A stretch of 64,000 bases of DNA, from positions 496,001 through 560,000 of the forward strand of contig NZ_FORM01000002.1 of NCBI RefSeq assembly GCF_900114005.1. Direction: 5' to 3'. This DNA is from Olleya namhaensis. Its GTDB lineage: Bacteria > Bacteroidota > Bacteroidia > Flavobacteriales > Flavobacteriaceae. Numbering within the stretch: position 1 is the stretch's first letter; each line of letters begins with the position of its first letter. Made by a program: the position numbers and the translations under genes. Below are positions 1-64,000 of the stretch, one piece after another. The notes below the pieces were generated by a model, which had not been told where the DNA came from, ran no database searches, and worked only from the letters and a program-made list of their open reading frames with translations.

Positions 1-1901
1 GATGCAATAGTCAAAGGAAATGTTAATCCACCATCCGTAGATAATAAAATATTAACTGTAGGCGTATTTACAGCTCCTCCATCTGTTCCCGAAACATCCC
101 AATTTACTATTTGAGTCGAACCTGCATCCCAAGTAACATTTGTAGTTTGAGAAGTGACAGCAAAAGGCCCAGAGGCACCATCGACTGTTACTAACATTTC
201 ATCAAAATCTGTTTGAGGCATTTGGCCAACACCACCACCTTCAGATCGATCCCTTACAGTTAATGCAAAATTTAAATTTCTTCCTACGGTTGAAACAGTT
301 TCCCAAGAAGTATTATCTACAGTTTCTACTGGATTAGACTCAGTCAACTGTCCATCTAAAACTCTGCTTAAAATTGGCATATATCTGTTAGGAGATGTAC
401 TTGGCGGTCTTGACCTCCAAACTGCTCCTGTTGTTTTTGTAGGCGCAAAATTTGTAAACGATGTTACCCCGTCATCTGTTTGCTCCCAAGTATACGTTAA
501 AGTATCAGTAGCATCAGCATCTGTAGCAGCTCCTTTTAAAATAAAAGCTGTACCCATTGGGATCGTATAATCTGCACCAGCATCTGCAACTGGAGGATTA
601 TTAGTAATAGCAGTAGTTACTGCACAATTATTAGGAGCAGTCGTTACATTATCCAAAATTTGAGTAATACTGTAATAGTGAAAATAAGGATCACTATGAT
701 CCTGCACATCATTACCTCCGGTAATACCTGCATACCCCATAATAGTTGTTCCACTACCTGGTTCTGCATTTACTCCTGTTCCTTCAGAACTATTTGACCA
801 TGTATGATTTGCTCCCATTTGGTGACCAATTTCATGCGGTACATAGTCAATATCAAAAAAATCAGCCATAAAAGGGCCTCCATCATTATCCGTAAATTGG
901 TGAGCTGAAAAACCACTCCCCTTACCACTCTGACAAACACAACCTATACATCCTGCATTACCATTATTTGCTGCAAAAGTCAAAAGATGACCTATATCAT
1001 AATCAGTTTCTCCTACAGTTGCTGTTAAATTAGATTGTAAATCTGAGTTTAAGTTACTCCCATAAGGATCTGGAACTGCTGTAGAATAAATTAAATCCAA
1101 CGCAGGGTCATCCGCAGTATCAACTAAAACAAATGTAATAGCCATGTCAACTTCAAAAACTTCATTATTTCTATCTAAAGTAGAAATCATTTGGGCCAAT
1201 GCATCTGCTCTAGCATCTCCATTTGCTGCATTTCCATCATCCCAAAAAGAAGTATACTCCTGAGTTACTGACATTGCCATTCTAAAAGTCCTTAATAATT
1301 GGTCATTAGCATCGCGAGACACCTCGCTGCTAATAATTCTTTTAGAAATATCGACATCCTCTGTTAAACACTCAAATGTTTCAGAAGAATTTAATTGAGC
1401 CGTTCTATTATAAATAATATACTGCCCATTAGACACTTTAGTAATAGGTTGAATGTAAACAGTTTCTTTACCTGGCTCTGAAATCATCCCTTTCAAACCC
1501 AAAGGTGTTACACTAAATCTTACTCTAGTTCCTGAATTATCAGTTCTTGAACCTAGATATGTTTTAATATTAGGATGCTGTGCAATATTATCATTGGACG
1601 AGAAAATTTGAGTTTCTACAACTCTAAATTCCTGCTTTTGTCCATTAATACTTGGAAAACTAACTATAGTATTAGATTTTCCATGAGATGTTCTTCTTAA
1701 TGGCGCTCCTAATAATTGTTGTCTAAAATTTTGAATATTAAATTGAAAAATTTCAGAGTTATCCTTGTCTAAATTTTTTAGAGAAATACCAGTGGCATTC
1801 TCATTAAATGTTGTTTTTGACCATACTCCATCTTGAGCTAAAACAATATTAGCAAAGAGCAAAAAAGTTAGTAAAAAAACATAATGTATTTTTGTTTTCA
1901 T
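1..1901 (-). CDS. Secreted reprolysin-like (M12B-type) zinc metalloprotease, partial (C-terminus beyond window)
   Basis: The frame is open from an ATG at 1901 to the window edge, giving about 633 codons without a stop, so the C-terminus is missing. An N-terminal signal peptide is visible (hydrophobic stretch ending in VLAQD near residue 23). The zinc motif HEIGHQMGANH (HExxHxxGxxH) lies at about residues 356-366, followed some 25 residues later by an IMGYAG Met-turn, which together define a metzincin of the reprolysin/M12B kind. Beyond it comes a PKD/Ig-like region. Homologues in Flavobacteriaceae usually end in a type IX secretion sorting domain; that part is not in view. It is divergent from another secreted metalloprotease at 2417. 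Probable role is extracellular protein degradation. The family call is firm; the substrate is unknown. Confidence 0.88.
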   Translation of the reverse strand, partial: MKTKIHYVFLLTFLLFANIVLAQDGVWSKTTFNENATGISLKNLDKDNSEIFQFNIQNFRQQLLGAPLRRTSHGKSNTIVSFPSINGQKQEFRVVETQIFSSNDNIAQHPNIKTYLGSRTDNSGTRVRFSVTPLGLKGMISEPGKETVYIQPITKVSNGQYIIYNRTAQLNSSETFECLTEDVDISKRIISSEVSRDANDQLLRTFRMAMSVTQEYTSFWDDGNAANGDARADALAQMISTLDRNNEVFEVDMAITFVLVDTADDPALDLIYSTAVPDPYGSNLNSDLQSNLTATVGETDYDIGHLLTFAANNGNAGCIGCVCQSGKGSGFSAHQFTDNDGGPFMADFFDIDYVPHEIGHQMGANHTWSNSSEGTGVNAEPGSGTTIMGYAGITGGNDVQDHSDPYFHYYSITQILDNVTTAPNNCAVTTAITNNPPVADAGADYTIPMGTAFILKGAATDADATDTLTYTWEQTDDGVTSFTNFAPTKTTGAVWRSRPPSTSPNRYMPILSRVLDGQLTESNPVETVDNTSWETVSTVGRNLNFALTVRDRSEGGGVGQMPQTDFDEMLVTVDGASGPFAVTSQTTNVTWDAGSTQIVNWDVSGTDGGAVNTPTVNILLSTDGGLTFPLTIA

Positions 1902-2416
1902 AAGTGAGAGATTTTTGAATACTCAAATCTAAAGAAACTATTGTTTAATTAATAAAAATTTAACAACAACTTTAATGCATGCATAATTAAATAGCCGCTT
2001 TTACTAAAAAAAGTTTAAATAAACCATTGCTCCTTTTTAAATCAACCAATTGCAATCGCAAATGCTTAGATAAAAATACAGATGAAAATGCATCAAAAAA
2101 AAAATACAAACTACTAAAAAACAAGACCTAACAACAAACTTATTTATATCCATTTTGCAAAAAACTGCTGGTAAGGATTATTTTAAATTTTAAAGGAAAA
2201 CAAACTAAAAATACAATACCATAATTTTTGTTTTTTATAATTCTTCAAGAATAAACTAGAATTATACAATTTCAGAATCTCAGCGTGTAAAATTTCCTAC
2301 TAAAACAAGAAAATTACTGTTAAAATTTTAAAAAAATACAGATAACTTACCAATTTTAACAGACTACTTCTAAAAATTTACATAATTTCATCGCATAAAT
2401 TCAAAAATCCCGTTTA
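1902..2416. other. 515-bp AT-rich divergent intergenic region
   Basis: This gap separates two divergently transcribed secreted protease genes and must hold both promoters. Apart from the minus-strand -7 element at 1924-1931 it is A/T tracts with no ORF, hairpin-plus-T-tract or repeat that I can recognise. No consensus -7 element was found for the plus-strand gene. Confidence 0.6.
1924..1931 (-). promoter_or_regulatory. Bacteroidota -7 promoter element for the M12B-like protease
   Basis: TAGATTTG on the minus strand matches the Bacteroidota -7 consensus TAnnTTTG exactly and ends 22 nt before the ATG at 1901. No clear -33 TTG was found at the expected spacing. Confidence 0.55.
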
Positions 2417-5221
2417 ATGAAAAAAATTACATTTTATTTTTTTACTGTTTTATTTGCGTGCGCATTTACATCCACTGCTCAAACATCAAAAAAAATAATA
2501 GACATCTCGTCTAATACCGATGACATTATTAGATGTCATGCCGATGAAATAAATGCCGAAAATTTAAAAAGCAACCCTAATATGATGGGTAGTGATGCTT
2601 TTGAAGACAAACTAAAAGCAAAAATACACGAATTAAGTCAGCAAAGAAGTGCTGAACAAATGGTTGTTTTAACAATCCCTGTAGTGGTCCACGTCCTTAA
2701 TAACGGAGAAGCTATCGGTGTAAACTCTAACATCTCTGATGCACAAGTTTTATCTCAAATTGAAGTGTTAAACGAAGATTTTAGAAGAATGTTAGGAACT
2801 AGAGGTTACAACACCAACCCTATTGGTGCCGATGTAGAAGTTCAATTCTGCATGGCTCAAACGGCTCCTGACGGTAGCCCAACAAGTGGAATTAACAGAA
2901 TTAACATTGGTCAAAATGGACTAACAGGTTCTGGGACTACTGCCAACGAAATAACTAATGATTTAGTAAACCAAGTTGAAGCTTTAAAGCCAAGTAGTAT
3001 TTGGGATGCTTCACTTTATATGAATATGTGGTCAGTAAAGTTTAATAATGGAGGTCTTTTGGGTTATGCACAATTTCCAGGAGGAGCTGCAAATACCGAC
3101 GGAGTAGTATCTAGACACGATTCTTTTGGAAGTAATGATGCTACCGGTGTTAATATATCTGGAGACTTTAATTTAGGAAGAACAATGACTCATGAAGTGG
3201 GACACTTTTTAGGGTTACTACATACTTTTCAAGGGGGATGTACTGGCACAGGTGCCAATGCTGGAGATTTTTGCGCAGACACTCCTGCGGTAGCAAGCGA
3301 CACATCAAATGGTAGTATTTGTAATACTGGAAATGACTCATGCCCATCAGACCCTGGTTTAGATATGGTTGAAAACTATATGGACTACAGTACAGATGCA
3401 TGTATGGATACCTTTACTTTAGATCAAAAAGCAAGAGTCCAAGCAGTTTTGGCTACAGCAACTAATAGAGCTTCTTTAACCTCTTCAAATGCATGTAACT
3501 CGCCAACAACTCCGTATATTAATTTTGCTCCAGGATCAATATCTCCTGGTCAAGTAGCAGAAGGTAGTGATTGTAATTATACAGACTATATGATTGATCT
3601 AAGTATGAACATTCCTGCAAATGCTAATGCTACAGCTTCATTGACTAATTCTGGTACAGCAACAGAAAACGTAGATTTTACATTATTAAATAACGCGGTA
3701 ACATTTACAACTGGATCAACTACACCAAGTAACCCAATAACGTTAAGAGTTTTTAATGATAGTAGTATTGAAAATGACGAAACAATTACATTATCAATTA
3801 ACGTAAACACGACAGGAGATGCATTAGCCGAAAATGACATATATGCCTACACTATTGAAAACGATGATAATGTTTTAGTAGACGAAGGTAACGCAGTACT
3901 TTTTAGCGATGGGTTTGAAACTTATCCTGATTTTACAATAACACCTGTTGGAGGTTGGACTTTAATTGATAATGATGGAGACTCAACATACTCTTCTGAT
4001 GCATCTGACTTTCCAAATGAATCTTATACTGGGTCTTTTATCGTTTTTAATCCATCTGCAACAACACCTGTATCAAACGCAGGTTGGGATGCACACTCAG
4101 GAAGCAAAGGATACTATTGCTTTAACGCGACAGGATCTGTAAGCGGGACACCTGTAAATGATGATTACGCTATTACTCCTCAAATTGCATTAAACGGAAC
4201 GAATAGTGAGTTAAAATTTTGGGCAAAATCACTAACAGATAATTATAATGGTGGAGAACGTTTTAAAGTAGAAATTTCAACTACAAACACAAACGCTTCA
4301 AGTTTTACAACTATAAGCCCTGCGCCATACACTGTACCGCCTTTAACTTGGACAGAATATACGTATGACCTATCAAGTTATGATGGGCAAGATATATACG
4401 TGGCTATTCATGTAATATCTGCCGATGAGTTTGTCTTTTTCTTAGATGATATCTCAGTAACAGCAGATGTAACGACATTAGTTCAAACGGAAGTAAATAC
4501 AACTTCAGCAGACCAAATTAATCTTACTGGAGTTGGACAATCTTACGCAACAGATGCTACTACAAATAACATCATGTTAGATATTGATAACACAGGTGGT
4601 GATGACTATGGTTGTACTACAGTGGCTGTATCAAGAGATGCTATAACTGCAGGAGCTGCAGCAGTAGGCTATAACGGTGCTACTGACGCTACAGGATTTG
4701 TAACCGCTAAAACGTTTGACGTAACAGCAACAAATGCAGTAACTGGAACAGCAACTGTAAGCTTCTATTTTACAGAAGCAGAACTTGCTAACTGGGAAAC
4801 TATGACTGGACAAGACAGAGCATCAATAAGTGCTAAAAATGATACAACAAGTGAAGTACAACCAGTAACAATCACTGCTTTTGGATCAGATTCTAAATTA
4901 ACTGCAACATTTACAAGTGGATTAACCGGAACGTATTACTTTGGTCTTTCATCTACTTTATCTGTCGGAGATTTTGAATTAGCAAGTACTATTTCAATTT
5001 ATCCTAATCCTACAGTTTCTGCCTTAACTATTAAGGTAAACAACAGTGATTTACCTACTGCTTACCAGGTATACAACATGTTAGGACAGTTAATTACTAA
5101 AAGTCAAATTAACAATGCTCAAGACTTAACTATCGATACTACTCCGTTTAGTAATGGAATGTACTTTATTAAAATATCTAAAGCAGGTAACACTATTACA
5201 TTACCTTTTATTAAAAAATAA
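2417..5221 (+). CDS. Secreted M43-family (pappalysin/cytophagalysin-like) zinc metalloprotease with T9SS sorting domain
   Basis: 934 aa. A signal peptide ends near residue 22 (TSTAQ). The zinc motif HEVGHFLGLLH is at residues 259-269 and a Met-turn (VENYMDYS) follows, as in M43 peptidases. Residues about 370-480 resemble a Calx-beta-like module (ENDETITLSIN). Residues about 490-690 look like a choice-of-anchor J / MAM-like jelly roll (FSDGFET... then GWDAHSGSKGYYC). The last ~75 residues, starting at SIYPNPT near residue 858, are a type A type IX secretion sorting domain ending in a lysine-rich tail. The protein should therefore be exported by T9SS and act at or outside the cell surface. It is transcribed alone: divergent protease upstream, strong terminator downstream. 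Confidence 0.93.
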   Translation: MKKITFYFFTVLFACAFTSTAQTSKKIIDISSNTDDIIRCHADEINAENLKSNPNMMGSDAFEDKLKAKIHELSQQRSAEQMVVLTIPVVVHVLNNGEAIGVNSNISDAQVLSQIEVLNEDFRRMLGTRGYNTNPIGADVEVQFCMAQTAPDGSPTSGINRINIGQNGLTGSGTTANEITNDLVNQVEALKPSSIWDASLYMNMWSVKFNNGGLLGYAQFPGGAANTDGVVSRHDSFGSNDATGVNISGDFNLGRTMTHEVGHFLGLLHTFQGGCTGTGANAGDFCADTPAVASDTSNGSICNTGNDSCPSDPGLDMVENYMDYSTDACMDTFTLDQKARVQAVLATATNRASLTSSNACNSPTTPYINFAPGSISPGQVAEGSDCNYTDYMIDLSMNIPANANATASLTNSGTATENVDFTLLNNAVTFTTGSTTPSNPITLRVFNDSSIENDETITLSINVNTTGDALAENDIYAYTIENDDNVLVDEGNAVLFSDGFETYPDFTITPVGGWTLIDNDGDSTYSSDASDFPNESYTGSFIVFNPSATTPVSNAGWDAHSGSKGYYCFNATGSVSGTPVNDDYAITPQIALNGTNSELKFWAKSLTDNYNGGERFKVEISTTNTNASSFTTISPAPYTVPPLTWTEYTYDLSSYDGQDIYVAIHVISADEFVFFLDDISVTADVTTLVQTEVNTTSADQINLTGVGQSYATDATTNNIMLDIDNTGGDDYGCTTVAVSRDAITAGAAAVGYNGATDATGFVTAKTFDVTATNAVTGTATVSFYFTEAELANWETMTGQDRASISAKNDTTSEVQPVTITAFGSDSKLTATFTSGLTGTYYFGLSSTLSVGDFELASTISIYPNPTVSALTIKVNNSDLPTAYQVYNMLGQLITKSQINNAQDLTIDTTPFSNGMYFIKISKAGNTITLPFIKK

Positions 5222-5241
5222 AAACTAATTTTAAATAACTT

Positions 5242-5274
5242 AAAAGCCAATTGATTTTATTCAATTGGCTTTTT
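5242..5274 (+). terminator. Intrinsic terminator after the M43 protease
   Basis: A 13-bp perfect stem (5242-5254 with 5261-5273) around a 6-nt loop ends in a T run. It overlaps the promoter of the next gene, ribF. Confidence 0.88.
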
Positions 5275-5282
5275 TACTTTTG
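5251..5282 (+). promoter_or_regulatory. Promoter of ribF, embedded in the preceding terminator
   Basis: The -7 element TACTTTTG (5275-5282) matches TAnnTTTG exactly. A TTG at 5251-5253 sits 21 nt upstream, as expected for -33, and lies inside the terminator stem. The TTG start codon of ribF is 18 nt downstream of the -7 element. Confidence 0.65.
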
Positions 5283-5300
5283 TAGAATAACAATTACACA

Positions 5301-6215
5301 TTGAAAACAAATCAAAAGCAACATACAGTACTAACTATTGGCACATTTGACGGTGTACATATAGGCCATCAAAAGATCATTAAAAGATTAGTTGAAGTTG
5401 CTAACATAAAAGATTTACAACCCTCACTACTAACGTTTTTTCCGCATCCTAGAATGGTGCTACAAAAAGACGCTAACATTAAGTTAATTAATACAATAAG
5501 CGAAAAAGAGCAACTTTTAAAACGTTTTGGTATTACTAACCTAGTGGTTAAAAAGTTTACAAAAGACTTCTCTAGATTAACCGCTGAAGTTTATGTAGAA
5601 GATATATTGGTAAATCAACTAAAATCTAAATATGTAATTATTGGTTATGACCATCATTTTGGTCGTAACAGAAATGCAAATATTGAAGATTTAAAACAAT
5701 TTGGAACGCAATTTAACTTTGAAGTTGAAGAAATTTCAATGCAAGACATTAATGATGTTGCCATATCCTCTACAAAAATTAGAAGCGCATTACTCGAAGG
5801 AGATATAAAAACAGCCAACACTTACTTAGGGTATAATTTTATGCTAACCGGAACCATAATAAAAGGTAAAGGTTTAGGAAAAACAATCCACTACCCTACT
5901 GCTAATTTAAATATAGAAGAGTCCTACAAACTAATACCAAAACAAGGTGTTTATGTCGTCAAAGCTTTAATTGACGACAAAACTGAATTTGGTATGATGA
6001 ATATTGGTAATAATCCAACAGTAAATGGTCAGTCAGAAACTATCGAGACACACTTTTTTAATTATGACCAATCGCTTTATGGCAAAAAAATAAGCATCGA
6101 ATTATTGGAGCGTCTTAGAGACGAACAAAAATTCGAAAATTTAGAAGAATTAACCAAACAATTAGATTTAGATAAGATTAAGGCAAAAGCCTTTTTAAGC
6201 CAATATGCTAAATAG
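5301..6215 (+). CDS. ribF: Bifunctional riboflavin kinase / FAD synthetase
   Basis: 304 aa, the usual length for RibF. It phosphorylates riboflavin to FMN and adenylates FMN to FAD in the cytoplasm. The N-terminal nucleotidyltransferase motif GTFDGVHIGH is at residues 14-23, and the C-terminal riboflavin kinase domain begins near residue 185 with the GKGLGKTIHYPTAN motif (about 189-202). The start is TTG: an in-frame stop at 5283-5285 excludes any upstream codon, and no ATG precedes the GTFDGVH motif. It overlaps the HTTM gene by 11 nt, so the two are probably cotranscribed. The enzyme call is secure and the TTG start is well supported by the stop position and promoter. Confidence 0.96.
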   Translation: MKTNQKQHTVLTIGTFDGVHIGHQKIIKRLVEVANIKDLQPSLLTFFPHPRMVLQKDANIKLINTISEKEQLLKRFGITNLVVKKFTKDFSRLTAEVYVEDILVNQLKSKYVIIGYDHHFGRNRNANIEDLKQFGTQFNFEVEEISMQDINDVAISSTKIRSALLEGDIKTANTYLGYNFMLTGTIIKGKGLGKTIHYPTANLNIEESYKLIPKQGVYVVKALIDDKTEFGMMNIGNNPTVNGQSETIETHFFNYDQSLYGKKISIELLERLRDEQKFENLEELTKQLDLDKIKAKAFLSQYAK

Positions 6216-7524
6216 ATTTCTTTTTAAACAAATTGATAATAGTGCATTAATAGTTTTCAGAATTATTTTTGGACTACTTTGTTTTCTAGAATCTGTTGGT
6301 GCCATATTTACGGGCTGGGTCAAATACACTTTAATAGATCCAAAATTCACGTTTAACTTTATAGGTTTAGATATTTTACAGCCATTACCGGGTAATTGGA
6401 TGTATGCCTACTACTTTATAATGGGTGTTTTTGGACTACTAATAATGGTAGGTTACAAATACAGACTTAGTATAATTGCTTTTACACTTATGTGGACAAG
6501 CACCTATCTAATGCAAAAAGCATCTTATAACAATCATTATTATTTACTATGCCTATTAAGCATTATAATGTGCTGTCTTCCTGCTAACAAATACGCGTCT
6601 ATAGATGTCAAACTAAAGCCTAGCATAAAACAAATAAGTATGCCTAGTTGGTGCAAATGGATTTTTGTGATACAGCTTTTTATAATGTACACTTACGCTG
6701 CTATTGCTAAGCTATATCCAGACTGGCTTAATTTAACCGTGCCAGCACAATTAATGAAAGGTAAAATGGACTACCCAATTATTGGCAGTCTTTTACAACA
6801 CCAATTTTTCACTTATCTAGTTGGTTACGGAGGTATATTATATGATGGTTTAATTATCCCGCTACTACTTTATAAACCTACACGAAAATTTGCTTTTTGG
6901 GGTTCAATATTTTTTCATTTATTTAACTCAATAGTCTTTGGCGTTGGTATTTTTCCATACTTAGCACTGGCCTTTTCATTGTTCTTTTTTAACTCAGAGA
7001 CAATCAAAAATATCTTTTTAAAAAGAAAACAATACTACAATCAAGCAGAAATCAAAATACTAAACTACAAACCGTATTTAGTTACATTAGCAACTATTTA
7101 CTTTGTGATTCAAATTGTACTACCTATAAGACATCATTTTATTGAAGATAACGTGTTATGGACAGAGGAAGGACATAGATTATCTTGGCGCATGATGCTA
7201 AGATCAAAATCTGGCTATGCTAATTTTAAAGTGGTGGATAAAGACACAAAAAAAACAACCATTGTAAACCTAAACAACTACCTTTCTAAAAAGCAAAAAC
7301 GTATGATTGCCACCAAACCCGATGTTATCTGGCAATTTGCACAGCATTTAAAACAGGATTATAAAAGCAAAGGTCAAGATATTGAGGTTTATGTAACTGC
7401 CAAAACTAGTGTAAATGGCAGACCGTTTAAAACACTAATTAATCCTAAGGTTGACATGGCAAATGCCCGTTGGGAAGTCTTTAAACACAACAATTGGATA
7501 TTACCGTCTCAATTAGATAAATAA
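6205..7524 (+). CDS. HTTM-domain (vitamin K-dependent gamma-carboxylase-like) membrane protein
   Basis: 439 aa with several hydrophobic helices through residues ~10-300 and a soluble C-terminal tail of ~130 residues. The N-terminus (FKQIDNSALIVFRIIFGLL) and the arrangement of helices match the HTTM domain, which relates bacterial proteins to vitamin K-dependent gamma-carboxylases. Bacterial HTTM proteins have mostly unproven activity, so no reaction is assigned. The start ATG lies 11 nt inside the end of ribF, implying translational coupling. A MITE-like repeat copy follows. Confidence 0.8.
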   Translation: MLNRFLFKQIDNSALIVFRIIFGLLCFLESVGAIFTGWVKYTLIDPKFTFNFIGLDILQPLPGNWMYAYYFIMGVFGLLIMVGYKYRLSIIAFTLMWTSTYLMQKASYNNHYYLLCLLSIIMCCLPANKYASIDVKLKPSIKQISMPSWCKWIFVIQLFIMYTYAAIAKLYPDWLNLTVPAQLMKGKMDYPIIGSLLQHQFFTYLVGYGGILYDGLIIPLLLYKPTRKFAFWGSIFFHLFNSIVFGVGIFPYLALAFSLFFFNSETIKNIFLKRKQYYNQAEIKILNYKPYLVTLATIYFVIQIVLPIRHHFIEDNVLWTEEGHRLSWRMMLRSKSGYANFKVVDKDTKKTTIVNLNNYLSKKQKRMIATKPDVIWQFAQHLKQDYKSKGQDIEVYVTAKTSVNGRPFKTLINPKVDMANARWEVFKHNNWILPSQLDK

Positions 7525-7585
7525 TTTATTTTAAAGCAACCAAAATCTTATTACTTTTACAGCTTAAAGTTGTAGTCAATAGACT

Positions 7586-7674
7586 GCGTTAAGGATTGAA
7601 GTGGCATCCTTTTTTTTGCTGCCATAAATGGCAAAAAAAAGATATAACGGAAAGCCTGACCTTTAGGTAACGCC
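7586..7674 (-). repeat. MITE-like intergenic repeat, copy A
   Basis: An 89-bp element whose minus strand reads GGCGTTACC at one end and TAACGC at the other, so the termini form an inverted repeat (GCGTTA/TAACGC). Its core holds a GCCAT-AA-ATGGC hairpin between T8 and A8 runs. It is about 75-80% identical by eye to 14187-14276 in the opposite orientation, and shares both ends with 27098-27195. It stops 15 bp before serS. Confidence 0.85.
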
Positions 7675-7689
7675 AAAAAACAAAAAAAC

Positions 7690-8967
7690 ATGTTACAAGT
7701 ACCATTTATTAGAGAAAACAAAGACTTAGTAATCAATAGACTTGCAGTCAGAAATATTGATGCTACTGCAATGATTGAAGAGGTGATAAATTTAGATGAA
7801 GCCCGTCGTGCTTTGCAAACTAAATTGGATGCAATACTAGCAGAATCCAATGCTATCTCTAAAGAAATTGGTATTTTATATAAATCCGGTCAAGCCGAAA
7901 AAGCAAATGCTTTAAAAAGTAAAACAGCTGATTTTAAGGAAGAATCTAAGGAATTAAACGACCAGTTAACAACGACTGCCGAAGCTTTAAACCAAGCACT
8001 TTACAAAATACCAAATATCCCACATGCGTCTGTACCTAAGGGTAACAGCGAAGAAGATAACGAAGAAGTGTTTTCTGAAGGTGAGATCCCTAAATTACAT
8101 GATGGCGCATTACCACACTGGGAATTGGCTAAAAAATATGACATTATAGATTTTGAGTTAGGTACCAAAATTGCTGGTGCAGGTTTTCCTGTTTACAAAG
8201 GTAAAGGCGCTAGACTACAACGTGCTTTAATTGCTTACTTTTTAGACAAAAATACCGCTGCGGGTTACCAAGAGGTACAAGTACCACATTTAGTTAATGA
8301 AGCATCAGCTTTTGCTACTGGTCAATTACCAGATAAAGATGGACAAATGTATCACGCAACTAATGTTACGCCTAGTTTATATTTAATTCCGACAGGAGAA
8401 GTACCGGCTACAAACATTTTTAGAAATGACTTAATAGACGAAAAAGACCTACCTAAGTGTTTGACAACATACACACCGTGCTTTAGAGTAGAAGCTGGTA
8501 GTTATGGTGCACACGTGCGTGGATTAAATCGTTTACATCAATTTGATAAAGTAGAAATTTTACGCGTAGAACATCCTGACAATTCTTACAAAGCATTAGA
8601 CGGTATGGTTGATCATGTTAAAGCAATACTTAACGAACTAAAATTACCTTTCAGAATATTAAGACTTTGTGGTGGTGATACTGGGTTTACGTCTGCTTTA
8701 ACTTTTGACTTTGAAGTATTTTCTACTGCGCAAGACCGTTGGTTAGAAATCTCAAGTGTTTCAAATTTTGAAACCTTCCAAGCTAACCGTTTAAAACTGC
8801 GATTTAAAAACAGTGATGGTAAAAACGAACTGGCACACACTTTAAACGGAAGTTCTCTTGCGTTACCTAGAGTATTAGCTGGAATCTTAGAAAACTATCA
8901 AACCGAAGATGGAATAAAAATCCCTGAAGTATTAATCCCGTACACTGGTTTTGAATACATTAACTAA
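7690..8967 (+). CDS. serS: Seryl-tRNA synthetase
   Basis: 425 aa, typical for bacterial SerRS. The first ~110 residues form the charged coiled-coil arm that grips the tRNA-Ser extra arm. The class II catalytic core follows with motif 2 (FRVEAGSYG, about residue 266) and motif 3 (LNGSSLALPRVLAGILE, about residue 386). It charges tRNA-Ser (and tRNA-Sec in organisms that have it) in the cytoplasm. The ATG at 7690 is immediately followed by LQVPFIRENKDLV, the conserved N-terminus. It is monocistronic: repeat copy A upstream and a terminator downstream. Confidence 0.98.
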   Translation: MLQVPFIRENKDLVINRLAVRNIDATAMIEEVINLDEARRALQTKLDAILAESNAISKEIGILYKSGQAEKANALKSKTADFKEESKELNDQLTTTAEALNQALYKIPNIPHASVPKGNSEEDNEEVFSEGEIPKLHDGALPHWELAKKYDIIDFELGTKIAGAGFPVYKGKGARLQRALIAYFLDKNTAAGYQEVQVPHLVNEASAFATGQLPDKDGQMYHATNVTPSLYLIPTGEVPATNIFRNDLIDEKDLPKCLTTYTPCFRVEAGSYGAHVRGLNRLHQFDKVEILRVEHPDNSYKALDGMVDHVKAILNELKLPFRILRLCGGDTGFTSALTFDFEVFSTAQDRWLEISSVSNFETFQANRLKLRFKNSDGKNELAHTLNGSSLALPRVLAGILENYQTEDGIKIPEVLIPYTGFEYIN

Positions 8968-9013
8968 AAACAAAGTAAGATTAAGATTACTTTTGTGTTA
9001 AAAAAAATCGACG

Positions 9014-9055
9014 AAAGGTTAAAACAAGCGTTGTTACGTTAGTTTTAACCTTTTT
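9014..9055 (+). terminator. Intrinsic terminator of serS
   Basis: A 12-bp stem (9014-9025 with 9042-9053) with a 16-nt loop is followed by a T run. It lies 46 nt after the serS stop. Confidence 0.8.
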
Positions 9056-9060
9056 TCTTT

Positions 9061-9250
9061 TGTCTTTAGCTAAAAATAACTTTTCTTTGATTGACATGAG
9101 ACTAGTTAACACAACTAGAAAACAATAAAAAAATTAAATTACATAGATAAATACCAATCAAAGTAATTGAATCTTATATTGAATATATATGATTAATAGC
9201 ACATTTATGAGATTGGCTTAATGCCTGAACACTGTTCGGGCATTTTTTTT
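9061..9250 (+). ncRNA. Candidate small RNA or orphan leader ending in a terminator
   Basis: The stretch between the serS terminator and the TPR gene has no convincing ORF but ends in its own hairpin (stem 9221-9229 with 9235-9243, loop of 5 nt) and an eight-T run at 9243-9250. An internal stem CTAGTT/AACTAG lies near 9100-9117. A terminator with no upstream gene after the serS terminator suggests a short independent transcript. Only a 10-codon ORF (ATG near 9190) is present. No known RNA family was recognised and no -7 element with full consensus was found. Confidence 0.3.
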
Positions 9251-9298
9251 GCATAATATTTACAATGACTGACTTTGGTATTTGTTATATTTACAATC

Positions 9299-11083
9299 AT
9301 GATTATTAAACGCGTACTAATACTATTACTATTAACACTATCCTTTGCAGTTAACGCTCAGGAAGACCTTGTTGCGCGTGAGTATTTTAATACTGGTGAA
9401 TTTGAAAAAGCTTTAATCAGCTATAAAAAATTATACTCTAAAAACAATAGAAACACCAATTACCTAATACAGATAATAAAAATAGAGCAACAATTAGAGC
9501 TGTATAAAGATGTTGAAAACAGATTAATTGACGCCATTCAAACCAAAGCTCAGCCTGACCTAATAGTGCATTTAGGATATAACTATCAATTACAAAACGA
9601 TACTATAAATGCTAACATCTATTACAAACAAGCCTTAGCAACTTTGGATGAAAACCCAAATAATGTGTACCGCGTAGGACCTACTTTCCAGAAACTATCT
9701 CTTTTAGATAATGCTATTACAGCATACAACAAAGCTTCAGAATTAAAACCAACATTAAACTTTAATATGCAATTAGCGCGTATTTATGGAGAGCAAGGTG
9801 ATGTTCAGAAAATGTTTACTAGTTACATTAATCTTATTGAGGATAGTGACAACTATCAAAACACGATAAAACGGAATGTTAGCGAGTTTATATCCGAGGA
9901 TGGTAACAGTGAGAATAACATTTTTCTAAGAAAAATTCTATTAAAAAAAAGTCAGCAATCTCAAGATCTAATCTGGAATGAGATGCTAAGTTGGTTATTT
10001 ATTCAACAAAAAGACTACAATAAAGCTTTTGTCCAAGAAAAAGCCATTTATAAAAGAGAATTAGAAAGCTTAAGCCGTTTGGTAGAATTAGGTCTAATTG
10101 CGCAAACGCAAAAACAATATGATGTCGCTTTGGACGTCTTCAATTTTATTATTGAAAGCACACAAAACAATAGTATGAAGTTAGCGGGACACTTAAAAGT
10201 CCTAGACATACAAACACAAATTGCGGTTTCTAAAGATTATCCAGCAATTAAAGACAGCTATGTTTTAATCTTAGAGACTTATGGCAAAACACCACAAACC
10301 TTAGAACTACAGATTAATTATGCTCATTTTTTAGCCTTTTATTTAAATCAAAAGGAAGACGCTATTAAATTATTAAAAGACACTTTAAAATACAATATTT
10401 CAGAATTAGACTTAGCATCAGTAAAACTAGAACTAGGTGACATCTTAGTATTAGAAGAAAAATTTAACCAAGCTTTAATATATTACACACAGATTGAGCG
10501 TAACTTAAAAAATAGTACAGTTGCACAAGAAGCAAGATTTAGAATAGCAAAAGCTAGTTATTATAAAGGTGACTTTAAATGGGCAGAATCTCAGCTAAAA
10601 ATACTAAAATCGTCTACCTCTCAACTAACAGCTAATGATGCTTTAGATTTAAAACTACTAATTAGTGATAACAGAGCGGAGGATTCTTTACAAATTGCTT
10701 TAACCAAATATGCTAAAGCAGACTTACTGGCTTATCAAAATAAAAACGACGACGCTATTAATGTACTAGACACTATTCTAGAAGCACATAAAACGGAAGT
10801 TATCATACCACAGACCTTGCTAAAACAAGCAGCCTTGTTTGAGGCAAAAAAGGACTATCAAAAAGCAAAAACAAACTACCAACGCATAATTGCAGATTTT
10901 AAGGACAGTATTTTAATGGATAACGCCTTATATAATCTAGCGGAACTATTAGTTAATCATTTAGCACAACCAGAGGAAGCTAAAAAATTATACGAAACCA
11001 TATTGTTTGAACACGCAGATAGTATTTATGCTGTTGAGGCTAGAAAAAAATTTAGAGCACTACGCGGCGATGCTATAAACTAA
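9299..11083 (+). CDS. TPR-repeat protein with signal peptide
   Basis: 594 aa from the ATG at 9299. An in-frame TTG eight codons upstream would only prepend residues to an already complete signal peptide (IIKRVLILLLLTLSFAVNAQ). The mature part is almost wholly helical tetratricopeptide repeats, for example around residues 30-130, 330-420 and 490-590. Such periplasmic or outer-membrane-associated TPR proteins act as scaffolds; no partner is visible. The GNAT gene starts 8 nt after its stop, so the two probably share a transcript that continues to mgtE. Specific function unknown. Confidence 0.8.
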   Translation: MIIKRVLILLLLTLSFAVNAQEDLVAREYFNTGEFEKALISYKKLYSKNNRNTNYLIQIIKIEQQLELYKDVENRLIDAIQTKAQPDLIVHLGYNYQLQNDTINANIYYKQALATLDENPNNVYRVGPTFQKLSLLDNAITAYNKASELKPTLNFNMQLARIYGEQGDVQKMFTSYINLIEDSDNYQNTIKRNVSEFISEDGNSENNIFLRKILLKKSQQSQDLIWNEMLSWLFIQQKDYNKAFVQEKAIYKRELESLSRLVELGLIAQTQKQYDVALDVFNFIIESTQNNSMKLAGHLKVLDIQTQIAVSKDYPAIKDSYVLILETYGKTPQTLELQINYAHFLAFYLNQKEDAIKLLKDTLKYNISELDLASVKLELGDILVLEEKFNQALIYYTQIERNLKNSTVAQEARFRIAKASYYKGDFKWAESQLKILKSSTSQLTANDALDLKLLISDNRAEDSLQIALTKYAKADLLAYQNKNDDAINVLDTILEAHKTEVIIPQTLLKQAALFEAKKDYQKAKTNYQRIIADFKDSILMDNALYNLAELLVNHLAQPEEAKKLYETILFEHADSIYAVEARKKFRALRGDAIN

Positions 11084-11091
11084 CCACTATT

Positions 11092-11607
11092 ATGATAGTA
11101 GCAGAAACAGAACGTCTTATTATAACTAAATTTACAGTAGACGATGCACCGTTTTTTATGGACTTAATTAACACCCCAAAGTTTAAAAAATTTATTGGCG
11201 ATCGTAAAATTAACACAATACAAAAAGCACAACAACGTATAAAAGAAGGGCATTTAAAAAATTATGCCGAGTTAGGCTATGGATTTTACAAACTGTTACT
11301 AAAATCAGAAAACAACATACCTATTGGAACATGCGGACTAACTAAAAGAGAACATTTAGAGCTACCTGATCTTGGATTTGCAATGCTACCGGAATTTGAA
11401 GGTAAAGGGTTTGGGTTAGAATCCTCTAAAGCCATTTTAAAATTAGCAACGGAAACATTTAAAATCAAAAAAATTGGCGCAATAACGGCTCCAAATAACG
11501 CTGCATCCATAAAACTGATAGAAAAATTAGGTTTAACCTACGAAAAAAAGGTAAAACCCTTTGAGGACGACCAAGAACTTATGTTATTTGCAAAAACTTT
11601 ACGCTAA
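11092..11607 (+). CDS. GNAT N-acetyltransferase (RimJ/RimL type)
   Basis: 171 aa. The opening ETERLIITKFTVDDAPFFMDL and the acetyl-CoA loop near EGKGFGLESSKAIL (residues ~102-115) are those of RimJ/RimL-like acetyltransferases, followed by NAASIKLIEKLGL, the conserved beta5-alpha4 region. It transfers acetyl from acetyl-CoA to an amine; the substrate cannot be told from sequence. It sits in a run of closely spaced plus-strand genes (TPR, GNAT, DUF4286, rsmA, mgtE). Confidence 0.88.
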   Translation: MIVAETERLIITKFTVDDAPFFMDLINTPKFKKFIGDRKINTIQKAQQRIKEGHLKNYAELGYGFYKLLLKSENNIPIGTCGLTKREHLELPDLGFAMLPEFEGKGFGLESSKAILKLATETFKIKKIGAITAPNNAASIKLIEKLGLTYEKKVKPFEDDQELMLFAKTLR

Positions 11608-11648
11608 TAGCTATTTCTGCTTAAGCAGAAATCCTTTAAATCTAAAAA

Positions 11649-11972
11649 ATGTACATATACAACGTCACAGTAAATATAGATGATAGCGCTCATGACGAGT
11701 GGTTAATCTGGATCAAACAACACATTCCAACAGTTTTAGCAACTGGTAAGTTTGAAAAAGCAACCTTAACAAAAGTACTTGTGGACGAGGAAATGGGTGG
11801 ACAAACCTATTCTATTCAGTATAAATCATATTCTAGAGAAGCTTTAGATGCGTATTATAAAGAAGACGCAGATGCGCTTAGAAATGAAGGATTAAAAAAG
11901 TTTGCAGACAAAATGTTAGCCTTTAGAACAGAGCTTCAAATTGTGGACGAGTATTCGGTAACGTTTAAATAA
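11649..11972 (+). CDS. DUF4286 family protein
   Basis: 107 aa, the length typical of DUF4286, a small ferredoxin-like-fold family restricted mainly to Bacteroidota. It is cytoplasmic, with no signal or membrane segment. In this phylum it commonly sits beside rsmA, as here (30 nt upstream of rsmA). The function is unknown; the conserved neighbourhood is the only hint. Confidence 0.82.
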   Translation: MYIYNVTVNIDDSAHDEWLIWIKQHIPTVLATGKFEKATLTKVLVDEEMGGQTYSIQYKSYSREALDAYYKEDADALRNEGLKKFADKMLAFRTELQIVDEYSVTFK

Positions 11973-12002
11973 TTCAGCTTAAGCTGAAAAACAACCTATT
12001 TT

Positions 12003-12800
12003 ATGGCACATCAAAAACATAACAATCATCAAGTTAAAGCAAAAAAATTCTTAGGGCAACACTTTTTGGAAGACGAAAGTATTGCAGAGGCTATTGCGGA
12101 TTCCTTAACTTTAAATGGTTATAAAAACGTCTTAGAGATTGGACCAGGAATGGGTGTTTTAACCAAATACTTACTAAAAAAACCAATTACAACTTACGTT
12201 ATTGAGATAGATAGAGACAGTGTAGAATACCTACAAAACAACTATCTTAATTTAGCGCCTAGAATTATAGAACAAGATTTTTTAAAATACGATTTAAGCA
12301 CAACTTTTAGTGAAGAGCCATTAGCTATAATTGGAAATTTTCCATACAATATCTCGACACAAATTGTATTTAAAACATTAGAGCTTCGCGACCAAATTCC
12401 AGAATTTTCAGGAATGTTTCAAAAAGAAGTTGCACAACGTATTTGCTCTAAAGAAGGTAGTAAGGTTTACGGTATTTTATCCGTGTTAACCCAAGCCTTT
12501 TATGATGCAGAGTATTTATTTACTGTACCTCCAACCGTATTTAATCCACCGCCAAGAGTAGAGTCTGGCGTACTGCGTTTAATTAGAAAAGCGGATTACA
12601 GTTTACCATGTGACGAAAAACTATTTTTCAGAGTTGTAAAACAAGCATTTCAACAACGTCGTAAAACCATGCGTAACAGTTTAAAAACAATGGAATTGTC
12701 TGATAGTCTAAAAGCAAACCCTATCTTTGACAAGCGACCAGAACAAATTAGCGTTGCACAATTTTTAGAGTTAACAAGCCTTATCGAAAACGACAAATAA
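12003..12800 (+). CDS. rsmA: 16S rRNA (adenine(1518)-N(6)/adenine(1519)-N(6))-dimethyltransferase RsmA/KsgA
   Basis: 265 aa. It dimethylates the two adjacent adenines in the 3' terminal hairpin of 16S rRNA during 30S maturation. The motif [10 protein letters not shown] near residue 18, the SAM-binding [12 protein letters not shown] (about 42-53) and the catalytic N-F-P-Y motif (about residues 112-115, in place of NLPY) are present. The C-terminal PPPRVESGV segment is also conserved. mgtE starts 4 nt after its stop, so the two are cotranscribed. Confidence 0.97.
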
Positions 12801-12804
12801 TTAG

Positions 12805-14178
12805 TTGGTGGAAGACAATCAAAACATACAATTTCAGCTTACAGATGCCCTTATAGAGCAGGTAGAGTTGCTTATCGAACAAAAAGACGATATAGCACTT
12901 AAACTACTTTTAGAAGAGTTTCACTACGCCGATATTGCCGAAATTTTAGACGAAGTAAATCTAGAAGAAGCAATGTATGTTATAAAACTTCTAGACTCTG
13001 AGACCACGTCCGATGTCCTAATGGAATTGGATGAGGATAATCGTGAAAAGGTTTTAAAAAATCTTTCTGCTAAAGAGATTGCAGAAGAAATTGAAGAACT
13101 TGATACCGATGATGCTGCAGATATTATTGCGGAGCTTCCAGAAGCGCGTCAAGCGGAGGTTATATCTCAAATAGAAGATCAAGAACACAAAGCCGAAATT
13201 CAAGAATTACTAGCCTATGACGAGGATACCGCTGGTGGATTGATGGCAAAAGAACTAGTAAAAGTATACGAGACTTGGACCGTTGCTGGTTGTTTACGTC
13301 GTATACGTGGACAAGCACAGCACGTTAGTCGCGTACACTCTATTTACGTCGTAGACAAGCAAGAAAAATTATTAGGACGTCTATCCTTAAAAGATTTACT
13401 AACTGCAAAAAGCGAACAAAAAATAGCAGAACTATCTAACTCCAACGTAGACTATGTTTACGTAGAAGAAGACGCTGAAGAGGTCGCTAAAATCATGCAA
13501 AAGTATGATTTAGAAGCCATTCCAGTAGTAGATCAAAACAAGACCCTATTAGGACGTATTACCATTGATGATATTGTAGATGTTATCCGTGAAGAAGCTG
13601 ACAAAGATTACCAAATGGCAGCAGGTATATCTCAGGATGTAGAGGCGGATGATAGCATCTTAAAACTTACAAAAGCAAGACTACCATGGTTACTTATTGG
13701 TATGTTTGGTGGACTTGGTGCTGCAAGTATTATTGAAGGTTTTAATGGCTCCATGGGCGAGTTTATTATACTTTTAAGCTTTGTACCATTAATACAAGCA
13801 ACAGCAGGTAACGTAGGGGTACAATCCTCTGCAATTGTAGTACAAGGACTTGCAAATAACAGTATAGATGGCAACATTATAAAACGTCTTTTTAAAGAGG
13901 CTATATTAGGATTGGTAAACGGTGTAGCTATAGCACTTGTTGCAATAGTAGTGACTCATTTTGTATTTAAAACACCCTATTTAATATCCATAACTATAGC
14001 AATAGCTTTAATTGCGGTAATAATAATGGCTGCTTTAATTGGTACTTTTATCCCTATATTTTTAGATAAAAGAGGTATCGATCCAGCAGTAGCAACAGGG
14101 CCATTTATTACAACAAGTAATGATGTTTTTGGAATATTATTATACTTTCTAATTGCAAAATCCATCTTAGGGTTTTAA
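12805..14178 (+). CDS. mgtE: MgtE-family magnesium transporter
   Basis: 457 aa in the usual MgtE order: a helical superhelix N-domain (residues ~20-130, with the repeated LDxDDAADIIAELP element), two CBS domains (~135-255), then five transmembrane helices (~285-457). The acidic N and CBS domains sense cytosolic Mg2+ and gate the channel in characterised members. An in-frame TAG at 12802 forces the start to be TTG at 12805 or GTG at 12808; no ATG fits. The stop is followed within 10 nt by MITE-like repeat copy B. Confidence 0.95.
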   Translation: MVEDNQNIQFQLTDALIEQVELLIEQKDDIALKLLLEEFHYADIAEILDEVNLEEAMYVIKLLDSETTSDVLMELDEDNREKVLKNLSAKEIAEEIEELDTDDAADIIAELPEARQAEVISQIEDQEHKAEIQELLAYDEDTAGGLMAKELVKVYETWTVAGCLRRIRGQAQHVSRVHSIYVVDKQEKLLGRLSLKDLLTAKSEQKIAELSNSNVDYVYVEEDAEEVAKIMQKYDLEAIPVVDQNKTLLGRITIDDIVDVIREEADKDYQMAAGISQDVEADDSILKLTKARLPWLLIGMFGGLGAASIIEGFNGSMGEFIILLSFVPLIQATAGNVGVQSSAIVVQGLANNSIDGNIIKRLFKEAILGLVNGVAIALVAIVVTHFVFKTPYLISITIAIALIAVIIMAALIGTFIPIFLDKRGIDPAVATGPFITTSNDVFGILLYFLIAKSILGF

Positions 14179-14186
14179 TATCATTT

Positions 14187-14276
14187 GGGCGTTACCTAAA
14201 GGTCGTGCCATCCATTATATCTTTTTTTTGCCATTTATGGCAGCAAAAAAAAGGATGCCATTTCTACCACTAACGC
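14187..14276 (+). repeat. MITE-like intergenic repeat, copy B
   Basis: A 90-bp element from GGGCGTTACC to TAACGC. Its core (TATATC, T8, GCCAT-TT-ATGGC hairpin, A8, GGATGCCA) is near-identical to copy A at 7586-7674, which lies in the opposite orientation. Differences are concentrated in two short blocks next to the ends. Confidence 0.88.
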
Positions 14277-14298
14277 TTAAAAACACTACTTTTAAGCT

Positions 14299-14664
14299 AT
14301 GAAAACATTAGACATTAATCAAAAACTATCTAAGTTTACAGATAACTGGCAACCACATCAAATTGCTATAGTAGATAATATGCAAGTCTTACTAGCTAAA
14401 CTTAAAGGCGAATTTGTATGGCATAGTCATGATAATGAAGACGAACTTTTTCAAGTAATTAAAGGCACATTATACATGCAATTTAGAGACCGTACAGAAG
14501 TAGTCCATCCTGGTCAAATTATTGTGGTACCAAAAGGAGTAGAACATAACCCGTGTACAAAAAATAACGAAGAGGTTCACGTCTTACTATTCGAAAAACT
14601 AAGTACCGCACATACCGGAACAGTAAAACACGAATTAACACAAACCACTTACCCTAAAATTTAA
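14299..14664 (+). CDS. Cupin-domain protein
   Basis: 121 aa, a single conserved barrel. Cupin motif 1 is visible as WHSHDNEDELFQVIKG (about residues 41-56), with metal ligands H-x-H and E, and motif 2 as PGQIIVVPKGVEHNP, supplying the last histidine. Small cupins of this type bind a divalent metal and may be isomerases, dioxygenases or ligand sensors. It is 19 nt upstream of a 2-hydroxyacid dehydrogenase and is likely in the same transcript. Specific substrate unknown. Confidence 0.88.
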   Translation: MKTLDINQKLSKFTDNWQPHQIAIVDNMQVLLAKLKGEFVWHSHDNEDELFQVIKGTLYMQFRDRTEVVHPGQIIVVPKGVEHNPCTKNNEEVHVLLFEKLSTAHTGTVKHELTQTTYPKI

Positions 14665-14683
14665 ACAACACTTATATTTCAAA

Positions 14684-15622
14684 ATGAAAATACTTCATCT
14701 AGACGCCAATCACCCATTACTTATAGAGCAACTTAACGCATTAGGTTATACTAATCATGAAGATTTTACATCGTCTAAAGACGTTATTCAGCAAAAAATA
14801 AATCAATACGATGGTTTTATAATCAGAAGCCGATTTAGTATAGATGCTTCATTTTTAGATGCTGCAACAAATCTAAAATTTATAGGACGTGTAGGTGCAG
14901 GATTAGAAAATATTGACTGCGACTATGCAGAGCGCAAAGGTGTAACACTAATAGCTGCACCGGAAGGTAATCGTAATGCAGTTGGAGAACACAGCTTAGC
15001 CATGCTCCTATCGCTATTTAACAAGCTAAATAAAGCAGATAAAGAAGTTAGAGAAGGCAAATGGCTACGCGAAGACAATAGAGGTCTAGAACTAGACGGT
15101 AAAACCGTTGGGCTAATTGGTTATGGTAACATGGGAAAAGCATTTGCTAAAAAACTACGCGGTTTTGATGTCACTGTTTTGTGTTACGATCTTAAACCAA
15201 ATATGGGAGACAAAAATGCTACTCAAGTTAGCTTAGCAGAGCTTCAAGAAAAAGCAGATGTTTTAAGCTTACATACACCAGAAACACCATCTACAATAAA
15301 AATGATCAATTCAGATTTAATAAAAGGATTTGCAAAACCTTTCTGGCTTATCAATACCGCACGTGGTAAAAGTGTAGTAACCTCAGACTTAGTTTCTGCT
15401 TTAAAATCAGGACAAATATTAGGAGCTGGATTAGACGTTTTAGAATACGAAAAATCATCTTTCGAAAACTTATTTAGTGACAACAATATGCCAGAAGCAT
15501 TTAAATATCTTATTCAATCAGACCAAGTAATACTATCACCCCACGTGGCAGGTTGGACCATAGAAAGCAAAGAAAAATTAGCACAAACTATTGTAGACAA
15601 AATCAAAGCAAAATTTTCTTAG
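14684..15622 (+). CDS. D-2-hydroxyacid dehydrogenase (NAD-binding, SerA-like fold)
   Basis: 312 aa. It shows the Rossmann NAD motif GLIGYGNMG near residue 145, the catalytic arginine context NTARGKSV, a following acidic residue and the catalytic histidine in SPHVAGWT near the C-terminus. It lacks the ACT domain of full-length phosphoglycerate dehydrogenases, so phosphoglycerate dehydrogenase, hydroxypyruvate reductase or another 2-oxoacid reductase are all possible. Flanked by cupin and DUF1801 genes with gaps of 20-25 nt, consistent with one operon. Confidence 0.9.
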   Translation: MKILHLDANHPLLIEQLNALGYTNHEDFTSSKDVIQQKINQYDGFIIRSRFSIDASFLDAATNLKFIGRVGAGLENIDCDYAERKGVTLIAAPEGNRNAVGEHSLAMLLSLFNKLNKADKEVREGKWLREDNRGLELDGKTVGLIGYGNMGKAFAKKLRGFDVTVLCYDLKPNMGDKNATQVSLAELQEKADVLSLHTPETPSTIKMINSDLIKGFAKPFWLINTARGKSVVTSDLVSALKSGQILGAGLDVLEYEKSSFENLFSDNNMPEAFKYLIQSDQVILSPHVAGWTIESKEKLAQTIVDKIKAKFS

Positions 15623-15647
15623 TTTTATACCACCACAACTAACTAAA

Positions 15648-16109
15648 ATGAGTACTCAAATAAATACTCCGGAAGACTATATAGCACAACTACCAGAAGA
15701 AAGAAAAACTGCTATTAGCAAACTACATAATCTAATACTAAAACACATGCCAAAAGGGCTTGAATCAGGTATGGGTTATGGTATGCTGGCGTATTTTGTA
15801 CCAAAATCTATTTACCCGGCAGGTTACCATTGTAAACCATTTCCGCCTTTACCGTTTATAAACGTTGCCTCTCAAAAAAACTTTATTGCTATTTATCACT
15901 CTGGTTTATATGCAAACAAAGAACTATATAGCTGGTTTGTATCAGAATATCCAAAACACTGCAAATACAAAATAGATATGGGCAAAAGTTGTATCAGGTT
16001 TAAAAAGATAGATGATATCCCTTATGATTTGATTACTCAATTACTAGGTAAAATGACTATTAAAGAGTGGATCACAATTTATGAATCTACATTAAATTTA
16101 AAAAAATGA
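15648..16109 (+). CDS. DUF1801 domain protein
   Basis: 153 aa, soluble. The arrangement TPEDYIAQLPEERKTAISKLHNLI then GYGMLAYF and a terminal helical region matches DUF1801 (YdhG-like) proteins, whose biochemical role is unclear. Its stop overlaps the start of the VOC gene by 4 nt (ATGA), so they are translationally coupled. Confidence 0.82.
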   Translation: MSTQINTPEDYIAQLPEERKTAISKLHNLILKHMPKGLESGMGYGMLAYFVPKSIYPAGYHCKPFPPLPFINVASQKNFIAIYHSGLYANKELYSWFVSEYPKHCKYKIDMGKSCIRFKKIDDIPYDLITQLLGKMTIKEWITIYESTLNLKK

Positions 16110-16495
16110 AAAAACGCGTCACAGGAATAGGAGGTCTATTTTTTAAAACAAAAGATCCTAAAGCCTCAAAAGATTGGTATAAAAAACACTTAGGGTTTAA
16201 TACAGACGATTACGGATCTACCTTTTGGTGGAAAGATAAAGAAGGAAACGACTGTTCTACACAATGGAGTCCGTTTAAAGAGGATACTAAGCATTTTGAA
16301 CCTTCAAAAAAAGAGTTCATGTTTAACTATCGTGTAGAGAATTTACAAGAGTTAATAAAAGTCTTAAAAGAAGAAGGTGTTACCGTTCTAGGAGAAATTG
16401 AAGAATACAGCTATGGAAAATTTGGCTGGATACTAGACAACGATGGTAATAAAATAGAACTTTGGGAGCCCATAGATAAAACATTTTTAGAATAA
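16106..16495 (+). CDS. VOC-family (glyoxalase/bleomycin resistance fold) protein
   Basis: 129 aa with two beta-alpha-beta-beta-beta units typical of vicinal oxygen chelate proteins (FFKTKDPKASKDWYKKHLGF at the start of unit 1; KIELWEP at the end of unit 2, supplying the terminal Glu ligand). The family includes lyases, dioxygenases and drug-binding proteins; the activity here is not identifiable. It overlaps the DUF1801 gene by 4 nt. Confidence 0.88.
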   Translation: MKKRVTGIGGLFFKTKDPKASKDWYKKHLGFNTDDYGSTFWWKDKEGNDCSTQWSPFKEDTKHFEPSKKEFMFNYRVENLQELIKVLKEEGVTVLGEIEEYSYGKFGWILDNDGNKIELWEPIDKTFLE

Positions 16496-16544
16496 TCATT
16501 TATTATTGTAATATATTAGCCATCAGAAAACTAACATAATAAAC

Positions 16545-17087
16545 ATGAGCGAAGACCATAAAAACATCGAAAGCGAAGCAGAAGAGACTATTAAAGATAT
16601 AGAAAACACTGTGGAAGATACAGCTAACAATGCTAAAGAAGCTAGTAATGAAACATTAGACGCTGCAAAAGAAAAAACGTCTGAAGTATTAGACAAAGCT
16701 GAAGCAAAATTTGACGATATCAAATCGGAAGCAAAAGAAACTTTTGAAAAAGCAAAAGCTAAGGCGACAGAGTTTATTAATGAAGATGCTAAAGAGTTTA
16801 TGGACGATGCTAAAGACAAAGCAAGCAAAATGGCTAAAGAAGCAGGAGATAAATTTGACGAGCTGTCTGATGATGCCAAAGAGACTTACGATAAAGTAAA
16901 AGCAAAAGCGACTGAGTTTATAAATGAAGACGCAAAAGAGCTTTTAGATGATGCCAAGGATAAAGCCTCTAAGTTTGCTGATGAAGCGGGAGATAAATTA
17001 GAAGACTTAGCAGAAGATGCTAAAGAAGTGATTGAAGAAACAACTAAAAAGACTAAAAACTTTTTTCAAAGATTATTTGGTAAATAA
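16545..17087 (+). CDS. LEA/YtxH-like charged helical repeat protein
   Basis: 180 aa, almost entirely Ala/Lys/Glu/Asp with no signal peptide. It contains two tandem copies of a 48-residue unit beginning KAKATEFINEDAKE (repeat offset 144 nt; GAG codons at 16770 and 16914), built from ~11-residue amphipathic segments as in group 3 late embryogenesis abundant proteins. The C-terminal NFFQRLFGK may be a short amphipathic anchor. Such proteins are linked to desiccation or cold stress and membrane protection, but that is inference here. A terminator follows directly. Confidence 0.72.
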   Translation: MSEDHKNIESEAEETIKDIENTVEDTANNAKEASNETLDAAKEKTSEVLDKAEAKFDDIKSEAKETFEKAKAKATEFINEDAKEFMDDAKDKASKMAKEAGDKFDELSDDAKETYDKVKAKATEFINEDAKELLDDAKDKASKFADEAGDKLEDLAEDAKEVIEETTKKTKNFFQRLFGK

Positions 17088-17104
17088 TTTTAAATCAAAA
17101 ATTT

Positions 17105-17136
17105 AAAACCAAAATCGGTATTGATTTTGGTTTTTT
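17105..17136 (+). terminator. Intrinsic terminator after the LEA-like gene
   Basis: A 12-bp perfect stem (17105-17116 with 17123-17134), 6-nt loop and a T6 run. Confidence 0.88.
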
Positions 17137-17152
17137 ATGTATTTTTATCATT

Positions 17153-17170
17153 GTGATATTGCAATATCAC
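17153..17170. promoter_or_regulatory. Perfect 18-bp palindrome, putative ArsR operator
   Basis: GTGATATTGCAATATCAC is its own reverse complement and ends 31 nt before the arsR ATG. Position and symmetry suit an operator for the dimeric regulator encoded just downstream (autoregulation). It also closely follows the upstream terminator, so it is not part of that hairpin. Confidence 0.6.
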
Positions 17171-17201
17171 GTTTTAATAATATTTAATTATACATATTAC
17201 T

Positions 17202-17528
17202 ATGGGGTTTTCAAAAAGACAATTGTTTAATGCTTCTCAAAATCAAGTCGCAAGTTTCACTAAAGTTTTAGGGCATCCTGCTAGAATAGCAATGATACAG
17301 CATATTAGCGAAAACAAAGATTGTAATTGTAATGCACTAGTAGAAAAAACCGGGTTATCGCAACCAACCATATCTCAACATTTAGGTGAGATTAGAAAAA
17401 TAGGGTTATTAAAACAAAAGGTAAAAGGTAAAAATCTTTTTTACTCGATAGATTTAGACCAATTAAACGAATGCAGACGTGTAGTCAATGACTTTTTTGT
17501 AAAGACCCAGGTAAATTGTAATAAATAA
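17202..17528 (+). CDS. ArsR/SmtB-family transcriptional regulator
   Basis: 108 aa winged-helix protein. The recognition region TGLSQPTISQHLGEIRKIGLL is classic ArsR, and just before it the sequence DCNCNAL places a Cys-x-Cys pair where ArsR proteins bind arsenite or soft metals in helix 3. The C-terminus adds another Cys (VNCNK). No arsenic, efflux or metal gene is adjacent; the gene stands alone and faces the carboxypeptidase-regulatory gene 3 nt away. The regulated genes are probably itself, via the upstream palindrome, and loci elsewhere. Confidence 0.9.
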   Translation: MGFSKRQLFNASQNQVASFTKVLGHPARIAMIQHISENKDCNCNALVEKTGLSQPTISQHLGEIRKIGLLKQKVKGKNLFYSIDLDQLNECRRVVNDFFVKTQVNCNK

Positions 17529-17531
17529 TCT

Positions 17532-18569
17532 TTACTCTAGATTATAATTAATTGGTAACATGGAGACTATTCTATTACTACCAAAAACACCGCCAAATAA
17601 GACACTGTTTACAGGCGAATGTATACCAAAAGCGTCTATATAAAATATGTTGTCTTCCGCATTTGGTAACAGAAAAGCTTGTTCCAAATTATCAAAACTA
17701 ACCACTACTTTATTTGAATCAAAAAAAGACACTTCTTTTAAATCGCTTTCTGATTTAACCACTCTAAAAACAGAAGTCTGCGTTGTTTCAAACAATGGGT
17801 CAGAGTCATCCGCGCTTTCCCTTTTAAATAATCTAAAACCATTTTGCTTAAGTGTGTTTTTAGCCAAGCTTCGCATAAAATATAATAAAGAGGTTTTATA
17901 AACAACGTTTCGGTTTTGGATATAGCGTTTTTTAGTCTTCTTTTTACTCAATTCAGAAAAAACACTTGTACCGCTATAAAGCACTTTACTAACATAGTTT
18001 AAACCAGAAGGTGGACTTTTGAATTCTATTTCAAAATCTATAAGATTATACTCCACCTTATATCCCAAATACTTATTGATTATAATTATTGGTTGATCAG
18101 CCATGGCGTACATAGTTTGATCTACTTTACTATATCTAAACCTAACATTATCAAGGTTAGTTATTTTACAATCTTTACTATAGACTGAATGCCCTAAAAA
18201 CTCACGCGTAAAATACCCTAGTTTTTTTGATCTTGACCAATCATCATCAGACAGAATAACCTCTTCTAAATTAGTAGTTTGAGGTTTTAATTTAATAATT
18301 GGATTGGCTTGAAGGATGTCCTTGTTTATAATTTGACTTTCATACCCTATAAAACTAGCTACTAAAGGAACGTTAATGTTTTGATTAGAGGTTATACTAA
18401 ATAAACCGTCCATGTCTGTAATGACGCCTATTGTAGTACCATCAAAATAAACCGTTACGTTAGGCAAAGGAAGATTACTATCCGCAGCTAATATTGTACC
18501 AGTAAAAGTCTGCGCAAATCCAATTGAATTTACAAAAAAAGCAAATACAATTACTAATTTGTTACTCAT
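17532..18569 (-). CDS. Carboxypeptidase-regulatory-like domain (CarboxypepD_reg) exported protein
   Basis: 345 aa with a signal peptide (cleavage after SIGFAQ, residue ~19) and an N-terminal transthyretin-like CarboxypepD_reg module (residues ~21-95, with VTVYFDGTTIGVITDMDGLFSI). The remainder is beta-rich and of unknown function. Bacteroidota use this module in TonB-dependent receptors and other surface proteins; no plug or barrel is present here. The start overlaps the end of the upstream acyltransferase gene by 8 nt, so it is cotranscribed with it. Confidence 0.83.
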   Translation of the reverse strand: MSNKLVIVFAFFVNSIGFAQTFTGTILAADSNLPLPNVTVYFDGTTIGVITDMDGLFSITSNQNINVPLVASFIGYESQIINKDILQANPIIKLKPQTTNLEEVILSDDDWSRSKKLGYFTREFLGHSVYSKDCKITNLDNVRFRYSKVDQTMYAMADQPIIIINKYLGYKVEYNLIDFEIEFKSPPSGLNYVSKVLYSGTSVFSELSKKKTKKRYIQNRNVVYKTSLLYFMRSLAKNTLKQNGFRLFKRESADDSDPLFETTQTSVFRVVKSESDLKEVSFFDSNKVVVSFDNLEQAFLLPNAEDNIFYIDAFGIHSPVNSVLFGGVFGSNRIVSMLPINYNLE

Positions 18570-20379
18570 TCTGATCAGAAATCTTACGCTCTAACTCTGC
18601 TTGAAACTCTTCCATAACAGGTCTTACTGTACTTTCTGGAAGGTCTTCAATTTTGATATACATTAAACCGTCAACCGCATTATTAAATAATGGATCTACA
18701 TTAAAAGCAACTAGACGTGCATTTTGTTTGATATATTTTTTAAGCAACACTGGCAATCTTAAAGCACCCGGTTCAATCTCATCAATAATCTTATCAAATT
18801 TATTTAAATCAGCCTCAGTTGCATCAAAAACAAAGTCTTTATCGGCATCCTTAAGCTTAACCTTAAATTCTTTTTTAGGATGTACATACTGTGCAACATA
18901 AGGATCGTAGTAATGAGATTTCATAAACTCAATCATTAATGACTTAGAGAATTCTGAAAATTGATTACTAATACTTACCCCACCAATTAAATACTTATGC
19001 TCGGGATGGCGTAATGTTGTATGCACAATACCTTTCCAAAGTAAAAATAAAGGCATTGGTTTTTGTTGGTATTCTTTGATAATAAATGCACGACCCATCT
19101 CAATAGACTCGCTCATCATTTTATATAACTCAGGTTCAAAACCAAATAAATCTTGTAAATAAAACCCGTTTATGCCATAATTAGCAAATATTTGAGAACC
19201 TAATCCCATTCTATAGGCTCCAGCTAAAACATTAGCTTCACTATCCCATAAAAATAAATGATGGTAATAATTATCAAATTCGTCTAAATCTATTGGTTCA
19301 TTAGTTCCTTCTCCAACCTCTCTAAATGTGATTTCTCTCAAACGTCCAATCTCACGTAAAAGATTAGGCATAGCTGCAGCTGTAGATAAAAAGACTTCGT
19401 AATTTTTACTAGTCAATAATTTACAGTCTTGTTCACGCAATGCATCCACTTCTTTAATAATGGCTTCCTGACTAACCGGAGTTACAATTTGCTTTGGCGC
19501 TTTTACAGATTTTGGCGCTTTTAAACTGGAAGAAATAGTATCTATAATCTTTTCTTTAGGTTGAAAAGCATTTGACAACATGTATGTTTTTCTTCTAATA
19601 AATTCTGAAAAATCAGATAACGATTCATGTTCTGCTTGGTCTTTAATAGAAATAGGTTTCCCTATTCTAACCTTAATGACCCTACGTTTTTGAGTAAATA
19701 ATTCTGATGGTAATTTGGCAGTTCTAAAAATGTCACTAATCTTAGATAATTTATAAAATAACTTACTATTCTGAGCGTGAAAATATATAGGTACAACCGG
19801 TACATTAGCTTTTTTTACCAATTTCATAGCCGCTTCTTCCCAAGGTTTATCGACAACTAATTTACCATCTCTGTAAGTAGATACTTCACCTGCAGGAAAA
19901 ATACCTAAAGGATGTCCATCTCTTAAATGAGAAATAGCACTTTTAAATCCAGCCAAACTTGATTTAACGTCTTTTCTATCTTCAAAAGGGTTAACAGGCA
20001 TTATATATGGCTTCATCGGCTCTATACGATGTAATAAGAAATTAGCAATAATTTTAAAATCTTCCCTTTGTTCAAGCATTAATTTTAAAAGCAAAATACC
20101 ATCAATCCCACCTAATGGATGATTAGAAACAGTAATATAAGCACCATCTTTTGGTAAACGTTTTAAATCTTCTTCAGGAATTTCGAATTTAATTTGAAAC
20201 TCATCCAAAATACCATCCAAAAACTCTATATCTGACAAATGCTTGTTGCGATTATAGACATTATTTAAGCTGGAAATTTTCAATACTTTCATTAGTATCC
20301 AACCAACAAATGTCCCTAAAAACCCGTATTTACTAAGGTTTATAGCGCTCGAAACTTCTTTTGCTGTGACTAATCCCAT
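18562..20379 (-). CDS. OlsF-like bifunctional acyltransferase (PlsC-type plus GNAT-type) for amino lipids
   Basis: 605 aa with two domains. Residues ~1-300 are a PlsC-type O-acyltransferase carrying NHPLGGID, a variant in which five rather than four residues separate the catalytic His and Asp, and a FPAGEVS loop. Residues ~310-600 are an OlsB-like N-acyltransferase (around FREVGEGTNEPIDLDEFD). This fusion order matches OlsF, which makes ornithine lipids in one polypeptide in Serratia and Flavobacterium johnsoniae. Ornithine lipid or a related glycine lipid is therefore the likely product, at the inner membrane. The downstream gene overlaps by 8 nt. Amino acid specificity cannot be read from sequence. 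Confidence 0.8.
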   Translation of the reverse strand: MGLVTAKEVSSAINLSKYGFLGTFVGWILMKVLKISSLNNVYNRNKHLSDIEFLDGILDEFQIKFEIPEEDLKRLPKDGAYITVSNHPLGGIDGILLLKLMLEQREDFKIIANFLLHRIEPMKPYIMPVNPFEDRKDVKSSLAGFKSAISHLRDGHPLGIFPAGEVSTYRDGKLVVDKPWEEAAMKLVKKANVPVVPIYFHAQNSKLFYKLSKISDIFRTAKLPSELFTQKRRVIKVRIGKPISIKDQAEHESLSDFSEFIRRKTYMLSNAFQPKEKIIDTISSSLKAPKSVKAPKQIVTPVSQEAIIKEVDALREQDCKLLTSKNYEVFLSTAAAMPNLLREIGRLREITFREVGEGTNEPIDLDEFDNYYHHLFLWDSEANVLAGAYRMGLGSQIFANYGINGFYLQDLFGFEPELYKMMSESIEMGRAFIIKEYQQKPMPLFLLWKGIVHTTLRHPEHKYLIGGVSISNQFSEFSKSLMIEFMKSHYYDPYVAQYVHPKKEFKVKLKDADKDFVFDATEADLNKFDKIIDEIEPGALRLPVLLKKYIKQNARLVAFNVDPLFNNAVDGLMYIKIEDLPESTVRPVMEEFQAELERKISDQNE

Positions 20380-20423
20380 TTAATTTTTATCATATTTGAA
20401 TTTACAAATGTAATTCATTAGAT

Positions 20424-21674
20424 TTATTTTGTTACTATTTGTAATGTCTCTTGGAACATTTGTTTTAATAAAACAGTCTTTCCTGCCTCTAAATCAATAA
20501 CCGATTTTTCATTGTAATGTCTTATGGTATATAGAGATACACCCGTATTACACGTCACTTTAAATTTTGCTTTTAAATGCAATAATAAATGCTCTAAATT
20601 ATTGTAATTATTATCAAAACAGACAGAAAAACTAATTGCCGAGTTCTGAATAACGCTAACCTTCATTTTATATTTGGATAAAAGGTTAAAAATTTCACTA
20701 ATATTATCCTCTACTATGTAGGAAAAATCTAATGTTGAAAGCGATAGTAGCACTTGGTTTTGCTTGACAATAAAACACGGTACTAAAGGTATAACCCCTT
20801 CCGTTTTATTAACTACTGTTCCTGGCGCTTTTGGATTTAAAAACGACTTAACATATAATGGTATTTCTTTACGTTGTAATGGTTGTAAAGTTTTAGGATG
20901 TATGACTGATGCGCCATAAAAGGCTAACTCAATCGCTTCCGTATAGGATATAGAATTAAGCAGCTGGGTCTGCTTAAAATGTCTTGGGTCAGCATTTAAA
21001 ACACCAGGCACATCTTTCCAGATAGTAACATCATTTGCATTTAAACAGTATGCTAAAATCGCTGCAGTATAATCACTACCTTCTCTTCCTAAAGTTGTTG
21101 TAAAATTATTTTTATCGCTTCCTAAAAACCCTTGCGTCACATTTAACTTTTTAGAATCTATGTTTTTAGAGACCAATTGTTGTGTGGTTTCCCAATTTAC
21201 ATTGGCATTTCTATAATAATCATCTGTTTTAATAACTTGGCGTACATCTACCCAATTATTATCTATTTCTATTAAAGACAAATACTGACTAATAATGGTT
21301 GTTGACAACAATTCTCCAAATCCAATAACTTGATCGTAAACAAAGTTATAATCAGGAGACTTATTAGTATTCAAAAAGTTTTTAAGTTCGTCAATTAAAT
21401 CACTTGTAACTTTAAAAACAGGATGATTTGTGTTTTCAAAAAGGGCAAACATAATGGTGTTATGATAATCTACCACGTCCTGAATAGCACTTTGCACTTC
21501 TCTTTTATCATTAAAATAACAACCAACAACAAGCTCTAATGCGTTTGTTGTTTTACCCATTGCAGATACTACAATAATCGTGTTAGCATGACCAACTTGC
21601 TCTAATACAGCTATTAGATTTTTAACCCCATTAGCATCTTTTACAGAAGCTCCACCAAATTTAAATACCCTCAT
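20424..21674 (-). CDS. Aspartate kinase (monofunctional)
   Basis: 416 aa. It phosphorylates aspartate at the first step of the lysine, threonine and methionine pathway. The N-terminal KFGGASV motif and the GREGSDYTAAI substrate/ATP loop near residue 195 are conserved, as is the DVPGVLNADP segment. The last ~120 residues form a divergent ACT-type regulatory region. It lacks a homoserine dehydrogenase domain. Its ATG follows the TAA of the GNAT gene without any gap, so the two are translationally coupled. Confidence 0.93.
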   Translation of the reverse strand: MRVFKFGGASVKDANGVKNLIAVLEQVGHANTIIVVSAMGKTTNALELVVGCYFNDKREVQSAIQDVVDYHNTIMFALFENTNHPVFKVTSDLIDELKNFLNTNKSPDYNFVYDQVIGFGELLSTTIISQYLSLIEIDNNWVDVRQVIKTDDYYRNANVNWETTQQLVSKNIDSKKLNVTQGFLGSDKNNFTTTLGREGSDYTAAILAYCLNANDVTIWKDVPGVLNADPRHFKQTQLLNSISYTEAIELAFYGASVIHPKTLQPLQRKEIPLYVKSFLNPKAPGTVVNKTEGVIPLVPCFIVKQNQVLLSLSTLDFSYIVEDNISEIFNLLSKYKMKVSVIQNSAISFSVCFDNNYNNLEHLLLHLKAKFKVTCNTGVSLYTIRHYNEKSVIDLEAGKTVLLKQMFQETLQIVTK

Positions 21675-22154
21675 TTATATGTTATCGATGTAGTTTTTTA
21701 TACTTGTTTCATCCATTTGGACTAAATACCAATCTTTTAATAGTGTTGCGCCTTTACTTTCGTAAAATTTTATTGCTGGGGCATTCCAATCTAAAACTTC
21801 CCAACAAATACGTTTAACACCCAAACTGTAACCATATTTAATAACTTCGTTTAATAACAGCGTACCTAATCCACTACCTCTGTGTGCATCACTAACAATT
21901 AAATCTTCTAAATGCACCGTTTGACCTTTCCATGTAGAAAAACGAATATAAATTAATGCTATTGCAACTATTTCACTTTCTTTTTCTGCCACAAAACAAG
22001 TGAATAATGGCTTGTCTCCAAAACCATATTTTAACAAATCTGCTTCTGTTACAATAACCGCATCAGGCTCTTTTTCAAAAACAGCAAGCTCTTGTATTAA
22101 GCCTAAAATAGCACTGACATCTCTTTTTTCTGCAAAACGAATAGTATACTCCAT
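21675..22154 (-). CDS. GNAT N-acetyltransferase (diamine acetyltransferase-like)
   Basis: 159 aa. The N-terminal IRFAEKRDVSAILGLIQELAVFEKEPD and the loop SDAHRGSGLGTLLLNEVI (acetyl-CoA binding) resemble spermidine/diamine acetyltransferases, as does the WEVLDWNAPAIKFYESKGA segment. An amine or amino acid substrate is likely but unproven. It is the first gene of a minus-strand unit with aspartokinase, served by the promoter at 22171-22178. Confidence 0.88.
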   Translation of the reverse strand: MEYTIRFAEKRDVSAILGLIQELAVFEKEPDAVIVTEADLLKYGFGDKPLFTCFVAEKESEIVAIALIYIRFSTWKGQTVHLEDLIVSDAHRGSGLGTLLLNEVIKYGYSLGVKRICWEVLDWNAPAIKFYESKGATLLKDWYLVQMDETSIKNYIDNI

Positions 22155-22170
22155 AAATCATTAATTTACT

Positions 22171-22203
22171 CAAATATACTTTAAGAAAATTTCTTAAACC
22201 AAA
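22171..22203 (-). promoter_or_regulatory. Promoter of the GNAT-aspartokinase unit
   Basis: Minus-strand TATATTTG (22178-22171) matches the -7 consensus exactly, and TTTG at 22203-22200 lies 21 nt upstream as a -33 element. The ATG at 22154 is 16 nt downstream. Confidence 0.65.
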
Positions 22204-22273
22204 ATTTGATAGACTACAACGTTATAATTGTTAAAAAATGCGATATTTGTACAAATAAACACAACTACTACCC

Positions 22274-23281
22274 ATGTCTAAGAAAAATCAAACTTTAGGA
22301 GAATTTATTATTGAAAACCAAGCGTCTTTCAAATTTACTTCTGGAGAATTATCTCGTTTAATAAATTCTATTCGTTTAGCTGCCAAGGTTGTAAACCATG
22401 AAGTTAACAAAGCTGGTCTAGTTGATATAATTGGTGCAGCAGGAGACACAAACATCCAAGGTGAAGACCAACAAAAACTGGATGTTTATGCCAACGATAA
22501 ATTTATACAAACACTTACAAATCGTAACATTGTTTGTGGTATTGCAAGTGAAGAAGAGGATGATTTTATTACAATTAACAGTCAAGATGACAACAACCAA
22601 AATAAATATATTGTATTAATTGATCCACTAGATGGGTCTTCTAATATTGATGTAAACGTTTCAGTTGGTACAATTTTTTCTATTTATAGACGTGTTACTC
22701 CAGTAGGAACACCTGTAACTATCGAAGACTTTTTACAACCAGGTAACCAACAAGTAGCAGCAGGTTATGTTGTGTACGGAACATCAACAATGTTAGTTTA
22801 TACTACTGGACATGGCGTTAATGGATTTACACTAAACCCAGCAATTGGTACATTTTACTTATCACATCCAGACATGGAGTTTCCAGAAGACGGAAACATT
22901 TACTCTGTAAACGAAGGTAACTACACACATTTTCCTCAAGGCGTAAAAAATTACATCAAATATTGCCAAATGGAAGAAAATGACAGGCCATATACTTCAA
23001 GGTATATTGGATCTCTAGTTTCAGATTTTCATAGAAATATGATTAAAGGTGGTATTTATATGTATCCTAAAAGTTCAAAAAATCAAGACGGAAAACTACG
23101 TTTACTTTACGAGTGTAATCCTATGGCCTACCTTGCAGAACAAGCAAACGGGAAAGCTAGTGATGGTTTTAAACGTATCATGGATATTGAGCCTTCAGAA
23201 CTGCATCAAAGAGTACCTTTTTTCTGCGGAAGCAAAAATATGGTCCTGAAAGCAGAAGAATTCATGCAAAACACTGATTAA
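22274..23281 (+). CDS. fbp: Fructose-1,6-bisphosphatase, class I
   Basis: 335 aa. It hydrolyses fructose 1,6-bisphosphate in gluconeogenesis. The metal-binding motif [10 protein letters not shown] (residues ~118-127) and the sugar-phosphate region (GGIYMYP, then [15 protein letters not shown]) are those of class I FBPases. A near-consensus -7 (GATATTTG) ends 24 nt before the ATG. The following coiled-coil gene has its own promoter, so fbp may not be part of that operon. Confidence 0.97.
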
Positions 23282-23305
23282 ATGCTATTATGTCTATTTT
23301 TTTGC

Positions 23306-23313
23306 TACTTTTG
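23306..23313 (+). promoter_or_regulatory. Promoter -7 element of the Roadblock/GTPase/kinase cassette
   Basis: TACTTTTG matches TAnnTTTG exactly, 17 nt before the ATG at 23331 and after the fbp stop. It implies that the four-gene cassette can be transcribed independently of fbp. Confidence 0.6.
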
Positions 23314-23330
23314 ATACTTAAATTATCCTA

Positions 23331-23687
23331 ATGGCAAAAACAGACAAATTTAAGGACGAAACCATGCAATCATCTACAGAAGCAACTTCAAAAATAGATG
23401 CAATCAAGCAACTTATTTTTGGTGAAAACATGCAAGCTTACGATAGTGAGTTTGAAACACTAAAAAAAGACATTCTTACTAAGAAGCAAGAATTAGAAGC
23501 ATTAATGGACGACGTAAAGTCTGAGTTATTACAAAACATTGATAATCTTAGCACTGATATTAACATCAGAATTACAGAATTAGAAAATAGTTTTGAAGAT
23601 AAAGCAGATGCGTTAAACGAAAAAAAGGTTGACCGAAAACTATTGGGTGAACTTTTTACCAAATTAGGCGAAAAAATAAGTCAATAA
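23331..23687 (+). CDS. Small coiled-coil protein, first gene of the Roadblock/GTPase cassette
   Basis: 118 aa, no signal or membrane segment. Residues ~40-100 have heptad-like spacing of Leu/Ile with charged flanks (for example KKQELEALMDDVKSELLQNI), indicating a coiled coil. It is 15 nt upstream of the Roadblock-like gene and shares its promoter. No family recognised; a scaffold or GTPase partner role is inferred only from position. Confidence 0.75.
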   Translation: MAKTDKFKDETMQSSTEATSKIDAIKQLIFGENMQAYDSEFETLKKDILTKKQELEALMDDVKSELLQNIDNLSTDINIRITELENSFEDKADALNEKKVDRKLLGELFTKLGEKISQ

Positions 23688-23702
23688 AATCTTGATTTAC
23701 GC

Positions 23703-24521
23703 ATGAATCAAGACGATAAATTAAAAATACTCAAAGACATCTTGCTTCAAGATGAGCATGAGTATGCTTCAGGATTAGAAGACAAGATTAAAGCGCTTGA
23801 AGATTTAATCACTGAACATAATAATTTATCAAAACATATTGACCCCATTCTTGAGCAAAAACTAAAACAGTTTGTAAAAGAAATGCCCTCAACATTAGGA
23901 CCTACAATTACAGAAGCACTTAAAGAAGAAATTAAAAACTCTCAAGACGCAGTAGTTGAAGCATTATATCCAATTATGGGTAAAATGATTAAAAAATATG
24001 TGCAGAAAGAGATTCAAATACTTTCAGAAAACATAAACAAAAGCTTAAGCAGCACCTTTTCTTTTAAAGGGTTTATGCGAAAGTTTAGGTCTAAAAAATC
24101 AGGTGTATCGGAAGGCGACTTATTGATTCAAGATCAATTTAAGTCAAAAATTGAACAAATAATGGTTATTGAAAGCGGTTCTGGCTTAATAGTTTCTGAA
24201 TATTCAAAAACCGAAAATATAGATCAAGATACCGTTGCTGGTATGCTAACAGCTATTAAAAGTTTTGCAGAAGATGCGTTTACTACAGACGTACAAAATT
24301 TAGAATATATAGAGTATGAAAACTACCATATACATTTACAAAACTTCTCAAAATACTACATTGCAGTAGCCATTTCCGGGGCATTTACTGCTACCTACAG
24401 AAGCAAGCTTGAAGATAAACTTCTTGACTTTGCTCAGAATATAATAAACAAAACAGATTTAAACGATAGTGAGGTTTTCAGCACTAAACTAAAAGATTAC
24501 TTTGACAATGAAAATATCTAA
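23703..24521 (+). CDS. Protein with helical N-half and Roadblock/LC7-like C-terminal domain
   Basis: 272 aa. Residues 1-~110 are helical and charged; a basic stretch (FMRKFRSKKSG) lies near residue 125. Residues ~148-245 read as a Roadblock/LC7-type module: VIESGSGLIVSEYS, a helix (AGMLTAIKSFAEDAF), then strands ending in YYIAVAISGAFTATYRSKLEDKLLDFAQNI. Roadblock proteins such as MglB dimerise and act as GTPase-activating or regulatory partners of small GTPases. Its stop overlaps the small GTPase gene by 14 nt, which strongly supports a functional pair. Fold assignment is by pattern only. Confidence 0.68.
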   Translation: MNQDDKLKILKDILLQDEHEYASGLEDKIKALEDLITEHNNLSKHIDPILEQKLKQFVKEMPSTLGPTITEALKEEIKNSQDAVVEALYPIMGKMIKKYVQKEIQILSENINKSLSSTFSFKGFMRKFRSKKSGVSEGDLLIQDQFKSKIEQIMVIESGSGLIVSEYSKTENIDQDTVAGMLTAIKSFAEDAFTTDVQNLEYIEYENYHIHLQNFSKYYIAVAISGAFTATYRSKLEDKLLDFAQNIINKTDLNDSEVFSTKLKDYFDNENI

Positions 24522-25014
24522 AAAAATAGTTTTAATAGGTCACTTTGGTGTAGGTAAATCTTCATTAATTAGACGATTTGTAGAAGACACCTTTAGTGAA
24601 GACTACAAAGTAACCATTGGGGTACACGTCTTAAAAAAAGAAGTAAATCTGCCAAAAACTAACGATGACATCACACTAGTAATTTGGGATTTAGAAGGTA
24701 ATGACGACATTACTAATACCAGAGCATCTTACCTTATGGGTACTAATGGTTTTATTTATGTTTTTGACATGACTAGACCAGCTACGTATGAGAAGTTAGA
24801 GTTTGATCTAGATTATATTACAGATCGTTACCCAAAAATACCATTACGTGTTATTGGAAACAAGAAAGATTTAGTTACAAACGACTTTATTAAACAAAAC
24901 AAGGATGTTTTTGGACGTTTTGTCGATTTTTACACAAGTGCCAAGTCAGGGAAAAATGTTGAAGATGTTTTTTCTAATTTAGCGCAAGCTTTAATTAAAG
25001 ACGCCACTAAATAA
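24508..25014 (+). CDS. Ras/Rab-like small GTPase
   Basis: 168 aa from ATG 24508 (a TTG two codons earlier is less likely). All G motifs are present: G1 GHFGVGKS (11-18), G3 WDLEGND (60-66), G4 GNKKD (117-121) and G5 SAK (144-146). The G3 position equal to Ras Gln61 is Asn65, so intrinsic hydrolysis may be low and depend on a partner. It overlaps the Roadblock-like gene by 14 nt, and its stop shares bases with the kinase ATG (TAATG). This is a bacterial Rup-type GTPase by size and context; its cellular process is unknown. Confidence 0.88.
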   Translation: MKISKKIVLIGHFGVGKSSLIRRFVEDTFSEDYKVTIGVHVLKKEVNLPKTNDDITLVIWDLEGNDDITNTRASYLMGTNGFIYVFDMTRPATYEKLEFDLDYITDRYPKIPLRVIGNKKDLVTNDFIKQNKDVFGRFVDFYTSAKSGKNVEDVFSNLAQALIKDATK

Positions 25015-26537
25015 TGTTAGAAAAATATAAAAAAGAATACTCGCAATCTGTAAATCAATATATAATTGTTGATTTTGACGGAATCGTAAAAGAATCTGAC
25101 GATATCATTTTTAAAGATTTAGTTGGTCAAAATATAGCAAACGTTCACCCGTTTTTTGAAAGTGTACACAGCGCATTACAAGACATAGACCAAACACACG
25201 TCTTTTCTTGTATACATCTAACTAATCCTAAAAATGAAACAATAATAACAGATATTATTGTTAAAACATTTGATGGAAAACAATTACCAATGATTGTCAT
25301 TTTAGACTTGACAATACATTATAATAATTACCAAACTACAGCTCAAGTAAGAAATGAGTCCGTTATAAACTCGCAAATACTAGAGTTAAAAAATAATTAT
25401 CTACAAGAAAAAGAAGCCTTTAAAAACGCATTTATTGCTAATTTTAGCCATGAGTTAAGAGACCCATTAACAGGTATACTAACCTTTTCTGATATACTAA
25501 AAAAGACTAACTTAAATGTAGAGCAACTTAATTACCTAAAAGTAATAGACTCCTCTTCTAACTATTTAAAACAATTAATAGAAGATATTTTAGACATTTC
25601 TAAAATTGAAGCAGGACGACTAGAATTAGTAATTAATCCTTTTAACTTAAGAGAGCTACTAGAAGATATAGAAAAAGTATTTAAAGTAAAAGCACAACAA
25701 AAAGGAATAGAATTAATAACTAATTTTAACGACAACCTTCCCGCAATAGTAGGTGGTGACACGCTACGTTTAAGACAAGTACTAAGCAACCTATTAGAAA
25801 ACGCTATTAAATTTACAGAAGTAGGAACCGTTACTTTTAATGTATCACTTAACCAAATAAGAGCACAAAAAGCAAACGTTCATTTTCAGATAAAAGATAC
25901 CGGAATTGGTATGGAAAAAGATCATCTAGAAGATATCTTTACTAGTTTTTCTCAAATAAACAGTAGTCAAGTACATAATAAAGGTGCAGGTTTAGGATTA
26001 GCTATCTCAAAACATTTAGTAAGCTTATCAAACAGTGTGATAAATGTAGACTCTACACCCGGAGAAGGTAGTACGTTTTCCACTAACATTAATTTTAAGT
26101 TAGACTTTAACTACAAAATTAAAAAGAAAAAGAAAGAAACCGTTTCAAAACCAAAATCTGACAAAAAATACAGCATCTTATTAGTAGAAGATTCTGAAAT
26201 CACACAACTATCAATTCTTAAAATACTAGCCTCTAAAGGTAATTACTTCTTAGACATAGTAACCAGAGGAGAAGACGTGATACCAAGAATAGAAAATTCT
26301 GAGTTTGATTTAGTCTTAATGGATATTAAATTACCAAATAGTTACGGTGACGAGATCACTAAGCTAATAAGACAAATGCCAGAACGCGAGCATAAAAAAG
26401 TGCCCGTAATAGCATTAACCGCTAGAGTTTTTAAAGACGATTTAAAACGTTATAAAAAAGCCGGTATTAATGATGTCATTAAAAAACCATTTGACGAAGA
26501 AGCTTTAATATCAAAAATTGAAGAATACTTAAAATAA
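25014..26537 (+). CDS. Hybrid sensor histidine kinase with PAS-like input and receiver domain
   Basis: 507 aa, no membrane segments, so cytosolic. Residues 1-~110 look PAS-like. HisKA carries FSHELRDPLTG with phosphorylatable His146. The HATPase domain covers ~245-365 (N box NLLENAIKF, DTGIGM and GAGLGLAI boxes). A receiver domain follows at ~385-505 with Asp437 in LVLMDIKLP and Lys in IKKPF. There is no output domain, so phosphate must pass to a separate protein. The ATG overlaps the GTPase stop, implying that the kinase is the final member of the cassette. Confidence 0.93.
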   Translation: MLEKYKKEYSQSVNQYIIVDFDGIVKESDDIIFKDLVGQNIANVHPFFESVHSALQDIDQTHVFSCIHLTNPKNETIITDIIVKTFDGKQLPMIVILDLTIHYNNYQTTAQVRNESVINSQILELKNNYLQEKEAFKNAFIANFSHELRDPLTGILTFSDILKKTNLNVEQLNYLKVIDSSSNYLKQLIEDILDISKIEAGRLELVINPFNLRELLEDIEKVFKVKAQQKGIELITNFNDNLPAIVGGDTLRLRQVLSNLLENAIKFTEVGTVTFNVSLNQIRAQKANVHFQIKDTGIGMEKDHLEDIFTSFSQINSSQVHNKGAGLGLAISKHLVSLSNSVINVDSTPGEGSTFSTNINFKLDFNYKIKKKKKETVSKPKSDKKYSILLVEDSEITQLSILKILASKGNYFLDIVTRGEDVIPRIENSEFDLVLMDIKLPNSYGDEITKLIRQMPEREHKKVPVIALTARVFKDDLKRYKKAGINDVIKKPFDEEALISKIEEYLK

Positions 26538-26570
26538 AAAAAAGCGAACTGAAAAGTTCGCTTTTTTTTT
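26536..26570. terminator. Bidirectional terminator between hybrid kinase and TerB-like gene
   Basis: An 8-bp stem AGCGAACT/AGTTCGCT with a GAAA loop, flanked by A and T runs that serve both converging genes. Confidence 0.9.
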
Positions 26571-26592
26571 ATAACTATAAAACAGAATCTTA

Positions 26593-27024
26593 TTATCTGT
26601 TCATTGTTTTAATCTCATCAGTAAAAGTATCTAAATCAACACCTTCATGCACCAACTCTAACGCTTTATGCGTCACATACTGTGCATTACTAGATTTAAA
26701 TCCTAAACCAACACACAAACGCTCTAAAATAGCAGTTTGCTTTGGTCCTTCAATATGATCAGCCCAAACCATTCTTGACAAATCGTATAAACGTTCTAAA
26801 CGCTGATCGTAAGATGTTGGAGGGTTAATTGGGTGCTCTTTATAGTCAACCAATATCTGCTTATATTCTTCTTCGCTAATATCTAAATTACGTGCTAAAC
26901 GATCTAAAAACGCTTTCTCAGCCTCACTAATCACACCATCACTCATGGCTACACGCACAATTGCAGCAAAATGATCCTCATTACGCTTTTTAAACCCACT
27001 ATCGAATAAATCTGAAAATGACAT
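26593..27024 (-). CDS. TerB-like protein (TerB/DUF533-type helical domain)
   Basis: 143 aa from the ATG at 27024 (MSFSDLFDSG). Residues ~15-130 match the all-helical TerB fold: AAIVRVAMSDGVISEAEKAFLDRLA, with acidic residues that bind metal in TerB relatives. A TTG at 27051 in frame would lie within the -7 promoter element and is rejected. The family was named for tellurite resistance but many members have no such role, and no ter genes are nearby. Confidence 0.85.
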   Translation of the reverse strand: MSFSDLFDSGFKKRNEDHFAAIVRVAMSDGVISEAEKAFLDRLARNLDISEEEYKQILVDYKEHPINPPTSYDQRLERLYDLSRMVWADHIEGPKQTAILERLCVGLGFKSSNAQYVTHKALELVHEGVDLDTFTDEIKTMNR

Positions 27025-27048
27025 ACTTTTATGTTTAATTTTAGACTG

Positions 27049-27056
27049 CAAATATA
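27049..27056 (-). promoter_or_regulatory. -7 promoter element of the TerB-like gene
   Basis: Minus-strand TATATTTG matches the consensus exactly, 24 nt before the ATG at 27024. No -33 TTG seen at the usual distance. Confidence 0.6.
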
Positions 27057-27097
27057 GTTAAACCGCACACCTTTTAAAATTAAAAGTTTCTTTTTTT

Positions 27098-27195
27098 GGG
27101 CGTTTATTTTGCACCTTTTTATTAGGTGCAAAAAACCAGGCTCTCGTGGCTCGCTCTCTGCGAGGAGCTCAGACAGACCACTCCATCCTTAACGC
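27098..27195 (+). repeat. MITE-like intergenic repeat, copy C (diverged core)
   Basis: A 98-bp element beginning GGGCGTTTA and ending ATCCTTAACGC, the same termini as copies A and B. The core differs: it holds a TTGCACCT/AGGTGCAA hairpin and a GGCTCTCGTGGCTCGCTCTC GC-rich stretch. GC content and base composition stand out from its AT-rich surroundings. Confidence 0.75.
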
Positions 27196-27262
27196 GTTAA
27201 CTAATATAGACGTATAAAAGTTAAAATTTGTAAATCTAAAAGCTATTAATTTATGCAATGCT

Positions 27263-27270
27263 TATATTTG
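27263..27270 (+). promoter_or_regulatory. -7 promoter element of mfd
   Basis: TATATTTG, exact consensus, 16 nt before the GTG start of mfd. The -33 partner is not clear. Confidence 0.6.
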
Positions 27271-27286
27271 CACAAACTAAAGTTAA

Positions 27287-30200
27287 GTGAGTAAAACCTT
27301 AATCTCGCAGACCTATTTACAGTCTTTGCAATTGCAAAAACTGCAAACTGCTATATCCCAAACCCAAAGTAAAACGCATTTAAAAGGATTAGTAGGCTCT
27401 TCCCTATCCTACATAATCACTCAAACTTTTAAAAATACACAACTCCCGTTTTTACTTATTTTTAATGATAAAGAGGAAGCCGCATTTTACCTAAACGATC
27501 TAGAACAGCTAATTAATAAAACAGACGTCCTGTTTTACCCAGGTAGTTACCGTAGACCTTATCAAATAGAAGAAACCGATAATGCCAATGTATTACTGCG
27601 TGCAGAAGTACTAAACAGAATCAACTCGCGCAAAAAACCTGCAATAATTGTAACCTATCCTGATGCCTTATTTGAAAAAGTAGTCACCAGAAAAGAGTTA
27701 GAACGTAACACATTAAAAATAAATGTAAATGATAGCCTGTCTATAGACTTTGTAAACGAAATTCTTTTTGACTACAAATTTAAACGTGTCGATTTTGTAA
27801 CAGAACCTGGCGAGTTTTCTGTACGTGGAGGAATTGTAGATGTCTTTTCTTTTAGCCATGATGAGCCTTACCGTATAGAGTTTTTTGGGGACGAAGTTGA
27901 TAGTATCAGGACTTTTGACGTAGAAACACAATTATCCACGGAGCAAATAAAAAAAATTAGCGTCATACCAAATGTGGCCAATAAGTTAATGGACGAGTCC
28001 AGACAAAGTTTTTTAAACTACATCGCTCAAAAAACAGTAGTCTTTGGTAAAAACTTTGATTTAACTTTTGACCGTGTAGACGACTTTTTTGACAAAGCCA
28101 TTACAGCTTTTGTAAAACTTAATCAAGATATAAAACACGCTAAACCATCAGAGTTATTCTGTAATGCAGCAGAACTAAAAAAACAATTATTAGATTTTAC
28201 AATAGTGGAATTTGGTTCGTCTCCTGTTTTTAATCCAACAGAAACAATTGTACATAACACCTCGCCACAACCTACTTTTAATAAACAATTCAATTTATTA
28301 ATAGACAATTTAAACAGTAATCATAATAACGATTACACCAATTATATCGCTTGCGTTAGTGAGCAGCAAGCCAAACGTTTTCATGACATCTTTGATGACG
28401 TAGATCAAAATGTACATTATCAAACGGTGACACTTTCATTATACCAAGGTTTTGTAGATCATGACAATAAAATTGTAGTCTATACAGATCATCAAATTTT
28501 TGAACGCTACCACAAGTTTCATGTTAAAAATGGTTATGCTAAAAAACAAGCCATTACTCTTAAAGATCTAACCAATTTAGATATTGGAGATTATGTTACA
28601 CACATCGATCACGGAATAGGAAAATTTGGTGGACTTCAAAAAATAGATGTAGAAGGTAAAAAACAAGAAGCTATAAAATTAGTATACGGAGAACGCGACG
28701 TATTATATTTAAGCATCCATTCCTTGCACAAAATAACCAAATTTAATGGTAAAGATGGTAAACCACCTAAAGTCTATAAATTAGGTAGTAAAGCATGGAA
28801 AGTACTTAAAGAAAAGACTAAATCTAGAGTAAAACACGTCGCATTTAATCTTATCAAACTATATGCTAAACGTAAACTAGAAAAAGGATATCAATATAAA
28901 CCCGATAGCTATTTACAACACGAATTGGAAGCGTCATTCTTGTATGAAGACACACCTGATCAAATAACTGCAACTGCGGACATAAAAGTAGACATGGAGA
29001 GTGAGCGTCCAATGGACCGTCTTATTTGTGGAGATGTTGGTTTCGGAAAAACAGAAGTTGCCATACGTGCAGCCTTTAAAGCAGTAGATAATGGTAAACA
29101 AGTAGCCGTATTAGTACCTACAACCATTTTGGCATTTCAGCATCACAAAACATTTACAGAACGTTTAAAAGACCTTCCAGTAACTGTAGATTATGTCAAC
29201 CGTTTTAGAACAGCTAAACAGAAAAAAGAAACTTTAGAAAAGCTAGAAAAAGGGCACGTTGATATTATTATCGGAACACACCAACTTGCAAGTAAAAATG
29301 TAAAATTCAAAGATTTAGGACTTTTAATTGTTGACGAAGAGCAAAAGTTTGGAGTCGCAGTAAAAGAAAAACTAAAAACATTAAAAGACAACGTAGACGT
29401 ACTAACACTTACAGCAACACCAATACCTAGAACATTACAGTTTAGTTTAATGGCCGCAAGAGATTTATCCGTTATCACAACACCTCCGCCAAACCGTTAC
29501 CCAATAGAAAGTAATGTTATACGATTTACAGAAGAAGCCATTAGAGATGCTGTAAGCTATGAGATTGAGCGTGGTGGACAAATCTTTTTTATTCATAATC
29601 GTATCGAGAACATTAAAGAAGTTGCCGGTATGATTCAACGATTGGTTCCTGATGCCAAAATAGGTATTGGACATGGACAATTAGAAGGTAAAAAACTAGA
29701 AAGTTTAATGCTTGGTTTTATGGATGGAGAATTTGACGTTTTAGTTAGTACAACTATTATAGAAAGTGGACTGGATGTACCAAATGCAAATACCATTTTT
29801 ATTAATAACGCCAATAATTTTGGGCTAAGTGACTTACACCAAATGCGTGGACGTGTTGGGCGTAGCAACAAAAAAGCCTTTTGTTATTTTATAACACCAG
29901 AATACTCGGCAATGACCGACGATGCCAGAAAACGTATCCAAGCTTTAGAACAATTTACAGAACTAGGTAGCGGATTTAATATTGCCATGAAAGATTTAGA
30001 AATACGTGGCGCAGGAGATTTACTAGGAGGAGAACAAAGTGGATTTATAAACGAGATTGGTTTTGATACGTATCAAAAAATATTAAATGAAGCAATTGAA
30101 GAACTTAAAGAAAATGAATTTAAAGATTTATATAACGAGCCTTTAGAAAACAAAGAATATGTAAAGGATATTACCATAGATACAGACTTTGAACTACTTT

Positions 30201-30625
30201 TCCCTGATGATTATGTAAATAACATCGCAGAGCGTCTAAACCTTTACACGCAACTAAACAACTTTAAAACTGAGGCTGAATTAGCCGAATTTGAAAAGCA
30301 GCTTTTAGACCGTTTTGGAGAATTACCAATTCAGGTTATAGACTTAATTGATAGTGTCCGCATTAAATGGATCGCAACTAAATTAGGTATGGAAAAAGTA
30401 ATAATGAAACAAGGCAAGTTAATTAGCTACTTTATAAATGACCAACAAAGTAGTTTTTACCAGAGTCCTAATTTTACTAAGCTTCTAAAATACGTGCAAA
30501 CGCATCCAAAATCATGTAAAATGAAAGAGAAGCAGACTAGAAATGGTTTGCGATTATTACTTACCTTTGACAACATCAAATCTGTAAAAAAGGCATTAAA
30601 TGCTTTAAAACCAATTTTGGAATAG
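27287..30625 (+). CDS. mfd: Transcription-repair coupling factor Mfd
   Basis: 1112 aa. Mfd removes stalled RNA polymerase from DNA lesions and recruits UvrA. The UvrB-like N-terminal module (~1-330), the RNA polymerase-interacting domain (~430-520, with DYVTHIDHGIGKFGG) and the superfamily 2 translocase (~540-900) are present. Walker A GDVGFGKTE is near residue 582, and the DEEQ box near residue 682, then the TRG region. The start is GTG at 27287, supported by the -7 element just upstream and the absence of an in-frame ATG before SKTLISQTYL. Length is typical. Confidence 0.97.
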   Translation: MSKTLISQTYLQSLQLQKLQTAISQTQSKTHLKGLVGSSLSYIITQTFKNTQLPFLLIFNDKEEAAFYLNDLEQLINKTDVLFYPGSYRRPYQIEETDNANVLLRAEVLNRINSRKKPAIIVTYPDALFEKVVTRKELERNTLKINVNDSLSIDFVNEILFDYKFKRVDFVTEPGEFSVRGGIVDVFSFSHDEPYRIEFFGDEVDSIRTFDVETQLSTEQIKKISVIPNVANKLMDESRQSFLNYIAQKTVVFGKNFDLTFDRVDDFFDKAITAFVKLNQDIKHAKPSELFCNAAELKKQLLDFTIVEFGSSPVFNPTETIVHNTSPQPTFNKQFNLLIDNLNSNHNNDYTNYIACVSEQQAKRFHDIFDDVDQNVHYQTVTLSLYQGFVDHDNKIVVYTDHQIFERYHKFHVKNGYAKKQAITLKDLTNLDIGDYVTHIDHGIGKFGGLQKIDVEGKKQEAIKLVYGERDVLYLSIHSLHKITKFNGKDGKPPKVYKLGSKAWKVLKEKTKSRVKHVAFNLIKLYAKRKLEKGYQYKPDSYLQHELEASFLYEDTPDQITATADIKVDMESERPMDRLICGDVGFGKTEVAIRAAFKAVDNGKQVAVLVPTTILAFQHHKTFTERLKDLPVTVDYVNRFRTAKQKKETLEKLEKGHVDIIIGTHQLASKNVKFKDLGLLIVDEEQKFGVAVKEKLKTLKDNVDVLTLTATPIPRTLQFSLMAARDLSVITTPPPNRYPIESNVIRFTEEAIRDAVSYEIERGGQIFFIHNRIENIKEVAGMIQRLVPDAKIGIGHGQLEGKKLESLMLGFMDGEFDVLVSTTIIESGLDVPNANTIFINNANNFGLSDLHQMRGRVGRSNKKAFCYFITPEYSAMTDDARKRIQALEQFTELGSGFNIAMKDLEIRGAGDLLGGEQSGFINEIGFDTYQKILNEAIEELKENEFKDLYNEPLENKEYVKDITIDTDFELLFPDDYVNNIAERLNLYTQLNNFKTEAELAEFEKQLLDRFGELPIQVIDLIDSVRIKWIATKLGMEKVIMKQGKLISYFINDQQSSFYQSPNFTKLLKYVQTHPKSCKMKEKQTRNGLRLLLTFDNIKSVKKALNALKPILE

Positions 30626-30657
30626 TTTTTGAAATCATAATAGAAAACCCATTAATA

Positions 30658-32043
30658 ATGTATAAAAAAATACTTTTTTTATTAGCTATAGTGCCTAGTT
30701 TTATAGTTGCACAAAACACAATAAAAGGAACATTTACTCCAGCTGAGCAGTTTAAGTTTGCATTCCTGTACCAAGTAACTGCTGACACTTCAATTTTTGT
30801 AGACAATGCAGATATTGCAGAAGACGGAAGCTTTGTTTTTGAATTAAAAAAGACACAAGCACCAGGAACTTACCGTATTGTATACGCGCAACCTCAAGAC
30901 GAATACAACTTTGATTTTCTTTATAACAATGAAGATATCGAGTTGACTTTTGATTTAGATAAAGGTGTAGAATTTGTAACGTCTGAAGAAAACAAACTTT
31001 GGACCTCTTATAATAACAGCATGTCTATGATCGGACAAAGCTTAAATACATTTTATGGTTCAGGTGGGAAAAAAGAAAAGGATTTCAAAAAGATCATCCA
31101 AATACTTTTAAATACACAAACAGAATTTGAAAAAGCAGCAGAAGGCAAACTAGTACTTAATTTTATTACTGCTAGTCAACCTTACGCACCTCAACAATTA
31201 ATTGATGCTAAAACATTTACTGAGAATGCTAAAAAAGCTTATTTCAGCCATATCAATTTTGGAAATCCAGTACTTCAAAATTCAAACTTCTTAATTGAAG
31301 CGACTTTAAATTACGTATTCAATTTTATTGATAACGATGATAAAAATGTATCCTATATCAACAATATCAATACGGTAGAAAAAGCTATTGGTAACAATAG
31401 TAAAGTAAAGAAAATCATATTAGAAATTTTATGGAACCAATTTGCAGTAGAAGAAATTGAGCCTGTAGCTAACCACATTGCAAACACTTACCTATTAGAT
31501 ATTGCTAGGCAAACTAATGATAATGAATTAGTAAAAGAACTAACATATTTTAAAAATGCATCCGTTGGAAATGTAGGACAAGATTTTGAAATCATTATTT
31601 ATGATGAAGAAGGTGCTGCTACCGCTAAAAAAATGCATGATTTAGACGAAGCTAACAACTACTTAGTTGTTTTCTGGAGTACAACGTGTTCTCATTGTTT
31701 AGACGAAATTCCAGAATTACATAAACTAGTTAAAACATTAGATAAAGGACAATTAAAAGTTATTGCTATTGCTTTAGATGAAGACCGTTACAGATGGAAG
31801 GATATGACTTACAAGTTTCCTGAATTTTATCATGTATTTGGTGAAGGAAAATGGGACAACCCAATTGGAGACAACTATAACGTAAAAGCAACGCCAAGTT
31901 ATTTTGTTTTAGATAAAGACAAAAAAATAATCAAAAAACCTTACGACTTCAAAGCTTTTGAAACGTATTTTAAAACGTTACCAAAACCAGAACCTAAGGT
32001 TGAAGTAAATGACGAAGACGAATTGGACTTAGAAAAAGAATAA
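30658..32043 (+). CDS. TlpA-like thioredoxin-fold protein with N-terminal DUF4369/5106-type region
   Basis: 461 aa with a signal peptide (cleavage near FIVAQN, residue ~19), so periplasmic or lipid-facing. Residues ~20-130 resemble the beta-rich DUF4369-type domain. Residues ~305-440 are a thioredoxin fold with redox motif C-S-H-C (Cys344, Cys347) in FWSTTCSHCLDEIP, and a cis-Pro in ATPSYFVL. It probably reduces or isomerises disulfides in exported proteins. The C-terminus is acidic. It is 32 nt downstream of mfd and ends in a strong terminator. Confidence 0.88.
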   Translation: MYKKILFLLAIVPSFIVAQNTIKGTFTPAEQFKFAFLYQVTADTSIFVDNADIAEDGSFVFELKKTQAPGTYRIVYAQPQDEYNFDFLYNNEDIELTFDLDKGVEFVTSEENKLWTSYNNSMSMIGQSLNTFYGSGGKKEKDFKKIIQILLNTQTEFEKAAEGKLVLNFITASQPYAPQQLIDAKTFTENAKKAYFSHINFGNPVLQNSNFLIEATLNYVFNFIDNDDKNVSYINNINTVEKAIGNNSKVKKIILEILWNQFAVEEIEPVANHIANTYLLDIARQTNDNELVKELTYFKNASVGNVGQDFEIIIYDEEGAATAKKMHDLDEANNYLVVFWSTTCSHCLDEIPELHKLVKTLDKGQLKVIAIALDEDRYRWKDMTYKFPEFYHVFGEGKWDNPIGDNYNVKATPSYFVLDKDKKIIKKPYDFKAFETYFKTLPKPEPKVEVNDEDELDLEKE

Positions 32044-32070
32044 GACACTATTAATTAAAATAGAAACAAA

Positions 32071-32103
32071 AAAACGCTTGCATTGCTGCAAGCGTTTTTT
32101 TTT
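32071..32103 (+). terminator. Intrinsic terminator after the TlpA-like gene
   Basis: A 12-bp perfect stem (32071-32082 with 32087-32098) with loop TTGC and a T run extending to 32103. Confidence 0.92.
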
Positions 32104-32206
32104 GTTTTTAATAAAGACTATTACCTCTCTATCATTATCTTATACTATTTGGTATATTTTTTAAAATATTAAATCGCTTTACGCAATTTAAACTTAGACA
32201 AACACA

Positions 32207-32310
32207 ACGTCACATCGAGTAATTTGTGAGGTACGAGCAAATTGTACCCAGATGCCCTTAAAATAGTTCTCGACACAAAATGCCACAAAAGCATTTCACT
32301 CGAACTGACG
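32207..32310. repeat. Long imperfect palindrome, tandem copy 1 (most diverged)
   Basis: Left arm 32207-32254 (starts ACGTCACATCGAGT) and right arm 32265-32310 (starts AGTTCTCGA, ends CACTCGAACTGACG) are imperfect reverse complements, giving a potential ~45-bp stem with a short loop. The 206-213-bp period includes a conserved spacer after the right arm. Confidence 0.88.
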
Positions 32311-32412
32311 AGAACTGCTTACCCTTACGTGTCTCATTACTTATATAGCATTTTAAAGCCTAAGCACATCGTTAGAAACAATAACTACCAAACTAACACA
32401 TCGATAAACATA

Positions 32413-32516
32413 ACGTCACATAGAGTGATTTGTGAGGCACGAGCAAATTGTATCGAGATGTCCTTAAAATAGTTCTCGATACAAAATGCTAAAAACGCAT
32501 TTCACTCGAACTGACG
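32413..32516. repeat. Long imperfect palindrome, tandem copy 2
   Basis: Left arm 32413-32460, right arm 32471-32516, offset 206 nt from copy 1. The spacer between copies (CATCGTTAGAAACAATAAC and following) is shared as well, so the tandem unit is longer than the palindrome. Confidence 0.92.
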
Positions 32517-32623
32517 AGAACTGCTTACTCTTGCGTGTCTTACTCCCCTACTTATATAGCATTTTAAAGCCTAAGCACATCGTTAGAAACAATAACTACC
32601 AAACTAACACACCGATAAACACA

Positions 32624-32727
32624 ACGTCACATCGAGTGATTTGTGAGGCACGAGCAAATTGTATCGAGATGTCCTTAAAATAGTTCTCGATACAAAATGC
32701 TAAAAACGCATTTCACTCGAACTGACG
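32624..32727. repeat. Long imperfect palindrome, tandem copy 3
   Basis: Left arm 32624-32671, right arm 32682-32727, offset 211 nt from copy 2 and nearly identical to it. Confidence 0.92.
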
Positions 32728-32836
32728 AGAACTGCTTACTCTTACGTGTCTCAACGATTTGTTTATTTAGCATTATAAAGTCTATAGCACATCATTGAAA
32801 CAATAACAAAAAACAACTAACACACCGATAAACATA

Positions 32837-32884
32837 ACGTCACATCGAGTGATTTGTGAGGCACGAACAAATTGTATCGAGATG
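32837..32884. repeat. Isolated left arm of the palindrome family (copy 4)
   Basis: Only the left arm is present here, 213 nt after copy 3. Instead of a right arm, the T-rich tract and the end of the DUF6370 lipoprotein gene follow. The matching right arm appears at 33270, on the other side of that gene. Confidence 0.88.
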
Positions 32885-32924
32885 CTTTTTTTATAATATA
32901 GAGCAACACGCAATCCTTAAAAAA

Positions 32925-33227
32925 TTAATCTAACATGTTAACAGCAGTCGCTTGAAAACGATCATCCACCACAGCACCTGTAACCTCAGCTTTTCTAATC
33001 ACCTCGCAAAAACCAGTACCTTCAGCATGTGCATCACCAAAATCATCGATAGCTGCTCCATCAACAAAATAAGCCTTGTCATCAAATCGTACTGCTAGAC
33101 TACAACCGTCTTCCGATGTTAACCCAAATTGGCATTGTCCGCAAGAGATTTCAACAACTTTTACTTCTTCTTTTTTGTTACATGCTAAGCATAAAAACAA
33201 GACTAAAACTAAACTAATATTTTTCAT
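32925..33227 (-). CDS. DUF6370-like small lipoprotein
   Basis: 100 aa. The N-terminus MKNISLVLVLFLCLAC ends in a lipobox with Cys16, so it is a predicted lipoprotein, followed by a short charged linker. The mature part carries C-G-Q-C-Q (residues ~30-34), a further Cys near residue 42 (EDGCSLAVRF) and another in GTGFCEVIRKA, a pattern I associate with DUF6370. Cysteine spacing suggests metal or redox binding, unproven. The gene lies exactly between a lone left palindrome arm and a lone right arm. Confidence 0.8.
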   Translation of the reverse strand: MKNISLVLVLFLCLACNKKEEVKVVEISCGQCQFGLTSEDGCSLAVRFDDKAYFVDGAAIDDFGDAHAEGTGFCEVIRKAEVTGAVVDDRFQATAVNMLD

Positions 33228-33269
33228 GATTTGTAGGTTTTTATTATTTTGAAATTGTGTTACTATTTT

Positions 33270-33315
33270 AGTTCTCGATACAAAATGCTAAAAAAACATT
33301 TCACTCGAACTGACG
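33270..33315. repeat. Isolated right arm of the palindrome family (copy 5)
   Basis: A lone right arm beginning AGTTCTCGATACAAAATGC and ending CACTCGAACTGACG, just upstream of the DUF6370 gene start. It is the inverted partner of 32837-32884. Confidence 0.88.
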
Positions 33316-33440
33316 CGACCTGATTACTCTTGGGGCTATTATCTTGTTCTACTCAATTTGTTCTACTCAATCAAATATAAACTTTGATATATAACTTCGT
33401 TACTTACCAAAACGACCAAGCTAACATAACGATAAACATA

Positions 33441-33547
33441 ACGTCACATCGAGTGGTTTGTGAGGCACGAACAAATTGTATCGAGATGTTCTTATAGTAA
33501 TAGTTCTCGATACAAAATGCTAAAAAAGCATTTCACTCGAACTGACG
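33441..33547. repeat. Long imperfect palindrome, copy 6, next to leuS 3' end
   Basis: A complete unit: left arm 33441-33488, right arm 33502-33547. It lies 86 nt beyond the leuS stop and may form the 3' hairpin of that transcript. A short related-looking element (GCTTCGTGCCTCGCAATGAC, starting 33600) sits between it and leuS. Confidence 0.9.
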
Positions 33548-33632
33548 TGACCTGATTACTTTTACTTGTCTTATTATTAGTTATCTCAATAATGAGATTG
33601 CTTCGTGCCTCGCAATGACGTTTGCCTCCTAA

Positions 33633-36500
33633 TTACCCTACAATATTTACAATCTTACCAGGAACAACAATTACTTTTTTAGGAGTACGACCTTCTAATT
33701 GTGCAATTGTTTTTTCATGAGCCATGACTGTTTTTTCAATTTCGTCTTTAGACATATCCATTGGCAACTCTAACGTAAAACGCATTTTTCCGTTAAACGA
33801 AATTGGATAATTCTTACTGCTTTCTACTAAATGACTTGCCTCAAATATTGGAAATGGTGCAGTAGCAATTGATCCTTCGTTACCTAATTGACTGAATAAT
33901 TCTTCAGTAATATGTGGTGCATACGGCGATAATAAAACCAATAAAGGTTCTAAGATGGCTTTACTTGTACATTTTTGCGCAGTCAACTCGTTAACAGCAA
34001 TCATAAATGTAGATACAGACGTATTAAAAGAGAAATTCTCAATATCTTCCTGTACCTTTTTTATTGTTTTATGTAACGTTTTTAAGTTGTCTTTTGTTGG
34101 CGATGCATCGTTTACAATTAACCCAGCTTCTCCAACGTATAACTTCCATAGTTTTTTCAAGAAACCATGTACACCAGTAATCCCTGCGGTATTCCAAGGT
34201 TTAGCTTGTTCTAATGGTCCTAAAAACATTTCGTAAAGACGTAAACTATCTGCTCCATATTGTTCGCAGATAGCATCTGGACTAACAACATTATATTTGG
34301 ATTTAGACATTTTTTCGACTTCCCGACCGACTTTATAAACACCATCTTCTAAAATGAATTCAGCATCTTTATAATCGGCTCCAAATTCGGCATCATTCTT
34401 TAAATCTTCTATATTTAATTCATCTGAAGCATTTACGTATTGTACTTTTACATGAATTGGAGCAACTTTTTTATCTTTAACCAAACCTTTAGAAAGGTAA
34501 GTATTTGTACCATCTTCACGATATATAAAAGCACTAGTCCCAAGTATCATTCCTTGATTGATCAATTTTTTGAAAGGTTCATCTACTCCAACAAATGCTC
34601 TATCTTTTAAAAACTTAGTCCAAAAACGAGAGTATAATAAATGTCCTGTTGCATGCTCACTACCTCCTATATATAAATCTACATTTTCCCAATAGTTAAG
34701 TGCATCTTGACTAGCAAAGTCTTCTCCTCTTTTGGCTTTTTCTTCCATATAACTAAAGAAATACCATGAGCTTCCTGCCCAACCTGGCATGGTGTTTAGT
34801 TCTAAAGGGTAAATCCCGTTATCCTCACCTTCAACTGCGCTCAGGTTGACATTTGGTACAACCGTATTTGTATTGGTATCCCAAGCCCAAACATCTGCAC
34901 GACCTAATGGTGGCTCTCCTGTTTCGGTTGGTAAATATTTTTCTACTTCTGGCAATGTAATTGGCAAATGTGCTTTATCAATCATTTGTGGCATCCCGTT
35001 GACGTAGTATACAGGAAAAGGTTCTCCCCAATAACGTTGTCTAGAAAACACAGCATCACGTAATCTATAATTTGTTTTCCCTTCACCTTGCCCCATTTGC
35101 TCCAAATCGTAAATAGCACGTTTTGATGCTTTTTTATAGTTCATTCCGTTAAGGAAATCACTGTTTGCAATAACTACATTATCCTTAGAGGCGAAAGCTT
35201 CTTCAGAAATATCAGCACCTTCAAATACATTTGGAATCGCGATATTAAAATGCTTTGCAAAGTCGTAATCACGTTGGTCACCACAAGGGACAGACATTAC
35301 TGCTCCTGTACCGTAACCTGCTAAAACATAATCTCCAATCCAAATTGGAATGGGCTCTTTACTAAATGGATGTTCTGCGTAAGCGCCTGTAAATGCACCA
35401 GAAATGGTCTTTACATCTGCCATACGATCGCGCTCGCTACGTTTTGCAGTCGCTAAAACATAAGCTTCAACCTCCGCTTTTTGTTCTGGTGTAGTAATGG
35501 TTTGCACTAACTCATGCTCTGGAGCCAATGTCATAAAACTTACACCAAAAATAGTGTCTGGTCTTGTTGTAAAAACATCAATTTTCAAAGACTCTTCGAC
35601 TGCGCTCAGAGTGACATTTGGAATAACATTAAAAGTGACTGATGCACCAACAGATTTTCCAATCCAATTACGTTGGCTTTCTTTAAGCGAGTCTGTCCAG
35701 TCTATAGTATCTAATCCTTGCAGCAAACGTTCTGCATAAGCAGAAATACGCATACTCCATTGCGTCATTTTTTTACGCATTACAGGATGACCACCACGTT
35801 CTGACACTCCGTTTACTATTTCGTCATTTGCTAAAACCGTTCCTAATGCAGGACACCAATTTACTTCTGTTTCAGCTAAATACGTTAGTCTATATTGTAA
35901 TAGTATTTCTTGTTGTTTTTTAGAATCAAAAGCGTTCCATTGTTCCGCAGAAAAAGACTCGATATTATCATCACAAACAGCATTTACATTAGCATTTCCT
36001 TCAGCAGAAAATTTAGCTACTAAGGTCGATATATCTTCAGCCTTATTAGAATCGTTATTATACCAAGACTCAAATAGTTGAATAAAAATCCATTGTGTCC
36101 ATTTGTAATATTCTGGTGTTGATGTACGGACCTCACGACTCCAGTCAAAAGAAAAACCAATTTGATCTAATTGTCTTCTGTAGGTTTTTATATTAGTTTC
36201 TGTTGTAATTGCAGGATGCTGACCCGTTTGGATAGCATATTGTTCTGCAGGTAAACCAAAGCTATCATAACCTTGTGGATGCAAAACATTAAAACCTTTA
36301 TGGCGCTTGTAACGTGCATAAATATCACTAGCAATATAACCTAATGGATGTCCAACGTGTAATCCCGCTCCAGATGGATAAGGAAACATGTCCAAAACAT
36401 AATATTTAGGTTTGTCGCTATTATTTGAGGCTTTAAACGTTTGGTTTTCTGCCCAATATTTTTGCCATTTGGCTTCGATGTCGTTAAAATGGTATTGCAT
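33633..36500 (-). CDS. leuS: Leucyl-tRNA synthetase with two repeat-derived in-frame insertions
   Basis: 955 aa, slightly long for the family. It charges tRNA-Leu and proofreads mischarged products. The class I HIGH-type motif appears as HVGHPLGY (near residue 50) and KMSKS as KMSKSKYNVVSP. The CP1 editing domain carries TTRPDT. Two peptides, VIPNVTLSAVEES (residues ~292-304) and VPNVNLSAVEG (~548-558), are encoded by near-identical 33-nt DNA and read like translated intergenic repeats; the first sits just before the editing-domain TTRPDT, the second before LELNTMPGWAGSSWYF. The reading frame is intact, so the enzyme is probably active. Confidence 0.96.
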   Translation of the reverse strand: MQYHFNDIEAKWQKYWAENQTFKASNNSDKPKYYVLDMFPYPSGAGLHVGHPLGYIASDIYARYKRHKGFNVLHPQGYDSFGLPAEQYAIQTGQHPAITTETNIKTYRRQLDQIGFSFDWSREVRTSTPEYYKWTQWIFIQLFESWYNNDSNKAEDISTLVAKFSAEGNANVNAVCDDNIESFSAEQWNAFDSKKQQEILLQYRLTYLAETEVNWCPALGTVLANDEIVNGVSERGGHPVMRKKMTQWSMRISAYAERLLQGLDTIDWTDSLKESQRNWIGKSVGASVTFNVIPNVTLSAVEESLKIDVFTTRPDTIFGVSFMTLAPEHELVQTITTPEQKAEVEAYVLATAKRSERDRMADVKTISGAFTGAYAEHPFSKEPIPIWIGDYVLAGYGTGAVMSVPCGDQRDYDFAKHFNIAIPNVFEGADISEEAFASKDNVVIANSDFLNGMNYKKASKRAIYDLEQMGQGEGKTNYRLRDAVFSRQRYWGEPFPVYYVNGMPQMIDKAHLPITLPEVEKYLPTETGEPPLGRADVWAWDTNTNTVVPNVNLSAVEGEDNGIYPLELNTMPGWAGSSWYFFSYMEEKAKRGEDFASQDALNYWENVDLYIGGSEHATGHLLYSRFWTKFLKDRAFVGVDEPFKKLINQGMILGTSAFIYREDGTNTYLSKGLVKDKKVAPIHVKVQYVNASDELNIEDLKNDAEFGADYKDAEFILEDGVYKVGREVEKMSKSKYNVVSPDAICEQYGADSLRLYEMFLGPLEQAKPWNTAGITGVHGFLKKLWKLYVGEAGLIVNDASPTKDNLKTLHKTIKKVQEDIENFSFNTSVSTFMIAVNELTAQKCTSKAILEPLLVLLSPYAPHITEELFSQLGNEGSIATAPFPIFEASHLVESSKNYPISFNGKMRFTLELPMDMSKDEIEKTVMAHEKTIAQLEGRTPKKVIVVPGKIVNIVG
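34830..34862 (-). repeat. Repeat-derived 33-nt insertion in leuS, copy 2
   Basis: The plus strand begins TTCAACTGCGCTCAGGTTGA and differs from 35595-35627 at five of 33 positions. It encodes the VPNVNLSAVE peptide in frame. Confidence 0.82.
35595..35627 (-). repeat. Repeat-derived 33-nt insertion in leuS, copy 1
   Basis: The plus strand begins TTCGACTGCGCTCAGAGTGA, the core of a repeat common between genes in Flavobacteriaceae. It encodes IPNVTLSAVEE in frame. Confidence 0.82.
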
Positions 36501-36528
36501 TTTTGTGTTTTTCCGCTTTATTAAGCAA

Positions 36529-36536
36529 CAAATTTA
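36529..36536 (-). promoter_or_regulatory. -7 promoter element of leuS
   Basis: Minus-strand TAAATTTG, exact consensus, 28 nt before the leuS ATG at 36500. Confidence 0.55.
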
Positions 36537-36639
36537 AACTTATTATAAGACTATTAAAAGTTTGACGTTGTAATTATAGATTATATGAATAGGTTTCATT
36601 TTTCTTTTATATTTTTACATTATAAACTAACATCAATTT

Positions 36640-37515
36640 ATGAGCTCTTCTTTTGAAAGATATCAAAAACGTAGATTAATTTCGTCCTACTTCTCAGTCG
36701 TATTAAGTATTGCTTTAGTATTATTTTTACTAGGTATACTAGGGCTTTTAGTGCTTAACGCGAAAAAGGTTGCCGACTTGTTTAAAGAGCAAGTAACGGT
36801 TACTATTTATTTAAAAGACAATGCCAAAGAGATCGAAGTCAAGCAACTTGAAAAAAGTTTAGCACTAGCTGATTACGTAAAATCTACTGTATATATCTCT
36901 AAAGAGCAAGCAGCAGAATCTATGAAAGCTGAAAATGGTGAAGATTTTATGGCGTTTTTAGGCTTTAATCCTTTACAGAATAATATTGATGTTAATCTTA
37001 AAGCCGATTTTGTTACTGCTGATAAATTAGAAGAATTGGCAGAAACTGCTTTAGAAAAAGGTTTTGTAGAAGAAGTTAGATATGACAAAGACTTAGTAAC
37101 CTTAATGAATAGTCGCGTTAAAAAAATAAGCTTCTGGGTATTATTACTAAGTGCTATTTTTACTTTAATTGCGGTACTACTTATTAATAGCTCTATTAGA
37201 TTATCTGTTTACGCCAAACGATTTACAATTAAAACCATGCAAATGGTAGGTGCAACTAAGCGCTTTATACGTCGTCCTTTTGTATGGAAAAGCATAAAAC
37301 TTGGTGTCCTAGGTGCAGTGATTGCATTACTAGGTTTAGGGTTTATTGTTTTTTATGTAGATCAAGCGTTTCCTGAGCTAAACCTACGCCAAAGTCCAGT
37401 TTTAATAGGCGGATTATTTTTAATAATTTTCTTCTTAGGTATTATTATAACTTGGATAAGCACACATTTTGCGACACAACGTTTTTTAAATCTAAATACA
37501 GACCAACTGTATTAA
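36640..37515 (+). CDS. ftsX: Cell division protein FtsX
   Basis: 291 aa with four transmembrane helices (about 18-40, 168-190, 222-245 and 260-283) and a ~125-residue extracytoplasmic domain after the first, the FtsX topology. FtsX pairs with the ATPase FtsE to couple division to peptidoglycan hydrolase activation. No ftsE is adjacent in the window. It is followed by a short membrane peptide ORF, then DUF3098, uppP and truB, an order seen in other flavobacteria. Confidence 0.93.
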   Translation: MSSSFERYQKRRLISSYFSVVLSIALVLFLLGILGLLVLNAKKVADLFKEQVTVTIYLKDNAKEIEVKQLEKSLALADYVKSTVYISKEQAAESMKAENGEDFMAFLGFNPLQNNIDVNLKADFVTADKLEELAETALEKGFVEEVRYDKDLVTLMNSRVKKISFWVLLLSAIFTLIAVLLINSSIRLSVYAKRFTIKTMQMVGATKRFIRRPFVWKSIKLGVLGAVIALLGLGFIVFYVDQAFPELNLRQSPVLIGGLFLIIFFLGIIITWISTHFATQRFLNLNTDQLY

Positions 37516-37637
37516 TTTAACACAGTTTAACTAAAGCATTAACAATACTTCACACTTAAGCACGTTATATTTACTTAACCGAAAAACACATCGCTATTGA
37601 CCAAATAATACTTTAATTAATTTTTAATCTAAAACTA

Positions 37638-37751
37638 ATGATTATGAAACGATTCGATTTTGTATTAATATTTATGGTCTCTATTATTGCTTTTATTGTG
37701 TCTTATGCTAGACATTTACAAGCAAAGTCACACGCACAAATAAAACAGTAG
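37638..37751 (+). CDS. Predicted 37-aa single-pass membrane microprotein
   Basis: ATG at 37638 (or 37644) to TAG at 37749-37751 encodes a peptide with a basic start (MIMKRFD), one hydrophobic helix of about 17 residues (FVLIFMVSIIAFIVSYA) and a basic, polar tail ending KQ. No Shine-Dalgarno sequence is expected in this phylum. Only its compact topology and placement in the 312-bp ftsX-DUF3098 gap support it. Confidence 0.4.
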   Translation: MIMKRFDFVLIFMVSIIAFIVSYARHLQAKSHAQIKQ

Positions 37752-37795
37752 TAAAAACAGCAAGCTAAATTTATTTACACTTAAATTAAAAAGTT

Positions 37796-37803
37796 TAAAT
37801 TTG
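37796..37803 (+). promoter_or_regulatory. -7 promoter element upstream of DUF3098 gene
   Basis: TAAATTTG, exact consensus, 24 nt before the TTG start at 37828. Confidence 0.5.
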
Positions 37804-37827
37804 TAGTAAATTAACAACATTACGACC

Positions 37828-38088
37828 TTGAGACAAGACACTGAAAACGATAAAATTATTGTGAGCCCCCAACCAATCTTTGGTAAACACAACTATAAAT
37901 TCATGTTTATTGGCTTAGGCACAATTGCTTTAGGCTTTATTTTAATGTCTGGTGGGGGTAGTGATGATCCTAATGTATTTAGTGATGCTATTTTTAGCTG
38001 GAGACGTATACGTCTAGCGCCAGCTTTAGTTATTATTGGCTTTGGTATACAGGTCTATGCTATATTGTCTAAACCAAAAAAGGGCTAA
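37828..38088 (+). CDS. DUF3098 family membrane protein
   Basis: 86 aa with two transmembrane helices (about 26-45 and 62-80) separated by a GGGSDDPNVF loop, which is the signature of DUF3098. The start is TTG at 37828; no ATG is available before IFGKHNYKFMFIG, and the -7 element at 37796 supports this start. In Bacteroidota it lies between ftsX and uppP, hinting at an envelope role, but the function is unknown. Confidence 0.88.
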   Translation: MRQDTENDKIIVSPQPIFGKHNYKFMFIGLGTIALGFILMSGGGSDDPNVFSDAIFSWRRIRLAPALVIIGFGIQVYAILSKPKKG

Positions 38089-38165
38089 GTAAGTCTTGCT
38101 ATTTTAAACTTTATTTTCAACAATAAATTATAACTTCAAATTATCAATTGGTCATAGTATTTTAA

Positions 38166-38173
38166 TACTTTTG
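38166..38173 (+). promoter_or_regulatory. -7 promoter element at the start of uppP
   Basis: TACTTTTG, exact consensus, ends 4 nt before the uppP ATG at 38178, so transcripts from it would be leaderless or nearly so. Confidence 0.55.
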
Positions 38174-38177
38174 CCAC

Positions 38178-38972
38178 ATGGATATTTTAGATTCAATTAT
38201 ATTAGGTATTATACAAGGACTAACAGAGTTTCTCCCTGTATCTTCAAGTGGTCATTTAGAAATTGGTAAAGCAATTTTAGGAGATACTAGTATCCCCGAA
38301 GAAAGCTTACTATTTACTGTGATACTTCATTTTGCAACTGCATTAAGTACCATCGTTATTTTCAGAAAAGACATTTTAGAAATCATAAAAGGGTTTTTAT
38401 CTTTTAAATGGAATGACGACACTAAATTTGTAACAAAAATTGTAATCTCAATGATTCCGGCTGCATTAGTCGGTCTGTTTTTTGAAGAACAATTAGAGCA
38501 ACTTTTTGGTGGAAACATCCTTTTAGTAGGTTGTATGCTTATAGTTACTGCTGTCTTATTATTTTTTGCAGACAAAGCCAAAAACACTAATAAAAACGTC
38601 TCTTTTAAAAATGCCTTTATAATAGGTGTATCTCAAGCAATTGCTATGTTACCGGGTATTTCTAGAAGTGGCGCTACTATATCTACATCTGTACTATTAG
38701 GAAACGATAAAACTAAAGCTGCTCGTTTTTCCTTTTTAATGGTTGTTCCGTTAATTTTTGGAAAAATAGCAAAAGACATCTTAGGTGGTGATCTAAATTT
38801 TGAAAATCAAAATATAACTGCATTATCTGCTGGTTTTATTGCTGCATTTGTAGCCGGTTTATTTGCTTGTACTTGGATGATTAGTCTAGTTAAAAAAAGC
38901 AAGTTATCTTATTTTGCTATTTACTGCGCTATTGTTGGTGTTATTGCTATATCATTTTCAATTTTAAATTAA
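38178..38972 (+). CDS. uppP: Undecaprenyl-diphosphate phosphatase
   Basis: 264 aa integral membrane protein of the BacA family. It dephosphorylates undecaprenyl diphosphate to recycle the lipid carrier for peptidoglycan and other glycans. The active-site motif GLTEFLPVSSSGH (residues ~14-26) and the PGISRSGATIS repeat (near residue 160) are both present. truB starts 3 nt after its stop, so they share a transcript. Confidence 0.97.
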   Translation: MDILDSIILGIIQGLTEFLPVSSSGHLEIGKAILGDTSIPEESLLFTVILHFATALSTIVIFRKDILEIIKGFLSFKWNDDTKFVTKIVISMIPAALVGLFFEEQLEQLFGGNILLVGCMLIVTAVLLFFADKAKNTNKNVSFKNAFIIGVSQAIAMLPGISRSGATISTSVLLGNDKTKAARFSFLMVVPLIFGKIAKDILGGDLNFENQNITALSAGFIAAFVAGLFACTWMISLVKKSKLSYFAIYCAIVGVIAISFSILN

Positions 38973-38975
38973 GTT

Positions 38976-39671
38976 ATGACTGGAGACGACTACCAAGCTG
39001 GACAAGTATTATTAATAGACAAACCTTTAAATTGGACTTCGTTTCAAGCCGTAAATAAATTACGTTGGGAAATCCGTCAAGCTTTTAATATTAAAAAAAT
39101 AAAAGTTGGACATGCCGGAACTTTAGATCCGTTAGCAACAGGATTACTAGTCATTTGCACGGGTAAAATGACAAAACAAATAGACACTTTTCAAGGTCAG
39201 ATTAAAGAATATACCGGAACTATTGTTTTAGGAAGCACAACACCGTCTTACGATTTAGAGACCGAGGTTGATAATACGTTTGAAACAGAACATATTACTG
39301 AGGAATTAATCCACCAAACAACGAATCAGTTTACGGGAGAAATTGACCAATTCCCACCTATCTTTTCTGCATTAAAAAAAGAGGGGAAACGTTTATACGA
39401 ATATGCACGAGCTGGCGAAACCGTAGAGATACCGTCCAGAAAAATTACAATTGAAACATTTGAAATCACAAACATTGATGGCTTAAATATAGATTTTAGA
39501 GTTGTTTGTAGCAAAGGAACCTATATACGATCTTTAGCTAACGATTTTGGAAAAGCGTTAAATTCTGGAGGACACTTATCAGCTTTACGACGCACAAAAA
39601 TTGGTGCCTTTGATGTAAAAGAAGGATTATCCATTGAGGATTTTATTAAAAATCTCCCAAAAAAGGACTAA
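38976..39671 (+). CDS. truB: tRNA pseudouridine(55) synthase
   Basis: 231 aa. TruB isomerises U55 in the T-loop of tRNAs. The catalytic aspartate is Asp51 in GHAGTLDPLATGLL, and the KGTYIRSLANDFG motif is conserved near residue 180. It lacks the C-terminal PUA domain found in longer TruB proteins, which is usual for short bacterial forms. Coupled to uppP upstream (3 nt). Confidence 0.97.
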   Translation: MTGDDYQAGQVLLIDKPLNWTSFQAVNKLRWEIRQAFNIKKIKVGHAGTLDPLATGLLVICTGKMTKQIDTFQGQIKEYTGTIVLGSTTPSYDLETEVDNTFETEHITEELIHQTTNQFTGEIDQFPPIFSALKKEGKRLYEYARAGETVEIPSRKITIETFEITNIDGLNIDFRVVCSKGTYIRSLANDFGKALNSGGHLSALRRTKIGAFDVKEGLSIEDFIKNLPKKD

Positions 39672-39747
39672 CACTAGTCTTTTCGCGTTTTATAAACGTA
39701 TATACATCACTAAATAGCATAACCGTTATTTTAATAGTTTGCCATTA

Positions 39748-40473
39748 ATGACTTTAAATAATTCTCAAAAAGCATTAGCTATAACTTTATTAATTACAGG
39801 TACCCTGGTACTTTCTGTATTAAATATAGGTGCTTATAAGAGAAGTACAGCTGTAGCTGAAACACTATATCAAATAGAGGTTATTGAAGACGTTAGTATT
39901 CCTGATGAACCTGAAGACATTATATTAAAAAACAATCCCAAAGCAACTAATAAGGCCTATAACACGTCAGAAAACTACAAACATTATTCTCAAGCCTATA
40001 AACCTATTGCACCACCTGAAGATTATACAAACCCTAAACTAGAGACATACAAAAACAGTCCTAAAAATGATGCTTCTTCAGAAAAAAGTAATGGTAACGC
40101 TGTTATATCAGAACAAACCTTAACTAGTTTTAATAGCGTAAATGAGGTGCTAAATAAGCAATCTCAAAATAAAAGTGCCAAACAAAGTAATGTCGCAAAC
40201 ACAAATAGTAGTGTGTATTTTTCTTTAAAAGGCCGTACTGATGTTTCATTACCTATCCCTGTCTATTTATGTAATGCGGAAGGTAAAATAGTAATTAATA
40301 TCATAGTTAATAAAAGCGGTAATGTTATCGACACTTACGTCAATAACGCTTCGACTTCAAGCAACTTATGTTTGCAAGAACATGCATTGCAATATGCAAA
40401 AGAAGCCAAATTTAACACCTCCAATAAAGCAAAACAGATTGGATCTATAACTTTTGAATTTAAAGGAAAATAG
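39748..40473 (+). CDS. TonB-like energy transducer protein
   Basis: 241 aa from ATG 39748; an in-frame TTG three codons upstream is less likely. It has one N-terminal transmembrane helix (ALAITLLITGTLVLSVLNIG), a polar linker with proline and asparagine, and a C-terminal TonB-type alpha/beta domain (from VYLCNAEGKIVINIIVNKSG to SITFEFKGK). TonB proteins carry ion-motive-force energy to outer-membrane receptors. No ExbB/ExbD genes are near, so it may be an accessory TonB. Terminator immediately downstream. Confidence 0.78.
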   Translation: MTLNNSQKALAITLLITGTLVLSVLNIGAYKRSTAVAETLYQIEVIEDVSIPDEPEDIILKNNPKATNKAYNTSENYKHYSQAYKPIAPPEDYTNPKLETYKNSPKNDASSEKSNGNAVISEQTLTSFNSVNEVLNKQSQNKSAKQSNVANTNSSVYFSLKGRTDVSLPIPVYLCNAEGKIVINIIVNKSGNVIDTYVNNASTSSNLCLQEHALQYAKEAKFNTSNKAKQIGSITFEFKGK

Positions 40474-40503
40474 TATAAATAGCTAGTAAGTAAACGTATT
40501 AAT

Positions 40504-40538
40504 AAAAAAGCCTCTCTTAAATTAAGAGAGGCTTTTTT
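40504..40538. terminator. Bidirectional terminator between TonB-like and thioredoxin genes
   Basis: A 15-bp perfect stem (40504-40518 with 40524-40538) with A and T flanks serving both converging genes. Confidence 0.92.
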
Positions 40539-40560
40539 ATATAAATAATACAGTGTATAA

Positions 40561-41178
40561 TTACCCCATTAAAGGCAATAAATCTGCAATAACTGTTTGA
40601 CCTTTATCCTTATTGTACCAATGCTGTAATTCTTCTTTAAACTCTGGTGTTACCCCACCATGCTGCGCTTTATAGTCATTTACTAAAGCAGTTGCTGTAC
40701 TTGGTCTAGGACCGTAAGTCCCAAGAACCTCTTTAGAGTCCGCATCTAACAATATTAGCTTAGCAATAGACCTAGAACCATTAGTTAAAAACTGGTCCAT
40801 TAAAGTTTCGTTTTGATCTCTTAAAACCACTCTAAAATCAATACCATCATTAAGCGCTGCTATTTTATTAATTACAGGCATTACATGTGCAGCGTCTCCA
40901 CACCAACTTTCTGTAATAATAATCCAAGTTTGATTAATACTCTTGTGTTTTATAGCATCTGAAACAGCCTCACCAACCTTAATTGTTTTATCCCAACGCT
41001 TCATACGCTTATTATTAAGCATGGTATAGTTAGCTAATGCCTCCGTCACTTCATGACCTGTATTAGCGTTTTTTTCGACTAAAGTCGAAACTAATTCTCT
41101 ATACTCAGTATAGCTCATGCTATTATCTAAACCGTCTTGTATAATTTGTTTGATAATTGTGTCTTTAAGTGTTTCCAT
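40561..41178 (-). CDS. Thioredoxin-like protein with single-cysteine WCGD motif
   Basis: 205 aa, no signal peptide. The active-site segment TESWCGDAAHVMP (Trp92, Cys93, Gly94, Asp95) resembles a thioredoxin WCxxC in which the second cysteine is missing, and LLDADSKEVLGTYGPRP follows. Proteins of this type are annotated thioredoxin family without disulfide reductase activity shown. It is transcribed alone, converging on the TonB-like gene. Confidence 0.85.
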   Translation of the reverse strand: METLKDTIIKQIIQDGLDNSMSYTEYRELVSTLVEKNANTGHEVTEALANYTMLNNKRMKRWDKTIKVGEAVSDAIKHKSINQTWIIITESWCGDAAHVMPVINKIAALNDGIDFRVVLRDQNETLMDQFLTNGSRSIAKLILLDADSKEVLGTYGPRPSTATALVNDYKAQHGGVTPEFKEELQHWYNKDKGQTVIADLLPLMG

Positions 41179-41349
41179 AGTACAAAAATACAGTAACTAT
41201 TATGATTTTTAAGTTACTGTTGTTACATTAGTAGTAATTAATTAAAAACCTTACATTGAAAATAAATAAGCAACTAAAAGTAATCATTTAAATGACCTAT
41301 TTTACTGGTTGGCTTGTTTTAAATATTACCACAATAGTTTGAAGGGTAA

Positions 41350-41457
41350 TTAACAACGGAGTGTAACTTTTATGGTAGTTTAAAAGGGGCACTTATTATC
41401 GGTTTAATTATAGCGATAATACTTAATTTTAAAATCAATAAAAATGACAAAACATAA
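41350..41457 (+). other. Possible remnant of a small membrane protein
   Basis: An open frame without ATG, GTG or TTG encodes a hydrophobic stretch (GALIIGLIIAIIL) and a lysine-rich tail and ends 14 nt inside tag. It may be a decayed gene fragment or chance. The rest of this 265-bp gap shows no further signal. Confidence 0.2.
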
Positions 41458-42007
41458 ATGCGGTTGGTGTGTTGGAGATGAACTTTATGAGGCTTACCAC
41501 GATAACGAATGGGGTAATCCTGTCCATGATGACGCCACACTATTTGAATTTTTAATTCTAGAAACTTTTCAAGCAGGACTTAGTTGGATTACTATTTTAC
41601 GCAAACGAAATAATTTTTTTGATGCATTTGACCAGTTTGATTACAAAAAAATAGCAAATTATAATGAAGACAAAAAAGCTCAGTTATTACAAAATGCAGG
41701 CATTATAAGAAACAAGTTAAAAGTAAATGCAACAATAACAAATGCTCAATTATTTATGGACATCCAAAAAGAATTTGGAAGTTTCAGCAAGTACTTATGG
41801 GCTTTTGTAGATAATAAGCCTATTAAAAACACTATAGATTATTATAAAAATGCGCCAGCAAATACAGCTTTAAGTGATGCCTTAAGTAAGGATTTAAAAA
41901 AGCGTGGTTTTAAGTTTGTGGGATCCACAGTAATTTATGCTTTTATGCAAGCTGTTGGTATGGTAAACGATCACGAAGTGGGTTGCTTTAGATATAACGA
42001 AGTTTAA
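41444..42007 (+). CDS. tag: DNA-3-methyladenine glycosylase I
   Basis: 187 aa. It excises 3-methyladenine from alkylated DNA. The start HKCGWC, the AYHDNEWG segment with the zinc-ligand histidine, and the C-terminal MVNDHEVGCFRY with His and Cys ligands match the zinc-snap of E. coli TAG. The QAGLSWITILRKR motif lines the base pocket. It converges with aat and overlaps its stop by 4 nt. Confidence 0.96.
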   Translation: MTKHKCGWCVGDELYEAYHDNEWGNPVHDDATLFEFLILETFQAGLSWITILRKRNNFFDAFDQFDYKKIANYNEDKKAQLLQNAGIIRNKLKVNATITNAQLFMDIQKEFGSFSKYLWAFVDNKPIKNTIDYYKNAPANTALSDALSKDLKKRGFKFVGSTVIYAFMQAVGMVNDHEVGCFRYNEV

Positions 42008-42630
42008 ACTAAATACTCCAAAAACTGAGCTCTAGGTATATCCTCCGCACCTAAACTTTCAAGGTGATTAGTATATACTTGGCAATCTATAAGCTTGTAA
42101 TTGGTATTCTGCACAAAACTTATAAAGCCCACTTTACTAGCATTGCTAACTGTAGCAAACATACTTTCTCCGCAAAACACACCATTACCAAGATCCACAC
42201 CATATAAACCGCCTACCAATTCTTTATTTAACCAAACCTCTATAGATTTAGCATATCCTAAATGATGTAATTTGGTGTATGCATCAATCATCCCTTTGGT
42301 AATCCATGTGTCCTCTTGACCTATTCTTTTAGCTGCTGCGCATGCCTTAATTACCGAATCAAAACTTGTATTAACTGTAACTTCAAAATCTGAGTTACGT
42401 AATACTTGCCTCATGCTTTTAGAGACTTTCAATGCTTCCGGAAATAAAACAAATCTTGGATCTGGAGACCACCACATAATAGTATTATCGTCTTCAAACC
42501 AAGGAAAAATTCCTTTTTGATAGGCTAGCAATAAACGTTGGGCACTTAAATCACCTCCAACAGCTAGCAAACCATCTTCGGTAGCATGGGACACATCAGG
42601 AAAAGAAAGATTACTATTTAATAAATCCAT
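42004..42630 (-). CDS. aat: Leucyl/phenylalanyl-tRNA-protein transferase
   Basis: 208 aa. It transfers Leu or Phe from aminoacyl-tRNA to N-terminal Lys/Arg of proteins, marking them for ClpS/ClpAP-type degradation. Conserved segments FPWFEDDNTIMWWSPDPRFVLFP, GGLYGVDLG and the ESMFATVSNASKVGF region are present. Length is typical for the family. Convergent with tag. Confidence 0.96.
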   Translation of the reverse strand: MDLLNSNLSFPDVSHATEDGLLAVGGDLSAQRLLLAYQKGIFPWFEDDNTIMWWSPDPRFVLFPEALKVSKSMRQVLRNSDFEVTVNTSFDSVIKACAAAKRIGQEDTWITKGMIDAYTKLHHLGYAKSIEVWLNKELVGGLYGVDLGNGVFCGESMFATVSNASKVGFISFVQNTNYKLIDCQVYTNHLESLGAEDIPRAQFLEYLV

Positions 42631-42670
42631 TACAGGTTTTGTTTATCGAAAAATAAGAAAAGGGTCTAAA

Positions 42671-42705
42671 ATAAAAAAACCTCAACACTATTGTATTGAG
42701 GTTTT
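42671..42705 (-). terminator. Terminator of the DUF3127 gene
   Basis: A 10-bp stem (42676-42685 with 42696-42705) followed on the minus strand by T7. It separates the DUF3127 gene from aat. Confidence 0.78.
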
Positions 42706-42739
42706 ATATAATTACGCTGCCAAAACAGCATTGTTTTTA

Positions 42740-43117
42740 CTAGAAAGGTAAATCGTCATGATCTTCAGACTTAACATCTTTTGCAGGCTCAAAAGCTTGT
42801 GCAGGTGGCACTTCTGGCATACCCTGAGGTGCTGCTCCAGCTTGTACACCTTCAATTCTCCATCCTTGGATCGAGTTAAAATATTTAGTTTCTCCTTGAG
42901 GATTAACCCACTCTCTACCACGTAAGTTGATGTTTACTTTTACATCTTGTCCAACTTGGTAATTGTTTAATAAATCACATTTATCTTGAACAAACTCTAC
43001 TAAAATATGTTGAGGATATTGTTCTTCTGTAGTTACTACTAACTCTCTTTTTCTAAATCCGTTGCTACCAAAACTTTGAGTTTCTCCTACTAGCTTAACT
43101 TTTCCTTGTACTTCCAT
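42740..43117 (-). CDS. DUF3127 protein (OB-fold-like) with SSB-like acidic tail
   Basis: 125 aa. Residues ~1-85 match the DUF3127 pattern (KVKLVGETQSFGSNGFRKRELVVTT, then VKVNINLRGREWVNPQG). A proline/alanine linker leads to an acidic terminus ending DHDDLPF, very close to the DDDIPF tip by which single-stranded DNA-binding protein recruits partners. A role in DNA replication or repair is therefore plausible, but DUF3127 has no known function. The start is ATG at 43117. Confidence 0.85.
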   Translation of the reverse strand: MEVQGKVKLVGETQSFGSNGFRKRELVVTTEEQYPQHILVEFVQDKCDLLNNYQVGQDVKVNINLRGREWVNPQGETKYFNSIQGWRIEGVQAGAAPQGMPEVPPAQAFEPAKDVKSEDHDDLPF

Positions 43118-43157
43118 TTTCTATATAATTATTAAATATTCGTCTATTTTGGTATCG

Positions 43158-43184
43158 CAAACTTACGATAATAACACTTTCCAA
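43158..43184 (-). promoter_or_regulatory. Internal promoter of the DUF3127 gene
   Basis: Minus-strand TAAGTTTG (43165-43158) is an exact -7 consensus overlapping the flavin reductase stop, and TTG at 43184-43182 lies 16 nt upstream, a little close for -33. Confidence 0.5.
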
Positions 43185-44017
43185 GCACTATCTACATCAC
43201 TAAAGCTTAAAAAAGACTTTGCTTTTTCATGTTTCTGTTCTGTGGACAAAGAACTTAAATTATGTTGGTTTTTAAAAGCCTGAATGCTTTTTTCCTCAGG
43301 TAAGTTTTCAACATTCCCTAAAAGACCCAAATCATTCCCTGTTAAAACCGCACTTTCTCTAATCTCTTTTGGTAATGCATCAACACCAATACCTAATGTT
43401 GATAGCGGTTTTGGAATTTCGAAAAACCCAGATTTTGCTCTACTATAAAAACTACCACCAGCTCTAGATACTAAATCAAGCTTGACTTGGTCAATTGTAC
43501 CATTTTCATCTAAAACATCTTCTGAAACGTGCATTTTGACAACTTCGCAAATAATTAAATTTCCAGCACCACCTTCTGTACCTAATTTAACAATCTCGTT
43601 AACTTTACACTCCATTTGCACTGGGCTTTCAGCCACTCTAAACGGTTTTACCAAATCCGACTTTAACATCGTTAAACCAGCTTTATCAAACTCATTAACA
43701 CCTTCAGCATACTCTGTGCTACTCAAAGACATCTGCTGTACAATATCATAATTTACAACATTAATAACAACTTCTTTAGTTAACTCGGCATTTTCCAAAG
43801 TGTGCTTAGTTGTATTATCTCTTACACGTCTTGCTGGCGAAAAGATTAAAATTGGAGGGTTTGCACTAAAGACATTAAAAAAACTAAAAGGCGATAAATT
43901 AGGGTTACCATCTGCATCAATAGTACTAGCAAATGCAATTGGTCTAGGTGCTACAGCACTTAATAAATACCCATGTAATTTAGCTGTTGAAAATTCTTGT
44001 GGAGTAAAAGATAACAT
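43163..44017 (-). CDS. Flavin reductase-like FMN-binding protein
   Basis: 284 aa from the ATG at 44017 (MLSFTPQEF). The flavin reductase-like split barrel is recognised by AVAPRPIAFASTIDADGNPNLSPFSFFN (residues ~20-45), the usual FMN-binding opening, followed by INVVNYDIVQQMS. Members reduce or bind flavins or act on xenobiotics; activity here is unknown. A longer in-frame start at 44062 is rejected because the -7 promoter element at 44038-44045 lies between it and the ATG. Confidence 0.9.
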   Translation of the reverse strand: MLSFTPQEFSTAKLHGYLLSAVAPRPIAFASTIDADGNPNLSPFSFFNVFSANPPILIFSPARRVRDNTTKHTLENAELTKEVVINVVNYDIVQQMSLSSTEYAEGVNEFDKAGLTMLKSDLVKPFRVAESPVQMECKVNEIVKLGTEGGAGNLIICEVVKMHVSEDVLDENGTIDQVKLDLVSRAGGSFYSRAKSGFFEIPKPLSTLGIGVDALPKEIRESAVLTGNDLGLLGNVENLPEEKSIQAFKNQHNLSSLSTEQKHEKAKSFLSFSDVDSAWKVLLS

Positions 44018-44037
44018 AGTTGTCTGTTTGATTTTAG

Positions 44038-44045
44038 CAAAAATA
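44038..44045 (-). promoter_or_regulatory. -7 promoter element of the flavin reductase gene
   Basis: Minus-strand TATTTTTG, exact consensus, 20 nt upstream of the ATG at 44017. Confidence 0.55.
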
Positions 44046-44139
44046 CATAATCTGTTTACCAACTAAAAGGTAATTACTGACCAACCATCACAATATTATT
44101 AACAGAATTGCATTATATTAACAACAAAAATTAACCATC

Positions 44140-45321
44140 ATGTTTTTTACAAAACATCGCCAACTAATCCGTTGGATTATTATCATTGCTTCGTTTGCCA
44201 TTATCTCTTTAATTTTATGGAATACCTATGTGTTTTTTCAAAAATTTAAAGCAGAAGAACGCCGTAAAATGGAAACATGGTCATACGCACAAAGTGATTT
44301 TCTAAACAGTTTTAATGATATTAATAGTGAAGTCAATAATGTAACTTCTTTTATAATTACGGATTCCACCTCAACAACACCAATGATACTAGTGTCTCCA
44401 GAAGGCGACTTTCAAAGTTTAAAAAACTTAGATACTACAGGTATTAGAAACGTGACTTCTTTTTTAAAAAAAAGACAACAACAATATCAAGAAGAAAATA
44501 ACCCAATACCATTATCTTACTTTAATAACGACTCTAATAGCGAAGAATCTATTGGGACCTTGTATTACGGTAACTCGCCACTATTAAATAAATTAAAATA
44601 CTACCCATTAGCATTATTATTAATCATCGTTTTATTTGGAGCTGTAGTTTACTTTTTTTATCGTAGTTCAAAAATTGCAACACAAAATAAATTATGGTCA
44701 GGAATGGCTAAAGAAACTGCACATCAAATTGGAACTCCTTTATCTTCTTTAATGGGTTGGACAGAAATTTTAAAAAGTGAAGACACCAATCCTGAATATA
44801 TTAAAGAAATTGAAAAAGACATCCATCGCTTGCAAACTATTACCGAGCGTTTTAGCAAAATAGGATCACTTCCAACGTTAGAAAAATCGGATATTATAGC
44901 CGAAACTCAAGAAGCCTATGATTATCTAAAAACAAGGTCCTCAAAACTAGTCAATTTTAGCCTCAAAATCCCAGAACACCCTATTTACGTCAATTTAAAT
45001 AAGCAATTATATAGCTGGACTATTGAAAATTTAGTTAAAAATGCTATTGATGCCATGAAGGGAAAAGGTGATTTACAGGTCACTATATCACAACTTGAAC
45101 AACAAGTAAAAATTACTGTAACAGATACCGGAAAAGGGATAAGTAAAAACGAATTTAACACTATCTTTGACCCCGGTTACACAACTAAAAGACGCGGTTG
45201 GGGACTTGGCTTATCATTGGCAAAACGAATCGTAGAAGATTTCCATGATGGTCGCATTAAAGTTCTAAATTCTGAAAAAGGAAAAGGAACAACGATGCAA
45301 ATTAGCTTAAAAACGATATAG
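44140..45321 (+). CDS. Membrane-bound sensor histidine kinase
   Basis: 393 aa. Transmembrane helices at about residues 9-28 and 155-178 enclose a ~125-residue periplasmic sensor segment. The phospho-acceptor His195 lies in KETAHQIGTPLSS (an HQIGTP variant of the H box), followed by the N box NLVKNAIDAM, G1 DTGKGI, F box FDPGYTT and G2 GWGLGLSLAK. No response regulator is adjacent; instead a zinc-ribbon protein follows directly. Probable signal unknown. Confidence 0.93.
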   Translation: MFFTKHRQLIRWIIIIASFAIISLILWNTYVFFQKFKAEERRKMETWSYAQSDFLNSFNDINSEVNNVTSFIITDSTSTTPMILVSPEGDFQSLKNLDTTGIRNVTSFLKKRQQQYQEENNPIPLSYFNNDSNSEESIGTLYYGNSPLLNKLKYYPLALLLIIVLFGAVVYFFYRSSKIATQNKLWSGMAKETAHQIGTPLSSLMGWTEILKSEDTNPEYIKEIEKDIHRLQTITERFSKIGSLPTLEKSDIIAETQEAYDYLKTRSSKLVNFSLKIPEHPIYVNLNKQLYSWTIENLVKNAIDAMKGKGDLQVTISQLEQQVKITVTDTGKGISKNEFNTIFDPGYTTKRRGWGLGLSLAKRIVEDFHDGRIKVLNSEKGKGTTMQISLKTI

Positions 45322-45669
45322 ATGGCAGAAAGATTAATAACAATAAAAACAGTTAATTTAAATAACAATTGTCCTGAGTGCTTTAGCACTAAAGGGTTGC
45401 AATTAACATTTAAGCAACGTTTTATTGAAACTTCTTTTTACAAAAGCATTACCCAAGAGGTCAGTACTGAAATGAATTGCACCGTTTGCAATACGCCTAT
45501 TTATCCAGCAAGATGGACGGACGATATCGAACGCGTTTTTGAATACCAAATGAAGGCTTTTCAGCCTAAAAAAGCATCTAAAAAATATAAAAGTTTGTTT
45601 TGGATCTTAATTATTGCAGGTATAGCTGTAATTACAGCAGTAATAGGACTTGTGGCCTATAAACTATAG
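45322..45669 (+). CDS. Zinc-ribbon protein with C-terminal membrane anchor
   Basis: 115 aa. Cys pairs C-P-E-C (residues ~17-20) and C-T-V-C (~52-55) suggest a zinc ribbon; a single C-terminal hydrophobic helix (FWILIIAGIAVITAVIGLVA) anchors it. Its ATG follows the kinase stop without a gap, so the two are translationally coupled, suggesting a kinase accessory role (inferred). No family recognised. Confidence 0.8.
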   Translation: MAERLITIKTVNLNNNCPECFSTKGLQLTFKQRFIETSFYKSITQEVSTEMNCTVCNTPIYPARWTDDIERVFEYQMKAFQPKKASKKYKSLFWILIIAGIAVITAVIGLVAYKL

Positions 45670-46053
45670 GTTGTCACTTATTGCTTTAGCCAAAGCTTCA
45701 AAAGTCTCCTTTTCTAATGTTACTTTATTAATAAATCTAGCATCCTCCATTGTGTTTAATGGTATTAAATGCACATGTACATGAGGTACTTCTAAACCAA
45801 TAACACTTACACCAACACGCTTACAAGGCACTGTTTTTTCTAAAGCTATAGCGACCTTTCTTGAAAATTGCATTAAACCAATATATGCTGCTTCGTCTAA
45901 ATCAAAAATTTTATTCACTTCCTTTTTAGGAATACATAACGTATGTCCTTTAGCATTTGGATTAACATCCAAAAAGGCTAAAAAATCTTCAGTTTCTGCT
46001 ACTTTATAACAAGGGATTTCTCCGTTAACTATTTTTGTAAAAATGGATGCCAT
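45664..46053 (-). CDS. HIT-family (HINT-type) nucleotide hydrolase
   Basis: 129 aa. The histidine triad is HVHVHLIP (His91, His93, His95), which binds and hydrolyses nucleoside phosphoramidates. The N-terminal segment SIFTKIVNGEIPCYKV is the HINT signature. Physiological substrate unknown. It is downstream of greA on the minus strand with a terminator between them, and overlaps the end of the zinc-ribbon gene by 6 nt. Confidence 0.94.
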   Translation of the reverse strand: MASIFTKIVNGEIPCYKVAETEDFLAFLDVNPNAKGHTLCIPKKEVNKIFDLDEAAYIGLMQFSRKVAIALEKTVPCKRVGVSVIGLEVPHVHVHLIPLNTMEDARFINKVTLEKETFEALAKAISDNL

Positions 46054-46080
46054 AATTATTTGTATATGATTTAAAGATAA

Positions 46081-46119
46081 AAAAAGATTCCTGCTTTGTA
46101 CAAAAACAGGAATCTTTTT
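46081..46119 (-). terminator. Terminator between greA and the HIT gene
   Basis: A 13-bp stem (46081-46093 with 46107-46119) whose loop contains a second small palindrome TTTGTACAAA; T-rich on the minus strand. Confidence 0.82.
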
Positions 46120-46164
46120 TATTTGAAATGGTTTTCAGCTTAAGCGAAATAAAACACCATTTAT

Positions 46165-46638
46165 TTATCTACTTATTTCGACAATATCAAATTTAATAAT
46201 ACCGTTTGGCACTTGTATTTCTGCAACGTCCCCAACAGTTTTACCAAGTAAACCTTTACCAATAGGACTGTTTACAGATATTTTTCCTGCTGCTAAGTCT
46301 GCTTCACCATCGGCCACCAAAGTATAATTCATCTCCATTCCATTAGTTTGGTTTTTGATTTTTACTTTTGATAAGACCAATATTTTTGACGTATCCATTT
46401 GAGACTCGTCAATAACACGTGCTCCTGCCATTTGATCTTCTAATTTAGCAATACGCATTTCTAGCATACCTTGCGCTTCTTTAGCTGCATCATATTCGGC
46501 ATTTTCACTTAAATCACCTTTATCTCTTGCTTCCGCAATAGCTCTTGATGCTTTAACACGCTCTACATCCTTAAGTTGCTTTAACTCTTCACGCAACTTT
46601 TTTAATCCTTCTGCTGTATAATAAGATACTTTACTCAT
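46165..46638 (-). CDS. greA: Transcription elongation factor GreA
   Basis: 157 aa. GreA inserts its coiled-coil N-domain (residues ~10-80, with the acidic tip EARDKGDLSENAEYDAAKE) into the RNA polymerase secondary channel and stimulates cleavage of backtracked transcripts. The C-terminal FKBP-like domain carries NSPIGKGLLGKTVGD. The leader on the minus strand includes two hairpins and an exact -7 promoter, suggesting attenuation (see findings). Confidence 0.97.
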   Translation of the reverse strand: MSKVSYYTAEGLKKLREELKQLKDVERVKASRAIAEARDKGDLSENAEYDAAKEAQGMLEMRIAKLEDQMAGARVIDESQMDTSKILVLSKVKIKNQTNGMEMNYTLVADGEADLAAGKISVNSPIGKGLLGKTVGDVAEIQVPNGIIKFDIVEISR

Positions 46639-46655
46639 ATTTTTTTCGTTTAAAT

Positions 46656-46681
46656 AAAAAGGCGCTAAAACAATTTAGCGC
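46656..46681 (-). promoter_or_regulatory. Terminator-like hairpin in the greA leader (putative attenuator)
   Basis: On the minus strand an 8-bp stem GCGCTAAA/TTTAGCGC with a 4-nt loop is followed by C and T5, between the promoter at 46720-46727 and the greA ATG. The flanking genes are divergent, so no upstream transcript needs ending here. Confidence 0.6.
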
Positions 46682-46689
46682 TAAACACA

Positions 46690-46713
46690 AAAATCTCGTC
46701 GACACGAGATTTT
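46690..46713 (-). promoter_or_regulatory. 5'-proximal hairpin of the greA leader
   Basis: A 10-bp perfect stem AAAATCTCGT/ACGAGATTTT with a 4-nt loop, starting close to the expected transcription start and preceding the attenuator-like hairpin. Confidence 0.55.
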
Positions 46714-46719
46714 GCATTA

Positions 46720-46727
46720 CAAATATA
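46720..46727 (-). promoter_or_regulatory. -7 promoter element of greA
   Basis: Minus-strand TATATTTG, exact consensus, about 82 nt before the ATG. A minus-strand TTG at 46744-46742 is 14 nt upstream, close for -33. Confidence 0.55.
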
Positions 46728-46791
46728 CAAAATATTTAACTCAACATTGTAATTGTTGTAAATTGCAATCCTAAAAAATTATTAAATTTAT

Positions 46792-47235
46792 ATGTTAAGG
46801 TCTATAGCTACAATAATATTCTGCTTTGTATTAGTTACCTCTTGTCAAAAAAATGACGATAATGATACTAATAACTTTATCCCCAATATTGCATTTGACA
46901 CTCTAAATTCAATAAATACAACACTACCACAATACAACTCCTTACAGTTTCCTAGCAACCACTTAGTACTTAACGGTTTTGGCTATAAAGGTATTGTAAT
47001 TTATAATATTGGTAACAATATGTACACTGCTTTTGAAATTACCGATCCTAACCACGTACCTTCCACTTGCTCTAAATTAACGGTATCTGGTATTACTGCT
47101 ACCTGTAACTGCGAAGATGGAAATTCTTATAACATTGTAGACGGAGCACCATTTGATGGAACTTCTGGACAGTTTGCTTTAAAACCTTATTTTGTTGAAG
47201 TTAACGGAAGTGTTATTAGAGTTTATAACAATTAA
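46792..47235 (+). CDS. Lipoprotein with a Rieske-like C-terminal segment
   Basis: 147 aa. A lipobox (LVTSC, Cys18) predicts a lipoprotein. In the C-terminal half, TCSKL then CNCEDGNSYNIVDGAPFDG and VEVNGSVIRVYN resemble the second iron-sulfur loop and closing strands of a Rieske domain, but the histidine ligands are absent, so it may keep the fold and not the cluster. Divergent from greA. Function unknown. Confidence 0.7.
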   Translation: MLRSIATIIFCFVLVTSCQKNDDNDTNNFIPNIAFDTLNSINTTLPQYNSLQFPSNHLVLNGFGYKGIVIYNIGNNMYTAFEITDPNHVPSTCSKLTVSGITATCNCEDGNSYNIVDGAPFDGTSGQFALKPYFVEVNGSVIRVYNN

Positions 47236-47264
47236 AAAAGCACCTCAAATTTGAGATGCTTTTT
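47234..47264. terminator. Bidirectional terminator between the lipoprotein and TonB-receptor genes
   Basis: Arms AAAAAGCAcCTCAAA / TTTGAGaTGCTTTTT form a stem with one mismatch, flanked by A and T runs. Confidence 0.8.
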
Positions 47265-47288
47265 ACTGGTTTACTTAAAAATTAGTGA

Positions 47289-49478
47289 TTAAAATTTTAA
47301 CGTTGCACCAACTAAGAAGTTAGTCGTTGCTTGTGGATAATATCCAGCACCCTCTATAGTTGTTGTTGTATTTGGATTAGACCATGTATCGTCATAGGTA
47401 TAGTAATATCCATTAGACACATACTTTTCTCCAAAAATATTATTTACTAGTCCTGAGAACAGGATAGATTTAAAAATTTTATTTGTCTTAATCTCGTAGG
47501 TTACATTAAAATCGTTAACAAAGTAGCTGTCTAATTTTGAGGTATCAGAATCTGTGTTACCCATAAATTGTTCTCCCACAAACTTACTTAAAAGTGAAAA
47601 CTGCAGATTATCCATTGGTTGAAATACAAATGCATTTGAAGCCACTACATCCGGTGAAAAAGAAATATTAGTCTTCCCTAAATTTACAAGTCCACCATCT
47701 CTATTTATAATCGTTTCGTCATTTTTATTTGAGCTAAACGTTACGTTAGGCTGAATAGAAAATTGATTACTTAATTTTACTACTGCTTCCAACTCGATTC
47801 CTAAACGTGAGCTTTTTCCGGAATTATCTCTGATAAACGATCCTACATCATCAATTGCTCCTGTTAGCACCAATTGCTCATTATACAACATGTAATAAGC
47901 ATTTGCATTAAAAATTAAGTTTTTACTTTTGTATCTCCATCCTAGTTCAAAGTCATTTAATTGCTCTGGTTTAATATCTGGATTACTTTCAAAATCACTT
48001 CTACTAGCTTCTCTATTTGCTCGTGCATAAGAGAAATAAAAGTTATTACTAGGGTTTAAATTATAAGATAATCCTGCTTTAGGGTTGAAGAAATTATAGG
48101 TTTTATCTATTTCAAATAATACTAAGTCAGAACTAATACCGCTAGTATCATAATTTACACTTCTAAATTGCAAATCTCCAAACAGGCTTAACTTATTATT
48201 TAATTGGTACGTGGCTTTTGCAAACGCACTAAAATCATATTTATCACCATCACCCTCATAATAACGATCTCTAATCTGGCTATTACTTGCGTATTGAGAC
48301 CAGATTACTTCTCCAAAATGCTCACCATGGTAAGAACTGTAAAACACACCCGAACTTAAATTTAAGTTGTCATCTTTGTAATTAACACTAGCATTTAAAA
48401 CATAAAAATTATTATCTAACCAACGTCTTCTAATTACATCAGTCTCGTTGATGGTTTGGCTCCCTAAAGTGATTGGCTCAAAACCGTAAGTATCAAAATC
48501 TTCGTCTTCTTTATATTGTTCAAAATACCCACGTCCGTAAGTGTAATTTAAACCTAAATTAGTAGACCAATTATTATTAAATTTTTGATTCCAATGCAAT
48601 TGGTAATGATCTTGTGTGTAATTGTCTACTTCGTTATCATAATAACGTGTAATACCATCTTGATCTTGATATTCTCCTGAAGGATTAAATGTTCTATCCT
48701 CTTTAAGTTTGTCTATATCTATACCATTCCAAGCTTGATAGGTAACTTCTTTACCACCAAAAGTAACCGCTTTAATAAGTGTATTATCATCCACATAAGT
48801 ACCCTGAAAGAAGTACGATTTTAAATCTGACGTCGCTCTATCAATATAACCATCAGAATTAATTTGAGATAGTCTACCTGAAATCTCTACATGGTCGTTT
48901 AATAACCCTGTACTATACTTTACGGTATGCTTTCTAGTATTATAGCTTCCAAAGCTATTAGAAACTTCTCCCTTGGCTTCCTTTGCGACTGCATCTGTAA
49001 GTACATTAATACTCGCTCCAAAAGCACCTGATCCATTTGTAGATGTACCAACACCACGTTGTAGCTGTAAACTTTCTACTGAAGAAGAAAAGTCTCCTAA
49101 ATTAACCCAAAATGTTCCTAGACTTTCTGAATCATTATATGGAATACCATTAATAGTAATATTTGTTGATTGCGCACTTACACCACGCACACGGATTCCA
49201 GTATATCCAACTCCTGCTCCGGCATCACTTGTAGTTACAACAGATGGTAAATAATTTAAAAGAATAGGTATATCCTGACCTAAATTACGTTTTTCTAAAT
49301 CTGCTTTTGTAACATTAGAGTGTGTAATTGGCGAATCTGCCTCTACCCGAATAGATTGAATTAAGACTTCGTCTAGTTTGGTGATTTTTGTTGAGTCTAA
49401 GGTAACTGTTTTTTGGTCTTGCCCGTAAGCACTGGCCGATAACACTAAAAGTGTTAAAAAAAGAAATAAATTTTTCAT
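47289..49478 (-). CDS. TonB-dependent outer-membrane receptor, probable thiamine-type substrate
   Basis: 729 aa with a signal peptide (SASAYGQD), a plug domain (residues ~45-160, with RGVSAQSTNITINGIPYND and LQLQRGVGTSTNGSGAFG) and a 22-strand-type beta barrel ending in a C-terminal aromatic (FLVGATLKF). Uptake needs TonB energy. A TPP riboswitch lies in its leader, so the substrate is likely thiamine or a precursor; this assignment rests on the riboswitch, not on barrel residues. No surface lipoprotein (SusD) follows. Confidence 0.93.
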   Translation of the reverse strand: MKNLFLFLTLLVLSASAYGQDQKTVTLDSTKITKLDEVLIQSIRVEADSPITHSNVTKADLEKRNLGQDIPILLNYLPSVVTTSDAGAGVGYTGIRVRGVSAQSTNITINGIPYNDSESLGTFWVNLGDFSSSVESLQLQRGVGTSTNGSGAFGASINVLTDAVAKEAKGEVSNSFGSYNTRKHTVKYSTGLLNDHVEISGRLSQINSDGYIDRATSDLKSYFFQGTYVDDNTLIKAVTFGGKEVTYQAWNGIDIDKLKEDRTFNPSGEYQDQDGITRYYDNEVDNYTQDHYQLHWNQKFNNNWSTNLGLNYTYGRGYFEQYKEDEDFDTYGFEPITLGSQTINETDVIRRRWLDNNFYVLNASVNYKDDNLNLSSGVFYSSYHGEHFGEVIWSQYASNSQIRDRYYEGDGDKYDFSAFAKATYQLNNKLSLFGDLQFRSVNYDTSGISSDLVLFEIDKTYNFFNPKAGLSYNLNPSNNFYFSYARANREASRSDFESNPDIKPEQLNDFELGWRYKSKNLIFNANAYYMLYNEQLVLTGAIDDVGSFIRDNSGKSSRLGIELEAVVKLSNQFSIQPNVTFSSNKNDETIINRDGGLVNLGKTNISFSPDVVASNAFVFQPMDNLQFSLLSKFVGEQFMGNTDSDTSKLDSYFVNDFNVTYEIKTNKIFKSILFSGLVNNIFGEKYVSNGYYYTYDDTWSNPNTTTTIEGAGYYPQATTNFLVGATLKF

Positions 49479-49597
49479 TACGATTAAAATGATAATCGAA
49501 TAAAAAGAGGTGATTATTCTTAATTGTTATTAATTAGTTTTTGCAACACTTAGACTATCTAAGTATCACTTAGTAACACAATAAATGTGTTTCAAAT

Positions 49598-49668
49598 TCC
49601 TAAACAGCATTACCTGTTCTAGGTTCAATGGGTATGATCTCAGCCGATATAGGCACCCCTTTTATGAG
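49598..49668 (-). promoter_or_regulatory. TPP riboswitch (THI box)
   Basis: On the minus strand the leader contains the conserved blocks of the thiamine pyrophosphate riboswitch in order: GGGGTGCC, then GGCTGAGATCATACCC, then GAACCTAGAACAGGTAATGC. The receptor ATG at 49478 lies 120 nt downstream, leaving room for an expression platform. TPP binding is expected to lower expression. Confidence 0.93.
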
Positions 49669-49675
49669 AACGCTG

Positions 49676-49683
49676 CAAAGGTA
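49676..49683 (-). promoter_or_regulatory. -7 promoter element before the TPP riboswitch
   Basis: Minus-strand TACCTTTG, exact consensus, just upstream of the riboswitch aptamer. Confidence 0.6.
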
Positions 49684-49791
49684 GATTAGAAATTTGATTT
49701 ATGAAATAGCAATCTAACTTTTTTTTAAAATCTACAAAAAACAGCAAATATTAATATTGCAATTACACAATTAAGCCAATTTTAATAGTAT

Positions 49792-50199
49792 TTAATCTAA
49801 GCTTGGCTTTCTGCGACTATTTTTTAGATCAGAATTATATTTCTTATTTTTCAGACGTTTTCGGATAACCGCTCTCGGAATTTTAGTTGGTTTACGCTTG
49901 GCGTCCACATGTAATGCGCCTTCCAGAATGGAAAAAGCACGTTTTATTGCAAAACCTTTATTTTTTAACTGGCTACGACTTTCTCCACACTGCAATATCA
50001 AGACTTGCTCTTTAGTTAACCTATTAGATAGGTTAACTAAAATCAACTCTTTTTGATCCTGGCTCAATACAATTGATAGACTTACAGAAAAACTAAGTTC
50101 TATTTTTGTCGCAACTTTATTTACGTGTTGACCACCACTTCCTGAGCTACGGATAGCTTTTAATTTAAACTCTTTTTCTAAAGCAACTTTATCTAACAT
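49792..50199 (-). CDS. arfB: Alternative ribosome-rescue peptidyl-tRNA hydrolase ArfB (YaeJ)
   Basis: 135 aa. The catalytic Gly-Gly-Gln motif is SGGQHVNKV (residues 21-29), which hydrolyses peptidyl-tRNA in stalled non-stop ribosomes. The basic C-terminal tail (AKRKPTKIPRAVIRKRLKNKK) binds the empty mRNA channel. It lacks the codon-recognition domain of full release factors. Its ATG follows the DUF4301 stop after 1 nt, so they are coupled. Confidence 0.92.
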   Translation of the reverse strand: MLDKVALEKEFKLKAIRSSGSGGQHVNKVATKIELSFSVSLSIVLSQDQKELILVNLSNRLTKEQVLILQCGESRSQLKNKGFAIKRAFSILEGALHVDAKRKPTKIPRAVIRKRLKNKKYNSDLKNSRRKPSLD

Positions 50200-50200
50200 C

Positions 50201-51760
50201 TTAAGTGACTTGGTGTGTCGGTTTTAATAAATCGTTTACCGTTTTTACTGGGTTAAAGGTCACTAATGGCACTTCTACAAAAATAGTATTCCAATTAGAC
50301 ATACTACCATTCCAAAGCCCCGGTAATTCAAGAGCCTTAATATCCTTACCTACCTTAGTTTTCATGGTAATAAAAGCTGTCTGCTGATCTACAAATTTTT
50401 GTAAATCATAAACTTCTCCTTTATAATTTTTAATACTACAAACTAAATCAACAGGGTTAAAATGTGTCGCTTTTTTAAGAATGCTTTTCTGAGATTTTTC
50501 CTTTTTATTAATTTGAGCGGACTCCACAATTTGTAATGACAAGTTAGCACCCTCATCCTTTACCCAAAACGGACCTCCTCCTGGTTCTCCTTCATTTTGA
50601 ACCATTCCACAAATACGAATCGGTCTGTTTAGCTTACTTTTTAAGTATTCAATTTGATATTGTTTAGAATATTTCTCAAACTCAGAAGAAATAACAACAT
50701 TCATTTTTGAAATTAAAAACTCTGCAATCTCAACAATATCATTATCAGACAATTCTTTTTCGTCTAAAGCTTTAGCATATTTAAATGCTTGTTCTTTTAC
50801 TTCAATCAACAAACCTGCTAACATTTTTTTAGACTTAGCAACTTCTAGTTCATATTTATGAACAACCACATTATCAATGTTTTTTACAAATATTATATCT
50901 GCGTCTAATGCATTTAAATTTTCAATTAAGGCGCCATGTCCAGAAGGCCTAAAATACAACTGACCATTATCCTCTCTTACTATTTCGTTTTTTGCAGTTA
51001 CCGCAATTGTATCCGTTGATTCCTTCTGATAAGAAAATGATATATCAAAAATTGTGTTAGTTTTTGACTCGACAACCTTCTGAATCCTATTAAATTCAGC
51101 ATCAAATTTACCTTTATGTTTTTCCGAAATCGTAAAATGAACGGAAGCCTTGCCTTTTGTTGCAACATATAGTGCAGCTTCAAACAAATGCTCTTGAAAA
51201 GCACTTGATAAATGATTTTTATATTTATGAAAAGGTAATAACCCTTTTGGAAAATTACTATAATCAAACTGATCTGTTTCTAATACAGCCTGAACAAAAG
51301 CATATAACTTTTTATCATTTGTAGACTTTAAATCAATATCTGTTTTAGATTCTAAATGTCTAATTACAGCATTATACATTGGTAATTTCTCTAAACCAAT
51401 AAAAAACAAAGACAAATCTGAAGCTTTATTCTTATTAATAAATGCATTAACGCTTCCGCTATTTGAATCATACATCTTCAAAAACTCAAATAAAAACTTA
51501 AACATTCTAGTTGCTGCACCAGAAGCAGGCACAAACTTAACGACCTTTAAATCATCTTTTTTTGAATCGTAGTAACCAATTAATTGAGAAGCACGATTGT
51601 AAGAAAGTTCAAGTATACCATCATTAATAGTAGCTGCTCTTTCTAAATTAATATAAGGTAAACCTGAGTTAAACAGGTTTAATTGTTGCTCTACTTTTTT
51701 TAGCGTCAATCCTTTTTGATTGATAAAATCTAAATCTTTTTTATTGAACTGCATCTCCAA
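50201..51760 (-). CDS. DUF4301 family protein (nucleotidyltransferase-like)
   Basis: 519 aa. KFVPASGAATRMFK (near residue 75) and a later FRPSGHGALIENLNALDADIIFVKNIDNV recall the sugar-nucleotidyltransferase loop and metal-site segment of UDP-sugar pyrophosphorylases. Bacteroidota encode such DUF4301 proteins; no function is established. It overlaps the NadR-like kinase by 20 nt and is coupled to arfB, so it is part of the same minus-strand unit. Confidence 0.85.
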   Translation of the reverse strand: MEMQFNKKDLDFINQKGLTLKKVEQQLNLFNSGLPYINLERAATINDGILELSYNRASQLIGYYDSKKDDLKVVKFVPASGAATRMFKFLFEFLKMYDSNSGSVNAFINKNKASDLSLFFIGLEKLPMYNAVIRHLESKTDIDLKSTNDKKLYAFVQAVLETDQFDYSNFPKGLLPFHKYKNHLSSAFQEHLFEAALYVATKGKASVHFTISEKHKGKFDAEFNRIQKVVESKTNTIFDISFSYQKESTDTIAVTAKNEIVREDNGQLYFRPSGHGALIENLNALDADIIFVKNIDNVVVHKYELEVAKSKKMLAGLLIEVKEQAFKYAKALDEKELSDNDIVEIAEFLISKMNVVISSEFEKYSKQYQIEYLKSKLNRPIRICGMVQNEGEPGGGPFWVKDEGANLSLQIVESAQINKKEKSQKSILKKATHFNPVDLVCSIKNYKGEVYDLQKFVDQQTAFITMKTKVGKDIKALELPGLWNGSMSNWNTIFVEVPLVTFNPVKTVNDLLKPTHQVT

Positions 51761-52322
51761 ATTTTTCTAATAATAAATCTATATGTTTTATAGCTAACTC
51801 TAATCTCGTTTTTTTATCTCCTTTTAATAACACATAAGGTTTTTTATGTTTTATTAATGCCGATTCAAACGCTTTAAACATAGCTTCTCGCTCTTCGGGC
51901 TTATCACGTAAGTCATCTGCCTCCCAAGGGGTATCAATATACGTTAAAAAGTATAAATCATATATGTTTTTTAAAGCATATTTCTCAAGTGTAGGATCAC
52001 AGATCCCAGAGTAATACGCTTCAGAATACACTTTAGTTTCCAATAAATCTGTATCACAGATTAAAACAGAGTCTGTTTTTTGAGCCAAATTATTCTCTAA
52101 TGCCATTTGCCCGATTGCGATTGGCAATAAATCTTTAGGCTCACAGGTTTTACGCTCGTTATTCCATTTGTTTTGCAAATAATCTCTTGCATACTCTGGC
52201 ACCCAAACCGAGTGGTAATGGCGTGCTAATTGTTGCGACAATGTTGTTTTACCCGTTGATTCTGGACCAAACAGCACAATTTTTATACAGTTTGCGGGTT
52301 GCTGTGTAAGTACTTTTTCCAT
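51741..52322 (-). CDS. NadR-like ATP-binding kinase (ribosylnicotinamide kinase fold)
   Basis: 193 aa. A Walker A GPESTGKTT is at residues 19-27, then WVPEYARDYL and an ICDTDLLET Walker B-like motif. This is the C-terminal kinase domain of NadR without its adenylyltransferase domain. In NadR it phosphorylates nicotinamide riboside; here it overlaps a PnuC-family transporter by 40 nt and is beside a thiamine-binding protein, so either nicotinamide riboside or thiamine is possible. The substrate is unresolved. Confidence 0.87.
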   Translation of the reverse strand: MEKVLTQQPANCIKIVLFGPESTGKTTLSQQLARHYHSVWVPEYARDYLQNKWNNERKTCEPKDLLPIAIGQMALENNLAQKTDSVLICDTDLLETKVYSEAYYSGICDPTLEKYALKNIYDLYFLTYIDTPWEADDLRDKPEEREAMFKAFESALIKHKKPYVLLKGDKKTRLELAIKHIDLLLEKFGDAVQ

Positions 52323-52915
52323 GCTATATAGCCATAAAAGGCAATGATTGTAAATCCTAAATACTGAAAGGAAGTAAAGGTAAATCCTTTATAAAAATAT
52401 AAAGGCACTGAGATAATATCTCCTATTATCCAAAAAATCCAATTTTCAATTTTACGTTTAGCCATTAACCACATACCTACAAAAAAGATTGCAGTTGTTA
52501 TTGTATCCACGTAAGCTACCCAACTAGTCCATTTATCAAACCATTGGTATACAAAGTAAACAAAAAACAAGGTTCCTATAAATATAAAAAGACTCGTTTT
52601 TTTCTCTTTAGGTGTTGTTCTAGAAATTGGTGTCACGTGGCTATCATCTACCTTCCTTGTCCAAATATACCATCCATAAACACTCATTAAAAAATAATAG
52701 GCGTTTATCATCATATCCCCCAATAATTGCCATTTAAATAATAAATAGACAAAAATCACGGTACTTATCATACCCGTTGGAAATACCCAAATTTTATTTT
52801 GTTTAGAACACCAAACAGACAAAAAGCCAAAAATGACTGCAATAATCTCTAAAACAACATCTGCTGTTTCGTATTCTAAATACTGTCCAAAAAGAAAATT
52901 AAAAATGTGGTTCAT
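52283..52915 (-). CDS. PnuC-family vitamin transporter (PnuC or PnuT type)
   Basis: 210 aa with about seven hydrophobic helices and the PnuC-type segment AVIFGFLSVWCSKQNKIWVFPTG near residue 35. PnuC takes up nicotinamide riboside and PnuT takes up thiamine, by facilitated diffusion trapped by phosphorylation. The adjacent thiamine-binding gene (17-nt overlap) and nearby TPP-regulated receptor favour PnuT, the NadR-like kinase favours PnuC. Subfamily not decided by inspection. Confidence 0.9.
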   Translation of the reverse strand: MNHIFNFLFGQYLEYETADVVLEIIAVIFGFLSVWCSKQNKIWVFPTGMISTVIFVYLLFKWQLLGDMMINAYYFLMSVYGWYIWTRKVDDSHVTPISRTTPKEKKTSLFIFIGTLFFVYFVYQWFDKWTSWVAYVDTITTAIFFVGMWLMAKRKIENWIFWIIGDIISVPLYFYKGFTFTSFQYLGFTIIAFYGYIAWKKYLHSNPQTV

Positions 52916-53159
52916 ACTCGCTTCTATCTGTTTTTACCACTTTTATTGTTAGCACACAAATGTCTTGATTTTCAAAAGAAGCTTTAATTTTTTCATTTAA
53001 AAAAGGCATCAACTGGTCAAATTCACCAAAAACCTGAGTACTTAAAGGGTTTTCTAATACCGTAAATTTTGACGCTCGTAATGCTTTTATAAAATCGATA
53101 ACATGTTGTTCAAAATCATCACTTAATGGTGACAAGGTTAAGTCTACTGAGATATTCAT
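52899..53159 (-). CDS. MTH1187/YqgV-type thiamine-binding protein
   Basis: 86 aa with a ferredoxin-like pattern (NISVDLTLSPLSDDFEQHVIDFIKALRAS, then TQVFGEFDQLMPFL), as in the MTH1187/YkoF-like family, which has been linked to thiamine binding. It starts one gene upstream of the PnuC-family transporter and overlaps it by 17 nt. It follows the GGGP synthase gene by 2 nt. Cytosolic, with no signal peptide. Confidence 0.8.
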   Translation of the reverse strand: MNISVDLTLSPLSDDFEQHVIDFIKALRASKFTVLENPLSTQVFGEFDQLMPFLNEKIKASFENQDICVLTIKVVKTDRSEYEPHF

Positions 53160-53161
53160 TT

Positions 53162-53884
53162 TTACAATCTAATATGGTTAAAAAAATCTATGTTTTCTTC
53201 AAAAGCGGTCCCTATGACCACTAAATCCGCACCTGCTTTATAAGCATCGTCTAGTTGCTGTTTGCTTCTTATTCCGCCACCAACAATTAGAGGTATCGTT
53301 AAATCTTGCTTCACAAATTTAATCATTTGTAAAGGCACGGGATGTAAAGCACCACTACCAGCTTCTAAATAAATAAGCTTTTTACCCAATAACTCGCCAG
53401 CTTTAGCCGTATCTGCAACTAAACTGTGTAAAGCTGTTGGTATTGGTTGGGTTTGAGTTACTTTTTGCACCGCGGTTTCTTTTCCATTTTCAATTAAAAT
53501 ATAACCCGTAGGAATCACCTCTAGATTGGTGTTTTTTAAAATGGATACAGCTTCAATTTGTTTTTCGATTAAGTACTTAGGGTTTCGTCCCGATATTAAT
53601 GACAAAAACAAAATAGCATCAGCATCTTTAGAAATTTGCGTGACATCTCCAGGAAATAGCACAATGGGTAATTTAGTTAATGGTTTTAAAGCTGACACCA
53701 ATTTTTGCGTTACCTCCACTTCTACCGTGCTTCCACCCACAAAAACATGAGTGATGATGGATTGATTAATTTTGTGAGCAAATTCGGAAATTAGATTAAT
53801 TTCAAATTTATCCGGATCTATTAAAATTGCTAATAATTTTTCTTGTTTCGCTGCTGCGGAAAGTATGTCGTTGTAAACACTCAT
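53162..53884 (-). CDS. Geranylgeranylglyceryl/heptaprenylglyceryl phosphate synthase family protein
   Basis: 240 aa from the ATG at 53884, whose bases overlap the TAA of the PPTase gene (TAATG). A (beta/alpha)8 barrel of the GGGP synthase/PcrB type: ILIDPDKF, HVFVGGSTV, GYILIENG, YLEAGSGA and PLIVGGGIRS are the conserved phosphate- and glycerol-binding segments. In archaea it makes membrane ether lipids from glycerol-1-phosphate; Bacteroidota homologues exist but their product is not settled. A longer start at 53905 is less likely. Confidence 0.92.
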   Translation of the reverse strand: MSVYNDILSAAAKQEKLLAILIDPDKFEINLISEFAHKINQSIITHVFVGGSTVEVEVTQKLVSALKPLTKLPIVLFPGDVTQISKDADAILFLSLISGRNPKYLIEKQIEAVSILKNTNLEVIPTGYILIENGKETAVQKVTQTQPIPTALHSLVADTAKAGELLGKKLIYLEAGSGALHPVPLQMIKFVKQDLTIPLIVGGGIRSKQQLDDAYKAGADLVVIGTAFEENIDFFNHIRL

Positions 53885-54510
53885 TATTCTATTACAAATG
53901 CACAAGTGAATCCCTCAAATTCCAAGTAATTGGCAGTATAGCGTTTTTTTAATCCTTTATAATCTATCCAACATATAGTCTCAGAATCTGCCATAGTAAA
54001 TGGTATTACAAGAAAATGATCTCTAAATAACATACCTGGTGTGGCAAACAATTTATAAAGCGATTCTTTAATACCCCAAATAACAGTTAGCTTATTAATA
54101 TAATCTGAAGCTTCTTTATTTAGATAATCAAACTCATAAGTAATAAACTTTTTAGCGATAACTTTAATTTTATCACGTTGGCGCTCAATATCAATCCCTA
54201 CCTTACTATCACTTATAATCACGCCAGAAAACGTAAAACTATGTGTTATTGAGATTTGTTTTCCGTCTTTTAAATGCGGTTTTCCATTAGTATCATAAAA
54301 CAGATCTTGATCTGTATAACCAAATGCTTTTAATAGGTGACGGACACTTAAAAAGCCACGCTGATGCAGTTGACTTTTCATACTTAAAACACGCGTCATA
54401 CTTTCAGGCTTCAAGTCTAAACCACTGATTAATTGGTCATAAGACTCCTCAATCTTCCAGATTTTAACAGTAGTTTGTGAGTTAGGAGTAATGGTTTTAT
54501 ATAGAGGCAT
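53884..54510 (-). CDS. 4'-phosphopantetheinyl transferase (Sfp type)
   Basis: 208 aa, the usual size of Sfp-type transferases. VGIDIERQR (Mg-binding, about residue 100) and WGIKESLYKLF (about residue 145) are the two signature motifs. It attaches the coenzyme A-derived arm to carrier proteins; target unknown. It heads the minus-strand unit with GGGP synthase. Confidence 0.91.
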   Translation of the reverse strand: MPLYKTITPNSQTTVKIWKIEESYDQLISGLDLKPESMTRVLSMKSQLHQRGFLSVRHLLKAFGYTDQDLFYDTNGKPHLKDGKQISITHSFTFSGVIISDSKVGIDIERQRDKIKVIAKKFITYEFDYLNKEASDYINKLTVIWGIKESLYKLFATPGMLFRDHFLVIPFTMADSETICWIDYKGLKKRYTANYLEFEGFTCAFVIE

Positions 54511-54533
54511 TTAATATTCTAAAATCTATTAGT

Positions 54534-54541
54534 TATCTTTG
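54534..54541 (+). promoter_or_regulatory. -7 promoter element of ahcY
   Basis: TATCTTTG, exact consensus. The 100-nt leader that follows has two small hairpins (around 54555 and 54570), but I recognise no riboswitch class. Confidence 0.55.
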
Positions 54542-54642
54542 CATCGCCTAAGGCGAGTTACGCTTTTTTGTTAAGCGAATTTAACAATTTTAAGCAGTAT
54601 TACCCAAAGGTGTTTCATTTATAAAAAAAAGAGATAAATAAT

Positions 54643-55959
54643 ATGAGTACAAAAAACGTTGCTTACGTACCAAACAAGGTAAAGGACATGTCGCTTGCGG
54701 CTTGGGGAAGAAAAGAAATTATTTTAGCTGAAGCAGAGATGCCAGGTTTAATGAGTTTACGTGAAGAATACAAAAACGAGCAGCCTTTAAAAGGAGCGCG
54801 TATTGCTGGATGTTTACACATGACTATTCAAACAGCTGTTTTAATTGAAACTTTACAAGCTTTAGGAGCTGAAGTTACTTGGAGTTCTTGTAACATTTTC
54901 TCTACACAAGATCAAGCTGCTGCTGCAATTGCAGATGCAGGTACAGCTGTGTATGCTTGGAAAGATATGACAGAAGAAGAGTTTGACTGGTGCATAGAAC
55001 AAACTTTATTCTTTGGTGAAGACCGCAAGCCATTAAACATGATTTTGGATGATGGAGGAGATTTAACTAATATGGTATTAGATAAATACCCTGAGTTATC
55101 TGCAGGAATTAAAGGTTTATCTGAAGAAACTACAACTGGAGTACATAGATTATATGAGCGTGTTAAAAATGGTACATTAACAATGCCAGCTATAAACGTA
55201 AACGACTCTGTAACTAAATCTAAATTTGATAACAAATACGGATGTAAAGAATCTGCTGTAGATGCTATACGTCGTGCAACAGATATTATGTTAGCTGGTA
55301 AACGTGTAACTGTTTGTGGTTATGGTGATGTTGGTAAAGGTACTGCTGCCTCTTTTAAAGGTGCTGGTAGTATTGTAACAGTAACTGAAATTGATCCAAT
55401 TTGTGCACTACAAGCTGCAATGGACGGTTTTGAAGTTAAAAAATTAGAAACAGTTGTTGGTAACAGTGATATAGTAATTACTACTACAGGAAACAAAGAT
55501 ATAGTACGTGCTGAGCATTTTGAGGCAATGAAAGACAAAGTTATTGTAGCAAACATTGGTCACTTTGATAACGAAATCCAAGTAGGATGGTTAAACGAAA
55601 AGCATGGTGATACTAAAGACACAATCAAGCCACAAGTTGACAAATATACTATCAACGGAAAAGACATTATTCTTTTAGCTGAAGGACGTTTAGTAAACTT
55701 AGGTTGTGCAACTGGACACCCTAGTTTTGTAATGAGTAACTCATTTACTAACCAAACATTAGCTCAAATCGAACTTTGGAAAAACAGTGCAGCATACAAA
55801 AATGATGTATATATGTTACCAAAGCAATTAGATGAAAAAGTAGCTAAATTACACCTAGAAAAGATTGGTGTAGAATTAACAGAATTAGCACCATACCAAG
55901 CAGAATATATTGGTGTTACTGTTGAAGGACCATACAAGCCTGAGCATTACAGATACTAA
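54643..55959 (+). CDS. ahcY: Adenosylhomocysteinase
   Basis: 438 aa. It hydrolyses S-adenosylhomocysteine to homocysteine and adenosine, clearing the product of methyl transfer. The NAD-binding motif [12 protein letters not shown] (near residue 222) and the substrate segments [14 protein letters not shown] and [11 protein letters not shown] are conserved, ending in PYKPEHYRY. It is monocistronic with a terminator at 56001. Confidence 0.98.
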
Positions 55960-56000
55960 TTACAAATCTTCGCGAAAGCAAAGCATTTTTAATTATAATA

Positions 56001-56036
56001 AAAAAATCCCAAACTTCACGGTTTGGGATTTTTTTT
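56001..56036 (+). terminator. Intrinsic terminator of ahcY
   Basis: A 14-bp perfect stem (56001-56014 with 56021-56034) with a 6-nt loop and a T tail. Confidence 0.92.
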
Positions 56037-56168
56037 ATTTCTGGAACTTTTTATTGGCATAAAGCCAATAGAATCTTATGACCTACCAAACAACCCTGTT
56101 TATTTCTGTATTTGGAATTTAATTTCTAATCTATAAATTGTAACTTACCTAGCATAAACATAAAAATT

Positions 56169-56630
56169 ATGACCTTAAAAAAGCTAACCACAGTGCTTGA
56201 TACATTAGAATCTCACATTCAAAATCAAGACACTTCTAATACAAAAATCTCAAAAGAGAACGTAGCTTGGCATATAGACCATAGTCTTAAAGTTATAAAT
56301 AATGTGAGTACCGCTTTAAAAACATCAGACCCCAATACTTACTCTAATAATTTTAGTCTGTTAGGCAAGGTGTTTTTTACGTTAGGATTTTTTCCAAGAG
56401 GAAAAGCAAAAGCTCCAAAACATGTAAAACCACCAGAAATCATCCTTAAAAAGGACCTTATAGCTCAAATAAACGAAGCGAAAGCTAATATCGGAACAAT
56501 TAGTAGCTTAGACAAAAACGCACACTTTAAACACCCGATATTTGGAAATGTTAACACTAAGAGAGTTCCTCGTTTTTTAATTATACACACAACACATCAT
56601 TTAAAAATTATAAATGATATTCTAAAATAA
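56169..56630 (+). CDS. DinB-like / DUF1569 domain protein
   Basis: 153 aa helical bundle. Histidines in VAWHIDHSLKV (near residue 37) and in FLIIHTTHHLKII (near residue 143) are placed as in DinB/YfiT-type metalloproteins of DUF1569. No signal peptide. Role unknown; relatives include thiol transferases. It converges with rpmA across a strong palindromic terminator. Confidence 0.75.
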   Translation: MTLKKLTTVLDTLESHIQNQDTSNTKISKENVAWHIDHSLKVINNVSTALKTSDPNTYSNNFSLLGKVFFTLGFFPRGKAKAPKHVKPPEIILKKDLIAQINEAKANIGTISSLDKNAHFKHPIFGNVNTKRVPRFLIIHTTHHLKIINDILK

Positions 56631-56640
56631 TGGGCATAAA

Positions 56641-56677
56641 AAAAACCCTTTCCAATTGGAAAGGGTTTTTATTTTTT
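56641..56677. terminator. Perfect 30-bp palindromic bidirectional terminator
   Basis: The 30 bases 56641-56670 are a perfect palindrome: 13 bp of stem around AATT, followed by a T tract to 56677. It serves DUF1569 and rpmA. Confidence 0.93.
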
Positions 56678-56692
56678 TAGGATGTAAAAGTA

Positions 56693-56953
56693 TTAAGCTA
56701 AAAAAGGCTCAATAGAAACGTAAGACTTGTTGTCTCTTTTCTTTGTAAATTTTACTAAACCATCTACTTTAGCGTGTAAAGTATGATCTTTTCCTTGGTA
56801 TACATTTTCACCTGGGTGATGTGTATTACCACGTTGTCTTATGATAATGTTTCCAGCAATAGCAGCTTGTCCACCAAATATCTTAACGCCTAAACGTTTT
56901 GATTCTGATTCTCTACCATTCTTCGAACTACCAACCCCTTTTTTGTGAGCCAT
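56693..56953 (-). CDS. rpmA: 50S ribosomal protein L27
   Basis: 86 aa. It begins [16 protein letters not shown], the conserved basic N-terminus that reaches the peptidyl transferase centre, followed by [10 protein letters not shown]. No N-terminal prepeptide of the Firmicutes type. Downstream of rplU by 43 nt, in the standard order. Confidence 0.98.
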
Positions 56954-56996
56954 GATCTTAAGTTTTTAAATTGTTATACTTAAAGTGATTTAGCAA

Positions 56997-57656
56997 TTAC
57001 GCTTTACCACCATCTAATTCGTCTTGCCATTTCTTTAACTCATCCCACTTACCATCAGCAGCTAATTGTGCTTGTGCTGGCCAAGTATCAGTTACGTGAT
57101 TACCACGTACACCTGAAATGATTTCAGAAATTTTAGCTGCATCAGTTTTAGCTAATTCAGCAAAAGTAGCGATTCCTGCTGCTACTAACGTCTCAGCAAT
57201 TTTTGGTCCAATACCTTCAACTTTTTTCAAGTCGTCAGCTTTTCCAGTTGCTTTAGCAGCCTTCTTAGGTGCAGCTTTAGCTTCTACTTTTTTAGTTTCT
57301 TTTTTCGGAGCAGCTTTTTCAGCTTTCGCTGTTGGCTTAGCTCCTGAAGCTACTATACTTTCAATAACAATTTCAGTTAAGGCTTGTCTGTGTCCGTTTT
57401 TCTTACGGTAACCTTTTCTTCTTTTCTTCTTGAAAACAATAACTTTATCACCTTGAAGGTGCTTTAAGACTTTTGCACTTACTTGTGCTCCGCCTATAGC
57501 TGGGGCGCCTACAGTTATGTTAGAACCATCTGCAATTAAAAGGACATTGTCAAAAGACACTGCTTCTCCTTCTTCTGTTGCTAAACGGTTAACAAAAACT
57601 TTTTGGTCTTTTTCAACTTTAAATTGATGCCCTGCTATCTCTACAATTGCGTACAT
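56997..57656 (-). CDS. rplU: 50S ribosomal protein L21 with C-terminal helix-hairpin-helix extension
   Basis: 219 aa, about twice the usual ~103. Residues 1-~103 are L21 (MYAIVEIAGHQFKVEKDQKV through RKKNGHRQALTEIVIE). Then follow an Ala/Lys-rich linker (~110-152) and a helix-hairpin-helix domain (LKKVEGIGPKIAETLVAAG and following), a nucleic-acid-binding fold. Such extended L21 proteins occur in Bacteroidota. The promoter at 57719-57749 is the best in the window. Cotranscribed with rpmA. Confidence 0.96.
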   Translation of the reverse strand: MYAIVEIAGHQFKVEKDQKVFVNRLATEEGEAVSFDNVLLIADGSNITVGAPAIGGAQVSAKVLKHLQGDKVIVFKKKRRKGYRKKNGHRQALTEIVIESIVASGAKPTAKAEKAAPKKETKKVEAKAAPKKAAKATGKADDLKKVEGIGPKIAETLVAAGIATFAELAKTDAAKISEIISGVRGNHVTDTWPAQAQLAADGKWDELKKWQDELDGGKA

Positions 57657-57718
57657 AGCGTAACGTTTTTATTAATTAATTTATATAAAATAATCTCATT
57701 TTCCTGAGAAAACGGATG

Positions 57719-57749
57719 CAAATATACTTCTAATTAATTAATATACAAA
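57719..57749 (-). promoter_or_regulatory. Full-consensus promoter of rplU-rpmA
   Basis: On the minus strand, TTTG (57749-57746), a spacer of 19 nt and TATATTTG (57726-57719), the canonical Bacteroidota -33/-7 arrangement. The leader is about 60 nt with a small TCTCA/TGAGA hairpin. Confidence 0.85.
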
Positions 57750-57823
57750 CGTTTTGTGTACTTACTAGTAATATTTTTAATCCATACTACTTTCAACAGA
57801 CTAAAATACATAAAATTAATAGT

Positions 57824-58315
57824 TTAGGATACCTTCTTTAAAGTAATTTCTCCATCTCTTTTACCTTCTGCATTTGGCGTATTTCGGCTATCTTTAAACA
57901 ATTGCATAAACGTCAAAGTCAATACTACTGTTGTGCTAAAGCCCATTATTGCAACTACAAAAGTTACCATACCAGCACCTACATTATATTGTCCTTCAAA
58001 AACCTCTAATAATTGTGCTAAAAACAAAGGGTTTACTTCTGTTGCGTACAGCAAGAAAAAAGCTGAAAAAATTAAAGTACCAACAAACCCTGCAATTAAC
58101 CCCTGTTTAAAACCATTGGCGTATGCAAACTGCTTACCTACTTTTATTTTGTAGTACTTAATAACTTCATAAATACCAAAAGCAGTAATTAATCCATTAC
58201 CCAAACTAAATATAGGATTGGTATGTAAATTAAACAATGCTAAAAATAAAAAGTACGCAATTAGAGAGGCACTTATAGCTATTCCAAATCGTATTGGGAG
58301 TGTGAAATTTTTCAT
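57824..58315 (-). CDS. DUF4199 family membrane protein
   Basis: 163 aa with four transmembrane helices (about 8-28, 36-52, 74-98 and 116-142) and the YANGFKQGLIAGFVGTLIFSAFF segment typical of DUF4199. The protein family is confined mainly to Bacteroidota and its function is unknown. It is divergent from the M16 protease pair. Confidence 0.87.
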   Translation of the reverse strand: MKNFTLPIRFGIAISASLIAYFLFLALFNLHTNPIFSLGNGLITAFGIYEVIKYYKIKVGKQFAYANGFKQGLIAGFVGTLIFSAFFLLYATEVNPLFLAQLLEVFEGQYNVGAGMVTFVVAIMGFSTTVVLTLTFMQLFKDSRNTPNAEGKRDGEITLKKVS

Positions 58316-58431
58316 ATTAAATAAATTTTATTGGTTAATAATCCTTTTAAATTTCGTGAAAACAAAACAAAATTTTTATAATTTGATGTTAATTTTTAGC
58401 ACTTTAGCTATCAAAAACTACTTTCTATTGC

Positions 58432-58439
58432 TATTTTTG
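58432..58439 (+). promoter_or_regulatory. -7 promoter element of the M16 protease pair
   Basis: TATTTTTG, exact consensus, 70 nt before the ATG at 58510. Confidence 0.5.
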
Positions 58440-58509
58440 TAATAATTGTTGTAACAAAAACTTACAATGGTATACTAATACTTAAACTGATAAATTAAAC
58501 AATCAAAAC

Positions 58510-59844
58510 ATGAAAAAAAGTTTATTCTCATTAGCTGCTTTGCTTTTAGCTGGTTTTACTGCTACCGCACAAGAAGTTAAGTACGAAGAGCTTGATTTAG
58601 ATAACGGTTTACACGTTATTTTACATCAAGACAACTCTGCTCCGGTAGTAACTGTAGGCGTTATGTATGACGTTGGTGGTAAAGATTTAGGAGGAACACC
58701 AGAAACAGGTCTAAGAACAGGTTTTGCTCATTTTTTCGAGCATCTTTTATTTGAAGGGACTCAAAATATAGACCGTGGCGAATGGTTTAAAATTGTATCT
58801 TCTAACGGAGGAAGCAATAATGCCAATACCTCTTTAGACAGAACGTATTACTACGAAGTTTTTCCATCAAACAATTTAGAGCTTGGGCTTTGGATGGAGT
58901 CAGAGCGTATGCTTCATCCTGTTATTGACCAAGTTGGTGTAGACACACAAAATGAGGTTGTAAAAGAAGAAAAAAGATTACGTTATGACAACTCTCCTTA
59001 CGGTCAGTTTTTATTTGCTGTAAGCGATAATTTATTTTCAAAACACCCTTACAAGAATAAAAATATTGGAGAAATGTCTGATTTAGACGATTCTACTTTA
59101 GAAGAGTTTAAAGCTTATTTCAAAAAATGGTACACACCAAGCAATGCTGCTTTAGTTATTGCTGGAGATATTGATGTTGCAGAAGCAACACGATTAGCTA
59201 AACTTTATTTTGAAGAGATTCCTGGCGGAGAAGTACCAGTAAGAAATTTTCAAAAAGAAGATCCTATTACTGAAGCTTTAGAAGCTACTTTTTACGATCC
59301 AAACATACAAATACCTGCTATTATTACAGGATACAGAACTCCAGGTTTTGCAGAGCGTGACTCTTATATCTTAAACATGATCTCTACATATTTAAGTGAT
59401 GGTAAATCTTCTAAACTTTACAAAAAACTAGTAGACGATAAAAAAATGGCATTACAAGCGGGTGCTATTAACATACCACAACAAGATTACAGTATTTATG
59501 CTATTTATGGTTTACCATTAGGCGAAACCTCTTTAGAAGCATTACTTGCAGAAATGGATGAAGAAGTTGTAAAGCTTCAAACTGAATTAATTTCTGAAAA
59601 AGATTTTGAAAAACTTCAAAACAAATTTGAAAACCAATTTGTTAATTCAAACTCAAGTGTACAAGGTATTGCGGCGTCATTAGCAACAAACTACATGTTA
59701 TATAAAAATACAGATTTAATTAATTCTGAAATTAATATATACAGAAATGCAACAAGAGAAGACATTCAAGAAGTTGCTAAAAAGTATTTAAACCCAAACC
59801 AACGTGTTGTTTTAGAGTACTTACCTAAAAAAGACGAAAAATAA
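58510..59844 (+). CDS. M16 (pitrilysin-type) zinc metallopeptidase, catalytic subunit
   Basis: 444 aa with a signal peptide (TATAQE, residue ~20). The inverted zinc motif HxxEH is HFFEH (residues 74-78), with a third ligand Glu expected in NEVVKEEKRL. The two M16 homologous halves are seen at ~25-230 and ~230-440. It is followed after 18 nt by a second M16 protein lacking the motif, the usual arrangement of two-subunit M16B peptidases. Probably periplasmic or surface-exposed. Confidence 0.95.
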   Translation: MKKSLFSLAALLLAGFTATAQEVKYEELDLDNGLHVILHQDNSAPVVTVGVMYDVGGKDLGGTPETGLRTGFAHFFEHLLFEGTQNIDRGEWFKIVSSNGGSNNANTSLDRTYYYEVFPSNNLELGLWMESERMLHPVIDQVGVDTQNEVVKEEKRLRYDNSPYGQFLFAVSDNLFSKHPYKNKNIGEMSDLDDSTLEEFKAYFKKWYTPSNAALVIAGDIDVAEATRLAKLYFEEIPGGEVPVRNFQKEDPITEALEATFYDPNIQIPAIITGYRTPGFAERDSYILNMISTYLSDGKSSKLYKKLVDDKKMALQAGAINIPQQDYSIYAIYGLPLGETSLEALLAEMDEEVVKLQTELISEKDFEKLQNKFENQFVNSNSSVQGIAASLATNYMLYKNTDLINSEINIYRNATREDIQEVAKKYLNPNQRVVLEYLPKKDEK

Positions 59845-59862
59845 AAAGAAATTTTAATAGAT

Positions 59863-61935
59863 ATGAAAACAAAAATAACAGCCTTATTAGCGGTATTGTT
59901 TATATCAATTTCGGCATCAGCCCAAATTGACAGATCTAAACAACCAAAACCAGGTCCAGCTCCAGCAATTACATTGGAAATACCTGGAGAATTTGAATTA
60001 AAAAATGGTCTTAAAGTATTAATAGTAGAAAACCATAAATTACCAAGAGTATCATACTCTTTAACAATAGACAACCAACCTATTACAGAAGGTGACAAAG
60101 CTGGTACATCTGCAATGTTAGGCGCTATGTTAGGTAATGGAACAACCTCTATTGCTAAAGATGCTTTTAACGAAGAAATAGACTTTTTAGGTGCTAGACT
60201 TAACTTTAGCTCTGACGGTGCTTTTGCAAGCGGTCTTTCAAAATACTCTGATCGTATTTTAGAGTTAATGGCAGATGCTGCTATAAACCCTTTATTTAAT
60301 GGTGAAGAATTTGAAAAAGAAAAAGAACGTGTTTTAGAAGGATTAAAAAGCAACGAAAAAAGTGTAGACGCTGTCGCTGGACGTGTTGGTAGTGCTTTAT
60401 CTTACGGTGTAAAACACCCTTACGGGGAATTTATCTCTGAAGAAACTGTAAACAACATTGACCTAAATAATGTGCGTGCTTTTTACCAAAAATATTTCAA
60501 CCCAAACAATGCATATTTAGTAATTGTTGGTGACGTAGATTTTAAAACAGTTGAAAAACAAGTTAAAAAATATTTCAAAAAATGGGATAAGGGTATTGAC
60601 TTTTCTACAAACTTAATAACACCAAGTCCTAATGTTGCAAACACACAAATTGACTTTGTGGATATGCCAAATGCGGTACAGTCAAACGTTGCTTTAACTA
60701 ACAATGTTGTGTTAGAAATGAATGACCCTGATTACCATGCGGTATTAATTGCAAACAAAATTTTAGGTGGTGGATTTAACAGTTACCTAAACATGAACTT
60801 ACGTGAAGCTAACGGCTGGACATACGGTGCACGTTCTAGTATTGGAACATCACGTTATGGTGCCTCTAGATTTTCTGCTAGTACAGCGGTTAGAAACATG
60901 GTTACAGACAGTACTGTAATTGAGACTTTAAAAGAAATTAAAAGAATTAAAAACGAACCAGTAACTGCAGAAGCTTTAGCAAATGCAAAAGCTAAGTACG
61001 TTGGAGATTTTGTTTTAGCTTTAGAAAGCCCTCAAACAATAGCTAGATATGCTTTAAGAATAAAGTTAAACAAATTACCTAGCGATTTTTACAAAACGTA
61101 TTTATCTAAAATAAACGCAGTTACTGTAGAAGATGTACAACGTGTAGCTAATAAATATTTCAAGCCAGAAAATGCTAGAATAATTATTGTTGGAAAAGGA
61201 AGCGAAGTAATCTCTGGATTAGAAAAAACCGGAATCCCGATTAACTATTACGACAAATACGCTAACCCAGTTGCAAAGCCAGAATTTTCTAAGCCAATAC
61301 CTGCAGGTGTTACTGCTAAAACGGTATTAAACAACTACATTACAGCAATTGGAGGTACTAACAATATCAACATGGTAAATTCTGTAAAAATGGACGGTGA
61401 TTTTGTTATCCAAGGTGCACCACCATTAACTGTAGAGTTAAAGAAAACTAAAGACAATAAAGAGTCTATGGAAGTTGCTATGCAAGGTATGGTAATGATG
61501 AAGTCTAAATGGAACGGTACTGAAGGTTACAGAGAGCAACAAGGTCAAAAAATGCCTTTATCAGAAACTGAAGTATCAGACAAAAAAGCTGAAGCAGGAA
61601 TGTTCCCAGAAACTAAATACGATATGGCTAATGTAACATTAGTAAGTATTGTAGATATTGATGGTGCAGATAGCTATAAAGTAAAAGTAGTCAAAGGAGA
61701 CGATGCGTCTTACCGTTATTATGATGTTGCAACAAACTTGTTAGTTCAAGAAGAAAGCACAACTGAGGCTCAAGGTAAAGAAATGACAACAACAGTAAAG
61801 TATGATAACTATTCTGAAGTAAATGGAGTTAAATTTCCTTACGCACAGACTATCATGGCTGGACCACAAACAATGTCTATGAATATTAAAAATGTAAAAG
61901 TAAACGAAGGTGTTACAGATGCAGATTTTAACTAA
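59863..61935 (+). CDS. M16-like peptidase subunit without zinc motif, with LolA-like C-terminal extension
   Basis: 690 aa with a signal peptide (SASAQI). Residues ~40-480 are M16 halves, but no HxxEH is present where expected, so it is the non-catalytic partner. Residues ~485-690 are an added beta-rich domain (KTVLNNYITAIGGTNNI onward) that resembles the LolA/outer-membrane lipoprotein-sorting fold, as in similar Bacteroidota proteins. It forms an operon with the catalytic subunit. Confidence 0.9.
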   Translation: MKTKITALLAVLFISISASAQIDRSKQPKPGPAPAITLEIPGEFELKNGLKVLIVENHKLPRVSYSLTIDNQPITEGDKAGTSAMLGAMLGNGTTSIAKDAFNEEIDFLGARLNFSSDGAFASGLSKYSDRILELMADAAINPLFNGEEFEKEKERVLEGLKSNEKSVDAVAGRVGSALSYGVKHPYGEFISEETVNNIDLNNVRAFYQKYFNPNNAYLVIVGDVDFKTVEKQVKKYFKKWDKGIDFSTNLITPSPNVANTQIDFVDMPNAVQSNVALTNNVVLEMNDPDYHAVLIANKILGGGFNSYLNMNLREANGWTYGARSSIGTSRYGASRFSASTAVRNMVTDSTVIETLKEIKRIKNEPVTAEALANAKAKYVGDFVLALESPQTIARYALRIKLNKLPSDFYKTYLSKINAVTVEDVQRVANKYFKPENARIIIVGKGSEVISGLEKTGIPINYYDKYANPVAKPEFSKPIPAGVTAKTVLNNYITAIGGTNNINMVNSVKMDGDFVIQGAPPLTVELKKTKDNKESMEVAMQGMVMMKSKWNGTEGYREQQGQKMPLSETEVSDKKAEAGMFPETKYDMANVTLVSIVDIDGADSYKVKVVKGDDASYRYYDVATNLLVQEESTTEAQGKEMTTTVKYDNYSEVNGVKFPYAQTIMAGPQTMSMNIKNVKVNEGVTDADFN

Positions 61936-61954
61936 TATACATTACATATAATTT

Positions 61955-61988
61955 AAAAATCCGAAGCTTAAACGCTTCGGATTTTTTT
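61955..61988. terminator. Bidirectional terminator between M16 pair and EamA gene
   Basis: A 13-bp stem (61955-61967 with 61974-61986) with a 6-nt loop; it overlaps the EamA stop codon region. Confidence 0.92.
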
Positions 61989-62864
61989 TGTCTTTCTGTT
62001 AGCTAAATACACTCCAATTAAAATAATAAGTGTTCCCACACCTTGCGTCCAACTAAACGTTTCGCCATCCAACAACCCCCAAGCTAAAGCTACAATAGGC
62101 ATAATATATGTTACTGAAGATGCAAAAACAGGTGTAGACATTTGCACCAATGTATTAAATAACACCTTAGCCAAAGCCGTCCCGAAAAAAGCAAGGATAA
62201 CCACGTAACCAATTGCTTTATTAAAAACTGGGATATCAAAATTATTAAGATTAAAAAAATCAGTAAAAATCAGTACTAATAATGCAGGAATAAAAATAAC
62301 TACGTAATTACCAACCGCTATCGCCAAAGGTTTCACTTCTTGTAAATACCGTTTAATAATATTTACATTAACCGCATACATTACTGTTGATGCAATTACA
62401 AAACCAGCATACAAATAATTTTGATTAGGATTTAAATCCGCACCTTCCAAAATCAAAATAGACGTCCCAATAAAACCAATTATCACGCCAATAACCTGTC
62501 TAGTACTACTTGCTATTTTAAACACAGCAGCACCAAGCAAAACCGTATTTAATGGCACTAAACTATTCAAAACAGATACTACAGCACTATCAATTTCGGT
62601 TTCAGCTATAGCAAAGAAAAAAGCAGGAATAAACGATCCTAAAACACCGGATATCGCGACCCATTTCCAATGCTCTTTTTTAATGGTTTTTATCTTTTTA
62701 TAACCTACTACAAACAAAAACAAACCCGTAATTAAGGTCCGTAAAGCACCTAACTGATAAGCACTTAAGCCTAAAAGCGCCTTTTTAATTAAAATAAAAG
62801 AGGTACCCCAAATCAAGGACAAAACCAGTAAATACACCCATTTTTTAGAATTGTTACTCTGCAT
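61968..62864 (-). CDS. EamA/DMT-family transporter
   Basis: 298 aa with ten hydrophobic helices in two EamA repeats (repeat 1 beginning LVLSLIWGTSFILIKKAL; repeat 2 near residue 150). Members export metabolites such as amino acids or nucleotides; the substrate is unknown. Its stop lies inside the shared terminator. Confidence 0.92.
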   Translation of the reverse strand: MQSNNSKKWVYLLVLSLIWGTSFILIKKALLGLSAYQLGALRTLITGLFLFVVGYKKIKTIKKEHWKWVAISGVLGSFIPAFFFAIAETEIDSAVVSVLNSLVPLNTVLLGAAVFKIASSTRQVIGVIIGFIGTSILILEGADLNPNQNYLYAGFVIASTVMYAVNVNIIKRYLQEVKPLAIAVGNYVVIFIPALLVLIFTDFFNLNNFDIPVFNKAIGYVVILAFFGTALAKVLFNTLVQMSTPVFASSVTYIMPIVALAWGLLDGETFSWTQGVGTLIILIGVYLANRKTKKIRSV

Positions 62865-62921
62865 AGCATTGTTTTAGTGTACAAAAATCGATTTTTAAAG
62901 GCAATAAAGCATATAAATTAG

Positions 62922-62929
62922 TAGTTTTG
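62922..62929 (+). promoter_or_regulatory. -7 promoter element of the HMA lipoprotein gene
   Basis: TAGTTTTG, exact consensus, 33 nt before the ATG at 62963. Confidence 0.55.
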
Positions 62930-62962
62930 TATCTATATTATTATAAATAAATACAATACAAA

Positions 62963-63535
62963 ATGAAAATATTTAAACACATACTAGTACTAGTGTTAGT
63001 AAGCGTATTTGCAGTTAGTTGTAAAAACGATGCTAATCCAGAAGTAAAGACAGCACCAGCAGCTGCAAGCACAACAGAAGTAGCAGCAAAAAAAGCTATA
63101 AACCCTAATGCTAAATTGGCTAAAGCCGAATTTAAAATTGAAGGAATGACTTGCGCCATGGGTTGTGCAAAAACTATCGAGAAAAAAATGGCTAAAATGG
63201 AAGGTGTAAAATCTGCAACTGTAGATTTTGATCGCGAATTAGCTATGGTAGAATATGACGAAGCTATAGTAACACCAGCTGCTTTAGAAACTACAGTAAC
63301 AAGCGTAGCAGATGCTTACAAAGTAAAAGACATGCATACCGTAGATGCATTTACACCTGCTAAAAAAGAATGCACAATGAAGTGTAAAGAAGACTGTACT
63401 AAAAAAGATTGTGCTGACTGTGCTGCAAAAACTGCAGCGTGCAAATTAAAATGTGCAAACAAAACAGCTGCCGAAAAAATGGCATGTGCTAAAGATTGTA
63501 AAAAAGCATGTTGTGCAGACGTTAAAAAAGCGTAA
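62963..63535 (+). CDS. Lipoprotein with heavy-metal-associated domain and cysteine-rich tail
   Basis: 190 aa. The lipobox is AVSC (Cys20). Residues ~54-125 form a heavy-metal-associated (HMA) domain with GMTCAMGCA: the metal site is C-x-x-x-C (Cys64, Cys68) instead of CxxC. The last 55 residues contain 11 cysteines in KC/DC/AC spacing with many lysines, reminiscent of metallothioneins. It probably binds copper or another soft metal at the outer surface. The terminator follows at 63557. Confidence 0.86.
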   Translation: MKIFKHILVLVLVSVFAVSCKNDANPEVKTAPAAASTTEVAAKKAINPNAKLAKAEFKIEGMTCAMGCAKTIEKKMAKMEGVKSATVDFDRELAMVEYDEAIVTPAALETTVTSVADAYKVKDMHTVDAFTPAKKECTMKCKEDCTKKDCADCAAKTAACKLKCANKTAAEKMACAKDCKKACCADVKKA

Positions 63536-63556
63536 ACAACATCAAATCAAATAATT

Positions 63557-63588
63557 AAAAAGCATCGCACTGGCGATGCTTTTTTTTT
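63557..63588 (+). terminator. Intrinsic terminator after the HMA lipoprotein gene
   Basis: A 12-bp stem (left arm 63557-63568, right arm from 63573) with loop ACTG and a T8 tail. Confidence 0.92.
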
Positions 63589-63633
63589 GTGCCAATTTAT
63601 TTTATTATTTTTAGTGAAATAAACCTACGCCAT

Positions 63634-64000
63634 ATGCCAGAGCTTCCAGAGATCACACTAAGCCGTATCTACTTTAAAAAAACACATCAAATAAAAATAA
63701 GCTTCGAATACAGCAATACAATAATAGCTGTTTTAAGAAAAATCAAGAAAGCACATTGGAGTCAAACACTAAAAAGCTGGTATATTAAAAACAACCCCGA
63801 AAACATAAAATTATTGTTTTCAGAATTTGAAGATTTAACCGCAATAAATGCTAAAGATGTATTTGATACTAGTATGCCACTACATCAATATCCTGATAAA
63901 AGAATAAGAAAGCTAAGCAAAGACAATAGGCAGATCTTAAATGATTTTTATAAATTCTTAAAAGGAAAAAGATATAGTGTAAGTACAGTTAACACCTATA
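63634..64000 (+). CDS. Tyrosine-type recombinase/integrase, N-terminal part
   Basis: The frame is open from the ATG at 63634 to the window edge, about 122 codons. The opening MPELPEITLSRIYFKKTHQI, the AHWSQTLKSWYIKNNPENI segment and the following helical QILNDFYKFLKGKRYSVSTV region match the N-terminal and SAM-like core-binding domains of flavobacterial phage-type integrases. The catalytic R-H-R-Y domain lies beyond the window. Its presence may mark an integrative element to the right, or be a chromosomal XerD-like gene; this cannot be told. Confidence 0.8.
   Translation, partial: MPELPEITLSRIYFKKTHQIKISFEYSNTIIAVLRKIKKAHWSQTLKSWYIKNNPENIKLLFSEFEDLTAINAKDVFDTSMPLHQYPDKRIRKLSKDNRQILNDFYKFLKGKRYSVSTVNTY

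Follow-up and report, generated by a model that had tools for sequence, protein, structure and literature searches.

The two near-identical peptides in the leucyl-tRNA synthetase (LeuRS) of Olleya namhaensis are, we consider it probable, translated copies of a REP-like hairpin repeat lying in two length-tolerant turns of the enzyme, where they are tolerated, the two turns (loop 1 and loop 2) being recurrent slots for mobile DNA. The identity of the repeat, its multi-copy state, the covariation of its stem, the position of the copies, their recurrence and their association with genomic repeat load are each demonstrated below. As to mechanism, a trans-acting enzyme would have scattered the repeats to many places; in conserved genes the survivors would be the in-frame, stop-free copies in such turns; and a filled loop would remain permissive, with its resident repeat open to exchange. 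In distant Bacteroidia the same turns hold a DUF559 domain between hairpin repeats, apparently a fixed-site nuclease element that may have spread by homing.

The features in the window (the whole 64-kb stretch of DNA that was analysed) are as follows.

33633..36500, minus strand: leuS, leucyl-tRNA synthetase; an open ORF of 955 aa with HVGH and KMSKS motifs
35577..35627, minus strand: loop 1, aa 292-308, a turn; coordinates calculated from the ORF
35589..35618, minus strand: repeat unit of loop 1 (30-mer), GTCA tag plus hairpin; encodes NVTLSAVEES
34809..34880, minus strand: loop 2, aa 541-564; coordinates calculated from the ORF
34824..34853, minus strand: repeat unit of loop 2 (30-mer), GTCA tag plus hairpin with one core change; encodes NVNLSAVEGE

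The repeat and its setting in leuS

The two sites had been singled out in an earlier sequence-only reading, and PNVTLSAVE and PNVNLSAVE indeed lie in leuS where it placed them, in 33-mers with 28 of 33 bases in common. Searching the window with TTCGACTGCGCTCAGA at up to two mismatches returns just the two leuS sites, and nothing in 100 shuffles. That reading also called for a search for copies elsewhere in the genome, and these exist: TGAGCNNAGTCGAA, allowing at most one mismatch, has 39 matches in the 3.5-Mb genome (34 of them exact), against 3 for the reversed pattern. No ORF of at least 120 aa is present at 32 of the 39 matches; the other seven overlap one, three of them on the opposite strand and by their look through chance. 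When the 39 rows are aligned on the core, 32 have a GTCA tag (mostly TGTCA; by eye, two of the 39 have CGTCA), and the tag is followed by a stem of about three covarying pairs that encloses TGAGCGNAGTCGAA. The pairs flanking the core are Watson-Crick in 38 (pair 1), 37 (pair 2) and 31 (pair 3) of the 39 rows, and the pair types vary from copy to copy, a covariation expected of a maintained hairpin. The stem is preserved in both leuS copies.

The exact short core, GAGCGNAGTCGA, has 30 copies in the genome, 27 of which lie outside ORFs of at least 200 aa, so that the peptides are in-frame translations of a mainly non-genic repeat, as had been proposed. The three copies within such ORFs are in loop 1 of leuS, in a CusA-like efflux pump and in a radical-SAM-like protein, the last two being named from the appearance of their sequences and not from a family search; loop 2 of leuS, with its one change, makes a fourth. 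Among relatives, 3 of 13 and 16 of 50 copies (all the copies listed in two genomes) lie in ORFs of at least 200 aa, some of them likely spurious or native, and in a third genome, with 20 listed copies, the same holds for 5 of the 13 that were fetched. We take RGRERSRD (in a MiaB-like protein, L212) and LLSEVEEG (L180) to be native motifs; with native motifs among the matches, these in-gene counts are upper bounds. The CusA-like pump ORF (L025, C13:158589-164602 of the O. namhaensis genome) has two differing repeat-like peptides, VIPTARGTSDEES and NVTLSAVER. Four further copies (L024, L027, L029 and L032) have the core between TTTATCC or TTTACCC and GGGTT, with no preceding GTCA; the flank in the first three is CAAGGGTC, and CAAGGGTCGCG also stands beside a copy in L020. 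The copies in L024, L027, L029 and L032 are a second repeat family with a common core.

Like REPs, then, the Olleya repeat is a tagged imperfect palindrome of 20-40 nt, and is multi-copy and mostly intergenic. The genome has two Y1_Tnp matches, and no repeat copy was found beside either gene within 300-320 nt on each side, the nearest known copy lying some 830 nt away from one gene, beyond another ORF. We thus rejected these transposases as mobilisers of the repeat, and we use the label "REP-like" and not REP because neither of the two Y1 genes found is flanked by it within that distance. On the upstream side of one Y1 gene (L042, C18:343397-350618 of the same genome) the start of that gene seems to be copied in part.

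The inserts occupy the sites that had been claimed for them, where the CP1 editing domain begins (loop 1) and ahead of the GSSWYF segment (loop 2). The protein matches the Thermus LeuRS structure 1h3n in the PDB (E 1.3e-164), in comparison with which loop 1 is a short stretch ahead of VFTTRPDT, where the editing domain starts, and loop 2 precedes the SSWY segment. A structure model built from 30 LeuRS sequences is of mediocre quality (mean pLDDT 63.9, pTM 0.43), and given this low confidence we used its local reading alone. In the model, both repeats appear to fall in low-confidence turns between strands: loop 1 joins predicted strands 280-293 and 305-311, with pLDDT below 50 at 297-302, and the loop-2 repeat lies between predicted strands 546-549 and 563-567, with pLDDT below 50 at 556-558. 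A third variable region, at about aa 660-683 and ahead of KMSKS, was set aside, its inserts being long and unlike the repeats; they are highly variable in L047-L051, L091, L132 and other LeuRS. The LeuRS of L051, L091 and L132 also have a 45-aa insert after aa 103, again unlike the repeats.

Filled loops in the Flavobacteriaceae

We compared 89 LeuRS sequences, namely that of the window, eight from the same genus and the best 80 of 581 related loci, which were not chosen for inserts; a ninth same-genus relative (G007) was excluded as a fragment. In this set, which includes the best 80 of 581, 38 sequences have a lengthened loop 1 and 20 a lengthened loop 2, with at least one of the two lengthened in 42 and both in 16. 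Classified by DNA signature, 43 of the 89 have a native loop 1, 17 plus one mixed carry the window's repeat (type A) there, and eight have ATTCAGAATTC repeats, with the remainder divided among type D (five), "other" (five), B (three plus one mixed), C (two), ACCAACAACC repeats (two) and E (two). Loop 2 is native in 57, with A in nine plus two mixed, K in eight, I and J in three each, C and "other" in two each, and E, B and P in one each. The signatures were written after the sequences had been viewed, and the types of ten loops were set manually: seven at loop 1, including five "other", and three at loop 2, including two "other". Types K, J and ATTCAGAATTC do not lengthen the loop. The palindromic nature of B, C, D, E, I and J was judged by eye, and the type D units in the leuS of L075 and L084 read CGTC.

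Both inserts predate O. namhaensis, for a same-genus relative (L051) carries the two of them. Of the two proposed insertions, the origin from a repeat stands, while two clean private insertions are not supported, as native loop residues are altered or replaced; in close pairs, too, the native bases at the loop 1 junctions are replaced. The same peptides at the same positions elsewhere had been thought a sign of ancestral inserts, and this is half of what we find: other genera of the family do have the repeat there, interspersed with native loops and with other repeat families, which points to recurrent or exchanged inserts and not to simply ancestral ones. On an 820-column tree made without the loops, there are at least 39 changes of state at loop 1 and at least 26 at loop 2, or at least 23 and at least 13 if only lengthened and unlengthened loops are distinguished. 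Among close rows, loop 1 is of type A in the window, of type B in L047 and native in L049 and L073; in Cellulophaga it is of type D in L128 and native in L129.

The strongest rival is that each loop was filled once or a few times and then inherited or passed between species by recombination of short tracts, with only the inner repeat being swapped, a possibility that we regard as real, if somewhat unlikely. It draws on two observations. The first concerns frame. Among 33 type A cores in the 89 leuS sequences (again including the best 80 of 581), 30 have one frame and orientation (18 at loop 1, 12 at loop 2), the exceptions being two in another frame and one in the other orientation. By our reading the repeat unit has four open frames, and ORFs elsewhere use several of them, so random insertion followed by filtering fails to predict the near-constant frame in leuS. 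The second concerns flanks. Filled loop-2 alleles have about ten flanking residues in common (VVSND..NG[IV]Y), across genera and repeat families, with no such likeness further out; the excess identity is 0.214, compared with 0.002 +- 0.035 (maximum 0.086) in 500 shuffles, three type-I rows being excluded from the test. Sequence comparison of this kind seems to indicate common descent, transfer or co-adaptation of the flank to a long loop, and with such common flanks the 26 changes at loop 2 are not 26 insertions. Against an old, exchanged filling, loop 1 has no clear flank excess (0.023; shuffles 0.001 +- 0.018, maximum 0.051), filled loop-1 rows have native sisters, and the different repeat families demand repeated replacement in any case.

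It is improbable, in our judgement, that the inserts are adaptive, with an mRNA hairpin or a peptide near the editing domain tuning translation, folding or editing. Such a role would agree with the positions of the two loops, loop 1 where the editing domain starts and loop 2 after it, with both being repeatedly filled, and with the retention of the stem in both leuS copies; it agrees poorly with the 43 native loops 1 and 57 native loops 2 among the 89 sequences (best 80 of 581 included), and with inserts that vary in sequence and length and include simple repeats. The window's short inserts likely have no function in LeuRS and are tolerated. That point mutation in loops known to vary among LeuRS produced LSAVE-like peptides by chance is practically untenable, given the empty shuffles, the joint presence of tag, core and pairing stem, and, in another species, matches to other repeats over the whole unit.

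If the loops are slots for mobile repeats, as we prefer to think, the repeat load of the genome is of interest. We counted GAGCGNAGTCGA in 57 relatives (L092 is absent from this set) and found up to 106 copies, with none in seven of the 57 and 0-2 per genome for the reversed control. Copies are more numerous in the 22 genomes with type A in leuS, among which L102 was entered by hand, than in the other 35 (p 1.5e-5, or 4.7e-5 after subtraction of three copies); in a kinship-aware test on the tree the association is weak (eight starred independent pairs, median p 0.5). Repeat load thus tends to be associated with the repeat in leuS, and kinship may account for part of this. GTCATT-type repeats, counted in 16 genomes, number 78 in G011, 57 in G029, 33 in G027 and 30 in G036, and go down to 1, with controls of 0-1 each. 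The loop-2 unit of the leuS in L093 has three exact copies on contig C5 of its genome, G029; a fourth match, on C3, is probably leuS itself, as may be the E-type match of G036 on C30. As a pattern for repeat B we tried GAACNTGTTTC and rejected it as too short, the controls being high in many of the 58 genomes. The pattern is prominent in G016 (45 against 1) and G028 (45 against 5), both with B at loop 1, and is also high in G039 (50 against 6) and G040 (34 against 6), which are without B in leuS.

To put leuS in context, we considered three control genes in 31 rows each, from the window's genome and 30 relatives, the choice of which was guided in part by leuS inserts and by richness in repeats. 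Inserts of at least 5 aa are present in three IleRS, two ValRS and eight Mfd rows, several with repeat signatures; the rows include two fragmentary Mfd and one fragmentary ValRS, a ValRS match is absent from one genome, and one genome is counted twice. Nine genomes of the same genus were taken without regard to inserts; among these, leuS loop 1 is lengthened in eight and loop 2 in six, compared with none for IleRS and one each for ValRS and Mfd. Other genes accept repeats too, so leuS is an extreme case among the genes tested and not the sole one. Loops of Mfd (query aa 318 and 371-375) have the repeat-like peptides FANEAKQS, TERSRS and ASAERSQS in L264, L268 and L252.

DUF559 cassettes in the same turns

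Beyond the family, we searched for LeuRS in 60 genomes sampled evenly across the class Bacteroidia. A match was present in 58 (57 besides our own), and 49 of the 57 LeuRS were read, as 29 loci and 20 stretches with split matches or no locus. A DUF559 domain is present in nine of the 49, in loop 1 in six and in loop 2 in three, in a class sample that leans toward inserts because of the 20 stretches fetched for split or absent loci. Eight of the nine inserts are in frame and open (Pfam E 4e-28 to 2e-34); the ninth, in loop 1 of L339 (G115:C1:374000-377500), was recognised by eye and has its frame broken at the cassette and elsewhere, through true breaks or sequencing errors. In the eight LeuRS with an open DUF559, no intein or splicing domain was found, the Pfam matches at E <=0.001 being synthetase families, DUF559 and MTES_1575.

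Near both ends of all eight open inserts there is a hairpin that is first C-rich and then G-rich. As each hairpin is itself palindromic, the two ends will to some extent match automatically in inverted orientation; in L334-L337, the inverted match takes in the tag ahead of the hairpin, the best reaching 23 of 25 bases (L337), and in L343 a scripted search found no inverted match above 4 between the insert ends. Many free-standing DUF559 genes have similar C-G-rich hairpins nearby (30 loci scanned), those of the two in O. namhaensis being less clear, and solo units of similar make are present in leuS loop 2 of L090, L094 and L131.

In thirteen genomes there are 40 DUF559 matches. The domain is also embedded in frame in what we take, from motifs, to be RecG, at one site in three genomes (L378, L380 and L364), two of them Flavobacteriaceae, and in what is presumably MetH in one genome (L355); another match lies in an 867-aa ORF. 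The genome of L090 is among those with DUF559 in RecG. A tree was made of 30 domains, from 29 of the 30 loci (the stop-containing one being excluded) and the LeuRS copy of L336, with nine other matches without a locus standing outside it. A 95/88 branch parts 18 free-standing from 12 embedded domains, among which the three RecG copies group together (96/91), as do the three from leuS loop 2 (85/75, not starred) and three of the five from leuS loop 1 (96/95). All 12 embedded domains retain RRQH..DF..E[VI]DG..H, which we presume to be the catalytic nuclease motif. Comparing two of the RecG copies gives dN/dS values of about 0.05 for the insert and 0.085 for the host sequence ahead of it, with dS near saturation, which shows apparent purifying selection on this pair; dS is saturated for the leuS loop-1 pair and for the part of RecG past the insert.

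The pattern of the embedded domains would fit either a homing or otherwise site-specific selfish nuclease, homing being our own extrapolation from sequence, or a useful fused domain, and vertical descent with loss would also be compatible with their distribution. We tentatively suggest, while holding it doubtful, that the two LeuRS turns, the one RecG site and the one MetH site are homing sites for a selfish element of a kind not yet described, and that the solo and unrelated REP-like repeats are non-autonomous counterparts of the cassettes. If this were true, a Vsr-like DUF559 gene between inverted tag-hairpin repeats would enter conserved genes in frame and, in contrast to inteins, become an unspliced domain of its host enzyme.

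Comparison with known systems

Palindromes residing in frame inside proteins are familiar as the Rickettsia palindromic elements, and the likeness to our inserts is in that in-frame presence; the differences are the phylum and the LeuRS slots common to several repeat families. The sequence-only reading had offered the inserts as the Rickettsia idea in another phylum, of which the in-frame presence holds; in-frame REPs outside Rickettsia are already described in the accessible text of PMC3733652, where the Rickettsia elements are mentioned as well. That text reports GTAG- and CGTC-tagged REPs that are mostly intergenic, with some in frame within genes and some genes hit twice; tRNA synthetases are among the targets, and CGTC repeats also come from Bacteroidetes. 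Genes of the same category are there hit at differing sites, recB of two Xanthomonas excepted, and the word Flavobacter is absent from the main text as accessed. Our repeats are like those in being short tagged palindromes with in-frame copies, a gene hit twice and a tRNA synthetase as target. They are unlike them, as far as the same text goes, in that the Olleya tag is GTCA, neither GTAG nor CGTC, and in that different repeats occupy the same two sites across a family. The accessible part of PMC6006769 describes TnpA-REP (RAYT) subclass 2.6 from Bacteroidetes, and Y1 genes flanked by atypical hairpins that are copied elsewhere; phylum and Y1_Tnp genes are thus the same, whereas the Olleya repeat is not within 300-320 nt of its Y1 genes. 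Searches of the literature for LeuRS with REPs, for intragenic REPs and for palindromes of Flavobacteria returned no description of shared slots, judging by titles among the matches listed. Embedded copies of DUF559 (PF04480), including in tRNA synthetases, were likewise not found in the searchable literature by title or abstract opening.

A nuclease domain that occurs at set positions in conserved genes, and in scattered lineages, is familiar from inteins and intron-encoded homing endonucleases, and embedded DUF559 is like them in its fixed sites, its conserved hosts and its scattered occurrence. It is unlike inteins in that the eight LeuRS with an open DUF559 have no splicing domain and the frame runs through the insert. 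A VSR-type intron nuclease is described in the accessible part of PMC11878797. In-frame REPs are thus known, from the accessible text of PMC3733652, while fixed slots common to different repeats and unspliced nuclease cassettes are undescribed in the searchable literature. In-frame REPs have so far been scattered curiosities, whereas here an essential, conserved enzyme has two slots for several repeats. The slots record, in natural sequences, how much a folded protein will tolerate, with related native and filled alleles at hand for experiments, and the DUF559 cassettes would be unspliced mobile nucleases in housekeeping enzymes, standing between free homing nucleases and inteins.
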